Assembly: GCF_000001735.4 (NCBI RefSeq)
Contig: NC_003071.7
Coordinates: forward strand, 9,293,151 to 9,357,150
DNA: 64,000 nt
DNA from: Arabidopsis thaliana
Taxonomy: Eukaryota > Streptophyta > Magnoliopsida > Brassicales > Brassicaceae
Direction of reading: 5' to 3'
The translations under genes were made by a program, and so were the position numbers. The notes beneath the pieces are model-generated. The model did no database searches. It saw nothing but the letters and a program-made list of their open reading frames with translations, and was not told the DNA's origin. Positions 1 to 64,000 of the stretch are shown piece after piece (within the stretch, counting starts at the first letter, position 1; the number at the start of each line of letters is the position of its first letter).

Positions 1-79
1 CTGGGCTCCATTCGAAGACACATTAATTTCCATGGGCCTGGTCCACATACAACCATACTAAATTTGAAGTAATTTACCC

Positions 80-300
80 GCCATTTAAAAAAGCCCATAG
101 GCTCCTTCTCCTAGAAGCTGGCGGGAAAATCCCAAAACTTTTCCCGGGAAAGTAGATAAAAAATTTCGGCCATTAAAGGACAAAATCACAAGAAAGTAGA
201 AACCCTAGAGATTTTGAAACCGAAACCCCAAAAACCCCTTTGACGCCTCCTTCTTCTTATCTCTTTATAAAAAACCATTTCTTTCCTGCAACATCGTTGC
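80..300 (+). promoter_or_regulatory. RNR1 promoter with E2F-type sites
   Basis: The 380 bases before the RNR1 start carry GGCGGGAAAA at about 120-129, the reverse complement of the E2F consensus TTTTCCCGCC. A palindromic TTTCCCGGGAAA lies near 140-151, and there is a TATAAAA at about 266-272. A TGGGCC element sits near 33. E2F control of ribonucleotide reductase genes at S phase is established for plants, so the sites fit the downstream gene. Binding itself is inferred. Confidence 0.6.
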
Positions 301-378
301 TTATCATCAGACGCACATCACCTGTTCGATAAAATTCCTCTGAGAGTGTTTTTTTTGTTTTCCTTCTGACAAAGAAAT

Positions 379-3300
379 ATGTATGTAGTGAAGCGTGACG
401 GAAGACAGGAAACTGTTCATTTCGATAAGATTACTGCGAGGCTTAAGAAACTTAGCTATGGGCTTAGCAGTGACCATTGTGACCCTGTCCTCGTTGCTCA
501 GAAGGTCTGTGCCGGTGTCTATAAAGGAGTCACTACGAGTCAACTTGATGAGTTGGCTGCTGAAACTGCTGCTGCTATGACTTGTAACCATCCTGATTAT
601 GCATCTGTGAGTATCTCTCTTCGTTTTCCTTTCTGGGTATTGCTTGATTTTGATTAGTCGTTTCTGGAGAAGTGATCTCTGTCATTGGATTGGTGTTTCA
701 TTTGATTGAATTGATCTGTATAATTTACATGTTATCTGTGTTCATATGTCAGCTTGCTGCTAGGATTGCTGTGTCGAATCTCCACAAGAACACTAAGAAG
801 TCATTTTCTGAGACGTGAGTGTTGAGTTCTTTCTTAGTGTGTATTATACCCTTGATATGAGTTCAAGTTTCCATGTGTGTTGACTCCGATGGCTTGTGTG
901 GTATCTTGCAGGATTAAGGATATGTTCTATCATGTCAATGATAGATCTGGACTAAAGTCCCCACTAATAGCCGATGATGTGTTTGAGATAATTATGCAGG
1001 TAAAGAAATCTTGTGTTAAGCTCTTGATTCAATCTGTTTCTTGGTGTGATATATATATATATATATATGTATGTATCTTATAAATCACTGACTTGTGTGT
1101 TACTGGTTTCTTCAGAACGCTGCTCGTTTGGACAGTGAGATCATCTATGACCGTGATTTTGAATATGATTACTTTGGATTTAAAACTCTTGAGAGATCGT
1201 ACCTCTTGAAAGTCCAAGGGACTGTTGTTGAAAGGCCTCAACACATGCTGATGAGGGTTGCTGTTGGGATCCACAAGGATGATATTGATTCCGTGATCCA
1301 AACCTACCATTTGATGTCTCAGAGATGGTTCACTCATGCATCTCCTACTCTCTTCAACGCAGGAACTCCAAGGCCTCAAGTAAATACCTATCACTTGATA
1401 TTTATTATATCTATTAAATAAGGCGTTTTACTTTGATACGTGTCTTTGCTGATCTGCTATTGAAAATAATTGAAATTGCAGTTAAGTAGCTGCTTTCTAG
1501 TCTGCATGAAAGATGATAGCATTGAGGGCATATATGAAACACTCAAAGAGTGTGCTGTTATAAGCAAATCTGCTGGGGGTATTGGTGTTTCAGTTCATAA
1601 TATTCGTGCTACCGGAAGTTACATTCGTGGCACAAATGGAACATCTAATGGTATTGTTCCTATGCTGCGTGTATTCAACGATACAGCTCGTTATGTTGAC
1701 CAAGGAGGAGGCAAGAGAAAGGGTACGTATCAGCTCTTTGTACTATTAGCATAATCATCTGTCCAGTATATGGTCTAAAGTGTATCTGATTTATAATTTG
1801 TAATTGGTGAAGGAGCCTTTGCTGTTTACCTGGAGCCATGGCATGCTGATGTCTATGAGTTTCTGGAGCTGCGAAAGAACCATGGAAAGGTATAGTCATA
1901 GCTAGATAATTCACCATATCTACTCCCTAAATGTGATTACCATTTGACGCTGATACAACCTCTTAATACACTTTGTCGCATTGCAGGAAGAACACAGGGC
2001 TAGAGATTTGTTTTATGCTCTCTGGCTTCCAGATCTTTTCATGGAGAGGGTCCAGAATAATGGGCAGTGGTCACTGTTTTGTCCTAACGAAGCTCCAGGT
2101 TTGGCAGATTGCTGGGGAGCTGAATTTGAGACACTGTACACTAAGTATGAAAGAGAGGTGAGTCCCTATTTCATCCATGTATATGCTGCTTCTTTAGTAA
2201 CTCAAATTCCTGTTATCTCAATACAGTTATGTTTGTTCATATCTTCAGGGAAAGGCCAAAAAGGTTGTTCAGGCGCAGCAGCTTTGGTACGAAATATTGA
2301 CATCCCAGGTAGAAACAGGAACACCATACATGCTTTTCAAGGTAAGTAACAGTCATCATTCTGTAGCTACACGTTATGGCCTTATAATCATTGGTTCTTA
2401 CTCCAAATTTGAATGCTCTTAAACTATAGGATTCATGCAACCGAAAAAGTAATCAGCAAAATCTGGGTACCATAAAGTCGTCCAACTTATGCACTGAAAT
2501 CATTGAGTACACTAGTCCAACAGAAACTGCTGTGTGCAATCTTGCATCTATTGCTTTACCCAGATTTGTAAGGGAGAAGGTGAGAGGGAGACTGGTTTTT
2601 TAAAATTTGCTTTCTCTTTATTACTCAATGTATAGCTCTAACATTCTTCATCTCACAACAGGGTGTCCCATTAGACTCTCATCCACCTAAGCTCGCTGGC
2701 AGTCTGGACTCAAAGAATCGTTACTTTGATTTTGAAAAATTAGCAGAGGTCAGATACAAGCACTCGCCTTGCTTGACCTGAAATCTGATTCTTAAGGAAT
2801 TATCTGTGGAGATATTTCCGTGTCTGTGATGTGATGTTTGACTTTTTAATTTTTCTGTGTGGCCAGGTGACTGCTACTGTTACTGTTAATCTCAATAAGA
2901 TAATAGATGTGAATTACTATCCTGTGGAGACTGCAAAAACTTCAAACATGCGTCATAGACCTATTGGTATTGGTGTACAAGGCCTTGCAGATGCATTTAT
3001 CCTCCTTGGAATGCCATTTGATTCTCCAGAGGTAGACTTGTTTTGAATTATGATCAATCTTGGAAAATATAATTTTGTTATCTGTTCTTAAGCAGTTTAA
3101 TTTGTTACTCAGGCCCAACAACTGAATAAGGATATATTCGAAACCATATACTACCATGCACTCAAAGCATCTACAGAGCTTGCTGCAAGACTTGGCCCCT
3201 ATGAAACCTATGCTGGAAGTCCCGTGAGTAAGGTATGCATCTCAGCCATCAATTATATCAATTTGGTTTTCCCAAACTTCATAAGCTACCATTGTGGATT

Positions 3301-4430
3301 GTTATGCTGACTTTATCCCATGCTTCTCTAGGGAATCCTTCAACCTGACATGTGGAATGTAATTCCATCAGACCGCTGGGACTGGGCTGTTCTTAGAGAT
3401 ATGATATCAAAGAATGGAGTGAGGAACTCTCTTTTAGTAGCACCAATGCCAACTGCTTCAACCAGTCAAATCCTTGGGAACAATGAATGTTTTGAGCCCT
3501 ACACATCAAACATCTACAGCCGCAGAGTCTTGAGGTATGTGAATATTAAATCATTTGACAAGTATGTTTCTGGTTTTCCCCATTTGATGCTTACTCACTT
3601 GGTTGTCTTGGTTTGTACAGTGGTGAATTCGTAGTGGTTAATAAGCATCTTCTCCATGACCTAACTGATATGGGACTTTGGACTCCAACGCTGAAAAACA
3701 AATTAATTAATGAGAATGGTTCTATAGTTAATGTTGCTGAGATACCTGATGACTTGAAGGCGATTTACAGGTATAGCTTCCACTTATTTTGTGTTTTCAC
3801 TCTCTACTGTCTAGATAAAGAAATTTGACTTGTTTCTTCTGTAAAACAACACAGAACTGTCTGGGAAATCAAACAGAGAACAGTGGTGGACATGGCTGCT
3901 GATCGTGGATGCTACATAGATCAAAGCCAAAGCTTAAACATACACATGGACAAACCCAACTTCGCAAAACTCACTTCGCTACACTTCTATACTTGGAAAA
4001 AGGTACAAACCTTAATCATCTAAACTCTTCATATGATAATTGTGAAATAGGTTAGAGATTCTATAGAGTATCTGATCCTTCACTCATCTGACAATTACTC
4101 TTAATCTCACTTATGTTGTTGTGAATCTACCTTAAGGGTCTGAAAACCGGGATGTACTACCTGCGATCCCGTGCTGCAGCTGATGCGATAAAGTTCACCG
4201 TTGACACAGCCATGCTCAAGGTAGAAAAAACAATGCAAACTCTTTACGCTGATTCTTCTTGTGAACTCAGACATTTTACCTATGAGTTGTTTTCGTTGGG
4301 GTGAATGTAGGAGAAGCCGAGTGTAGCAGAAGGAGACAAAGAAGTAGAAGAAGAGGATAATGAAACTAAGTTGGCGCAGATGGTATGTTCCTTGACAAAC
4401 CCTGAAGAGTGTTTGGCCTGCGGAAGTTGA
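379..4430 (+). CDS. RNR1: Ribonucleoside-diphosphate reductase large subunit (R1), 17 exons
   Basis: This enzyme subunit reduces ribonucleoside diphosphates to deoxyribonucleotides, working with an R2 subunit, and so supplies dNTPs for nuclear and organelle DNA synthesis. I read exons 379-606, 753-814, 912-999, 1116-1379, 1482-1722, 1813-1889, 1987-2157, 2249-2341, 2430-2579, 2662-2748, 2867-3031, 3113-3232, 3332-3534, 3621-3770, 3855-4002, 4137-4220 and 4311-4430. They total 816 codons plus stop, the usual R1 length. An ATP-cone begins at residue 1 (MYVVKRDGR). The redox-active Cys is in SSCFL, and the thiyl-radical motif N-L-C-T-E is followed by the partner Cys in AVCNLAS. The C-terminal shuttle pair is CLACGS. 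All active-site cysteines are present and no break is seen. It corresponds to At2g21790 (RNR1/CLS8) from memory. Confidence 0.97.
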
Positions 4431-5045
4431 AGCTCTAAGTTATAGTTTGGGTCTTAAAAAGTTAGAAAGTAAAAGCATGTCTCTTGGACGGTCTTTTTTA
4501 TTTACTTGCTTATCTGGGTGTATTTTGTTAATAGTTTCCTAATGCTTAATGTTGCTTGAGTTTTTGTGTAATCCAATTTCGTTTTTACCTTTTCTCTTGA
4601 AACAATAAGGATTTGTAACGAGAATTATGTATAACCACCACCACCTTACGGTAGATTTTACTATCCATATATAAATATTTTACCATCCATTTATAAATAT
4701 TTGTAGTTTGGTACTACTACCAATGGTTGTAAGTAATCTGTAAGAATATATTCTGATCATTGTAGATTAGAAAATGTGTTACTACAGGTTTCACTAGCTT
4801 ATCCTAGAACTAGAAACATGAAAATTATGTATCGAATGGTGAAAATATTAATACAAACATATTTACGTTTAAATGCATGTGTACACAACAAAGTTTCTAA
4901 AGCAAGCTCTATCATATAGAGAATAAAGTAAAGCATGTAGCCAAACACTCTGAAACTCTGACGAATCGTTTATCACTGATTTCTCTATCGATAGTCCCGC
5001 CTTCATTGCCAAATTTAAACTCGAAATCTCTCTCTCACTCACTCA
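4431..5045. other. RNR1 3' flank and EME1A 5' flank
   Basis: No gene seen. The first part is probably RNR1 3' UTR. A short AT-rich direct repeat (TATCCATATATAAATATTT, then CATCCATTTATAAATATTT) lies at about 4660-4702. Confidence 0.5.
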
Positions 5046-8000
5046 ATGAGCGATTTCATTTTGATCTCCGACGGCGAGGATGAAGCTACTCCACCACCGT
5101 CGAAGAGGGCTCGAAAGAATCGTACACCCACGGATTTGAACTTGGATACCGAACCATCACTGCAGAAGCAACCGCCAGGATCTGCTTCTACTCCGTTTTT
5201 CCTCGACGAGACACCTCTCTCTGACGATGTCACTGTCCTAAAGTCTTCCTTTGGTTCCGGAACCGGAGCTTCTTCAGGCCGCGAGAACAATTTTTTCGGT
5301 AAGTTTGACGTTCTTAATCGAGAAATCTCTCAATCCGTCGTTGTTATTTTCAGTTCGCCGACGATTATGTTGAAATAGTTTATTTTATAGAGAAATTTAG
5401 ACTTGGGGGAGACTGTTCCACTTGTTAATTTTTGTGATTGATGATGAGTCTTTCAGTTTCTTTGTTAGGGTTTTACTGTTTCGCTGAGTCTTTTTTTTTT
5501 TTGGAAACCTGATTAGGTAAACGAGTTATATCTCTTGAATCGGATTCTGAAGACAGTCCTGGACCTGAGAGTTCAAAAAAGTATGAACCTGTTTATACTG
5601 ATTCTTGGAAGAAACCTTGTAGATTGGAATTTGGATCCAGTGATGCTAATTCTGGTGAGGCTAACTATGACCTATTAAAATATATCCGTCATGATGAAAT
5701 TCGATTCCAAAGGGTAGTTTCTTCTCCACTTATAAATTGCTCGTCGTTCTTTTCTTTCAGATGATGATCCTAGTTGGATGCGGAGAGCTAGTTTTCAATC
5801 TTCGCTGTCTAAAGATGCTATTGAGGTACTTTTATCTGCTAGGCATTCTGCATTCATACCATTTTCTTCGTGATGTGTGTACATGATGAAGGAATAGTTG
5901 GCTCTTTTTTTGTGATTCATAATGCTTTTGTTTAGAGGATTGGGAGTATTTAGGATTCTCATGGGCCTTTATTTTGTTTATTTAGGTATTGCTGGTTAGT
6001 TCGCTCTTTTGTTTGGTGCATATTGCGTTGATCTTGTCACTAAATGGTACAAGCTGTATAATATATAAATTGCTTACGTCTTTTGTTATTTTGATTCACT
6101 TGCAAAAAATCAGGTAGATTCTGACCATGAGAAAGAAGATACAGGCGTTGAGAAGATGGGTCGAAAAAAGCAGACCATAACTTCTAAAAGTACATCTCTT
6201 TCTGCTGATTCATTGCCTAAAAAGAAGATGTCAAAAGATGAAAAAACCCGCGCGGCAGAGGAAAAGAAGTTACAAAAAGAAGTGAGCTTCTTCTTAGTTC
6301 TTACGCGACTTTTCTGTTTTCTGTTCCCTGGATCAATACTTAATTAGCTTCCATCGTCCAGCAAGAAAAATTACAGAAAGCTGCCTCGAAAGCAGAAGAT
6401 GCTGAGCATAAAAAGTTGGAGAGGGAAAAGCAGAAATGGGCAAAGGAAAAGGATAAAGCACTTAAATGTATTGTTGCCTGGATTGACAATAAAGTGCTTG
6501 AAGGATCTTTTGGAGGTAAGGAATTTCTTCATTTTACTTATCATTCTTCAACATATTCCTAAAGATTGGCTAGTTCATCACTAAAGTATGGAGATTTAAG
6601 GCCTTCAGTTATTACAGGACTTCTCATTTCGGGATTGAAAGAGAAATGTATTACATACCATGTCACCACTAATCCGATTCAGAGATCCATTGTGTGGACA
6701 ATGACACTTCCAGAAGATATTGCTCAGGTACCATAATTCGGTCAAATTTTGTAGTACAGGCCAATTTTAATCAATTGGTTTGCATCTTGAATTTCATAAC
6801 TGCAATATCTTTGAGGACAAGTGGTTCTTAGAACCCAGTACTTGCAACTGTTATCAATGCCCCAATCTGGTCAATATATCTGTTTCATATGTGGATAAGC
6901 TTGTTAGTTGAACATGTGTTTTTTCCCTGACTTATGCATCATTCTCTACTGTGTTACGAATTTCATTTCATCATACTCTTATTGATGGAAGACAAGCTAT
7001 GATTCCTCTCTCGTTATTTTCTTCTAACAGCACGAGGTTTGAAATATCCGCTTAAAGTCGAATGTGCTCTCTTTTGTGTGTTTCAGATCCAGGCATATGG
7101 GCACTGTTTGTCAAAATTATTTTGCTTGAGTGGTTCTGTTATTAATGTTTTTTTCAAACCTCCATCTTTAAGAATAAGATATTTGCTTATTAGAAAGTAA
7201 TTGATCAAAGATAACTTCATACAACCTGTCAGGGAATTGGGTTACAGATGATGAAATATTAAATGTAAAGAAATGAATCCCTTTTGTGATGGCCTGTAGG
7301 GCCTTAGAAGATTATTATGTGAATCAGCTTTACCTAGTATTTCTTATACTCTTCATTTGCATCTTCTTTGATCTATTGCAGTCATTGCCTCTAGGGTCCA
7401 AGATTCCATATGTTTTACTCTTGTATGAGGCTGAAGACTTTTGTAATCTTGTTGCTAAGAAAGAACTTCTAGAAAACGTCTACAGAGTTCGTGACGAATA
7501 CCCATCTTATACAATGTGCTACCTCACCAATAAGTTACTGTCCTACGTAAACAAAAAGTGCGTTTGAGAAGGTACATTTTTGTTGCATTAATGTTTCCAT
7601 ACTGAAGCTAAACAACTCTATCTTCTAGGGAAAGGGTTGAGTACAAGGACCCTGTAAATGGCTGTGGTTGGAGAAAGCCTCCTATTGATGAGGTACTACA
7701 GTTCCTAATCAAAATGTGTCTAGAGGGAAAAAAAAAAAATCCTTAATGCTCCTTTGATGTCTTTAATAAAGCTCTGATGTGTTACAGGCAATTGCGAAGT
7801 TATCAACTCACTATATTGGAGTACATTCCCGGCATTGTGTAGACGAGGCTGAGGTGGCTGACCATGTTGTTCGGTTAACAAGTAGTCTGGCCCATTGCCA
7901 AGTCAGGTATTGATATCTATGCTATTTCAATTTTGTTTCCAAAGATTTTGATTCGATATGATGCCCAGTGGAAATTCCATTTTCTTGATGACCTTGATTC

Positions 8001-8595
8001 TGAAGCAAAACTGTCTGATGCGCAGGAAGAAGTTAACTCGGTTATCAGTATACGCTGATGGTACATTAATGTCCAAGAATGCAGCTGATAAGCACTTGAT
8101 TAGAGAGAGCATATGGTAGAGTAATCTAAACCCAGTTTCAATAATCTTTTTAGAAATCACCTTCTTTGTTTAATATGCATTGGATCGATAGGTTGAAAGT
8201 GTTGGTAGCAATACCAAAGGTACAGCCAAGATACGCTATAGCAGTGTCAAAGAAATACCCATCCTTGAAGTCACTTCTTAAGGTTTATATGGATCCTAAC
8301 ATATCGGTGAGTTAACACAAACTACGGATATTGACTTCTTGAGTTGTTGTTTCTAATGGCTTCTGATGCAAATTGTGTTGTGTTGGTTAACAAAATTGGG
8401 GACCAGGTTCATGAGAAGGAGTTTCTACTGAAAGACTTGAAAGTGGAAAATTTAGTAGGAAGAGACACAAGTGTAGGTGAGGCCTGTTCGAAGCGGATAT
8501 ACAGAGTGCTTATGTCTTTAGATGGAACCATTAAGACTGATGACGTCGAAAATGGTGCTGCTTCCTTCACACTTCCTCCATCTGACTTAATTTAG
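5046..8595 (+). CDS. EME1A: EME1-type partner of the MUS81 structure-specific endonuclease, 12 exons
   Basis: EME1 is the non-catalytic partner of MUS81. The heterodimer cuts branched DNA (flaps, stalled forks, nicked Holliday junctions) in homologous recombination and meiosis. Exons read: 5046-5298, 5517-5654, 5761-5825, 6114-6281, 6362-6515, 6618-6727, 7382-7557, 7629-7692, 7788-7906, 8026-8115, 8192-8306 and 8407-8595, joining in frame to 546 residues. The N-terminal third is polar and likely disordered. A Lys/Glu-rich coiled-coil stretch follows at roughly residues 150-220. The ERCC4-like nuclease-fold region begins near IVAWIDNKVLEGSFG, and the C-terminus resembles the helix-hairpin-helix region of XPF partners. 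Intron 6 (6728-7381) is the longest. A paralogue, EME1B, is known elsewhere on the chromosome. Locus At2g21800 from memory. Confidence 0.9.
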
Positions 8596-8810
8596 AACTA
8601 GAGAGAACATCAAATAGGTTCTTAACTTTCTATGTCAAACAAAACAGAAGAATGATTGTGTCTGAGATTTTTTTTTGTATATGCATGCAAAGTTCATTAT
8701 GTTGTTTGAAGTCTTTAATGTGTGTAGTCCTGACTCGTTTTCTAAAGAGTAAAGATAATGATATATTTTCTGGCAAGTGGTTTTGAGTGCTTGACTTGTA
8801 GAGTTGCAAT

Positions 8811-8856
8811 TCTGTTTTCTTCTTTTCATTACAATTCTGTTTTCTTCTTTTCTTTT
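8811..8856 (+). repeat. Short tandem duplication in the EME1A 3' region
   Basis: The block CAATTCTGTTTTCTTCTTTTC occurs twice in a row, separated by ATTA, just after the EME1A stop. It looks like a local duplication and lies in the probable 3' UTR. Confidence 0.6.
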
Positions 8857-8897
8857 CTTATTGATGATGAAAAGCTACTCATACTCATAATCAACAG

Positions 8898-9545
8898 GAA
8901 AAGCCTTCGCCGTTGTACTTGAAAGTTTTGTATTCTTCTAGCAAAGTTACCATGAGATCAATAGATCAAGAAACCTCTGGAACCAACAACTTGGAAAACA
9001 AACTACAGTATGACTTTTACATAATCAATCACGCTCATGAAAACTAAAAACACTTTTTCTCGTTTTGGCTAATTGCTTCAGGTAGGTTAATGATATATGG
9101 CATATGCATGTTATGAAACCAGTCCTCATGAGTGCTCTTGATAAATATCCATATTGCAAGATATGTGGAGGAAACATACTTGGTAACCCATGGAAATGTG
9201 AGACCTGCCGCTTCGAGACACATCAGTACTGTGTGGAGTTGGGGCGACCATCAAGACATCGATTTCATCAGAACCATCCTTTGACACTGTTGACAAAGTA
9301 TCCTTCACAGGAAAAGATGAAATGTGACATTTGCAGAGAGAATATATACGATTTCAATCTCTTCTGCCGTATATGTACTTTTGTTATCCACATCAACTGT
9401 GCCTTGAAAAGTAAACATGTTCTTGAAGCTTTAAGGCAGAAATTCACTGGAACTTGGAGTTTTTGTTTGGGAAAGCTGTGTCATGTATGACGTGTGAAGA
9501 GATATATCATCCTGTGTATTGAGAGCTACCATACTGGTTCTGTCT
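8898..9545 (+). pseudogene. Truncated DC1 (Cys/His-rich C1 domain) gene fragment
   Basis: This is the 3' part of a gene of the same family as those at 10671 and 22118, without its large first exon. After an acceptor at 8897, a linker exon reads PSPLYLKVLYSS, as in the intact copies. A second block from about 9086 encodes two DC1 modules (CKICGGNILGNPWKCETC and CDICRENIYDFNLFCRIC). Near GTWSF the reading drops about 30 residues found in siblings and changes frame. The next frame still reads GKAVSCMTCEEIYHP before a stop near 9520. In the original frame the stop is at 9488-9490. Missing 5' exon, deletion and frameshift all point to a dead copy. It may correspond to At2g21810. DC1 modules are Zn-binding; no function is inferred here. 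Confidence 0.8.
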
Positions 9546-9832
9546 CAGGATTCAACACATGTTATTTCCTTGTGTTGTTATAAGTTTAGGTGTTTTACTC
9601 TTGGTTGGTTTTGTGAAGGTCCTATTTGATCTTGCTTCTCTGTTTTTTCATACACAGATCCTATTGGTTTTTTAAGAGGACACAGTTTGATTTGGTTCAT
9701 AATAAAGAGTCTGAATGTTAGGTTTCATTGTTTTCTCATAAAAGACTTTTATTGATTAGTTTTCTACTCAAAACATGTTTTTAATATTACATGACTATGA
9801 CAGGACCGTATCTGAACATATTTTACAGAGAC

Positions 9833-10069
9833 CTAGCCGGTACCGGTAACACCAAGATCCTGCTTCTTGTCGTCTTTACCAGCACCAAAGACAGGTCCGC
9901 CAAGACCAGCAGCATCAGAGACCTTGTCTTGAAGCTTGTCAACTTGAATCCCACCTTCGTCTTCCTTTGACCTTATATCAAGCTTCGTCTTGTTCTGTCC
10001 TCCTTCCACTGACTCGTACGTTGTCGCCGTTCTTGAATCCATCGGCTCTGCTCCTTGTGCTCCCGACAT
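9833..10069 (-). CDS. Small seed-maturation (LEA-like) protein, 78 aa
   Basis: The single-exon product is short, very hydrophilic, and rich in Gly, Asp, Lys and Gln. It has no Cys or membrane segment (start MSGAQGAEPMDSRTATTYES, end KKQDLGVTGTG). This composition suits late-embryogenesis proteins that protect cells during seed desiccation. I recall At2g21820 being annotated as a seed maturation protein. The upstream region on this strand supports seed or ABA control: a TATA-like ATAAATA near 10121-10129, ACGTGGC (strong ABRE core) at 10170-10176, and CACGTGTC at 10210-10217. It lies between DC1 copies but is unrelated to them. Confidence 0.8.
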   Translation of the reverse strand: MSGAQGAEPMDSRTATTYESVEGGQNKTKLDIRSKEDEGGIQVDKLQDKVSDAAGLGGPVFGAGKDDKKQDLGVTGTG

Positions 10070-10118
10070 CGTTGATGATACCGATCCTTCTTAACTCATT
10101 TTCCCCTTTTGTCCACAA

Positions 10119-10217
10119 AACTTATTTATGCCCTCAAGCCATGGTCTTAAAACCTGCCACCTTGCCAAGACGTGGCAGTTCTTCAGAAGTCTAGACCTAT
10201 CTTGTTGGTCACGTGTC
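10119..10217 (-). promoter_or_regulatory. ABRE-bearing promoter of the seed-maturation gene
   Basis: Two ACGT elements, ACGTGGC at 10170-10176 and CACGTGTC at 10210-10217, lie 100-150 bases upstream of the - strand start at 10069. A TATA-like box is near 10121-10129. Paired ABREs at this spacing are typical of ABA- and seed-induced genes; actual regulation is inferred. Confidence 0.6.
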
Positions 10218-10670
10218 GTAAGTTAGCCAAAAGAAGTCGTCTTTGACCCTTATCATCTGTTGGATTTATGCTTCTTGATATGTTATCGAACATGCTTATG
10301 AATAAAGAACTGTCTAGTGAAAGGTACTTCACACTGAGAAGACTCTTCATCAATTTTTAAGTTTCATATTCAATAACAATTTTAAGTATCATTATTACTT
10401 CAATTACCATAATGATACCAAAAAAAAAAAAATGGGCTCAATAGAATCCAATTAAGCATGGTCAGTAAACGAAATAAAAAATATTAAATTTTCCAACCAC
10501 ACCACGTTGAGAAACAATTATTGAGCCACTAATTTATTACTCTCTCTCTCTCTGTCGACCTCACAATTAGTTATGCTTTTGGGATTTTGAATCATGAAGG
10601 TTCTTTGATCAAGATTACTGTGTTATCTAATGGTACTCTTAGATCAAGATTCCAATCTTGCTTCTTCCCC

Positions 10671-12550
10671 ATGGGAAAACTCGAGCATTTCTCCCACTCA
10701 TGCCCTTTGACCTCGCCGGAGATTGTAGCTGAAGGCATCTGCAACATTTGCTTCCAAGACCAAGTTGTTGAATACGCATGTAAGCCTTGCAATTTTGATA
10801 TATGTAAGACTTGCTCCAAGCTGCCGCAAAAGGTGTCACATGGTTTTCACTCAGATCATCCTCTTGAGTTTTCTCTATTCCAATATGATCGAAAACCTGG
10901 TTACATTGTCTGCTCTTGTTGTGGGAACATGTCTTCTTGCTCATTCTATGAATGTAAAGAATGTGAGATCTATCTTGATCTCGGTTGTGCACTACTGAAG
11001 AACGTTTTCACTGGTTGGGACGTTAGAGAAATGCTTCATTACAGTCATGAACATTTGCTTCGAAGGTGTAAACCAGGACAAGATGCTAGAGGCTCTTGCC
11101 TGCTTTGTGAGCTCCCTCTTTCTCCCTCTTCTATATGTTACGGTTGTGTTTACTGTTACTCGTTTCTCCACGAGCGCTGTCTCGATCTTCCGACAGAGAT
11201 TCGACATCCCGTGCATCTGGAACACCCTCTCAGACGCCTTGATTACATACGAAGTGGTGGTCGAACATTTTGCGGTGCGTGTAGAGAGAAGATTGACAGT
11301 GTCCCCTTTGGCTGCCTAGAATGTGGTTTTTACATTCACATGAGGTGTGCAGATTCGTTTTTGCGCTGTCTGATGCATGAATCTCATGAGCATAAATTGT
11401 TTTATGTATCTTCGAATGCTAAAGAACATTTTGGAAGAAACAATTGTTGCCAAATATGCTTGGGAGCTGTAGTGAGCTCTCTCGATTCTTACTACCACTG
11501 CATCGAATGTGAATTGGAGTTTCATTTCGAATGCCTTGGGATTTCCAAGACCATTTCTAAGAGATCTTGTCACATTCATCCACTTGTTTGTAAAAGAGTA
11601 CGTGAAGAGGATGATTCTTTGGAGTACTGTGGCGTTTGCGAGACATTGATTCATGCCGGACATCATGTTTATTCGTGCGAAGAATGTGATTTTCTTGGTC
11701 ACATTGAATGCATTCTACGCGAGGTAATCAATATCGTTTTTGTGTTTTTTTGTTTCTTAATAATGATGCAATGCTGATGATCTATATCTACAAACTACAG
11801 AAAGAGCCATCACCATTGTACTTGAAGGATCTGTATTCTTGTGTTGAAGACGTCAAAAGAGCAACAAACCAAGAAGACTATGAAACCAACAAAGTTATGG
11901 TATGGCTTTATAATTATCTATCAGTGGAAGAAAAGTATGAACATCATTTTAAGCCAGCCTTTTGTCTCAAACGTGTAAGGTATATGTTGCAGGTTCATGA
12001 TATCAACCATAATCATGTGGTGACATCGATTGATATGTGTGAGCTTGAAGGCAAAGAACATTGTCACATATGTGAAAAAGAAATACTTGGTAATCCATGG
12101 AAATGCGAGACTTGCAACTTTGTGACACATAACTTCTGTGTGGAGCTAGGGAAACCATCAAGACATCGGTTTCATTGGAACCATCTTTTGACACTCATGC
12201 CAAAACCAGTTGCTACGGATATGACGAGTTGTAAAAGCTGCAGAGAGGATATAAAAGGGTTCAATCTATTTTGTCGAATATGCAATTTTATTATCCACGT
12301 CAGTTGCGCCATGAAAGGTAAACGTTTTCTTGGGATGACAGGACCGAAAGTCGTTGGAACTTGGAGAGGACGTTGTTTGGGAGGCAAGCATAGAATGGTC
12401 CAAGTTATGTTCCCGAGGTCATATCAAAAAGTTTGTATTATTTGTCATGAGAGGGTGCTTGGGAAGGCTGTGTCATGTATGGAGTGTGAAACGATTTATC
12501 ATCTTCGGTGTATTGACCGACATCGTATCAAAGACCGTGATTCTTCGTAG
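10671..12550 (+). CDS. Cysteine/histidine-rich C1 (DC1) domain protein, 3 exons, short C-terminus
   Basis: Exons 10671-11723, 11801-11899 and 11993-12550 join in frame to 569 residues. The start MGKLEHFSHSCPL is chosen because both full-length siblings begin this way; an in-frame ATG at 10587 would add 28 unrelated residues. Repeated DC1 modules fill exon 1 (for example CNICFQDQVVEYACKPCNFDIC and CLLCELPLSPSSICYGC). Exon 2 is a linker, and exon 3 holds two to three more modules. DC1 proteins are plant-specific Zn-finger proteins, and most lack a defined role. The protein stops just after CMECETIYHLRC, where the siblings at 14238-16892 and 22118-24758 continue with two or more further modules, so its 3' end appears truncated. 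Probably At2g21830. Confidence 0.85.
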
Positions 12551-12795
12551 TTAGGTTGTTCCTCCTCTGAAACTAAGTTCTGCAACTTCTTGTTATGTTA
12601 TATACCTCTAAAATTTTGTCGGTTAGTAAATCATGTTTGTAATATGTTTATTTGCTCTGTTTATTTCTTGTTCTGTTTTCTTTGTTTTTGGCACACTATG
12701 TATTTTCAATCCTCTGTTTTGGATTCCATTATCGTTTTTCCAGTTCCAATGGTGTTTTTCTTATGTAATCTTGGTGACATAATACACAAAGTTCA

Positions 12796-13402
12796 GTGTT
12801 TCCATTGGAAAAGCCAGCGGCCCCTGCAGGTGCAGGAGTTGTTATGAATTGTAACATTTGCATGAATGATATAGAAGGGTTCAATCTCTTCTGTCGCCTA
12901 TGCAATTTTATCACCCATACTATACTAGTCATAGGTCACCAATATATTGTCTGCTCTGGTTGTGGGAATATGTATTCTTGCTCATTTTACGAACGTGAGG
13001 TCTATCTTGATCTTGGTTGTGCCTACTGAAGAACATTATCACAAGTTGTTAGAGAAATGCTTCAGTACAGTCATGAACATTTGCTTCGAAGGTGTAGACC
13101 AGGACAAGACGCTAGAGGCTCTTGCCTGCTTTGTGAGCTCCCTTTGTCTCCCTCTTATACATGCTACGGTTGTGTTTCCTGTTACTTGTTTCTCCACGAG
13201 CGTTGCATTGATCTTCCAACAGAGAGTCAACATCGCGTGCATCCGAAACACCCTCTTAGAGGCCTTGATTACATATGAAGTGGTGGTCGAACATTTTGTG
13301 GTGCGTGTAGGGACAAGATTGAAAGTGTCCCGTTTGGTTGTCTAGAATGCGGTTTTTACATTCACATGAGGTGTGCAGATTCTTTATTGCGCAGTCTGAT
13401 GC
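12796..13402 (+). pseudogene. Scrambled DC1 pseudogene (exon 3 piece joined to exon 1 piece)
   Basis: A piece matching exon 3 of the family (CNICMNDIEGFNLFCRLC, near 12848-12910) is directly followed by a piece matching exon 1 (CSGCGNMYSCSFYE, from about 12950). The exon 1 match then continues in a second frame from 13057 (SHEHLLRRCRPG and CLLCELPLSPSYTCYGC) and a third from about 13275 (FCGACRDKIESVPFGCLECG). Stops and frameshifts separate the three. The order is reversed relative to an intact gene, so it is the scar of a rearrangement between two copies. No product is expected. Confidence 0.85.
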
Positions 13403-13740
13403 AATGAAACGGAAAGTTTCAGGAATATTTCCAACCAACTAACAAACAAGTCTTCCGCTGTTTCATGACAAAGCTCCTTCCCTCGAAAACTCGTCATGGG
13501 AGGCAAATTAAGGCTTCTCAGGAATCCTTGCATCCAATTCGAGGCAATTCTACGTTTCTGTAGTACAAAAAGAGAGAATGATTCTTTATCTGTAGTACAA
13601 AACGTCAGGCAACTGCAGCTTGTTCTCAAGCAAGCATCTCCCACTGTATTCACACTTACAATATAATTCCTCAAAGCCTGTTCATTCAATATGGAGAAGA
13701 CTCAAAGTAAAATCACGTTCCTGACGTTTTGTCGGAAATT
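13400..13740 (-). pseudogene. Fragment of the violaxanthin de-epoxidase-related gene
   Basis: The - strand reads PPMTSFRGKELCH and TAEDLFVSWL, nearly identical to the intact gene at 25183-26840. The match continues to SLFVLQK, skips a middle part of the coding region, and resumes through the segment that corresponds to 26150-26290. It has an internal deletion and frameshifts and lacks both ends. Its place just downstream of and convergent with a DC1 pseudogene copies the arrangement of the intact pair at 22-27 kb. Confidence 0.85.
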
Positions 13741-14059
13741 CCAGATAGAAGCTTAAGCTTCACACTATATCTATGGTTTTCCGAACACAAAAGCTTGATT
13801 ATGCGAAAAACAAAATGCAAGTATTTTCTCGAAAAAGCAAAAATAAGAAAGAAACAACATCAAAACAACAATATTCCACACAAACAATCAGAGAAACTCA
13901 CTATTAAATCAGGTATACACACTTGAAAATCATTCAAACTTGGCAATCAGAACCACAAATCCAAGATCCAATAAATAAACATGTTGCAAATTTAGTTCAC
14001 CAAATGACTAAGTTGAAGATGATAGAATTCTGAAACATAACTTTAGTTCACTGAAGTTG

Positions 14060-14365
14060 CATTTGAGAGAGGGAGGCATAACAAATAAGACTCATCAGAG
14101 CCAAGTCTTCGAACACGCCACCTTTTATTGTTAAAACACGATAAGAAAACGAGAAGAGATTGAGGCATAACCTCAGATAAGGGATTTTTCCGTATTCAGT
14201 TTCATAAAGGGAGGCAGAACCAAACTAAGAGGAATCGTCACTGGCTTTGACCACATGCATCATCATCTGTTCTCACTACAAGAAGAAAATGAGATGATTT
14301 TGAGGCATAACATGATACGACGGAACTTGTGGTTAAATTCAGAGAGGGAGGCAGAACACTACCTA
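14060..14365 (-). repeat. Repeated GAGGCATAAC / GGGAGGCAGAAC blocks at the 3' end of the - strand DC1 gene
   Basis: Three partly matching blocks start near 14070, 14163 and 14302. Each pairs a GAGGCATAAC or GGAGGCATAAC motif with a following GGGAGGCAGAAC motif. A related sequence (in the other orientation) occurs after the + strand sibling near 24930. They look like internal duplications of the terminal intron and UTR. Confidence 0.5.
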
Positions 14366-16892
14366 AAAGGTCAATGAGATCACGCTCAAGGTGCATAAGA
14401 TAGATGTCTTTCTGTTGTTTCTCTTCTGTTGTTTCCCTACGGTCATCCTGTACGAATCGGGAAAAAAAATGATGAAATTCGAATATTATTTTTGATAAAA
14501 AAAATGAGAGTCGGTTAACTCTTTACCTTAGACATTATCCTTTCAGTGGGAAAATTCCTATCGCAAGGATAGCATTTGTAAGATATACGATCCATGTAAT
14601 TGTCACGGACAGACCATTTTTCCCTGTGAGAAGTGTATACTTGTGTGAGAGTATGCACATGCCGTTGGTTCCTCACATTAGCTGGAAACCCAATACACTC
14701 TACATGGGCGTTGAACATACAGTCAATACATCCGTAGAACGACACACCACATGGTCTAGAGCACACACCGCAAGCTCGAGTCACCCTCGAATCATTGTTC
14801 CAAAAGTTATAGAAATAGTGACTATGAGACTTGATCTTTCTTGGTACTATCACTGCTTTGATGCATTCAATATGGAAATTGATTTCGCAGATGGTACAAT
14901 GATAGCCATATTTTGTTATATTCAGTTGGCAGGCCGTGCACTTGGATCCACTTTTAAGTGAAATTGCTAGCATGTGATCAACATGAAGTGGATGACCAAC
15001 TAGAATTCGCCTCCCAACTTGGATACACATAGGGTGATATATATCTTCACACGTCACACATGAAAAAGCCTTTCCACAAAACTTCTCATCACAAATAGAA
15101 CAAGTGATAGGATATGACCGTGAAACGATAACTTGAAACAAGCTATGTTTGTCTTGTATGCAAAGTCCTAACCATGTTCCAATGATTTTCTGACCCCTTT
15201 GTAATGCACCATGCATTTTTTTATCTTTCAAAGCGCAGTTGATGTCGATGATGAAATTGCATATACGACAGAAGAGATTGAACCCGCCTATATCGTCTTT
15301 GCATGACTCACACTTCCTTCTAAACCATCTAGGGGTATTTGGTAGAAGGGTCAAAGAATGGTTTAAATGAAACTGATGCTTTGATGGTCGCCCAAGCTCT
15401 GCACAAAAATCATGTGATTGGAAGCTACATGTCTCACATTTGCAAGGATTATCATGTATTTTTGTCCCACACATGTTGCACTTTCCTTCTTCCTCAAGCT
15501 CACTCATGTGGATTAGTTTCATCACATGAATATGACTGAAGCTATTAACCTGGAGTATATATTTGAAACAATTTTAGGTGAAGACATTGTTTCACTAGTG
15601 TACTGATTATAATAAAAAGGCATACCAGTAACCTATCTTCAAATTCAATGGTTTCAAGATGTTGGGATTTTGTGTTGCCTTTGCTGCAAGAGTACAAATC
15701 TTTCAAGTACATTGGGGAAGGCACTTCCTGTTGGTAATGAGTAAGAAGAGTATTAGCTCATATCATTTTCGTCAACGGATATCGTCATCATTATAAGAAA
15801 AAATAAAGCTGTAATAAAAATATTAATTACCTCGCGTAGAATGCATTCAGTGTGGCCGACAAAATCACATTCTTCACAGGAATATTCAGGATATCGTGAA
15901 ATTACCATAGTCTCACAAACACCACAATACTCCAAAAAATCGTCCTCCCCTCCGACTCTTATAAATCTAAGTTTATGGATGTGATAGGATTTCTTGATCA
16001 CATATTCAGGTATCTCAAGACACTTGGTATGACATTTCAAATCACATTCCACGCATAAATAATAGAATCTGTCATAGACCACGGTTTCCTTGCATATTAG
16101 ACATGGTTGTTTTACTCTTTCATCAGCAACACGACGAGTACTTTCTACATAAAATAGCCTGTGTTCATGGGACTTATACAACAAACCCCGCAACAAGGCA
16201 TCTGCACATCTCAGATGAAGGTAAAACCCACATCCTAAGCAACCAAATGGGACACCAACAAATTGGCCGTGACAGGCATTACAAGATTTCTCACCGTCAA
16301 AAGTTTGTATATAATTAAGGCGTTTGAGAGGGTGCATAGGATGCACGGGATGTTGAATCTCGGTTGGTAGATCAAGGCAACGCTCGTGAAAAAACAAGTA
16401 ACAATGAACGCAACCGTAACATATTGCAGTGAAGGAGAGAGGTTGCTCACAGAGAAGGCAAGAGTCTTTGGAATCTGGTCCTGGCCTACACCTTTTAAGT
16501 AAGTGTTCATGGCTGTAATGGAGCATTTCTTTGGCTTCCCAACTCGTCGCTATGTTCTTCTGAAGTGCACAGCCCAAATCGAGGTAGATCTCACACTTGC
16601 TACACTCGTAATAGTATTTGGCTCCAGAAGACATGTTTCCGCACACGACGCACACCATGTGTTTAGTCTTCTGATCATCTTCGCCTATACGAAATTCTAG
16701 AGGGTGCTCCGGATGAAGATGGTGTGACATTTTCTGGGGAAGATCTGAGCAAGCTTTGCAGAGATCGAAATTGCAAGGGTCACAGGCGAATTCAACAGGT
16801 TCATCTTTGAAGCAGATGTTGCAGATCCCGTTTGCGACGATCCCCCGCGAGGTCAACTCGCACTCATGAGATCCATGTTGGAGCTTTCCCAT
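14238..16892 (-). CDS. Cysteine/histidine-rich C1 (DC1) domain protein, 5 exons, 769 aa
   Basis: Exons in - order: 16892-15831, 15727-15626, 15549-14527, 14447-14363 and 14275-14238, joining in frame to 769 residues. The start MGKLQHGSHECEL matches sibling starts; an upstream in-frame ATG at 16910 is not favoured. Exon 1 has about five to six DC1 modules (CNICFKDEPVEFACDPCNFDLC and similar). Exon 2 is a linker (PSPMYLKDLYSC), and exon 3 has about five more (for example CNMCGTKIHDNPCKCETC and CGVCSRPCGVSFYGC). Exons 4-5 give an acidic tail. There is no transmembrane segment or signal peptide. It is the only family member here on the - strand. Role unknown; the family is often linked to hormone and stress responses by expression only. 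Probably At2g21840. Confidence 0.87.
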
Positions 16893-17064
16893 CGAGAGCA
16901 AGAAAGTCAACCAAGAAAACGTTCAGAATTTTATTTACTTCTCCGCTTTGATTTAAAGATTTAAAAACGTTTTCCAATTATTTGTATGTTTTGATTCGAG
17001 CTTCACTTTTGGGAGTTCGGGTCGGGTCAATTATGGGTTTGGATATCGAGTTTACTTACGTTTT

Positions 17065-18467
17065 AAACGTAAATTAGATTTTAACCCGTAATATACCGCA
17101 ATTTTTGTTTTTTATTAAAAACAAACATAAAATTTGTCGTAAACATGAAATAAATTTGTTTATTGTGCCCCATATCCTCTACTATTTTTTTAAGCCAATT
17201 GATATTACTTTCTTTCTTTTTACTAGTTTCAGGTAATAAGTGTTTTCTATGTTAATCTAGTTTTCCTCCTTAACCTCTTTTTGTTATTGTTTAAAAGAAT
17301 TGTGTAAATATCTATATAAATAAATATATATATATATATATATTAATTATAATCTATGGTATACCGCGGGACTATAATTATTTTTTAAAAAATAAAAATT
17401 TAATATGTTTAGTAGATTAAAAATATATATAATTTATTTTTTTGTATTTTCTAAATGTACAACTCTTATATCTATAGATTTTTAGTATACAATTACTATG
17501 TTTGATTTTTACTTTTTAAAACTATAGAAACAATACATACAGTTCATTAAGTCAAAATCTAGTTTATAACTACATAATTTAAATTTAAATTATATTTATT
17601 TAATTAATATTCTTTAATTTGTTTAGTGTTTAAGATAATATAATTATATTTTAATTGTTATATCTAAGATTTCATCTGTAGTATACTGTCTCGTATTACT
17701 ATCGATCCAAACCCGTCATACCATCTAATCCCGTTCAGTGGAATTAAACATATTTAATGGATTTCACCCGTGGTATACCGTCTTGTATTACTATCGACCC
17801 AAACCCGTCATACCATCTAACCCCGTTCAGAAAAATTAAACATTATTTTGTTATTTTGTTTTAATAATATTTTAGTTTAAAAGATGTATAATTCAAATCA
17901 ATTTAAAAGTTTTCTTTCTTCAAATGATTATTTAATTGTTGTAAAGTATATATATAATAATATTATAAACCCGTCCTACCATCTAATCCCGTTCGGTGAA
18001 ATTAAACATTTTTTTTTAATAATACTTTTATAAAACAATTATAATTCAAATTAATTTAAAATTTTCTTATTTAATTTTTAAAGATTTCACATATTTAAAT
18101 ATTCTAAACGTTTAATATATCACAATTTTTTAACATCATTATATAATATATAAAGTTTTTAAAAATCTCAAAAAACATTTCCGTCATATTTTGTGATTCA
18201 AAATTTTAAAAATGAACATATATTAACCAATTGGCGAAAAAATGTGTGGGTTCAACGTCGCGCATCGACTAAAATATTTAGACAATGATTCATAAACATA
18301 TCATAAATGATTTTTTTTTACAAGACGGGTTTGGCAGGACGTTACTTAATAACAACTGTAAACTATAAAATAAAAATATTTTATAGATACATAAAATTTG
18401 TAAATTTTTATATATACTAACTTTAAAAAATAAATTGTACCCACAGTGTACCGCGGTTAAAATCTAG
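17065..18467. mobile_element. Helitron-like (ATREP-type) remnants
   Basis: At 18440-18468 the sequence GTGTACCGCGGTTAAAATCTAG followed by T resembles a Helitron 3' end: a GC-rich hairpin region, then CTAG at an A/T junction. The reverse form (TTAACCCGTAATATACCGC) lies near 17076-17095, so at least two degenerate ends face outward. Between them the DNA is AT-rich. A 45-80 base motif containing CCAAACCCGTCATACCATCTAA..CCCGTTC recurs near 17708, 17800 and 17967. No coding capacity is seen. Confidence 0.55.
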
Positions 18468-18508
18468 TATATCTTCGAAGCCCAACAAACTAAAAACTAT
18501 AAATATTT

Positions 18509-19869
18509 GGAAAAATTATAAAATTTACCATATTTTCTCAATTTCTTATGCAATTTACCATAATTTTTCCTCCCTTACACATCATACCACATTTCCACTT
18601 AAAATATCTATATTGCCCTCACCATTTCTTCTCTATTTTGTTTCTCCTTTCTCGAGATCCGTGCGCTTTAACCACACATCACTATCTTTCCGAAGACAAA
18701 ATGAAACGTTTTTGTCTCTCTCACTTCTCCTGACAACGTGCACATATTCTTTACATATAACTTTTAATTTATTTTGTCCCCTAATTTCTATTCATCATAA
18801 ATTTTCCGTTATGTCTAGATCTTGTCTCCGATTTTCACCATCTTTCAATATTATCATGAATCCCACATTTTATCCACCAATTATTCTCATTTAAGGTTTC
18901 TAATTTGATTTAGATTTTCACCATTTATTTTGGTCCACAGATTAGTTGAGCATTATTGTTTTCACCGACACGATTTTTTTTTCTTCTATTGTAAAATAAC
19001 AAAAACATCCAGTTATTACATATCATCTTGTCTATTATTCGATCTGAATTTGTCCCCGATCTAATTCTATTACTCATTCGATATGAACTTGTCCCCGATA
19101 TAATATATTATTAAAATATGTAAACGTGTAGGTGAAGACAATAACGCTCAACTAATCTGTGGACCAAAATAGATGACGAAAAATCTAAATAAAATTTAAA
19201 ATTCTTAAATGAGAACAATTGCATATAACGTGTAGGATTCATAATAATAGAGCAAGATGATGAAATCGAAAACAAAACGTAGATGCAACAGATTTCTATT
19301 CGGGGACAAGATCTGGAGACTAAAACAAAAGTCTGTCACCAGTTGTACTCCGCTAACAGGTAATTATGTCCCCTAATGCATTATATATTACGTTGTCCCC
19401 CGCTAGCAGGTAATCACATCTCCTAATGTATTATATATTACGTTGTCCCCCGCAGAATTTCTCCGCTAACAGGTAATCATGTCCCCTAATGCATTATATA
19501 TTACGTTGTCTCCCGCTAGCAGGTAATCATGTCTCCTAATGTATTATATATTACGTTGTCCCCCGCAGAATTTTGGATAACCAATTTTTTTAAACAAGTC
19601 AATTTTAAATACCCAATAACAGTAGAAGCCAGCTGTTCTCCACTATTCTCTCTCCTAATCTTTTATGTTTCCACCATGATTTTTTGTCATGTATCATCAC
19701 ATCAGTTAAAAGCTGTCACCATCTAAGTCAGTCCCTGACCCACTTTAAGGGCATTTTTGTCCACGAATTACCAAGTGAAGTAAAATGTGGTAGATATTGT
19801 AAGCTGAACTAGAATATGGTAGAAATTGTAAGATTGGACCAATAATATGGCAGATTTTGCAAAATTTCC
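18509..19869. mobile_element. Non-autonomous Mutator-like element with long inverted repeats
   Basis: The left end (GGAAAAATTATAAAATTTACCATATT) and the reverse complement of the right end (GGAAATTTTGCAAAATCTGCCATATT) match well. The flanks are TAAATATTT at 18500-18508 and TACATATTT at 19870-19878, a 9-base target duplication with one mismatch, as expected for the Mutator superfamily. Inside, 18780-18990 pairs with 19110-19330 as an inverted repeat (core GGTCCACAGATTAGTTGAGC). No transposase is encoded, so it is a foldback-type non-autonomous element. Confidence 0.75.
19351..19569. repeat. Higher-order tandem repeat inside the Mutator-like element
   Basis: Two copies of a 113-base dimer start at 19351 and 19464. 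Each dimer has two related units containing AGGTAAT..T..CCTAATG.ATTATATATTACGTTGTC, one beginning CGCTAACAGG and the other CGCTAGCAGG. The two dimers differ at only a few bases, so the outer duplication is recent compared with the inner one. Confidence 0.85.
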
Positions 19870-20144
19870 TACATATTTCAAGCTTCTACCTCTAGTTCAC
19901 TACTTTCGTTATTAAATAAGCCCAATTACTCTCACGTTACTATTCTACATGTGTTATCTATATTTGGTTAGGCAGTTATCAACGCTTTCACGACATTGTA
20001 AAATTTTTAGACTGAATGCATTCCATAAAATGATGTTTAATTTGAGACCGAATGCATTCCATAAAAATTGAAACTTTTAAATATGTTTTTAATTAAAAAT
20101 ATTATTAAACAAAAAATAACAAAATGCTGTTTAATTTTACGGGA

Positions 20145-20665
20145 CGGAGTTATATGGTGGAACAAGTTTGGATTGATACTAATATGATATGGTATACCAC
20201 AAGTGAAATCCTAAATTTAAAACAAAAAATAAAATGATATAATCTTAAACACTAAACAACCCAAATAATACTAACAAAACAAATACAACTTAAAATTTAA
20301 GGTTTTTCATTTTAAAAAATCGATCATTAATGTACAGTGGAGTAATATTTTAGATAGAAAATAATATCAAATTATTATTATAGTCCATGATTATAAATAT
20401 TTACCAATATTAACACTATATCACTTCTACACCTACAAATCTTCTAAGTACATCAATACAATTAACACATTTATGTAACAAATACAAAAACTCAGGAAAC
20501 AATCTTTTTGCATTTCAACTATATTAATTCTAATATAATATAATTAAATGAGAAATATGTTTTTACATTATGAATTTAAAAATCCAATAAATTATTAATT
20601 ATTATCTAAAATCTATAAAATAAAAATATTGTCATGCGGTATACCGCGAATTAAATCCTAATAGA
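20145..20665. mobile_element. Degenerate Helitron-like end sequences
   Basis: GGTATACCACAAGTGAAATCCTAA near 20190 and GCGGTATACCGCGAATTAAATCCTAA near 20637 resemble decayed Helitron 3' ends. The second contains the 12-base palindrome GCGGTATACCGC. The intervening AT-rich DNA has no gene. Confidence 0.4.
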
Positions 20666-20931
20666 ATACTATAATCAATGACTAATTAACACATCAAATG
20701 AATTTGCTTCATTTACATATCTTTAATAAACGTTACTATAATATTTTATATTAAAATTTATATATTAAATATATTGTGTCTAATATTAAATATGATTGAA
20801 TTTTATGACTACATTTTTTAATGATATATTAACGTATTTGCAACTTACAGTATGTGTACCCCGAATAATAGCATACGATATTTTCCATTGTAGATTACGA
20901 AATTCTCATATTTAAACTCTTCTCTTGTGGG

Positions 20932-21965
20932 TAGGGTTGTCAAAATGGGTCAAAATTCATCGGTCAACTCAACTCAATTCATGAACCCTAATGAGTTGAA
21001 AATATTGACTCAAATGAGTTGATGGGTCAAATGAGTTCTTGAATCAATTAGTTTGATGAATAAAATGAGTTGAGTTGTAATGGTTAATAGTTTCAATGGT
21101 TTATCCAATTAACCCATCAAATTTTGTAAAATTGAATTAAACCAACTAAAATCTCTAAACCAATACCAATTTAAGTTTAACCAACACATCTAAACTAATT
21201 TAATAAAATCAATATTTTCCAAATTTCTTAAATATACAAGCTATGAAATTGAAAAGAAGTAAACTCGTAATTTTCCACCAAAAAACATAAACCCGTAATT
21301 TTCCCGCCAAAAAAGTAAACCCGTGATTTTCCCGCCAAAAACGAAAAACTCGTGATTTTCCCGCCAAAAATGTAAACCCGTAATTTTCCCGCCAAAAAAC
21401 GTAAACCCCTAATTTTCCCGCAAAAAAAGTAAACCCATGATTTTCCCGCCGAAAACGTAAACCCCTAATTTTCCCGCTAAAAACATAAACCCGTGATTTT
21501 CTCGCCAAAAACGTAAATCCGTAATTTTCCCGCCAAAAATGTTAACCCGTAATTTACCGGCCAAAAAACTTAAACCCATGATTTTCCTGCTAAAAACGTA
21601 AACCCGTAATTTTCCCGCCAAAAAAGTAAACCCGTGATTTTTCCGACAAAAACGTAAATCTGTAATTTTTCTGCCAAAAACGTAAATCCATGATTTTCCC
21701 GCCAAAAACGTAAACCCCGTAAAAAATGGAATCCGAAAATATCTTAAGTTTGATGATAATAAATTAATAATTATTAATAATGATAATTATTTATTATTGT
21801 TTTATAATAATAATTAATTAAATTATTACGTGGGATAATCTATTTAACAACTCAACTCATCAAATGAAATGAGTTATGGGTTGGGTCAACCCATTTAATC
21901 ATTTAACTCTAAACTGATTTGATAATGAGTTGAGTTGAGTTGGGTTACCCATTTCGACACTCCTA
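20932..21965. mobile_element. Non-autonomous hAT-like element, 1034 bp
   Basis: Both sides carry the perfect 8-base target duplication CTTGTGGG (20924-20931 and 21966-21973), the size used by hAT transposons. The left end TAGGGTTGTCAAAATGGGT matches the reverse complement of the right end, TAGGAGTGTCGAAATGGGT. Subterminal AACTCAACTCA motifs occur in both arms. There is no transposase; most of the interior is a minisatellite (21261-21720). It lies about 150 bases upstream of the DC1 gene starting at 22118. Confidence 0.85.
21261..21720. repeat. Minisatellite of about 16 units, each around an E2F-like TTTTCCCGCC core
   Basis: Units of 28-29 bases (typical form AAACCCGTGATTTTCCCGCC followed by AAAAACGT) run head to tail. 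I count 16 units by eye. Eight keep TTTTCCCGCC exactly and ten keep TTTTCCCGC. The translated repeats (such as GFTFLAGK) are by-products of the repetition, not a gene. Confidence 0.9.
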
Positions 21966-22117
21966 CTTGTGGGCTTAGTGAAATTTCGTAGATGTATATG
22001 TAAGCCCGTTAAACATTGTATACGATTTAATAAAACAGAACGACTTGTTTCGTGCACTCCTCCCACTATCTTAAATCTAAAAAAAAAAACTTTGGATCTC
22101 ATCTCTCGTTGACTTCG

Positions 22118-24758
22118 ATGGCAGAGCTCAAGCATTTCTCCCATGAATGCCCATTGACTTCACCCAAGATCGCCGTCGACGGGATTTGCAGCATTTGCTA
22201 CAAAGATGACCTTGTCGAGTTGGCATGTAGCCCTTGCGATTTCAGTCTCTGTAAAGGTTGCTCTCAACTTCCGCAGAAGGTCTGGCACGATTTCCATCCG
22301 GATCATCCTCTGGAATTTTGTCTGCACCAGTACGATCAGAAACCTGAACACGTCGTATGCTCCGGGTGTGGCAACATGACTTCTGGCTCTTTCTATAAGT
22401 GTAAAGAGTGTGAGATATACTTGGACATGGGCTGTGCGCTCATTGCGAGCATCTTCAGGGGCTGGGATAGCAAAGACTTGCTCCATTACAGCCATTGCCA
22501 CTTGCTTAAGAGGTGTAGACCCGGACCAGACGCTAGAGGTTCTTGCCTTCTCTGTGAGCTTCCCCTCTCTCCCTCTTCCGTTTGTTATGGTTGCGTTCAT
22601 TGTTACTCATTTGTTCACGAACGCTGTATTCATTTTCCGAGAGAGATTGCACATCCTGTGCATCTTGCACACCCTCTCAAACGGCTTGATTACACACGAA
22701 CTAGTCTCTGTCATATATGCGGGGAAAGTATCGCTGGTGTCCCATTTGGTTGCCTAGAATGCGATTTTGACGCTCACTTGAGGTGTTTAGATTCCTTTTT
22801 GCGAGGGCTGATGCACAAGTCTCATCCGCACAGGTTGATTTATAGAACTAAATCTCACATAAGTTTCACAGAGAATGATCAATGTCAAATATGCAGGAGA
22901 AGTATTGTGATATCTCTTGACTCTTTTTTTTACTGCATACAATGCTCTATGGTTTTCCATTTCGAGTGTCTTGAGATACCTGAGTTTGTGGTCGAGAAGT
23001 CTCATCACATTCATCCACTTGTGTGCAAATTTCTCCCATATGAGGATGAATTTTTGGAGTATTGTGGCGTTTGCGAGACAATGGTGTATGCAGGACATCA
23101 TGCTTATTCCTGTGACGAATGTGATTTTCTAGGCCACATTGAATGCATTCTACGCAAGGTAATTACTGTTTTCTTATTAATGATGTTGGTGGTGAAACGA
23201 TGACGATTTATTCTTTATTATAATCTACAGGCTGCCCCTTCCCCACTATACTTGAAAGATCTTTACCCTTGCAGCAAAGACAACACTAGTTCAACATATC
23301 AACTGGACCATGATACCAATGAGCCAAAAGCCGAACTTATGGTATAGATTTTCATTACAACTGATAGACTAGTGAAAAAATCAAAAATTGTTAACTCTTT
23401 TCATTCATATATTGGTTGTGACTGCCCTTCCCTTGATTAATCCAGGTCAATACTATGAAGGGGCATATACATGTGATGCGATTCGTTGATTTCCGTGAGC
23501 TTGATGAAAAAGCAAAGTGCAACATCTGTCGGACAAAAATACGCGGTAGCCCATGTAAATGCGAGACGTGCAGCTTCCAGGCGCATAGTTTCTGCGCAGA
23601 GCTAGGGCGACCATTGAAGCATCGAGTTCATAAGCATTTTCTGACACTCTTACCAGATGCCCCTGCAGGCACAGATGTTACTATGAATTGTGACATTTGC
23701 AGAGATGATATAAAAGGGTTCAATCTCTTTTGTCGCATATGCAATTTTGTCATCCATACCAATTGCATATTTAGAGGTAAACACTTATTTACGGAGTCAC
23801 AAAGGGGGCAAAAAATCATTGGAAGCTGTACAGCGATGAGTGGATGCATTCAAAAAGAGCATTTGTTGGATCAAATAATGGTCTCAAAGTCATACTCCAT
23901 GGCTTGCGATATATGTGAAGAGGTGGTGTGTGGAAAAGACAAGACCATACATATGTCATCGCTTAGGCTTTCAACATTTGTGTATCGTCTGATCAATGAA
24001 AGCTCACTTGTTTCATGTGTGGTGTGTAAAGATGTATATCATCCATTGTGTCTGGAAGTTAACAGGCAAATGAGATTCTGTCATCCAATTCATCCTGATC
24101 ACTACCTTCCGCTTTCATTTGTAAGTGGATCCAAGTGCCTAGCCTGCAAGCTGGAAATTAAAAAGTATGGCTATCATTGTTCCACTTGCAACATCAGTTT
24201 CCATATTAAATGCAGCAAAGCGGTAATATTTCCACAACAGACATCTCACAACCACCGTTTCTATCACTTTTGGATTGCTGACTCGAAGATCACTCGAACC
24301 TGCCGTGTGTGCGCTAAACCGTGCGGTGTCTCGTTCTACGGATGTATTGGGTGCGACTTCAACGCCCATGCAGAGTGTATTGCGTTTCCAGACAATGTGA
24401 AGAACCAAAAACATGAGCATACTTTGAAGCTAATAGGTAGTCGTTATTTCGAGCCAGATTGCTTTCTCTGTGGAGAGCGTATTGTGGGTAAATTCGGAAA
24501 AAGCTCCAATGTGCTTTATTCATGCAAGCACTGTGGCAAAGAGTTTCACCTCAAATGCATAATGTCTACGGTAAAATTTAGTCAACCATCTTGCAGAACT
24601 TTAACCATTAACTTTTTCCGTTTTGTTTTCGGTTTTCAAAACATTTAAATGTTTTTTTCCGTGTCATACAGGATGACCGTGAAGCTGCAACAGAAGAGGA
24701 TCAATATGGAGACATATATCTTATGTACCTTGAGCGTCATCTCTTGGAGGTGTTATAA
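22118..24758 (+). CDS. Cysteine/histidine-rich C1 (DC1) domain protein, 4 exons, about 787 aa
   Basis: Exons 22118-23158, 23231-23341, 23446-24570 and 24672-24758 join in frame. The start MAELKHFSHECPL matches the siblings. Exon 1 has serial DC1 modules (CSICYKDDLVELACSPCDFSLC and others), exon 2 the linker PSPLYLKDLYPC, and exon 3 about five modules (CNICRTKIRGSPCKCETC, CRVCAKPCGVSFYGC). Exon 4 is a short acidic tail ending in ERHLLEVL. In exon 3, between CEEVVCGK and SCVVCKDVYHPLC, about 23 residues (near 23937-24005) are added compared with the - strand sibling, stretching one Zn-binding loop. The final exon used by that sibling survives downstream at about 24850 but is cut off by the stop here. 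Probably At2g21850; function unknown. Confidence 0.85.
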
Positions 24759-25182
24759 AGTGAGTCTTAGTTTGGTAACGCAACTTTTCCGTTATTCTGA
24801 AGTTATGCATCAACTTCTTCTCATTTTATTCTTGTCTTTGTTTCAACAGAGGATGACGAAGACAGTGATTCATCTTAGTTTGGTTTTCGCCCCCTCCATG
24901 TGTAAACTAATAAGGAGACTACTTCCCTCATCTGAGGTTATGCCTCTTTGCTTGATTTGTGTTTACTTTTTCAGAGTGCCAAGTTTGATGCTAGTAGTGC
25001 CTGTGCCACTGTTTTTCTCCAAGTTGTTATTACCGTGTACTACATTTCAAAAAACGTTTGCATTTTTAACGCGAATTTCTTCCTATCTTTCGCCTCCTCA
25101 GGGTTTAACTCAATATTGGATTCAATGATATTCTTAAACAAACATGAATTTACAGAAAAACAGTGACTACCACAGTGCAAAA
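24759..25182. other. Shared 3' space of convergent genes
   Basis: No separate gene seen. It contains sequence homologous to the last exon and 3' UTR of the - strand DC1 gene (near 24850-24960), then AT-rich DNA up to the end of the convergent VDE-related gene. Confidence 0.5.
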
Positions 25183-26840
25183 TTAGTTGAATTTTTCTTC
25201 CGAGTCTGGTTCCTCTATGATACTGATTCTCGAATGAAGTCTAGAACCCTGTGGAATCCCTAGCGGCGGGTTTTCACAAGAACAATTATCAACAGCAAAG
25301 AGTTCCCATTCCTTAATCCCACATTTCTCCAATGCTGACTGCAATCTCTCCTTGTCCTTCTCTGCCGGGTAAGAACCATCCGGTGTCACAAGCACAGCTC
25401 CGGTGTAAGACTGTCCTGCTACACGTGCTGCTCCATGGTAATGGAACAGTCCCCAACTTAGATCATCAGATACATCCACAATAGTCCAAAACTCATTTGA
25501 CACCACACCATTGTCCAAAACACTGAAACGAAACGTTGCAGGGATCTTTCCTCGCTTAACCGAGTATCTTCTCCTTCTCCACACCAACTTCTCTTCGAGC
25601 GTCCTGACCTGAAACACGGGCTCATACCAAAACGACGACTTCCCTTTCCCTCTGTAGAATAGCTGGTACTGACATGGAAACTGATCATAAGCCGGGTTTT
25701 GTCCAGCCACGACACGCCAGCTCCATTCCAATTCCCCTAACCACCCAACAAACAAGTCTTCCGCTGTATCATGACACAACTCCTTCCCTCGAAAACTCGT
25801 CATGGGAGGCACATAAGGCTTCTCAGGGATCTTTGCATCCAGTTCTAAACAATTGTGCTTCTGTAGTACACAAAGAGAGAACGCTTCAAAGTAAGGACCC
25901 TCATAAGAAGCAATGCACCTGTAGCTACACACCTGATCCACAGGACTACATTGGTTCAAACACTGAAGAGCTTTTCGACAATTCGGATCCAAAAGACAGT
26001 TCAAAATCTGAGGTCCACAGTTTTTAACCATGCAACTAAGCGTCGAAAAACCTTTGGACCTCAAGTTTTGCAACACAGGAACTGGTCTTATATAAGCGTT
26101 GATGATCACGAGCAAACAAAACCTTATATCATCAGAGTTACGACGTTCCCAAGCATCTCCCACTGTCTTCACAACCTCTGTTACTTCTTTATCTTTATTC
26201 ACACTTCCAACATCAGTCCCTCCAAGCCTGTTCATCAAATTTGGAGAAGACTCAAAGCAAATCATGTTCTTGACGTTTTTGCTGTTAGTCTGAATCCAAT
26301 TCACAGATTCTGAGTTATTAACAGCAACGACAACCAAGATATCAGTCTGATTCAGTTCCTGTGTCAGATTCATAGCTCTCTGATCATTTGAACTCACAAT
26401 TTCATCATCAAAGACGAGCATTTCATATCCTTCATCAACCCATTTCAATCTTCTCGCCTGTTAATGTAAGAAGAAAAACGATACAGAAACCGAAATGTTT
26501 AGGAATTTGCAACAATTGTTAAGCGAGAGAGAAGACAATTACTTACAGTGTGGAGCATAACTTCTTCCCAAGAGGTGGATTTGAGTGGGCTTACTTCTCC
26601 TTTTCCGACGAGAGCAATCAATTTCACCGGAGGCTCAGGCTTCTCTATTTTCGTACTCTTCTCCGTCTCCAAAACGCGAACAACAGTGGTTCGTCCCCGT
26701 CTGGAGAACGATGCTTCATCTAAGGAAGGATGAAACTTCCGGATGAAATTAACCGGTTGATGAGTGACGAACCGGTTAAGGAAGGGAGAACACTCTCTCG
26801 TTCCAGGAAGAGAAGGAGCTTTGAGAGGAATCGCCGCCAT
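25183..26840 (-). CDS. Violaxanthin de-epoxidase-related chloroplast protein, 2 exons, 522 aa
   Basis: Exons 26840-26547 and 26457-25183 join in frame to 522 residues. The first about 60 residues are rich in Ser, Thr and Arg with few acids, as in a plastid transit peptide. A Cys-rich region follows (C..LLDPNCRKALQCLNQC and CSPVDQVCSYRCIASYEG), then a lipocalin-like part (DQFPCQYQLFYRGKGKSSFW) resembling violaxanthin de-epoxidase. VDE opens epoxides of violaxanthin in the thylakoid lumen during the xanthophyll cycle. This relative is conserved in plants, but its substrate is not established. A decayed partial copy lies at 13400-13740. Corresponds to At2g21860 from memory. Confidence 0.88.
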
Positions 26841-27305
26841 GGCGAAGAAAACAGTTGTTAACGTCTCTCAGACAAACCCATTATAATTGTTCACAGACAA
26901 GCCACGTGTTCGATATGATTGGTTTAATTCATCTAGAATGTATGATACTCCAGATCCCATTTCGGTTAGATTTGGTTCGAATTTGGTCTACTAAATACAA
27001 AACTATAATAGTTTCTCGGGTTGATTTTGCTTGCCACGCTTTTGTTTCGAATTAACATCACAACTTTTATTAATTATCTCAAATTCCAGTGATCACCATT
27101 ATCAAAAAAACATGAAACAACGTTTGTGTCTAAGAATCTCAAGCGTAATAACCACAGAGAGAGTTAGACTCAAATCCAGGTGAGAGACCTTATTGAACGC
27201 CAAACCAAAACAGCAGCAAGGGAACGATCTTCTCTTTCAAAGACAATCAAGTGAGAGATCTTTGCCTTTTCTTACAACAAATCAAATGTTTCTAAGGATC
27301 AAACC
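26841..27305. other. Spacer between VDE-related gene and MGP1
   Basis: No gene seen. It holds the short promoter side of the VDE-related gene and the 3' side of MGP1. Confidence 0.4.
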
Positions 27306-29468
27306 TTAGATGAAGTTACGGATGTCTAGAGACTTCACGTCCGGCATTTCCTCATCCTGGAATTCCTCCCTGAATAATCCGCAAGTTCCATCGCGTTATG
27401 ACATGAGTAAGATCAATGATTGATAAATTGAGAAACAAAAAAAGTGAAAAGAAAACAAAACTCACTTCTTTTTCTGAGATTCCATAGCTTCAACAGCATC
27501 ACTCTTCAGCTCATCCAACTGTGCTTTGGCCATGCTGAGCTCCAAATTTTCTTCGTACTTAGGAAGATCTTCTTTCCTAATCCCAAGCCTGTTTAGATTA
27601 ATGAGACGCAAACATGCAATTCAATTAGCTATCAATATGTAAATCGATATACATATAAGTAGTAATGAGAATCATTTGTTCGTGTTTTGTATGGATGGTT
27701 GAAGAATGATGACGCACTTTTTGTTGCCTTTCTCAAACTCTGCAACCAAAAGATCCATTCCTTTCTTGTCACTTCTCAGGAGAGGCTTCTTTATGTCCTT
27801 CTCGACTTTCTCCAAAGCCTCGAACATCATGGCCTCAGCACCAAGCTCATCAGTAAGCCCCCTCCTGCAAGATATATCACAAGTGGGAGTATAACTAAAG
27901 ACTGCTTCCAACAATTCTTCATATGTTGCAAACAATAGCAGATCAAAGAGGGAGATGAAAATATAGATAGTTAAATGCAGTCTTCAGATAACTGCTTAAC
28001 GATCACATTCAAGATCTTACAGGAAGATAATTCCAATATTATAATAACATAAGAAGAGCAAGTTTACGGGTGAGGGAAAACTATCCTAAGATAACTGAAA
28101 ATTATTCAAAGTCTAACAGCTACCTGGTGCGAATTTCCTGCAACTTCAACAAGTATGCACGAGCATCTGGAATGTCTTGAGTCTCAGTATCAATGTCATG
28201 TTTAATGCGCTGAGATTCTGAGAACATGTCTGCCCTGCATACCAAAAAAACGGATGACAAGCAACCAAATTAACAAGGTTAAAATAGCAGCATTGACACA
28301 TATATTTAACTCGTTTCAGAAAAGTCGAAAAGTAAAACCAATCCCAACAAACAGAAATAGAGATCACGACATACAACATTCAAGCTAAATAACAAACACC
28401 TACAAAAGAGTAACAAGAGGCCTACTTTTGCCTGATGGTCTTCATTACATTTGCATACTGTTTTACGGCAGCTGGGTCCTCTGGATCAAGGGTGATCTTT
28501 TCCTTACGGAGAATATCAACAGCAGCCTGGAATTTGTTCTTGATATCAAAAAAGACACCCTTCAACATCTCTGTCAAAAAGTGTAAAACTTGAGTCAATA
28601 ATAGTAAACAGCAATGCTTCTTCACTCTAAACACATAGTACAGATTTCAGCAACATATTAAACATAATCCATCATAAACTGGATACATATAAAACTCAAC
28701 AAAAGAAGTAAGCAGAACAACAGTCCTAGCAATCATGGCCTGGGTTTCACAAGATTATATTACATTGACCAATATAGTTTTTCTACACATTCGACATAAA
28801 AAAAGTGACTTGACATATTCTTAAGTAGTCACGATGTTAAACTCAAAAGCACGAAGGGCTAAAGAAAGGAAAGCAACTGTTTTCAACTAGGTGTGTTATT
28901 GAAAACGTAATGTTCTATGCATAATAACAAATCCGAAGTATGAGTTTTGGTCACTAACCATCTCCTTTAAAGGTTGGACGAGCAGCTTCCTTAGCAAAAG
29001 CTCGGACTGGAATAGCATGTTGCTGCTGCAAAATGACCAGACCCCCCTGTAGCTGCGTAATGAGAGTAAGATAATAAAAATTATGGATCAATAACAAGTT
29101 TTGATGAAAAGAATACTTCTTGCAAATCATCTTATCATTTCGAACTGTATTAGAAATCAACAACGAGTAGAAAAAAACCCCATCAAATTTATCATTTGAT
29201 TTCAACAAACTCTCCGATTGAGATCGTACGAAAGATAACAAAAATTCGACTACGATATTGAAATGGCACACCCTAAGATGTGATTCAGTGATAGAGATAC
29301 AGTAAAATCGATAATCTCACTCTAACCATCGCATCGAAACACATAAAACCCAGAAATGGGAGGAAAACAAAAGGAATCAAACAGAACGAAGAAGAGAATC
29401 AGAAAAATCGAGGGAGAGAGAGTATATACCTGCTTAGATCTGGAGAGAAAACGAGAAGCGTACGCCAT
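27306..29468 (-). CDS. MGP1: Mitochondrial F1Fo ATP synthase 24 kDa (FAd) subunit, 7 exons
   Basis: This is a plant-specific subunit of mitochondrial ATP synthase; loss is known to be lethal in the male gametophyte. Exons in - order: 29468-29430, 29052-28959, 28570-28426, 28234-28124, 27864-27718, 27588-27466 and 27369-27306, giving 240 residues in frame. The N-terminus (MAYASRFLSRSKQ) has basic and hydroxylated residues with no acids, a mitochondrial presequence. The mature part is a charged helix-rich protein (KGVFFDIKNKFQAAVDILRK and EDLPKYEENLELSMAKAQLD) ending KSLDIRNFI. All seven exons keep frame with GT-AG borders. Corresponds to At2g21870 from memory. Confidence 0.93.
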
Positions 29469-31748
29469 TTCCTTGATCGAATCGAGTCGCTGTGGAGTTG
29501 ACGAAATTTAGGGTTTGTGGTGTCTTGTTGAGATCCTATCTGAGCGACGGAGCAGAACAAGTAACAGGCAAAGGCAGTAATTGTACACCGTTGATAGTAA
29601 TCAACGGCTGAGATTTATTCCCAATACGGAATATCTGAAAATAATTTGATTTTATTTTTTACAATTACACTATGAAAATCTTAATTTTTCTATTTTTTTT
29701 TTTTAATACCTTTTTTCGATCGGTCAACTTTTCCATAATGGAAGTAACTAAGTGATTACAAGGAGAGTTCTTGATAAGTGTCAGCCAAGACATTGTCATT
29801 TCTACTAATAAGTTGAACCTATAGGAAATATTTGCCAAATGAGACAAGGTGAGGGATTACTCCAATGTCTAGTAGCGGTTTCAAGGTATTTATAAATAGT
29901 TGATAAATCTCCACAGAATATAACATGATCATCGAGGTCGGTCAAAACTATATGGATACCTAAAGCAAAAATAATTTGGTATATTAACATAAATAGTCAA
30001 AAAAAATTATAAGTAATAGATTCAACAATAATTAGAATCAAAACTGTGACTGATCATTGAAAACTGAAAAGGTTCGGACAGACCATTAGACCATTTATCT
30101 AAAGCTCTTATTATTACTGTTACCTAAAGCTTTTGTTTCATGGACTTTAGTCACGGACCGGTTTTGATGATCAAATTGCAACCATTTTAGTTGGAGGGTT
30201 GCTTCCTTTAAGACTAGAGCCTCTCCTTCTGCGACTGAAAAGGTGGTTCTTTTAACGTTTATCCTTTGAGAGCATACATCTTTTCTCCCATTTTTTGGTT
30301 TTCAATATGTTGAATCTATTCAATAGTGTTTAATCCACATATGATTTTTTACTTTTTCAACACTCTCATCGTATGTGTTCAACAGTTGAATAATTTATTC
30401 AACACTCTCATTACATATAGTCTTATTATCAAACTCATAGTTTGACATATCTCAGTCATCATAACTCACAACTCAGACATAGCAACCCTCAAACTCATGC
30501 TTGCGCATATTTTGGTCGTCGACCTTTAACCCCCCCCCCCCCCCCCCCAATTCCATCACTTATCTTCTCCTTATTCCCATGATCATGCAATATACATTAC
30601 TAGCCATTTCGTTCCACCATTGCAGTCCATGTACTTTCGCCATTTTTACAGTTTAACAAATCATGTATTACTTTCCCGATTGAATATTTTTCTATAAACA
30701 TTTGTCCCACTACATATGCCTCCTGATGATCTCCAAGTACTCTCTCTAGAAGAATCACATTCACTCATCTTTCCAAGCTCATCATATGTCTAATTGGGAA
30801 TTGCTTCCGGACTTGGTACAAAACTGACCATGCTAGCTAGTTCATTAAGAATTTGTCCATGTATAAAGAACTTGATAGGAGGAATCAAGCCCATCAAGAC
30901 AATACCATGAGTTAAGTTCGGTTTCCAACGTTTAAACCTACTTTTGCTACACCAAAAATTATGCAATCAACTTGTACATAATTGATTATCGGTGGATAAA
31001 AATAAGATATACATGTTGCAAAAAAAAAAAAGTAAGATTTTACTCTAAATGGATCAGAGAAACCACATCTTCAAAAGACTTGATAGAAATCCCATACTGA
31101 GAATGTTCAGTGAATGTCAATTGATTTTTGAGTCGGAAATTCACATAACGCTTAACAAAATTTACGTTTGAAAATGAGTTGCAACTAAAAGCGAAAGAGC
31201 AAAGTTGGTTGTTGTTTTTTGGTTTAAAAACAATGTTCACAAGAGATAACAAGAGTCTCTTTTATGACATCCAATACAAATATTATTGGTTAGAGTCAAT
31301 AAAAAAGAGCACTAAGGAGAAATACAAAATTGGTTGAGCCTATAAAAGGGAGCATTAAGGAGAAGTAGTTGCGCAGAGGCGGAAAGACTCTACACCAAAA
31401 TGTGTTTGTTTTTTAATGCCACACCTAAACGTTACGCTTTCAAAAAGAATAATCAAATGGAGTACTACTAATAGACATATATAGGTAGAACAAATCCAAG
31501 TGATTCGGTGATGGTACTATAAGTTATCTCAACGAAAAGGTTTACAAAAATTAAATAGAAATTAATTAATGCTTTACATGAATCAAAACACTCAGAAAGT
31601 AGTATGTATCAACTGTTTTTTGTCGTTAATAAACCTCTATAAATGATATTATTAAACCAATAAATAGAAAAAAAGTTACCAAAAACAAGGACTGCAAATG
31701 AAAGAGCTGGGACTCGATATTATTTGATCAGATATGTCAAACATGGAA
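29469..31748. other. Gene-free spacer of 2.3 kb
   Basis: No gene supported. Contents seen: a run of 19 C at 30530-30548, a run of 11 A or more near 31020, and a possible open frame on the - strand (29805-29990) that I cannot assign to a family. The rest is AT-rich. Confidence 0.4.
30530..30548. repeat. Poly-C tract, 19 bases
   Basis: An uninterrupted run of C (G on the other strand) in otherwise AT-rich DNA. Such runs can form G-quadruplex or i-motif structures and are prone to length change and sequencing error. Confidence 0.9.
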
Positions 31749-33020
31749 TCAGCAAGCACAACCTCTTGACTGATCTGGATCAATAATATCCGTAACAGAG
31801 TCATGATACTGGCCTCTAGGATATCTGCAAATTCAAATACAAACAACAATTCAAACATGAATCTTAGAGAAAAATTGGAAAGAGTTAGATCTATATAGAA
31901 ACTCACATGTCATTGCTTTGTTTACGTTCATTAGAGAGAGCAATGTGTGCAACACTCAAAAAAGCTTCATCGATATTGGTATCTTCCTTCGCAGAGGTTT
32001 CATGGTACGGTATGTTTCCCTTTGAGCCACACCACTCGATGGCTCTCTTATTTGAAACCTGCATAAGTTGAATCGGGAAATTAGGGTTTTTGATGGGTTT
32101 GAAGATGAGATTTATGAAGATCATATCGGCTTACAACTCGGCTGTTTCCGCCATCTACATCGGTCTTGTTCCCGATCAAAACAAAGGGAAATGTCTCCGG
32201 TTCCATAGGATTTGCCTAGAGGATATCAGAAAATGGAATCGAAGCGGTTAGACTTGGATGGTAACTGTAACTTCTTGCACACGAAATGGAACATTAGGGC
32301 AAAACCTGTTTGAGGAACTCTGTGTGCCAGTTATTGAGAGTTTCAAAAGATTTGAGATTGTTCACGTCGTAGACAAGAACGCAACAATCAGCACCTCTAT
32401 AGAACGCGGCCCCTAGACTTTGAAATCTCTCTTGTCCAGCGGTATCCCATATCTTAGAAACGGAGAGTTTCATAATATATTGGCATCAAAAAATTATGAA
32501 ATGTGAAATAAAGTAAAGATGTATATCAATTTACCTGTAAAGTGACAGATTTTTCATCTATATGAAGCTCTTTGGTGACGAAATCTGCTCCGATCGTAGC
32601 CTTATATTGCTTGTTAAATTTCTTGTACACATATCTTAAGTCGCAAGTCAAGGTTACCGCAGAAACACAGATCTAACACAGACTATTCAGAGATTGAACT
32701 AAATAAAACAAACCTAAATGTGTTACTAATTTATAAGTTTAAAGGTGGATTTTAACAAGGATACTGATTCATCAATGAAGTTTTGCCTACCCTGCAGATA
32801 TAAACAAAGATTCAGAACCAAAAAAAAAAGAAACAGAGGCAAGATAGATTCTTAAATTTTCCATTTTAAAAGAACATAAAAATCAATAAACCCTTGATTT
32901 GTATGGTTATCAAGAACAAGAGACAAGTCTAGAAATTGTTTAAAACAATCTAAGAAATTATTACCCGCTATCTCCAAGAACAATGACCTTAAGCAATGTT
33001 CTATTCTTCAAAGAATCCAT
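31749..33020 (-). CDS. RABG2: RAB7-class small GTPase (RABG), 7 exons, 212 aa
   Basis: Rab7-type GTPases direct late-endosome and prevacuolar traffic to the vacuole. Exons in - order: 33020-32965, 32791-32765, 32634-32535, 32452-32306, 32215-32135, 32058-31907 and 31824-31749, in frame to 212 residues. All G motifs are present: the P-loop GDSGVGKTS, the switch region [20 protein letters not shown] and ETSAK. The C-terminus RGCAC gives a C-x-C geranylgeranylation signal. Exon 2 is only 27 bases. Corresponds to At2g21880 (RABG2/RAB7A) from memory. Confidence 0.93.
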
Positions 33021-35500
33021 TGTCAGAAGCTCAAGAATCTACGAGATTGTTCTCTTTTTATGCCAATAAAGTTTCTTTATGGTTTTTGGACAGAGACAAG
33101 AAGTCTACGAGATTGGTCTTGATGATCTTGCTTCTTCTTCTGTCTTCTGGGAGGAAAAAAAGGAAAAGGACAAAAGAAGAAGAAGTTATCACGTGTTATT
33201 ATGATATTGGTTGATGTGAAGAGAAACCATGTGAATCCTTTGCCAACTAAAAGCAAATAGTTTGGCCAAGCCAGCGAATACGAATACGAATCTAAAAATC
33301 CAAGTCCCTTTTTTAATTCAATTGTTATTGACAAAAAAAAATAGACGTCAGTATTTATTTCTTCTTGTTTTCAATCATTGATTTTACAGGAGAATTGAGT
33401 TGTCTTTTGTTTTTCTGACAATTGTCAATTAAATTGTGTCTATATTTGGCCCCTGAGTCATTAGTAATTAGCGGCAAAATAATACTTAATTTTTGTTTAA
33501 AATTGCAAATAATTTTTTTTATATGATTTTTGTTTGTTGCTTTTGGCCAATGACTTTAAAAGTCAATGAATATAGACGTGTGGACATCTCGCTTATATAG
33601 TACAGTACATATATGAGCCAACAATAACATTCATAGTCTTGGTAACATTTTTTGTTTTCTTCTTTTTTTGGTATCAAATTGTAATTACTAAAGCCTTAGT
33701 AACATTTTTAAAATGTAAATTATCGTTGAAAGTTTCAAAAATGTAATTATTGACTATTTGATAAAACCTTCAGATAAATGATATCATATCATATGAGAGG
33801 ATCAGCTTTGTAATTTTCCTTTTTATGACTAACAGAGATAAACGAAGATGCAGCGGGAGAATTGTGTCAGTTTCTAACTAGTAGACATTTTTTTGTGAAT
33901 TTATCAGATAAGAAACAGAATAGATAATTAACAGGTGTTTGCCCAAGAAAAAAGATAATTAAGAAAGTGAAAACTATGAAAAAAATCAATTAAATAAAAA
34001 GAAGATATTAGATAATGGAGATGTCATTTTGACATTTATTGATAAGGTGTCGACCAGATCGTGCTAGCCTTCACAATATCTCATATCTTCATTGGTCGTT
34101 GACAAGACATGATCATGTATTCATGTAGCTGTCAAAACATATAGTATTTGTTTCTATTCTTTTTTTGTTAATGAAAGCATATAAATCCGATTAACAATAT
34201 TAAATAGAAACCACTAAATTAGATACCAATTTAATTACTTATAATGTATTTTTGTTGTAATTTATGGGGGGTTTTTTTCGAAAGAGAAGCAAAATACACT
34301 GTACATGATGCCAATAAAAAACAAAGAGAGAGAAACAAGATACCTTCAAAAAATAATATTACAAATAGCTTTTACAGTTTCAATGGGGTTTAAATGGTAT
34401 TTTATTTTATAAGAAACGTTGGTTTTACTGGTTAAATTTATATATTCCAAAATGTATATTATATCGAAAATTGTTTAATTTTACCGTTTTGTTATATATA
34501 TAAAAATATGCAAGCAATACTTGGCAAGATATCAAAGAGCGAACTGTATAGAAAACATTTTCTTGTTGCATGATTTCTGATTTAATTTTATACATGAAAG
34601 GAAATATATGAATGCCTACAATAGCATCGGACTTTCGGGCTGGTAAATCCAGAGCAATAAAGTAACATACATTGCCGTGATAGTGAGGTCCGATCCACAA
34701 AGAAAGGATAATCATGTGTCGAAGGTGAAGGTGTTTCACACAACAAGCATTCCAAATCACTCCATCAACCTTCTTGAAAAGAACTTCTGCTCGTGGGAGT
34801 CTTGTGCTTGAGTACATTATGTTGTTTTTTTCTCGCTATATTTATATGATGTATGAATAGTGGTCGATAAACATTTTGCCGATAATAAGATGTTGATATA
34901 CCCAATAAAAAGGGAGTCACTATACTTGAGTTGAAAGATGAACCAAGTTAATTTATGCGGTTTTCCAATTGCCGTAAACCAACCTTCGACAAATCTTTGG
35001 TGTACTTACAACATCACCAAGCTTCTCGAGAGTGGATAACACCAGCAAAGGAGCTACTAATAAAGAATATAATTTATGTGGTATACCACAACAAAATATT
35101 ATCGAAATAGAGAAAATCCATAATATTAATTCAATTCCATTGGGAATTCATTTTTGTTCCGAATGAAAGTATATAATAATAAATTCATTTCCACGGAGAC
35201 CACTAGTATATATTACTGTGTAGAAAAAAAATGATAGTGCATGATATAACGTTGGTAATTTAATTGATTGATTAGGTTAAGTTTAAAATACAAAGAAAAT
35301 TACTGGTAAAAAAATTAATTTTGGTTGGTTTTCAATTCTAATATGGAAAAAATATGGCTTAAAAGTTAGAATATATTATAAGGCAATTGACACAAATAGC
35401 ATTAAAAAATATTCAAAACTAGCACCACATATAAAAAACTACACAAATATCACTTTTCATTTTATTTAATTATTAAATGTAAATTATTAAAAGTTGTCAC
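33021..35500. other. Gene-free spacer of 2.5 kb
   Basis: No gene I can support. A 130-codon open frame on the - strand (34425-34817) has no motif I recognise and no visible splice partner. The DNA is AT-rich. GTGGTATACCAC at about 35079 is a perfect 12-base palindrome. Confidence 0.4.
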
Positions 35501-35501
35501 C

Positions 35502-36478
35502 ATTAATGAACCTCTGAGCCACAAGAGAAGGACGAGCCAAAGGAGGAGGTGGAAAAAGAGAAGAAACCAAAGTCACAGAAGAAGGGTAAGAAGGAAAGTA
35601 AAAGAAAGGAACCAGAGCCAAAACAGAAGGTGGAAACCAAGAAGAAACCAACGCCACAAAAGAAAGACGAGAACAAAAGGAAAAATGGGCCTAAAGAGAA
35701 GGGTAGGAAAGAAACACAGAAATCCGTAAGATGGGCTAAATCAGTAGGAGAGCTAATCAAAAAGAGGTGTTTACACTAGAATGTTGACAGTGCAACCCGC
35801 TAGTTTGAAAGATCAGCTAGGCTAAGAATAATGTATAGACCAGAATATTCGTGTTCAAACTAGAAAGAAAAAGCAGGAAGCCTAAATTCACTATGGACCT
35901 CCTTCTGACTTTTGATTTCTATTGTATTTTATGTAGCCCTCTGTACTGAACTTACACCCCTTTTTTGGAAGTACTAGCTTTTGTGATCCCTTGAAGAACT
36001 GGCAAAGGCAAAAGCAAACTTCTTGTAAGCAGATTTGTAGTCGACCAACTTGTACTATGCCGACAAACTGCTTACAAATCGGCATAATACAAGTTTGTGG
36101 ACTACAAATCTCTTTACAAGAACTTTGCTTCTGACTACAAAATCTACACATTATTCTTAGCCTAACTGATCTCTCAAATTGGCGGGTTGCGCTGTCAACA
36201 TTCTAGTGTAAACGCCTCTTTTTTATTAGCTCTCCTACTGGTTCAGCCCACCTTACGAATTTATGTGTTTCCTTCCTACCCTTCTCTTTCGGCCCATTTT
36301 TCCTTTTGTTCTCGTCCTTCTTTTGTGGCGTTGGTTTCTTCTTCGTTTCCACCTTCTGTTTTGGTTCTGGTTCCTTTCTTTACTTTCCTTCTTGCCCTTC
36401 TTTTGTGGCTTTGGTTTCTTCTCTTTTCCCACCTCCTCCTTTGGCTCGTCCTTCTCTTGTGGCTCAGGGGTTCATTAT
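35502..36478. repeat. Long imperfect inverted duplication (foldback locus)
   Basis: The left arm 35502-35835 pairs with the right arm 36147-36478. By eye the arms differ at roughly one base in twelve with a few single-base indels. A second, inner pair (about 36012-36058 with 36078-36130) sits near the apex. About 170 bases (35836-36010) in the left half have no partner. A transcript across the locus would fold into a long hairpin. The left arm (35549-35779) has an open frame for a Lys/Glu-rich 76-residue peptide (KKGKKESKRKEPEPKQKVE). The same frame in the right arm is broken by a one-base deletion, so the arms derive from a lysine-rich coding sequence that was duplicated head to head. Confidence 0.88.
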
Positions 36479-36489
36479 GAACAAATATC

Positions 36490-37426
36490 ACTCTTCACTC
36501 TTCACCTTCTCGTCGTCTGATATGAGTAGTGGCTCGTCATTATCTCCTTCTTTGGCCAAAGTTGGATGAGAAAACGATAGCAAAACCATGATCGAAGAAA
36601 ATATTATGAACATTGTTTTATTCTCCATTTTAAAATATTTTGATCTTTTATTCTTAGTTAGTTAGTTTTTTTTTATTTTACCAATGAGGATTTCTGCATG
36701 TATTTATAGTCTAAAATGTTCATAACATTGTTATTTAGTAACTTTTTATTAGTAAAAGTAACATTTTTCTATTTATCTTTGACCAACAATAATTTATTAG
36801 TTATCAACATAATTTACATTTTTGACGTTTTACAACGTTTATAACTATTGTTCGTTTAATGCATTTCGGTTTATGACAATATGAATTAAGCTGAATGAAA
36901 ATGCATTTCAGTTTATGACAATATGAAAAATCTTAAGCGTTTCATAGATAGAAAACTGGGTTTTGAGTCCCACTATATATGCATTTAAAGCTTCATTGTA
37001 GTAAATTTATTGTTCGTACTCGAATGAAGTTTGCAAAAAAATTTAAGAAAAAAGAGTATAAAAGTAACAAAATAAGTTATTTCAAACTTGCACCATAGTT
37101 TACAATTTGTGAATATGAAAACATATGGGCGTATTAACTATTTAATACTGACTAAAAAAAGCGGTTAATTTGGCCCCAAAAAAAACATAACAAAAACAGC
37201 TAAGATGTACCAATCTGATATTACACTAAAACCGAACCAAGGTTTACTTATAGAGCAATGGTTTCATGCTTTCATTAATTAGAAAATCAAAAATCAAAAT
37301 TGAACCGAACTGAACCAATTTTAGTGTATCTAAACTAAACATAATCATATTATATTTTAAAAACTTTTAATATTGTATTTACAATAAATATATTCGTATT
37401 GTAGAAATGTAATATAAACTGTGGAA
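36490..37426. other. Spacer between the foldback locus and the SINE-like element
   Basis: AT-rich with no gene seen. An 18-base motif (TGCATTTCGGTTTATGACA) recurs at about 36860 and 36901 with one mismatch. Confidence 0.4.
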
Positions 37427-37429
37427 CCC

Positions 37430-37680
37430 CCTTGATCCAAATGTTGACCAAGGGTTCATTAATGATTCTACCCCAAGAGGTCTGGGGTTCGAGTCCCAGC
37501 TATTGTGATTTATTAGCAAATTTGCAGATTAATGGAGGCAAGTGTACAGGAGATCTACAACGAAGTATAATTATAGCCGTTTGTCAAGATTTTACGCAGA
37601 GAAGATATTGAAGATGTCCATTAAGCGCATGGAGAAGGATAAGAAGATTATGTAAAATTTTTTATCTATATTTATAAATT
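37430..37680 (+). mobile_element. SINE-like tRNA-derived element (Pol III B box)
   Basis: GGTTCGAGTCC at 37486-37496 matches the Pol III B-box consensus. A degenerate A-box-like stretch (GTTGACCAAGG) lies about 40 bases upstream. There is no tRNA cloverleaf or acceptor stem, so a tRNA-derived SINE is more likely than a tRNA gene. The 3' boundary is not clear. Confidence 0.5.
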
Positions 37681-37938
37681 TATCTAGTCATGGTAATATG
37701 TAGTGCAAATATAAAAAGAAATCACCCAGCATAGAAACATTTAAAATTTCAACAATTCTTTAAACTACATCCACAAATCCTTCAATTCTTATCTTCAAAT
37801 GATGTGACATATTTTTACCCCACTAAAATTCCACTAATTCATTTACACTTGGGTTAGACCCTTCTTACATGTTCCCCACCCTAGCATAACCGAATCGTTC
37901 ACAGATAGAGAGAAAGAGAGAGATTAGAAGAAACAAAT

Positions 37939-39496
37939 ATGGTAGATCAAAATAGAGCATTTGGTTGGGCGGCCAACGACGAATCGGGCGTCCTCTCTCC
38001 ATTTCATTTCTCTAGAAGGTTCCTTTCGTTTACTTTTGAGTTTTGAGAGTACACTTAATTAGTCTCTGATTCTCTTTCACAAATTTTGTATGTTTTGGTG
38101 TCATATTATTGCAGAGAAAATGGTGAGAACGATGTAACAGTGAAGATCTTGTTCTGTGGTGTTTGTCACTCTGATCTTCATACCATCAAGAACCATTGGG
38201 GATTCTCTCGTTACCCCATTATTCCCGGGTATTCTCATTACTTGCCATTTCTCTTATCAATGCTCCCAAATATTCTTATTTCCTTTGTTGGAGATTTTAT
38301 TAGCTTTATAGAATAAGAAATGTCTAAGGTTTGGATTAAAATTATATTGGCTAGGTGTTGACCCTCTCCGTACGATTAGGGCTTAGCAGTTTTGAGCATT
38401 GGACAAGTTCCGCTATTATTAATTTATTACTGATTATTAACAACTATACTTTTGTTAATTTGCTAGGCATGAAATCGTTGGAATAGCAACAAAAGTTGGG
38501 AAGAATGTGACAAAGTTTAAAGAAGGAGACCGAGTAGGAGTAGGCGTAATAATCGGTTCATGCCAATCATGTGAATCATGTAACCAAGACTTAGAAAACT
38601 ATTGTCCTAAAGTCGTTTTCACATACAACTCTCGTTCCTCTGACGGAACCAGAAACCAAGGTGGTTATTCCGACGTAATTGTTGTCGATCACCGCTTTGT
38701 CCTAAGCATTCCCGACGGTTTACCAAGCGATTCAGGCGCGCCGCTGCTCTGTGCTGGAATCACTGTGTACAGTCCCATGAAGTATTATGGCATGACTAAA
38801 GAATCAGGGAAACGTTTAGGTGTGAATGGACTTGGTGGACTTGGTCATATCGCTGTTAAGATTGGTAAAGCCTTTGGTTTAAGAGTTACTGTGATTAGTA
38901 GGTCATCAGAGAAAGAGAGAGAAGCAATTGATCGACTCGGTGCTGATTCGTTTCTTGTTACAACGGATTCTCAAAAGATGAAGGAAGCAGTTGGAACTAT
39001 GGATTTCATTATCGATACGGTATCAGCAGAACATGCTCTATTACCTTTGTTTAGTTTGCTTAAAGTGAGTGGAAAGCTTGTGGCTTTAGGCTTGCTGGAG
39101 AAGCCACTCGACCTGCCAATTTTCCCTCTAGTTCTCGGTAAAGAAAACGATGATAACCCGTTGTTATAAGCTGTGAATCTATGTTTGACGTGTTGTGGAA
39201 GTAACTGTTAGGGTTTTTTGTGTTTTGTTTTAGGAAGGAAAATGGTGGGAGGAAGTCAGATTGGAGGGATGAAGGAGACACAAGAGATGCTTGAGTTCTG
39301 TGCCAAGCATAAAATCGTTTCGGATATTGAGCTCATAAAGATGAGTGATATCAACTCTGCGATGGACCGTTTGGTTAAATCTGATGTCAGGTACCGGTTC
39401 GTGATCGATGTGGCCAACTCTTTACTCCCTGAGTCGTCAGCTGAGATTTTAACGGAGCATGTCGACCATGGAGTCTCGATCACGTCTAGATTCTGA
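37939..39496 (+). CDS. CAD3: Cinnamyl alcohol dehydrogenase-like Zn-dependent MDR enzyme, 4 exons, 375 aa
   Basis: Enzymes of this family reduce cinnamaldehydes to monolignols with NADPH; this clade (CAD2/CAD3 type) is not considered a main lignin enzyme. Exons 37939-38018, 38115-38228, 38467-39137 and 39234-39496 give 375 residues in frame, the usual length. Catalytic Zn ligands lie in CGVCHSD, GHE and CAGITVYSP. The structural Zn site is [15 protein letters not shown]. The NADP fold shows [11 protein letters not shown] followed by a Ser-rich loop (ISRSS) that fits NADP(H). The C-terminal [15 protein letters not shown] is family-typical. No break is seen. Corresponds to At2g21890 from memory. 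Confidence 0.93.
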
Positions 39497-39851
39497 GATT
39501 TTCTTGAGCATGGTTACAAAATCATGAATCCGTTTTCTTGTTGGACTTGTTACTTTGTCTTTTCTTTCTATATGTTTTGTTCCCTGGTTTTTTCTGTTTA
39601 AAAGCATTGAAACATTGACTTTTATAAGGTTTTGCAAAAACATGAATCTACTACTTGTTTTACAAGTTACTTGAATAGAAACTTTCTCTGTTCTTACTAT
39701 GCTCTGTTTCTTGACAACACTGTTTTTGTTCTTTGTCCAGGTATAAATTATAAATGCGGTTTTAGTCACACGGAAAAATCCAAAGGGAGATGCCATTATA
39801 TCATTTAAAAACCATATATTATAACAGAATCATTATTGGAGTTTGCATACA

Positions 39852-40105
39852 TCAAAGTTTCACAGAGGAAGGCGCCGGAGAAGAACCACCGGAATTTGGA
39901 GATTGACAGAAACCACGAAGAACGTTGGTTTCATCAGAGGTAAATCCTAGAGACGTGAGCATCGCAGGCCAACAATCGGTGGTGATGACCTCGACGGTTG
40001 TTTCACCGTTGAGGAAGAAGAGAACGATTTCGTTGGTGCATGACTTGAGCTCGTAAAGTGCGTTTCAACACTCCATTAGTCCTCCTCCGTTGAGTCTTGC
40101 CTACC
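39852..40105 (-). pseudogene. EC1-type egg-cell secreted protein pseudogene
   Basis: The - strand reads NALYELKSCTNEIVLFFLNGE, then VEVITTDCWPAMLTSLGF and TNVLRGFCQSPNSGG. This is characteristic of the egg-cell EC1 family (Cys-rich prolamin-like proteins secreted at fertilisation). The conserved Trp codon before NALYELK is a stop (TGA). The segment with the CC pair between FLNGE and VEVITTDCW is deleted, and the signal-peptide part is missing. Intact EC1 genes are known a short distance away on the same chromosome (At2g21740/50 by memory), so this is probably a local duplicate that decayed. Confidence 0.85.
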
Positions 40106-40368
40106 TTTAGGTTTATCTTATATACGAGTAAAAGCCCATCTAATTATAAGAAATTTCATAAGACAGTTATACATAAGCCTTACCATTTTTAAGATATATA
40201 ATATAAGACAAATTAAGAGAGAAAATTTTTTGATCCTGCTAAACTCAACCACGAATTAATGTCGCAAATGCGCCAATATATAGGTGTAGATGTCATCTAG
40301 GGAGACCCGTGTCCTCCATGTCTTTGCAGAAACATTTTTATACTCTTAAAGACACCACACTTAGCTAA

Positions 40369-40707
40369 TAAGAGCATCCACATAGCACATCTTTTAATGG
40401 ATGTCTTTATTTTAAGAGAGAGAACAAGATTGACAATAAATAGAGCGACTTTTTAAATAAACAAATAAGAAAAAAATCACTTACCAATAATATAGTGACA
40501 CATAAGGTGTCTTTAGGTTCTATTGTGTCTCTGCCGAGACACAACTCTCTACTGTTTTCTCTTTTTTATTTATTTTTTAATGTAAAGACCCTTGCTTTTA
40601 TATGCGATGAAGATGGTCTAAATGACTAAAAATGAAAATAACATTAATTTTTATAATAAATTATAGTAAAGACATTTGTAAGAGGGTCACCAATGTGGAT
40701 GCTCTTA
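40369..40707. mobile_element. MITE with 15-base perfect terminal inverted repeats
   Basis: TAAGAGCATCCACAT (40369-40383) and its reverse complement (40693-40707) bound a 339-base AT-rich element without coding capacity. The similarity of the arms continues less perfectly for about 25 further bases. The inside also holds a hairpin with a 9-base stem and 4-base loop (TTGTGTCTC / GAGACACAA, 40523-40544). Target duplication is unclear, so the superfamily is left open. Confidence 0.75.
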
Positions 40708-40998
40708 GGTACAATATGCACAGAAATCTACACCGATCCTCTAAAGCTCAACATATACAAAGGGCGATAAAAGAGACTCATGTACAAATTAGTTACTTTA
40801 TAAAAAATGACTATCAAACCTTACATACAAGTACAACTATACAAGATGACTTCCATTCTACCTCCACCAATTCAATACATTACAAAACGAACCCCGAACA
40901 AGATATATGTACGTAGTTACATGTGAGACGTGATTACGATGGTGAATTGGTGATATATATATATACATCTATATACACAAACTTGTAACTACGATCGA

Positions 40999-43072
40999 TC
41001 AATATGGAGCAGAATGAGAGAAACTATACGTATTTGCCGTCTGAAAGGACCAATTGTTGAGAGAGTTAAGATCAAAGTCGTCTGAATCACAATAAACTAC
41101 AGAAGGGCTTGGGTGGTTATGTCTACCTTCGTATGTTGTCAATATGTAATCTGGATTGTTCGTATCTCTTTCGATCTTCTTCTTCACGTTGCAATCTGGG
41201 CTCGAACACTTGTGATAATGCCTGTTCCAAATAATGATGAGCACCAATAATTTAGTAAAACTCTTAAGAGATTCTACAAGATTTGTAATGTAACAGTTTG
41301 ATTATTATATATAGTGTGGTCCAATAATTGTTAGGATAACAAAAACAATAACGTCGTTTATGTATCCACTTGAAATCAAAGGTAGCATACATGATACAAC
41401 AAATAACTCAATTATGATATTCTCAAGTGTTATTGTTATAAGATTATATTACAACTTGTGGGAAGTGGACAATATACACACACACAAAGAAAAACTAAAA
41501 AGTTAAATAACCCTTGTTGATTCTTGACAATTAATTAGTTTCTATTCAATAGATGTATTTGGGGCACATGTTCCACATGGAAATATACGTAAAACTAAGT
41601 GATAGTAAATATATGCATGTTGGACACAAACATACAAATAGAAAATTGCATTTGGACAAAAATCTCCGAAGAGGGAACATTAACTAGTTTATACTTTATA
41701 CTATATAAAAAAAACTAGTTTGTATATTCCTCTGCATTTTTATAGTTAATTTTTCAGATTTTTCTATTTAATTTTATTTATTTCTAAACTTAAATATTAT
41801 TTATTAGTTAGCTAAACATGATTTCACTAATGATAAAATAATTTGTAGAATAGAATTTGTAAGTGCCAATCAAATAAATTACAGTAACTAATTTTGCATT
41901 AAAATTTGAAAACATCATCTAATTTGTGACAAAATAATTTCCCTAAAACATTGGTGATAAAATATGGAAGGAGTATTATAAACTAAATACACATTTATAG
42001 TTTGTGACTTTGTGTGAATTAGGTTTTAGTATACAAAATTATGTTCAACTTATTAGTCGAAACTCTTAAAGGAATGCTCTTCTTATTAATTTAGAGCATA
42101 AATAATAATAAAAATCTCATTTCTATGTAATAGTATTTTGTAGACAGAAATTAACACCAAATTTTAAAAGTGAAATTATTAATAACTATATATATGATTT
42201 CTGCAATGAATAAATGTGAATATTATATATCATGTACAAGACTTTGGTTTTATCTTACATCGATGTAAGGCTTTGTCTGTCTTTTATTTAACTAACCGAT
42301 AAGCTTAATGCAAAAATATCGGTAGTTAACTTGTAAAACTTGACAGCCTCGACTATATATTAGTTGTATCAAGTTGTCCATTTGACATTTAACTATTCTA
42401 CGCTTTAAGAGATGCATTCTTTCTAAATTCATCAAGTGGAAACATTCAATCCAATACTCAAATCAACACAACCTGTAGCATATGCAACTACAATAATCCA
42501 AGCTGTTGAATAAACTTTAAATCCAAGTATGATAACCGAATAAAGGTATTATACGTCCTCTACGAAGTTAGAATTAATGATTTACCTTGGAAATGGACTA
42601 CCCGTTATCGGCTTCTTTCCGTATTTCCTCCATTTATACCCATCATCTAAAGCAACCTTTTCATCAATTGATGATTTCGTTTTGAAGACGTGAATAATCG
42701 GATCTTCTTTGTGTCTCTTCCTCTTTTTGATTTCATCTTTGTCACCTCTATATAAATCATTATTTTTGATAAATATCACTGTTCTAATATATAATTTTCA
42801 TCAACAACTAAATTTTTGCTAAGATGTATGATATAAAAGTTGACTTACATTTCAAAGCTCATAGGTGAGGTAGCTAGGCTTGTTTGAAGCGGGCTTGTGA
42901 TTTCTGCAGCCACTAACTTTTCCGATGAACTCCAACTCAAAGTCGGTGACGACGAGTGGTCCTCACGGCCGATTTCTTCCATGATCTTCTCAAAAGTATC
43001 GTCAAAATCATCGAACTTGAAAAATTCAGTGAAATCTGTGGAGCTAGGGTTAGGGTTTGAAGGATAGTTCAT
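40999..43072 (-). CDS. WRKY59: WRKY transcription factor, group IIc with WRKYGKK, 3 exons, 202 aa
   Basis: Exons 43072-42849, 42747-42586 and 41221-40999 give 202 residues in frame. The DNA-binding domain reads DDGYKWRKYGKK, with the zinc site formed by CSSPDC and the HNH end (GRHNHP). The heptad is WRKYGKK rather than the usual WRKYGQK, as in the WRKY50/51/59 subgroup, which binds standard W-boxes less well. An acidic Ser-rich N-terminus (FDDFDDTFEKIMEE) and a Lys/Arg-rich stretch (KKRKRHK) that could be a nuclear signal precede it. The second intron (41222-42585) is long and sits inside the domain at the conserved position. Corresponds to At2g21900 from memory. Confidence 0.93.
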
Positions 43073-45232
43073 TTTTAGTTTCTCTTTTTTTCCAAGAAGG
43101 TTGTTTAGTTTTTCCGGCGGTTGAAGCTAAGAGGAGGGACAGATATTGTTAGAGTAATACTGTTTATTTATACTACAAAATCTAAGAAAAATAATGATAG
43201 AATTAATAAAATAAAATAAAAGTCTATTTGCTTTTAATTAAGTAATAAAATAACTTTCATGGCTACTTTCGTGCGTAGATTCAACGAAGCTTCTCCAATA
43301 GAATAGCTATAGCGACAAGTGATTTTTCTTTATTAATTATCATTTATTTAAGTTAAAAATAAAGTACCCATAAAAGTGGGAAATTTTACTTTTTAACAAC
43401 TTTAAGGTTTTATAAAAAAGTTTTGAAGCGTTGTCCAATCAAATCCTCGAGTAAAAAATGCATGTAACATCACTGGTCCCTTCATATATAATCATATTAC
43501 ACTAATTAATCACTTTTAATCAAAGCTAGATTTCGAAATGATGTAGCTAGCAAACGAACCAACAGATGATGGTGGGTCAGAAAACCTAGGTCTCGTTAAC
43601 ATGCTTCTAACTTATGTATGAATATATTAGAAATTCCATATCTAAGGTAAGAAAGAAGACACATATGAGATATGAACCAATACAAGTATTTGTAATTGGT
43701 TTTGGGTTATAAGTTCATGAAAATAAACATGGTATAGAGCCGAGTTTGATCTAAATAGAATGGTTCAAGGAGGGATATTTTATTAATTGTTGATCTTAGA
43801 GTGGGATTTTATTCGACATTAGCTGATAAGAGCGCTATCAACTTGGGATTGTATTATGATTTCACAAAGTTAGGAAAAATTTAAAGTAATATTTAAGGAA
43901 AATCTAGTATTTTTTTATTAATTTTTGAGTTAGAACCCGTGAACTTCATAAATGATAATAAAACTCAGTTTGTTAATCCAAGTAGGATGACCTAAGTTAA
44001 ATGCCGGTTTAAAATTGATCGATTATAACCATCATCATTTCTTTAGTAATAGTACGTGTTAAGATATCACGTCGAAAATTAAAAAATAATGTTTACAACA
44101 CAAAAAAAAGTTAAAAAGAACCTAAAGTAATGTATAGGAAATATATCAAGTACCAATTCACTCATAACCAATTTGTTTTGCGTTCAAAATTATTAAAGTT
44201 CATACGGTATTAGAGACTGACTTTGATGCAAGTAAGTTAAAAAAATACTGTCGATTGTAGAGTGCCATTCGATTTGTAATTGACAGAAGAACCACCATTT
44301 AAAAAGAACATCGAAATTGTGATGAGACGATATTAATACAAACGAATTAAGGCACCCTGAATACTCAAGGACATGTATCAAACTGATCAGCAAATGTTTT
44401 TGGAATTTCGTAGGTGACAGTTTTCTTAGAATTATGTTTTCTGGACCTAAACAAGTATGGATCAACGGACATAAAACTACGTCTAATTTTAGGCTGCATT
44501 GTATTAGCCAACCAAAGTCACTTTGGCACCACGTCTCATCAGTTTTTCTTTTTAACTTTGGCCTAACCAAAAAGAGACAAAAATTATTTAAAACAATTTA
44601 AAAGATATCTAATAGCTCAGATTCTATCCTTTACGGATCTTAAACTTATTGTACAAGTAGTTCCATTGTTGTTTTTAATTCTAATACAAATAGCCTTATA
44701 GGGCAAGTTGTCGGACATTTTAAATAATTATGGTCAAACACCAACCTCTGCATGCGTTGCCAAAATCAATATATAATAAATAAACACCTATCACATTTTA
44801 AAGAGATATTAAATAATTATTCAAATTCGGGAAACACTAGACGGCTTTGCGGTAAAATGCATTTTTAAAAGGCAACTGAACTAATTTTCTCAAAAGCAAT
44901 TCTCAGATGGCGAAATTGTTACCATCACTAATGATTTTCTTATATTTTTTTGCCAGTGGTTAATTATATCATCTTTTAACAAAAGAATTCTGGAATATGC
45001 CGATTAAAAGCCATCATTATGATTCATGTAAAGTGCGACTTTTTCTGTAACTATGTAGGAAAAAGCACCTTTTGTTACCAGCATAGAAAATTGATAATAG
45101 AAACTTTAGATTTAAAATTTGAGCAACCAATAGCGAGACGTAATAGTTGCTACATGAACTATTAATATCTTATTGCATGTTGTAAGTGTATCTTATTGCT
45201 AGTTACTGCACAACCTCAAGGTCGAAGGCACA

Positions 45233-45394
45233 TGACGTCAGTGAAAATACGCCAGCATGCTTACGTCATTTTCCGTGAGCCATTTTGCCGTGGAGATTTG
45301 ATTAATTTAAAGTGTTAATACAGTTTTTGTCGTTGTTAGGCGCGTGGTGAAGCACCGGTTTGGTCGACGAAGCTTGTGGTTTCCACGTGGAAAC
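45233..45394. promoter_or_regulatory. Cluster of bZIP/G-box type elements
   Basis: TGACGTCA (perfect CRE/TGA palindrome) lies at 45233-45240, TTACGTCA at 45261-45268, and a 16-base perfect palindrome GTTTCCACGTGGAAAC with a G-box core at 45379-45394. The stretch is more GC-rich than its surroundings and looks like a promoter, but no clear gene starts beside it. Confidence 0.5.
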
Positions 45395-48263
45395 TTGGGG
45401 TTTTGCGTCTTGCACGAGAAATTTACGACGGAAAAGATTTGTCTTTTTTCTTTGTTGAAGACTTAGAAGTACTCAAACCTCTGGCTAAAAACTAATTAAC
45501 TCATGATCAAGGTACTAACTATGGTTCTATAATATTATTCGACATTCTATCTTTTTATAGAGTTTCTACTACTAGTTTCTGGTGAAAAAGCTCAGAACGT
45601 GAAATATACATGAAAAATCTCCATTTATAGAATACGTGAAACTTTTAAAACAAAATTTTGTTTTTTAGTTAATTAAAATCATTTTAATGGGTAATAGGTC
45701 CAAGTCCTTACAACAATATCACGGTTACAAAATAAAAAGGAATGAACTGATAAAATCGGGAACACGAGATCATATTGGAGGTTGATTGGAAAACAAGAAT
45801 ACACATCCATTAATACCAGTGATTACAAGAAGCACTACTTTACAGCTACGACGGTGGATCCGAACTCATTGATCAAAATAAACGGTTCCAGTCGCTAAAT
45901 CGAACCCCTGAACAAATCTGAACCTGCAACACTTCTCCCGGCATGAACCGATTCCTAAAAAAATCGGAACCCAATCTCTCTAATCCCCGACCTAGCAAAA
46001 AAAGAGAACCTAAAAAATGCCCAATTACCGTAGTTTCTAGCTCCTTTTCCTTATCTATTTCCATTTCAGACAATTCCTAATATGTCAGAATTAACGGATA
46101 TAACTAAATATTGATCATCTGTAATGGATATTCCATGATACATTGCAGAAATTTCTCAATCGAAATTTACTGCCAAGTTCGGTAACATTGGTCTTGTTTG
46201 TTGCAAAACATTTTTGAAAACTAAAGCCAATTGCATATCAAAAGTTCCATTCATTCCTTTTTTTCCTCCTGTAATAGAGGAACAATGTTTAAAAGTTATC
46301 GGCGCAACTCCTGCTACCACAAAATAGAATTTTTAGGATAATTATGTAACTTTTGATTTTTTAGTTTAAAAATAAGATTAACTTTAATAATATTATATTC
46401 AAATATTTTTTTTTTATAATAATAGTTCTACAAGAGTCCCTAAAATTACTACTTTAAAAAAATTATGGAATAATATCTTATAATATTGTCATGTCTCACT
46501 AAATTAGCTCTCTAGATTTTTTATTTTTTTATTTTTAGTGCGATATATAACACTAGAATAAATATTCTACGTATACATATTTTCTTTACTCTTTTATTAT
46601 TGGACTAAAGGTTCTTGGCTGTCAGAGTTCCTACTATGAACTAGGCTTTTGGAGATGGAACCAACATGAAAAAAGAGATTTCAATCTTTAGAATGTTTCT
46701 GATGTTCTTGCTTCTGAATCGTAGGGATGGATAGACCTGTAAAAAGTCTTCTGATTTCCAATCTTGGTAAACTATATTATTAGAGAACAATTTTCAAGTA
46801 GTGTATATAATATACGTACATAGCACATTTGTATATGATAGAAACAATAACAAAACAAACAAAGCACAAGAGCAAAATATTGTTTATATATGTGCTTATA
46901 TATAACATGTGGTTAAAAATCGAAAACAACTATTTGGAAATACATACATTTTTTGATTAAATAAAACTAATTCAAGGAAAATTGTAATCCTACACAAAAA
47001 AATGTAATGACAGGCACTTATCATAAGTTTAAGCATGCACTTATCATAATGAAAAGGCAAAGACCATAGTTTAGAGATATGGCCAATGTTTTTCATTTTT
47101 GACTTAGTCATGTAGCCGGTCTCCCATGTTTGACTTAGTCATGTTGACTCATTTGCCAAAGAAATAACTCGGTTAATATGGTTGACAAGACCAAACCCGA
47201 AAATTTCACTTTTTAAGATATATTTTAGACTCTGTTTGATTTTTTTATATCATAACTGGAAACCAATGCAATCAAATTTCCCAAATATACTTTATTCCTA
47301 GGACAAACAACTTGGTTTGACTGAATTTTGGAAAATTGTGATTGGCTGATTGAATGATGAGTGTGCACCCTTGTATTACTAATAAAAAATTTAGCAACAG
47401 TTATAAGCTAACGTCATCCATGAGTCATTCATTAGATTCACTATTTGCGTTCTCAAAAATCGAATTGTTAAAATTTGAGAAGCTCTAATATACGAGTCAA
47501 TGAGATGTGGCAAAAGCATGTCCTTGACCATAAAATTTCGAGGGGTCAACTCATTAGATAAGGACAAGAATCAACCAATTGAAGGCGTCTTCTATAACAA
47601 GTTTCTTTATTACTAATATTAAAGTCCAATGGGGTGAGGGGGAGAAGAACTTAAATAAAAGGAAATAATTGGTAAGTGAATAAAATCTAAATACGATACT
47701 AGATGATTGATTTGTGCTAGTGCATGGTATTAGATCAGATATGTGTTACTATTCGAATTCAAATTGGCATATTTCATGTTGTTGATAAGAAAATTGTAGA
47801 AGTGTAAAAGCTGAGTTACTATATTCAAACTAGTGGTTTACATAAAGTGAGACAACAACTGTTTCACAAAAATGACTATAAAATAGTAAGTAGTATTAGG
47901 TCAATTGATTTTAAAATTTTAATCAAATTCAAATTTGTGATATAATCAAATTTGTTTATAGAAAATGTTAAGAAATCAATTTTGGCAGAACTAATTCAGT
48001 GAGAAACAATCATTTACAAAAACAATTTTAACATTATTTAACAGTAAGATTTGACATTTAACCCGTTCGTGTGAACCCATCATATCTAACATGGCTCTAC
48101 CCATGACGCCTCCATGCCATGGACAATTTTGACAGATCAGAAGTTCTGAACGTGGACGAGGTAAGAACACCATGATGATACGATTGGAGTTAGTTATGTC
48201 GCCACCGACATCACTGCCAATCTCATTAATAAAAGTGGTACTAAATCTCTAATCTCTATTAAC

Positions 48264-48271
48264 TATAAATA
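48264..48271 (+). promoter_or_regulatory. TATA box of CYP96A5
   Basis: TATAAATA about 80 bases upstream of the start codon, in a suitable position for a core promoter. Confidence 0.6.
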
Positions 48272-48347
48272 TAACAAAGAACCAAAAGAAAGTTTCTTAT
48301 CTCTCTTATCTTTCATAATTTCCAAGAAACACAAACCTTTTCTACTA

Positions 48348-49880
48348 ATGGCTTACGTAGGCTTAGTTGAAGTCTTTATTGCCTTACTTGTCTTTTTCTT
48401 CTTCCATTTCTTGATCCACAAGAAATCTCATCAAATCACACCTAGAAACTGGCCAGTTCTTGGGATGCTTCCTGGTGTCCTTGTCATGCTTCACAGGATC
48501 AATGACTATGTCGCGGAGATTCTTGAGGTCTCCAACTTGACATTTGCCTTCAAAGGCCCATGGTTCTCTGGAATGAACATGTTGATCACTGCAGATCCTT
48601 CAAATATTCAACACGTTTTCAGCTCCAACTTCTCCAATTACGACAAAGGACCGGAGTTCAAAGAGATGTTTGATTTTCTAGGAAATGGGATCTTCACTGC
48701 TGACTCCAAACTATGGGAGGATATGAGGAAATCCGCATTGGTTGTGCTTAGCCATCAAGGGTTTCAAAGCTTCTCATTGAGGACCATCACGTGTAAAATC
48801 AAGAACGGGCTTGTCCCCGTTCTTGATCATTTTGCGGAGGCTAATACGGTTTTCGATTTACAAGACGTGTTCCAGAGGTTAGCATTCGATGTAACCCTTA
48901 CTCTGGTTACGGGTTGTGACTCAAGTTCTCTTTCCATTGAAATGCCAAAGAATGAGTATGCTAAAGCTATGGATGATGCTGAAGAAGTGGTTGTGTACAG
49001 ACATGTCAAGCCTGTGGTCTTGTGGAAGCTGCAAAACTGGATTGGACTCGGAGAAGAGAAGAAGATGAAGGAAGCTAATGCCGCTTTTGACAGATCTTGT
49101 GCAAAGTATATATCTGCAAAGAGGGAGGAGATAATAAGTCATCATTCTAATATTGGAGGAGAAGCTCATGCAGAGGATTTATTAAGCGTCTACATGAATC
49201 TAGATATTTCCAAGTATGAGCTTTTGAACCCAAACGATGATAACTTCCTTAAAGACATCATCAAGAGTTTCATGCTTGCTGGAAGAGACGCCATTGCAAC
49301 AACTCTCACTTGGTTCTTCTGGCTTCTCTCCAAGAACCCTGAAGCTGTGACCAAGATCCGCCAAGAGATCAACACAAATCTACCAGGATCCGGAATGAGT
49401 TTAGATGCAGACAAGTTAAACAAGATGGTATATTTACATGGTGCATTGTGTGAATCACTACGCCTCTACGCGCCAATCCCGTTCGAGAGAAAGACTCCCA
49501 TAAAGCAAGATGTGCTTCCAAGTGGACACATGGTCGATAAAAATTGGAAGATTTTGTTCTCTGTCTATGCATTGGGGAGGATGAGGTCCGTGTGGGGACA
49601 GGACGCGTCTGAATTCAAACCAGAGAGATGGATCTCTGAGAGAAATGGAGGCTTGAAACATGAACCATCTTTCAAGTTCTTCGTGTTTAATTCTGGTCCA
49701 AGAAACTGCTTGGGGAAAAATTTATCTTTCTTGCAGATGAAGACAGTAGCTGTTGAGATCATACGAAATTATGACATCAAGGTCGTTGAAGGGCACAAGA
49801 TCGAGCCAGCTTCTTCCATAATCCTTCACATGAAACATGGCCTTAAAGTCACAGTTTCTAAGAGAGGCTTGGTTTCATAA
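48348..49880 (+). CDS. CYP96A5: Cytochrome P450, CYP96A family, single exon, 510 aa
   Basis: CYP96A enzymes are ER-anchored monooxygenases; the best-known relative makes mid-chain secondary alcohols of cuticular wax. This intronless product starts with a hydrophobic anchor (VEVFIALLVFFFFHFLI) and a basic, proline-bearing hinge. The ExxR motif is ESLR, the PERF motif FKPERW, and the heme loop FNSGPRNCLG with the Cys ligand. The I-helix reads AGRDAIATT: the Thr expected after AGRD, used in oxygen activation, is Ala. Length is normal and the frame is intact. Substrate unknown. Corresponds to At2g21910 from memory. Confidence 0.92.
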   Translation: MAYVGLVEVFIALLVFFFFHFLIHKKSHQITPRNWPVLGMLPGVLVMLHRINDYVAEILEVSNLTFAFKGPWFSGMNMLITADPSNIQHVFSSNFSNYDKGPEFKEMFDFLGNGIFTADSKLWEDMRKSALVVLSHQGFQSFSLRTITCKIKNGLVPVLDHFAEANTVFDLQDVFQRLAFDVTLTLVTGCDSSSLSIEMPKNEYAKAMDDAEEVVVYRHVKPVVLWKLQNWIGLGEEKKMKEANAAFDRSCAKYISAKREEIISHHSNIGGEAHAEDLLSVYMNLDISKYELLNPNDDNFLKDIIKSFMLAGRDAIATTLTWFFWLLSKNPEAVTKIRQEINTNLPGSGMSLDADKLNKMVYLHGALCESLRLYAPIPFERKTPIKQDVLPSGHMVDKNWKILFSVYALGRMRSVWGQDASEFKPERWISERNGGLKHEPSFKFFVFNSGPRNCLGKNLSFLQMKTVAVEIIRNYDIKVVEGHKIEPASSIILHMKHGLKVTVSKRGLVS

Positions 49881-50259
49881 ATTCAAAAGCACAATATTAT
49901 CAAACTTGTAAGAAATCAATAATAATTGAAACATCATTTGAGAACTGTTAGAGGCAATATAAACTAATTATTATGATCTTGGTAAAAATTGTGAAAGTTA
50001 AATATAGATCAGAATAGTTTAACGATAATAGTTTAGAGAATGAATGCTCGAAGCGGGATTGTTAAATAATATAATAGACCAATCTCTCATTCAATCTTAG
50101 ATCTTAACATATATATTCAACTTTTTAAGAAATATTTGCAAATGATTACATCTAAAGATAGTTGTTATGTAGATATAAAATCGGAAACACAATTAACGCA
50201 ACTTAAAAATAAGAAAGCGGAAGGAAGTTGTAAGCGAACTTGCACGCTCCATGACATAA

Positions 50260-50631
50260 TTAGGGAATTAAGTTGTATTCGAAATTGAGAATAATGAATT
50301 TGTAATTCAAGTAATCCCAAAATAGTTTGATATCATCACCTTCTTGGAGGTCTAATGAATGCTTCATAATGCTCCAACCCGATGCCAGAACAAAATCGTT
50401 GGTGGTGTTCCTGGACTTTAGGATAACAGAGTATGAATCGTTTTCAATGATGTCTACAACTTCGAGTTCAATACCCTTTCGCAAGCTCTCTTTTGTAACA
50501 TTTCTCATCTTTTTCAAGACCGAGAGCACTTGGTTTTTGGGTAAAAACAGACGTCCATGGTGGTCAACATCAGTACGTGATAGCGTTTTCGATATGATCA
50601 TATCACCATCTAGTTGGAAATCTTTCATCAT
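50260..50631 (-). CDS. Short B3-domain DNA-binding protein, 123 aa
   Basis: The single exon covers little more than one B3 domain (SKTLSRTDVDHHGRLFLPK, then VILKSRNTTNDFVLASGW and HSLDLQEGDDIKLFWD). The fold, its two DNA-contact loops and the spacing resemble small plant B3 proteins of the REM/DUF313-like group. There is no other domain. It may be a functional small gene or a truncated copy. I see an intact frame and no clear upstream exon. Probably At2g21920. Confidence 0.75.
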   Translation of the reverse strand: MMKDFQLDGDMIISKTLSRTDVDHHGRLFLPKNQVLSVLKKMRNVTKESLRKGIELEVVDIIENDSYSVILKSRNTTNDFVLASGWSIMKHSLDLQEGDDIKLFWDYLNYKFIILNFEYNLIP

Positions 50632-51029
50632 AATTAACTTAACTATAAACGTTTTCTGAAAAAATTAACTATAAACGTTTTCTGAATATGACAGATTTGA
50701 AAATGTTTGATACCATGCAATGCATATGTTCAACAATTTATATACAGTTCTAGTTAAATGTTACTTTTCATGCTTCCTTTCTTATTCTTTAAATAGCCTA
50801 AAGTGATATTTTAAAATTTTGTACAAATTTACCTAAATTAATAAATACTATTAATTAGGTGATTTTCCATGTCATGCACATAATTAAATGTAGCTCTAAC
50901 CCTAACATTTATGTATCTTAAAAATAAAATCTTTGGCATGAGATTAAATTTATTTTAAAGCTTCATCTTATACTTGGGATAGAGTTATGAAGTTAAGAGG
51001 CACACTTTAATATCTTGTTCCTTAAATAA

Positions 51030-51450
51030 TTATCTAATAACAAGAGATCAACAATTGGGCCTTGAAGACCCATTCTAGGTCCGTCAACCCACCAGAATGA
51101 TAGTAAAGGAGACTTTGAAGATAGACTTAGCTCCGCGGAGATTTCGGAGCGGACCTGATATTAAGGAAGTAGTTGGCACGTGCGATAGGTGACTCTATGA
51201 CCTAGATCAAATACATATATAAAGGAAGTAGAGGACAAATTAAGGGAAGATTATCGCCTCCTACCTCAAGAATTCACTAATACTTAAACACTCGTATTCA
51301 AATATTATTCATTGTACTCACTCGATTAAGATCAATATAATCATTTTGTTTAATTTAATATAATTTTCAAAGTTTCATTGAAGATATAAACCTCTTTTCT
51401 CATAAGTCTAAACAAAAATCTCTATTGTAGATTTTATCACTCAACAGGTT
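51030..51450. mobile_element. Possible solo LTR remnant
   Basis: The stretch has LTR-like order: a GC-richer U3-like part, a TATATAAAG box near 51214, and a polyadenylation-like AT-rich part ending near TCACTCAACA at 51446. I could not define TG/CA ends or a target duplication, so this is tentative. Confidence 0.3.
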
Positions 51451-51629
51451 CAAAAGAAAAATATTTTTTGAAAACAAAAATTTAAGAGAAATATACAAAA
51501 AGATTTCCAAATTACAAAATATATATATAGTCTGTGTGGTCTCGAAAAGGCCATGAGCTTGTGGTCTACTAATTCTTACAAAAACACAAGAGTCTCATAC
51601 TGAGTAGAGAAGAGATAGGAAGGAACACA

Positions 51630-51893
51630 AAAACGGCCATCCATGCAGTAGAACTTATGCTCTAGGATTCCTTCTATCACGACTTTTCTCACATACTATC
51701 TTTTCGGATTATAACGGAGAACATAATATGCTGGAGCAAGCCAAAAACGCATAAACTCATCCGCATCAGTAACGTTAACGAAACGATGATAACTAAGCGC
51801 ACACTAGAGTAAATTTGTACATGAATTAGGCAAAATAAAAATCTTCTTTGACCATTCATGTTTCACTGCATCCTCTAGAACCCACAAAACTAT
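51630..51893 (-). pseudogene. C-terminal half of a broken F-box associated gene
   Basis: The - strand reads VLEDAVKHEWSKKIF, a stop, then DADEFMRFWLAPAYYVL and VRKVVIEGILEHKF, with another stop between. This matches the C-terminal F-box-associated domain of the intact gene at 54797-55987. At least two in-frame stops break it. It is likely the distal half of the same dead gene as 52440-52930. Confidence 0.75.
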
Positions 51894-52440
51894 AAAATTA
51901 CATTTTTCCGCCAAAACTATAAAATCACAATTTTAGTAAAAAAACAGCGAAATAGCGTTACCCACCAAAACCATATAATATAATTTAAATGAAAACATAT
52001 TCTTTTTAGTCATTTTAATATAACATGCATTTAGATGCGAATGTAAATTGTAATAAATTAATCAAACGAACAAAGATTCATTTATATGTAATATGTTCCA
52101 TCTAGATGGACTACCAAATTAGTAAACGAATAACATCGAGATGCATCATCTAGGTGTATCATCTGAATGGATCATCTAGATGCATTATCCAGATGTACAA
52201 ACGAAGAGGGTCATATACTACCATTCTTGCTTCACTCTTTTGTTTATTTTTTCTTTTGCGGCACAAAAGAAAACCCTTTAATTCACCCTTTGAGAATCCC
52301 ATTTGATTTGTAAACATGTTGCCGTTTTCTTACAAATAACCGAAAAAAGAGTGATGGGTCTTGAGGACTGAAACGGCAAACATTTCCTCAACTAAAAATC
52401 TAAATGACAAAAGACTGCTCAAAGAGTGACTGATCTGGGG
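51894..52440. repeat. Insertion between F-box gene halves with CATCTAGATG-like repeats
   Basis: This segment splits the two halves of the dead F-box gene. It includes several variants of ATCATCTAGATGCAT between 52098 and 52196 (for example GCATCATCTAGGTG and GATCATCTAGATGC). Its origin is unknown. Confidence 0.5.
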
Positions 52441-52930
52441 ACTGAGGGCCATAACCACAAAACAGAGAAATGAAAATCGAGTTACCAAAATGGCAAAATT
52501 GTATAGGCTAAATCAGATTCATCAATATCCACCATGGTCCTGTCATACACAAGACTTTGTAAACACTATCAATGGGATCATAGCACAAGAAGTGTTTCAT
52601 GACAAAGCTTTGGGAATCCATTTCAGGCAATGTGATGGATCTTCTAGTGCTGGAACTGTATACCACAAGTTGAGAAGCATAAGCGTTCTATAGCAAATCA
52701 AACCGTGAACAAAGGAACAATTAATTGTGTGAAAAGGTAAGTAGCTAAAAGAGGATTCGCCTGGATTTTGAGTTTGAAGCGATGAGAATAAGAAACAATT
52801 ATCTTCACGATTGTGTCAGATACGCAGAGGAACCTAGCTAGGGTTTCGGAAGCAGACTCCGTTCATCTTAAACCTTCTTTCTCCGTCTCCTAACCCTAGG
52901 TGGAGACGCCGGTGTTGATTCCACGATTGC
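52440..52930 (-). pseudogene. N-terminal half of a broken F-box gene
   Basis: The nucleotide sequence aligns with 55450-55870 of the intact F-box gene. Shared stretches include GCAAATCAAACCGTGAAC (52693-52710) and GAGGAACCTAGCTAGGGTTT (52827-52846). It has many indels and stops and no open frame of family type. Confidence 0.7.
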
Positions 52931-53566
52931 GTCGCTGGTTCCGACTCTATCGTCGTAGTGAAATGTTCTTACAATGTCATTCTCATTTGCTCTCTGTGTT
53001 TTTCATGTCGGTGAGAGAAAACAAGTTAAGCGTTCTCAAACGTTTCAGAATCTCTCTGTTTTTTAGTAAAACATATTTCCCGTTTTGTTTTTTTGTTTAG
53101 TGTTGGCCTGTTGAGTCTTGAGGATTAAAAACGGCAATCGTTTACACATTATATATTAGAAACAAATATCCATCATATTACTAAATAAGAGAAAAAATAA
53201 TTTAGTTATAAAGCATCATGTGAAATAATTTAATTGTTTGTTGATTTAGCAAGACTAAGCGATGTGTTAATATTTCTTACACAAATCTAAAAGACTGGAC
53301 ATGTGAAGCTTTTTATTTTTAGTCCATAGTTTTTTTTTTAAATGTATCTTCCAAGAATCTCTCCATCAAATGGTAAATGTAAGATATATAAACATTCAAA
53401 CAGTAAGCAAAATCAGAGACAAAGCGGAGACTATTAATAAAATAAACAAAAACTGTCACCAACAAAGACAAAAGATCATGAAACCTCCCAACTAAGTAAG
53501 TAGATGAAATACAAGTACAACTGAAGAACAAATTAACATCTCTGTGGAGGTGAGAGTGAGCACTAT

Positions 53567-54115
53567 TTAGAGAAACATGAGATTATCAACATGGCCAGAG
53601 AAGATAGAGATTATGACATGATAAGAATCTTTATCCCAAAGTGGATCCTTCATTTCTTTGACGCCGTCTATGTATACTATTTTCACTGTGTTTTTCTTTG
53701 GATGATAATAGAGAACCCTAATTGTCTTTGTATGCCACCAATGGCGTAACAAAATAATCTCACCTGCATGAGTAGCACAAAAGGGTCGAGAGGAAAAAAG
53801 TCAGGCACAACATAAGCTTTCTTCGACCATTCATGTTTCGCAGCATCCTCTAGAATCCACATATAAAATGAACAATCACCATTACCAGTGAGCAGGATTG
53901 CAAGCTTTCCTTCGTAGCTTGTAAACTTTTGACTCATGAACATGTTGTAGTCTGGTAACTCTGGTCCTTTTATTAGATCAATTTTTTCTGATCGGACATC
54001 AAAACTCATGACTGCTTGAGTAATAGCGATGTCAATAAAAGCTTCATAATACAAAACACCATTGATGCATATATTAGGAGACGCAAGAAAGTCTCTGATT
54101 GTTTATAATGAGATT
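53567..54115 (-). pseudogene. Frameshifted, N-terminally truncated F-box associated gene
   Basis: One frame from about 54054 reads VMSFDVRSEKIDLIKG and ILEDAAKHEWSKKAY, as in the neighbour at 54797. Near 53790 the family sequence moves to another frame (HAGEIILLRHW, VLYYHPKKNTVK, IISIFSGHVDNLMFL). The first half, with the F-box itself, is absent or unrecognisable upstream of 54115. A short chimeric protein could be made, but the gene looks dead. Confidence 0.78.
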
Positions 54116-54796
54116 TCTCCGATTGTTTCCATGGCGGAGATATACGAACGTCGCAATACCTGTACGAAGAGATGGGTTGCGTGTTGCCTTGTTTATAATG
54201 GGAAGGTTTTATCATAAACTAACATTATCACATTAAAATAAAATTTGATGGATGGATGAGAGTGAAGATGGCATGCAATATACTCGGATTGTGAGAATAA
54301 TTCTAACCCTATCAACGGGCAGAAGAGAGAAAAATATCTTCAGTTAAATCGCCAAAAAACAGAATTTATTTAAGTCATATTATAGAAGATATCTTTGCTA
54401 CAAATTCGTAACTTTGTTAGCTCACTCCAAATCGAGAAGTTTTGCTAAATTTAATTTTGAGTATCTTAAAGAATGACGATTTACTTTTTAGCTTTTATAG
54501 ATCCTTTATAAATTCTAACCATGAGAGCATTAAGCATTACATGTATAACATTGGATATTATTGAAAGCTAACCATGAGGGCATTAAGCACAACATTCAAG
54601 AAAACTAGTTCTATCATTTTTTTTGTTAGATACTTAGATATATAAAAGGAAGTTCAAAACAGAAAGTCTACATATTAAATACATGCCGAGACTATGTCCA
54701 TAAACAAACTGTCACCAACCAAAGGACAAAAGATAGTCAAAAAACCTCCCAAGCAAGTACGATGAAACACATCTAAAGATGAAGAACAAACATTTC

Positions 54797-55987
54797 TTAG
54801 AGAAACATGAGATTATCAACCTGGCCAGAGAAGACCGAGATTATCCTATGGTATGAAGCCTCATCCCAAAGTGGAATCTTTCGATCTCTGATTCCTTTGA
54901 TGACGACACTTCTCATAGTATTTTTCTTTGGATGATAATAAAGAACAACAAATGTTTTTGTACGCACAAAGTCGGGTGCCAAAACAATCTCCCCTGCATC
55001 ATTAGTACAAAAGACACAATGATGAAAGTAAGGATTGCGAATTAGTGAAGTAGACGAAACATCATAAGACATCTTGGACCATTCGTGTTTTGCAGCATCC
55101 TCTATAACCCACAAGTTAATTCTATAATCAGATCCAGGAAACAGGAGTGCAGGCTTTCCCTCGTAGCGTGTCAGCTTTGGATTCAAGTCCCCGTCTGGTC
55201 CTCCTTTAATAAGATCAAACTTTTCAGATCTAACATCAAAGCTCATGACTGCATGATTCGAAGCTGTGTCGAGCATAGCTACATAATACAAAACACCATT
55301 GATACACAAATCAGGAGTATCTTCATGACAGAGACAGTGAGGAGGAAAATCTTCAACCATCCTCCAAGAATTCCCTTTTCTCAAAGTGAAAACCTGAAGC
55401 TCCTTAGCTAAATACCGTCTCTGATAAACATGCATGCCTTTCATCATACACAACACTTTGTAATCACCATCAATAGGATCATAACCCATATGGTGGTATA
55501 TACATTCATGATTAGCATCAATCTTGGGCAGGATAATGGATCGTCTAGTGCTAGGGTTAGATACTATTAGTCTAGGGCTAGACACTATTAGTGTAGAAGG
55601 AGGTCCATGGCAAATCAAACCGTGAACAGAAGGAGCAAAGGTTTTAAGCTGTAGATGAGGGCAATTCATAAGGTAAGTTGGTTTAGAAGACGAAGTTGAT
55701 TCACCTTGATCAATCAAGGAGAAGAAGCAATGGATTCCGCCGCCTGCGATTGTAAAGATGAGACTTTGTGGGCGAGTCGAAGAATTAATCAAGTACGATT
55801 TCATGAAGTCTCTGTTGCGAATGATGGAAGTATATTCTTTTGATACGGAGAGGAACCTAGCTAGGGTTTTGACAGGTAACCTTTTGAGTATCTCCGGGAT
55901 GAGATCAAACGGAATCTGAACCGAGTTTCCACTGCATGTAATTAGATCATCGGATATCTTCGTCTTCTTCGATCTCTGTTTCTCCAT
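54797..55987 (-). CDS. F-box protein with F-box associated (FBA) domain, 396 aa
   Basis: F-box proteins choose substrates for SCF ubiquitin ligases by binding SKP1 through the N-terminal F-box. The motif spans about residues 25-65 (PFDLIPEILKRLPVKTLARFLSVSKEY). The remainder is an FBA-type C-terminal domain (GYDPIDGDYKVLCM, VMSFDVRSEKFDLIKGG, VIEDAAKHEWSKM). I use MEKQRSKKTK as start; an in-frame ATG at 56011 would add eight residues. Single exon, no breaks. It belongs to a large, fast-evolving family, and broken copies lie beside it. Target unknown. Corresponds to At2g21930. Confidence 0.88.
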   Translation of the reverse strand: MEKQRSKKTKISDDLITCSGNSVQIPFDLIPEILKRLPVKTLARFLSVSKEYTSIIRNRDFMKSYLINSSTRPQSLIFTIAGGGIHCFFSLIDQGESTSSSKPTYLMNCPHLQLKTFAPSVHGLICHGPPSTLIVSSPRLIVSNPSTRRSIILPKIDANHECIYHHMGYDPIDGDYKVLCMMKGMHVYQRRYLAKELQVFTLRKGNSWRMVEDFPPHCLCHEDTPDLCINGVLYYVAMLDTASNHAVMSFDVRSEKFDLIKGGPDGDLNPKLTRYEGKPALLFPGSDYRINLWVIEDAAKHEWSKMSYDVSSTSLIRNPYFHHCVFCTNDAGEIVLAPDFVRTKTFVVLYYHPKKNTMRSVVIKGIRDRKIPLWDEASYHRIISVFSGQVDNLMFL

Positions 55988-56011
55988 GGCGGTGATAAGA
56001 ACGAAAGGCAT

Positions 56012-57955
56012 CGATTTGACTTCACAGTGAGAAAAACTTAAGGAATAAGAGAAGAAATATGAAAGGACGGTGAAAAAACGTGGTGCCGTTTTAAACGGGT
56101 TGGAATATGACTAAACGTCGTGCCGTCTTATTAATAAGGAAGAAACTTTTGACGCATGTCACGGATTTAAACACTACACGTTTCCACTAATGACCATTAT
56201 TAATCCATTATACACACTAAATTCGGAATTTAGATGGGCCTTGTAAAATTGTTTCGTAACCGAAATAAATGGAAGATTTTAAATATGACCAAATGTAAGG
56301 AGACTGTATTGAAAGACAAAATATTAAAAGTTATTTGAGTTTTAATAAGTTTTGGTATGATTCTGGTCAACTTGGTTGAATTAGGAAATTTGTTATTCAA
56401 ATTTTTTCAAAATTCAGCTAAAATTATGAGATTTGAATTTGTTTTTAACCTAAAATTTTTCTTGAATTGTCATATAAAATTATTTAAATCACTTCAAATC
56501 CACTACTTCATTTTTTTACGATTTGATTGTATATTTTCTAATTACTAATCCAATAATATATTTAGCAAAACTTCTTAATTTTGAATAAACTAACCAAATT
56601 TGGATATGTAGCAAAGTTTGATAATATCTTCTAAATTCTGTTTTTTGACGATTAGATTATAAAAGTTTTTGGCAATTTTAGTTTTTTTCAAGCACCAATG
56701 AGGGGAAGTTGTTAGGAATTTGAAAATTTCATATTCATAACATATATTTCTTTTGGTTCTTATTAATTGATTTTTTAGAAAAAAAATTGTTTTAAAAAAA
56801 TTGATTTTTAGGAAATGTAAATCATAAAAACTAATATATTTATAATTAGTTTTAATATATTATTTTAATCTATATGTTTTTTCTAAAAAATCAATTAAAA
56901 AATCAGAGAAAGTAGTTTTTTGCCAAAAAAATTCTGATGCCGAATTTGAGCTTTGTATCCTCAGTTTTCTTAGGTGTTAGTAAGATATTTTGCTTTTAAT
57001 AAAGAAGATAATTTTGTGAAGAAAAAAAAAGTTTTGAGGAGAAAAATAGAGGATAATTAAGAAATGTTTATAAAATGGTCAAAACAACTAATGACATATT
57101 TAAAGGGGGAAAAATGTCATTTAATCCCTCAACTTTCAAAAAATGATCATTTTATATACCATTTTATATATGCGACTGTTTAATATATGAACTAAACGTT
57201 GACTAATTTTTAAAACATTAAATTAATCAACGTTTAGTTTATGTATTAAACGGCCGCATATCAAATTAATGTATAAAATGACAATTGAAAGTTGAGAGAT
57301 TAAACGACATTTTTCCCCGCATCACTGTTTCAGCTTCACCAACCCCATTATTCTCTCTATTAATTATCAAATGAATTAGTTATTAGTCCCTTAATTATTC
57401 AAAAAAAAAAAAAAAAAAAGTCGACTCATCCTCCGGCGGGAGTAGAAAATTCTTCTTGGTTCTGCAGGTGGTAATCTTGTTTTCCTTAATGAAGTTTCTT
57501 AGCGCTAATTTTTTATATGTTTTCTCGTTTAAAAAGTGTCAATTTTTAAAAATCCTTTCCCTTTTACGGTTCAATTTGATTTGGATAATAATTCTCTTTT
57601 TCTCTGGAAAGTTCGAATTTTTTTTTGTTTGGAAGCTTGGAGAAAATATTATACTCTTCTCATTGAATGATCAATTTACAAATCCTCATTTGATCGATCT
57701 TGTCAATTTTTGAAAAAAAAAATCTGAACTTTGAGAAAAGTTATTGAGTTTCGATATCTGTCGGTCATGGTTTGATTGTGGCTGTTGGGTAAGACAACAA
57801 ATTAGGTAGGGTTTTGTGATATTGATGTCCGTAGTCCTTAATTATGGCCAAATTGTTGTCTTTTAGGTTTTGACAGTAGCAAAGAAAAGCTGAATCTAGT
57901 TAGAAATTGCTTTTGCAGGGTTTTTGAATAGTTTGTGTATTGAAGATTGTCTGAA
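56012..57955. other. Spacer upstream of SK1
   Basis: Holds the MITE at 57106-57318 and another inverted pair (TAATTGATTTTTTAGAAAAAA at 56764-56784 with its reverse complement at 56877-56897). An A run lies at 57401-57419. The transcription start and 5' UTR of SK1 probably lie in 57400-57955. No other gene seen. Confidence 0.5.
57106..57318. mobile_element. Foldback MITE, 213 bp
   Basis: The two halves are near-perfect inverted copies of about 95 bases. The left starts GGGGAAAAATGTCATTTAAT and the reverse complement of the right starts GGGGAAAAATGTCGTTTAAT. Both continue through CTCAACTTTCAA and CTAAACGTTGA. There is almost no loop and no coding capacity. It is about 640 bases upstream of the SK1 start. 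Confidence 0.82.
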
Positions 57956-59731
57956 ATGGAAGCAGCTATTACTCAGAGGATTCAGTACCCATCATGGGTT
58001 GATTGTAGAAAAGTTGAGTGTAAGCCGCAGCGTGGTTCATTGCGGTATTCTCAGCAGGTTAAGGTAGATAGAAGGTTTAGAGGTCTTTCTTTGGCTCGCT
58101 TGCAACCTGAAAGAAGAAATGATCAACGAAGAGCAGTTTCTCCAGCGGTTTCCTGTTCTGATAACAATTCCTCAGGTGGTTGTGAAATCATATGGATGCT
58201 TACGACATAACTCAATTTGAGTGCCATATCTTCGAGTGTCTCATTCGATCTTTGATTTTTGCAGCGTTGTTGGAGACTGGAAGTGTTTATCCATTTGATG
58301 AAGATATTCTCAAGGCAAGTAATATACCCTTTTATAGCATCTAGTGAAATGTTTTTCTTCAATAACAATCTTACTGAGCAATGGATACATGAACTTTGCA
58401 GAGAAAAGCAGAAGAGGTTAAACCGTATTTGAATGGACGATCTATGTACCTTGTCGGTCAGTTTCTTTGTCTGCTCTATGTTTGCATATGGTCTACTTCT
58501 TGATACTTATATGTAATCTGATGATTCCGTGGTGAACACAGGAATGATGGGTTCTGGGAAAACAACTGTGGGAAAGTTAATGTCCAAAGTGCTCGGTTAT
58601 ACGTTCTTTGACTGGTATGTATATGCTACTGAAGCAAAGCCTTTATATGTTTTATATGCTTCAATAGAAGTCTCCTGGAAAACATTTTATATGATTTGGT
58701 GTTAGTTATGAATGTGTTTTGTAACCTTCTATAAGTTTTGTGGTTGTGTCAGCGACACTTTGATTGAACAGGCGATGAATGGAACTTCTGTTGCAGAGAT
58801 ATTTGTTCATCACGGAGAGAATTTTTTTAGAGGAAAGGAGGTTATTTTTATGATCCTTCATTCAAGCTCTTCTTCTTTGTCTACTCTTTGTTTAGTGTGA
58901 TCCATTGTTCATATTTCAAGCTAGGTTCTTTTTTCTGTCTAGACCGATGCGCTTAAGAAGCTCTCTTCGAGGTATCAAGTTGTTGTTTCCACAGGTGGAG
59001 GTGCAGTTATAAGACCCATTAACTGGTGTGTTCCCTTCATCCTGTTCAAAGTATAATGATACAAAACTCGGTTCCTTGTTTAACTTGTTTGGTAATCTGA
59101 TGATATTATCAGGAAGTATATGCATAAAGGAATCAGCATTTGGCTAGATGTGCCTCTAGAAGCATTAGCCCATAGAATCGCTGCTGTTGGAACTGATTCA
59201 CGACCACTGCTACACGATGAATCAGGAGATGCATACTCAGTGGTACTGATTCTGACTGTTGTACAATCATAAGCCTTGGATACTTCAAACAAAACATTCA
59301 TCTTTTTTTCTGTTTGTGCTTGTGAATGAATTACTCGTAGGCTTTCAAACGTCTCTCGGCTATTTGGGACGAGCGCGGTGAAGCATACACAAACGCAAAT
59401 GCCAGAGTCTCCTTAGAAAGTATGTCTTCTTCATCCATCTTATCTGCCATAGCCTTTGTTCAATCTGTGTAACTTCTTCTGGAAATTTTGCTCTCCTTCC
59501 TTGTACGCGAATCATCAGATATTGCAGCAAAGCGTGGCTATAAAAATGTCTCAGATCTCACACCAACTGAAATTGCTATCGAGGTAAGCCAGGTCCTTTC
59601 TCAGTTACTTCATCATTAATCATTTCAAATCAAACTCAACAAAGCAAATCACTCATCACCAGGCCTTCGAGCAAGTTCTGAGCTTTCTAGAGAAAGAAGA
59701 AACTATGGAGATCCCAGACGGCGACCTCTAA
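57956..59731 (+). CDS. SK1: Plastid shikimate kinase, 10 exons, 303 aa
   Basis: It phosphorylates shikimate to shikimate-3-phosphate with ATP, the fifth step of the chloroplast pathway to aromatic amino acids. Exons: 57956-58175, 58265-58314, 58402-58456, 58542-58614, 58753-58840, 58943-59025, 59113-59242, 59341-59419, 59519-59583 and 59663-59731, in frame to 303 residues. The first about 60 residues are an Arg/Ser-rich plastid transit peptide. The Walker A motif is GMMGSGKTT, the shikimate-binding site has FDCDTLIE and STGGGAV, and the lid region is DSRPLL. The start at MEAAITQ follows an in-frame ATG three codons upstream. Intron 2 has a GC donor (GCAAGT). Corresponds to At2g21940 from memory. 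Confidence 0.94.
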
Positions 59732-59775
59732 TTTCCCAGCCTTCTTTTCTCCGTCTCTTCATTTATCTGTTTAAT

Positions 59776-59845
59776 CAACTAAACGAAGCAATCACTCATC
59801 ACCAGGCCATTGAGCAAGTTCAGAGACAAAGAAGACCTCTAGTTA
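59776..59845 (+). repeat. Duplicate of the last SK1 splice acceptor and exon start
   Basis: ATCACTCATCACCAGGCC(A/T)T.GAGCAAGTTC occurs at 59647-59680 (the acceptor and start of exon 10) and again at about 59790-59823. The second copy is followed by sequence that does not continue the coding frame well. It looks like a local duplication left in the 3' UTR. Confidence 0.75.
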
Positions 59846-60375
59846 CTGGTTCCGGGTCATTGGAGCTTACACGAGCCTAATTTTGACTGGAACTATGGTT
59901 TATTGAAAGAAGATTCAATACATGTATATATAAAATATATACTTTTTTTTTTGTTTCAGTATCATCCTTCTTCTCTTTTCCTTACAATAAGAATTAAGAA
60001 AAAGTAGCCGTGTTTGTTAACATGGGCCAAGAACAAGCAAAGTGATCATTCAAATATAAAAGTAGCTTTCTCATGGAATACAACAAAGAAATGCACATGC
60101 AGAAGAAAGTAGATTTAACTCTAAAAGTACAGAAGCAAATCTATGAATTTTACTACACCGGCAAGTGTTTCATCTTGGCTCAGGGCATTAAGCCAAGCTA
60201 TACTCTTTGTCGATTCACTAGTTCCGGCAAAGTAGTCTAAACCACTATGCTCATAACAATGATTGTTGCTCACGGACATACATAACACAACCAATAACGA
60301 TGAATCAGAAGCAGACCTGTGTGGTATATCATGGATGATGAAGATATGATGACAGTATACATGTATGCATCATCA

Positions 60376-61494
60376 TCAAACTGTAGCTGCCAAGCAATTC
60401 ACAATGGCAGATTCATTAGGAACCGTAAGCACGGTACCAGACCATTCAATTTTTCCCCAAATCTCCCTTTCTCCACGCCTTCCAACATCAATCTCCGCAC
60501 ACCAAATCTCCATTCTCCTAGAACCACCACTACCAGCTTTACCTTCCCACAAAACCGTAAGCTTTCCACCACGATTAGCCATTGTAGCCCCACAAAGAAA
60601 CTTTGGAAGTGACTCCACACCTTTCAGCTCTCTCCAAATCCTCTCTTTTGGATCATACCCTCTAATCTTCCCCAAGTAATCATAACAATACAATATGTTC
60701 TCAATCACACAAGCTCTTCCTCTCCATCCCAAATCAAGCCTCTTCTCAGGCATCTCCCATTTCTTTTCCTTGGGTTCGTAAACAACACCGTTTCGATCAG
60801 CCATTGCGTAAACCTTCCCTTCCATAACCGCACTTGCGTGCATCCATTTCTCACGAACCTCCATACCTGGACTAGCCACTGGCTCCCAAGTTTGAGTCTT
60901 TATATCAAACATCTCTGCCCAGTTAATCGATCGAGCCCAATTATCAACTACACATCCTCCAATCACATAAATCTTCCCATCAATTACACCAGCTGCTGCA
61001 AATTCACGACCTACTCTCATATTAGAGACTCGTCGCCAAGTATGAAATCTGCAATCGAGAACCCACACGCTCGAAGAAGGCACGTCTCTAATAGATCCAC
61101 CGATCACGTAAATCTCTGAATCTACCACAACGTAAGCGGATCCGACTAGAGACGGTGAAGGACAAGATGGGATTGGAACAAGCATTTTCGAATTCGTTGA
61201 GTTCGATAAGGTTCGATGGAGGAGAGTGAACCAACACGCACCAGATTCAGGAGGTATACGGATTGCTACGTAGAGGATGTTTTCAGTGGCTCCGACGAGA
61301 GCTCTCGTGGCGTAGAGAAGAGGTGATGTTGGGAGAGATCGGAAAGTCTTGGAGACGAGTGAGAGGATTGGATAGTGACATCTAGGGACGCGAGCAAGGC
61401 AACTGAGAGCAACGTCTTCTGATAACAACGGAATCAATTGCGCCGGTGATTTTGTTTCCGGTGGTTCGTCGCCGGAGCTCGTTGTAGCCGCCAT
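60376..61494 (-). CDS. SKIP6: F-box/kelch-repeat protein, SKP1-interacting partner 6, 372 aa
   Basis: A single exon encodes an F-box near residues 20-60 ([20 protein letters not shown]), followed by kelch blades ([43 protein letters not shown]). SKIP6 is known to bind SKP1-like proteins; substrates are unknown. The frame is intact and no introns are needed. It lies tail to tail with SK1, about 640 bases from the SK1 stop. Corresponds to At2g21950 from memory. Confidence 0.9.
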
Positions 61495-61839
61495 TGATCC
61501 GTTTTGATCAGTCTTTATTTCCTTCTCAATTTAAAAGAGAAAATTAATTTTGCAATTATTCGGTTCGGTTCGATTCGATTAAGTCAGACAAATCCGAGAA
61601 GAGAAAGTTATTTTAGAAACTAAACCGTATTTAAACCGATATGATTGTGCCGTTATCTACAAGTGCTGACGTGGCGGGAAGCATGATCTCGTGGTTTGAA
61701 AGAAGCCACGCGCTTCCTCGTCTTCCCTTCGTCCTCCGACGTTTCCAATTGGGAGAAGAAGAAGACGACGATGAAGCATTTATCTGATTCTGGGTCTGTT
61801 GAAAATCAAAATTTTCTTGAGAACTTTTTTTGAAGAGTT

Positions 61840-63808
61840 ATGATTGCATTAGCTGCTTCTTCGTTGGGGAATACACCGATTGCTTCGTTTAACCGTCATT
61901 TTAGATTCCGGTTACATCCACGAAACCCTCTGATACAAGCAGCGGTTTCACCTTCGTCTTCTTCTTCTTCTCCTACTGCTTCATCTGGCTTTGATTTGAG
62001 TTCTCTCGAATCCGCCATTAACAAGGTCAATTCAGTTCACAACCTTTACATGCTTTACTTCTTGATTCGATGAACTCTGCAGTTAAAACATAATTCTGAA
62101 AGTGGGATCATTTGTTGATGCAGAAAGATAGTAATGGTGTTAAGGAAGCTCTCGATAAATTGAGTGAAGAAGGTTGGGCTAAGAAATGGAGCTCCCAGCC
62201 GTATCTTTCGCGCCGTACGGTGTATATCGATCTCTCTATCTAAGCTTATCCTTACGATTTGTTAAAACCATCGATTAGTCGATTAGTCAGTAAGAGTGAA
62301 GAAGTGATGTGTCTTTTTTTTCTTGTATCAGACATCACTGCGGGAGCTGACAACTCTCGGTATCAAGAATGCAGAGACTCTGGCCATCCCTAGTGTCAGG
62401 AACGATGTAAGGTTCTGTCTTGTTAAGCCTATCTTTGGCAAGAATTGATTTATTGAGGTTTGTAGTGTATGTTAATTAAGGTTCTCTGAATTCTGATTTT
62501 AAGTTTGAGTAATGCAGGCGGCTTTTCTTTTCACAGTAGTCGGATCAACTGGGTTCATAGCTGTACTTGCCGGCCAACTTCCCGGGGTAAACTTTCAAAT
62601 ACGCTATTTTCTGTGGTGTTTAAGGCCATGAAAAGTCTTTGGTCTTGTCTCATTGATGTTCAGTAGTCTGTTCTTTCTTCTAGAGAATAGTTTAGGCTAT
62701 ACTATACCAAGAACTACATCCTACACTATAGACCGTGTATACCATGTCGAAATCAATGACAATATCTCGGTTTCTGTCAAGAGTGTTAGGTTCTATATGA
62801 CATATGAATAACTGTTGAATCTGGACAGGACTGGGGATTCTTTGTGCCTTACTTAGTTGGGAGCATTTCGTTGGTAGTTTTAGCCGTGGGAAGCGTTTCA
62901 CCAGGGTAAGAAAATAACTGAAACACTGCATATTTGGTTAGCGTAATGTACTCTGGGATACAGATTTATCTTCTGCTGTTTTGTTCTTGTAGGCTTCTTC
63001 AAGCTGCGATTTCCGGGTTTTCGACGTTCTTCCCTGATTATCAAGAACGAATTGCTGCACATGAAGCAGCCCACTTCTTAGGTACCCTTGAAAAGTTTAA
63101 ATCTTTCGATTCCAAAGGTGCAATGTCTTGATTGTGTTTAAAACCTGCAACTTTCCAGTGGCTTACTTAATCGGGCTTCCAATCCTCGGGTACTCGTTAG
63201 ACATCGGTAAAGAACATGTCAATCTCATTGACGAGAGACTAGCTAAACTAATATACAGCGGCAAGCTTGACTCAAAGGAGCTCGATAGGTAGAGTTTAGT
63301 TAAAGAGAAAGAAGAATCAGAGATCTCAAGATTCTCAACCCATTGAATCTTCTTTGGTTTTTCAGGTTGGCTGCTGTTGCAATGGCTGGACTTGCCGCCG
63401 AGGGTCTGAAGTATGACAAAGTAATTGGCCAATCTGCAGATCTCTTCTCTCTTCAGGTCCTCTAGTTCATTTTATCTCATCACTCACATGTTCACTTGGT
63501 AGCTCAGGTTTTAGTTATTACAGCTTCTTCTTTTTTTGTCTCCTGCAGAGATTCATAAACAGAAGCCAACCCAAAATCAGCAACGAGCAGCAGCAAAATC
63601 TAACAAGATGGGCTGTAAGTTTCTCTTGTCATCTCTCATACATGTTTTTTTCTAAAGTATTCATGAACCTACATGTTATGTTATGCAGGTTCTTTACTCT
63701 GCTTCTCTTCTCAAAAACAACAAGACCATCCATGAAGCTCTAATGGCTGCAATGTCCAAAAATGCATCTGTTCTTGAATGCATTCAAACCATTGAGACAG
63801 CTTCCTAG
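61840..63808 (+). CDS. Chloroplast membrane protein with HExxH motif (M41/VIR3-like), 10 exons, 332 aa
   Basis: Exons 61840-62025, 62124-62219, 62332-62406, 62518-62586, 62829-62905, 62993-63081, 63159-63288, 63366-63456, 63549-63614 and 63689-63808 give 332 residues in frame. The N-terminal about 50 residues look like a plastid transit peptide (Ser-rich, few acids). Two to three hydrophobic segments follow (AAFLFTVVGSTGFIAVLAG and YLVGSISLVVLAVGSV). Next comes ERIAAHEAAHFLVAYL with a HExxH signature as in FtsH-type M41 peptidases, but there is no AAA ATPase domain. A later AMAGLAAEG helix resembles the same fold. Known relatives include the plant VIR3-type membrane proteins. Whether it cuts protein is not shown. 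Corresponds to At2g21960. Confidence 0.82.
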
Positions 63809-64000
63809 ATGAACAATCTCTGTTATCTCTTTAATCGATACAACTACGTCCCATAACAACACTCAATTGTTTCACATGAACTTCCATATCTTTTATATAT
63901 ATATATAAAGACACAAAAGTTACAGACTTTCATTATCATCTTCAAGCACCATGAAGAAGAGCAAACTATACTATACTATTATAGATGAAAGTGTACAATA
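63809..64000. other. 3' flank at window end
   Basis: Contains a TA-rich simple repeat near 63891-63908 and no gene seen. A further gene may start or end just beyond the window. Confidence 0.3.

Follow-up and report, generated by a model that had tools for sequence, protein, structure and literature searches.

A young inverted repeat beside a duplicated Prolamin_like 5' end in Arabidopsis thaliana, a candidate hairpin siRNA locus

Here, we describe a locus in Arabidopsis thaliana at which two copies of a gene-like fragment lie in inverted orientation beside the copied 5' end of a secreted-protein gene. We tentatively read it as a hairpin siRNA locus of recent origin that captured a promoter active in the female gametophyte, a reading that we hold at a little under an even chance and in which transcription, cell type, dicing and effect are all deduced from the DNA. 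Models of plant small-RNA gene birth are weak on the question of how a fresh inverted duplication gains a transcript; in this case, a likely promoter, the gene that donated it and the breakpoints are all legible from the sequence, the expected cell type is specific, and this apparently borrowed promoter is the new point of the analysis. The window analysed is a stretch of 64,000 nt, C2:9293151-9357150, with what we take to be a Rab7-like gene to the left of the locus and cinnamyl-alcohol-dehydrogenase-like and WRKY genes to its right. Genome searches covered 119.66 Mb on 7 contigs and skip simple repeats and very common words.

The inverted repeat and its loop comprise the following features.

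35504..35839, plus strand: left arm of the inverted repeat
36143..36477, minus strand: right arm of the inverted repeat, whose minus strand carries the Lys/Glu-rich frame interrupted by the loss of one base
35840..36142: loop of 303 bp separating the arms
35510..35779, plus strand: Lys/Glu-rich open frame of the left arm, 89 codons from stop to stop, with no ATG
36006..36063: left half of the inner hairpin, 86% complementary to the right half
36079..36136: right half of the inner hairpin, with a 15-nt loop between the halves

Alignment of the arms over 336 columns shows 92.9% identity, 23 substitutions and a single gap; the arms lie within 4 bases of the limits given by an earlier, sequence-only reading, which had placed two reverse-complementary arms of about 330 bases at 35502-35835 and 36147-36478. 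That reading had also described the Lys/Glu-rich frame as open in the left arm and lost in the right, and the alignment agrees: a single A opposite 35600 is missing from the right arm, with loss of the frame. It was mistaken in calling the arrangement head to head, as the two copies of the Lys-rich frame have their 3' ends towards one another, which is to say tail to tail. Each arm contains an internal duplication of ~70 bp, 77-80% identical. Differences between the arms fall mostly at third codon positions of the Lys/Glu-rich frame (10, compared with 5 at first and 2 at second positions), a pattern that, with so few differences, may hint at past coding constraint; the frame itself (87 residues given) had no match in Pfam.

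Among the 18 inverted pairs detected in the window at E <= 1e-6, the arm pair is third by BLAST score and highest in identity, the two higher-scoring pairs being only 68% identical; three of the 17 other pairs fall within the hairpin locus itself. Elsewhere in the window, the long pairs at ~68% identity (10657-12513 with 15023-16906, and 15071-16895 with 22115-23936) are perhaps neighbouring family genes in opposite orientation. Palindromic stretches also occur at 57106-57318, which is 80% self-complementary over 220 columns, and at 18814-19283, which is 71% self-complementary over 487 columns and lies where GC skew is strongly negative.

The predicted free energy of the folded minus strand was -676.8 kcal/mol, whereas 20 shuffles averaged -261.6 (sd 6.4), in keeping with the long hairpin proposed earlier. 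As expected of an endogenous inverted-repeat siRNA locus, there is a long near-perfect repeat compact enough to fit within one transcript, its copies being 93% identical and 303 bp apart. The stem of a usual microRNA precursor is far shorter than the ~335 bp available here.

A second, inner pair near the apex had also been noticed, at 36012-36058 and 36078-36130, and is genuine, those limits being slightly short. The 143 nt of minus strand around it have a predicted fold of -73.3 kcal/mol. In a genome search with DNA from 35680-36150, the locus itself was returned and the inner hairpin added one region, C2:1957048-1957215, its left half being 98% identical over 61 bp to C2:1957150-1957210; the inner hairpin apart, the loop has no match elsewhere in the genome. 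The related region, C2:1957026-1957215, consists of nested small hairpins that share this 61-bp piece, and these fold back at the other end of the piece from the inner hairpin of the locus. A known microRNA precursor was considered for the inner hairpin and rejected, the two Rfam matches both being far below the gathering score (mir-230 at 30.2 against 72.7 bits, mir-2242 at 25 against 70), and a literature search with 15-base strings from it gave no match. A protein product of the loop was likewise set aside: the 86-aa minus-strand ORF (85 residues given) has no Pfam match, and its genome matches are itself, the other strand of the inner hairpin and the C2:1957 repeat.

With respect to copy number, a genome search with left-arm DNA returned the arm itself and the right arm, with no third copy, and in a six-frame search with its translation all matches other than the two arms had E values of 2 or more. 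The arms are therefore not multi-copy transposon ends, which upholds the earlier view that they are no typical transposon terminus, and the gene-fragment inverted duplication and long hairpin of that account stand with it. What does not survive is its proposal that the hairpin silences a parent Lys-rich gene. The search for a single-copy Lys-rich source found none in the genome beyond the two arms, either as DNA or as six-frame protein, and such silencing is thus unsupported; because the searches skip simple repeats and common words, a parent that was much diverged or of low complexity could be missed. Young MIRNA genes are marked by arms that resemble a parent or target gene, and genome searches of this kind likewise revealed no such resemblance here.

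The most informative feature lies immediately beyond the right arm, where a segmental copy begins, and the following elements there and past the left arm bear on transcription.

36478..36508: junction of 31 bp from the right arm to the copied block, unaligned with the Prolamin_like paralogs
36509..40101: copied block, a segmental copy of C2:9278933-9282259 in three aligned pieces that are 92.3, 93.4 and 95.7% identical
36488..36628, minus strand: ORF of 46 aa, consisting of the first 40 Prolamin_like codons, then 6 junction codons and a stop
36701..36708, minus strand: TATAAATA box (TATA box), 80 bp upstream of the ATG
36738..36744, plus strand: GTAACNT site, of the type reported for MYB98, at -136, by motif match
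36758..36764, plus strand: second GTAACNT site, at -116, by motif match
35461..35466, minus strand: AATAAA polyadenylation-like signal, by sequence match, just past the left arm

The block was found by direct comparison of the window with C2:9266001-9295999, in which 36868-36975 and 37427-37648 were left unaligned, and its source is ~50 kb from the window copy. It contains, in order, a truncated Prolamin_like gene, intergenic DNA, a dehydrogenase gene and a truncated EC1-like gene, both edges being intragenic, the left at codon 40 of the Prolamin_like gene and the right within the EC1-like PF05617 gene. The copied block thus starts 31 bp from the right arm, and the promoter that it carries points into the arms. 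At the right edge, 39852-40101 is a truncated and internally deleted copy of the EC1-like (PF05617) gene, whose open source gene is found around C2:9282040-9282231. The unaligned segment 37427-37648 is an insertion of ~220 bp that is absent from the donor block, with ~7 bp of overlap at its alignment edges, and belongs to a repeat family with at least 35 other matches for its first part.

The identity of the truncated gene is evident from its paralogs. All or part of 36509-37426 matches four other places in the genome at 81-84%, which are the 5' ends and upstream regions of secreted-type protein genes with open frames of 168-192 aa, and the 46-aa ORF is 85-93% identical over 40 aa to these four paralogs. 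The one paralog that was scanned matches Pfam Prolamin_like (PF05617) at E 6e-15, and a PF05617 scan of the genome gave 121 matches, among which are all four paralogs and a fifth, more distant relative; two of the Prolamin_like paralogs are on chromosome 3. In the paralogs, the PF05617 match begins downstream of the 40-residue part kept in the window, and the 46-aa ORF has no Pfam match to the domain, whereas the intact paralog does. A protein search of the window for the remainder of the gene found the first 40 residues near the locus and three other matches, all weak (E >= 5.8).

From the copied part, it is plausible that the Prolamin_like 5' end provides a candidate promoter aimed into the hairpin. 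The TATAAATA box lies at -80 to -82 in all six genes examined, namely the window copy and five relatives, and, of 200-bp segments taken every 50 bp across the window, only 0.4% contain two or more GTAACNT sites. One paralog, at C2:9263, adjoins a GRP7-like ORF and is presumably AT2G21655, to judge from gene names and gene order. In the 800 bp upstream, GTAACNT was absent from three of the five relatives, the presumed AT2G21655 included; of the remaining two, the donor copy alone has a site near its ATG and the other has one at -799 only. GTAACNT is given as the recognition site of MYB98 in PMC10200956. AT2G21655 appears in a table of embryo-sac-enriched genes (PMC2246279) and among genes named as synergid cell-specific (PMC7375004), and a promoter-GFP fusion of another ECA1-related gene, AT3G30247, is reported to give a synergid signal (PMC7375004).

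These elements allow a transcript to be predicted. Minus-strand transcription by RNA polymerase II would begin near 36676 and proceed through the right arm, the loop and the left arm to the AATAAA at 35461, so that the RNA would carry, in order, the leader, the signal-peptide ORF, right arm, loop, left arm and AATAAA. With both ends assumed (36676, 32 nt below the TATA box, to 35445), the predicted RNA is 1232 nt long, and in its fold 319 of the 335 right-arm bases are paired into the left arm, the longest unbroken helix being 59 bp; only 15 bases of the 196-nt leader pair with the hairpin. Such an RNA would form a near-perfect stem of ~335 bp, which DCL2, DCL3 and DCL4 might cut into 21-24-nt siRNAs, mainly in synergid cells, these cells being proposed on the basis of the expression reported there for a gene related to the donor. 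As no other copy of the arms was found in the genome, the siRNAs would be expected to act mostly in cis, by methylation of the locus, or on targets that are short or absent.

How the locus came to be assembled can be read in part from its flanks, where three further features were identified.

35386..35490, plus strand: fragment resembling the terminus of a repeat family, abutting the left arm
35443..35459, plus strand: left copy of a 17-bp direct repeat, within the terminus-like fragment
36481..36497, plus strand: right copy of this 17-bp repeat, located in the junction that follows the right arm

The terminus-like fragment matches C2:6204743 (72%, over 35386-35490) and C4:8594064 (80%, over 35420-35490). 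With the C2:6204743 copy as query, 45 matches including itself were obtained (40 of 46 candidates scored), the window fragment not being among the matches listed. The 17-bp copies, identical at 16 of 17 positions, flank the inverted repeat in direct orientation; a match of this quality was reached by 1 of 2000 random 31-mer draws (those nearer than 1.5 kb skipped) and by none of 2000 shuffled spacers.

Divergence provides an estimate of age. The Jukes-Cantor distance (JC) is 0.072 +/- 0.015 between the arms, and 0.050 +/- 0.012 and 0.053 +/- 0.011 between source and copy for those two pieces of the block that are mostly noncoding, values that a single event, or two in close succession, could have produced. 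The dehydrogenase gene lies in the third piece, the largest, which is at 0.019 +/- 0.003 and does not fit a single age, so that constraint or gene conversion is needed to account for it. With a mutation rate of 7e-9 per site per year, the event or events would date to some 4-5 million years ago. Decay through methylation was considered as a contributor and not retained: transitions account for 19 of 23 arm substitutions and 59 of 85 in the copied block, which, as plain counts, is no clear difference, and the contexts of the C's at arm transitions (14 CHH, 3 CHG, 2 CG) resemble the background (224, 34, 28). The left arm has A or T at 14 of the 19 arm transitions, which is suggestive only.

The coming together of at least three sources at one spot (a Lys-rich gene, the sequence shared with C2:1957 and the C2:9279 block) suggests that the locus was assembled by repair with template switching. 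On this model, a fragment of a Lys/Glu-rich gene would have been copied twice, tail to tail, beside a transposon-like terminus, and the same or a near-simultaneous rearrangement would have pasted in the 3.6-kb block, whose left edge brought a Prolamin_like promoter, 5' leader and 40 codons.

The principal alternative, which we consider nearly as likely as the hairpin siRNA reading, is that a complex rearrangement left the locus behind as a silent relic, methylated, untranscribed and drifting neutrally. The frame is broken in the right arm and has no ATG in the left, and no long target for the arms was found by DNA or six-frame searches of the genome. Arm transitions display no bias towards changes that preserve pairing through G.U, with 9 of 19 doing so in minus-strand RNA and 10 of 19 in plus-strand RNA, and hence the hairpin bears no mark of selection, a lack that favours drift, or too little time. 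Several genes of the ECA1-related group are reported to be silent and densely methylated in leaves (PMC3422182), and the same source describes these genes as expressed and less methylated in synergid cells, which counts against a relic, as does the survival of an intact TATA box and signal-peptide ORF despite 5-7% divergence of the block and arms. Overall, the locus is about as likely to be a silent relic as to be a hairpin gene that is active in synergid cells; if silent, the locus would be a datable hairpin that, with a promoter at hand, never became a gene.

Two further explanations appear improbable. The product could instead be a short secreted peptide, encoded by the 46-aa ORF at 36628-36488, with the hairpin as an accidental 3' UTR; the ORF is intact, starts like the N-terminus of the family and has roughly two changes in 120 coding bp that look copy-specific (five-way alignment, by eye), but the entire Prolamin_like domain is absent, and two or three changes are about the neutral expectation at this divergence. 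A foldback or Pack-MULE-like transposon carrying a gene fragment would fit the left flank that resembles a repeat-family terminus and the 17-bp direct repeats around the inverted repeat, and we think it similarly unlikely. Seventeen bp is long for a MULE target duplication, which is 9 bp, genome searches gave no copy of the arms beyond these two, and no convincing inverted second terminus was found in the window, the best minus-strand match being 29 AT-rich columns at 43204-43230 (E 0.02); when 40050-42000, beyond the right edge of the block, was set against the left flank and the copies of the repeat, the matches were all short and AT-rich. An extended form of the hairpin reading, in which one multi-template repair event supplied hairpin, promoter, leader and terminator together, and synergid siRNAs act at fertilisation as a guard or barrier against a Lys/Glu-rich gene lost here and kept in other accessions or species, is speculative and very improbable.

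Among the papers listed by literature searches on the locus and its class, whose reach excluded supplements and most subscription journals, none was seen to describe it, and of the AGI numbers tentatively assigned to it and to the paralogs AT2G21655 alone was matched; the locus may well already be in a published small-RNA locus table. If transcribed as predicted, it would work most like IR71 and IR2039, the endogenous inverted repeats (endoIR-siRNA loci) of Arabidopsis (PMC5910406, PMC4687873, PMC12825306), or like the VIM4-VIM2 repeat. IR71 is a transcribed inverted repeat processed by DCL2, DCL3 and DCL4 (PMC4687873, PMC12825306), and a long near-perfect fold-back from one transcript and cutting by these enzymes are both expected here; siRNAs of 21-24 nt that depend on DCL2/3/4 and not on an RDR would mark a member of this class. 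IR71 forms about 3 kb of dsRNA with measured siRNAs (PMC12825306), whereas the present stem is ~335 bp and is known from its DNA, and unlike IR71 and IR2039, the locus has an identifiable, seemingly borrowed promoter. In accession Cvi-0, siRNAs from the VIM4-VIM2 inverted repeat are reported to lower VIM1 in trans (PMC13213937), and there, too, structural change placed an inverted repeat under read-through transcription of the kind predicted here; our locus differs in that no homologous target was found and that its promoter would come from a third, unrelated gene. Young MIRNA genes, which arise by inverted duplication (PMC3237417), share with it the inverted copying of a gene-like fragment and a short inner hairpin near the apex; the locus departs from them in its ~335 bp stem, in having no parent gene found and in reaching the gathering score of no Rfam family. 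With the secreted Prolamin_like/ECA1-related genes (PF05617), it has in common the upstream region, TATA box, leader and first 40 codons, and differs in that the inverted repeat takes the place of the Prolamin_like domain.
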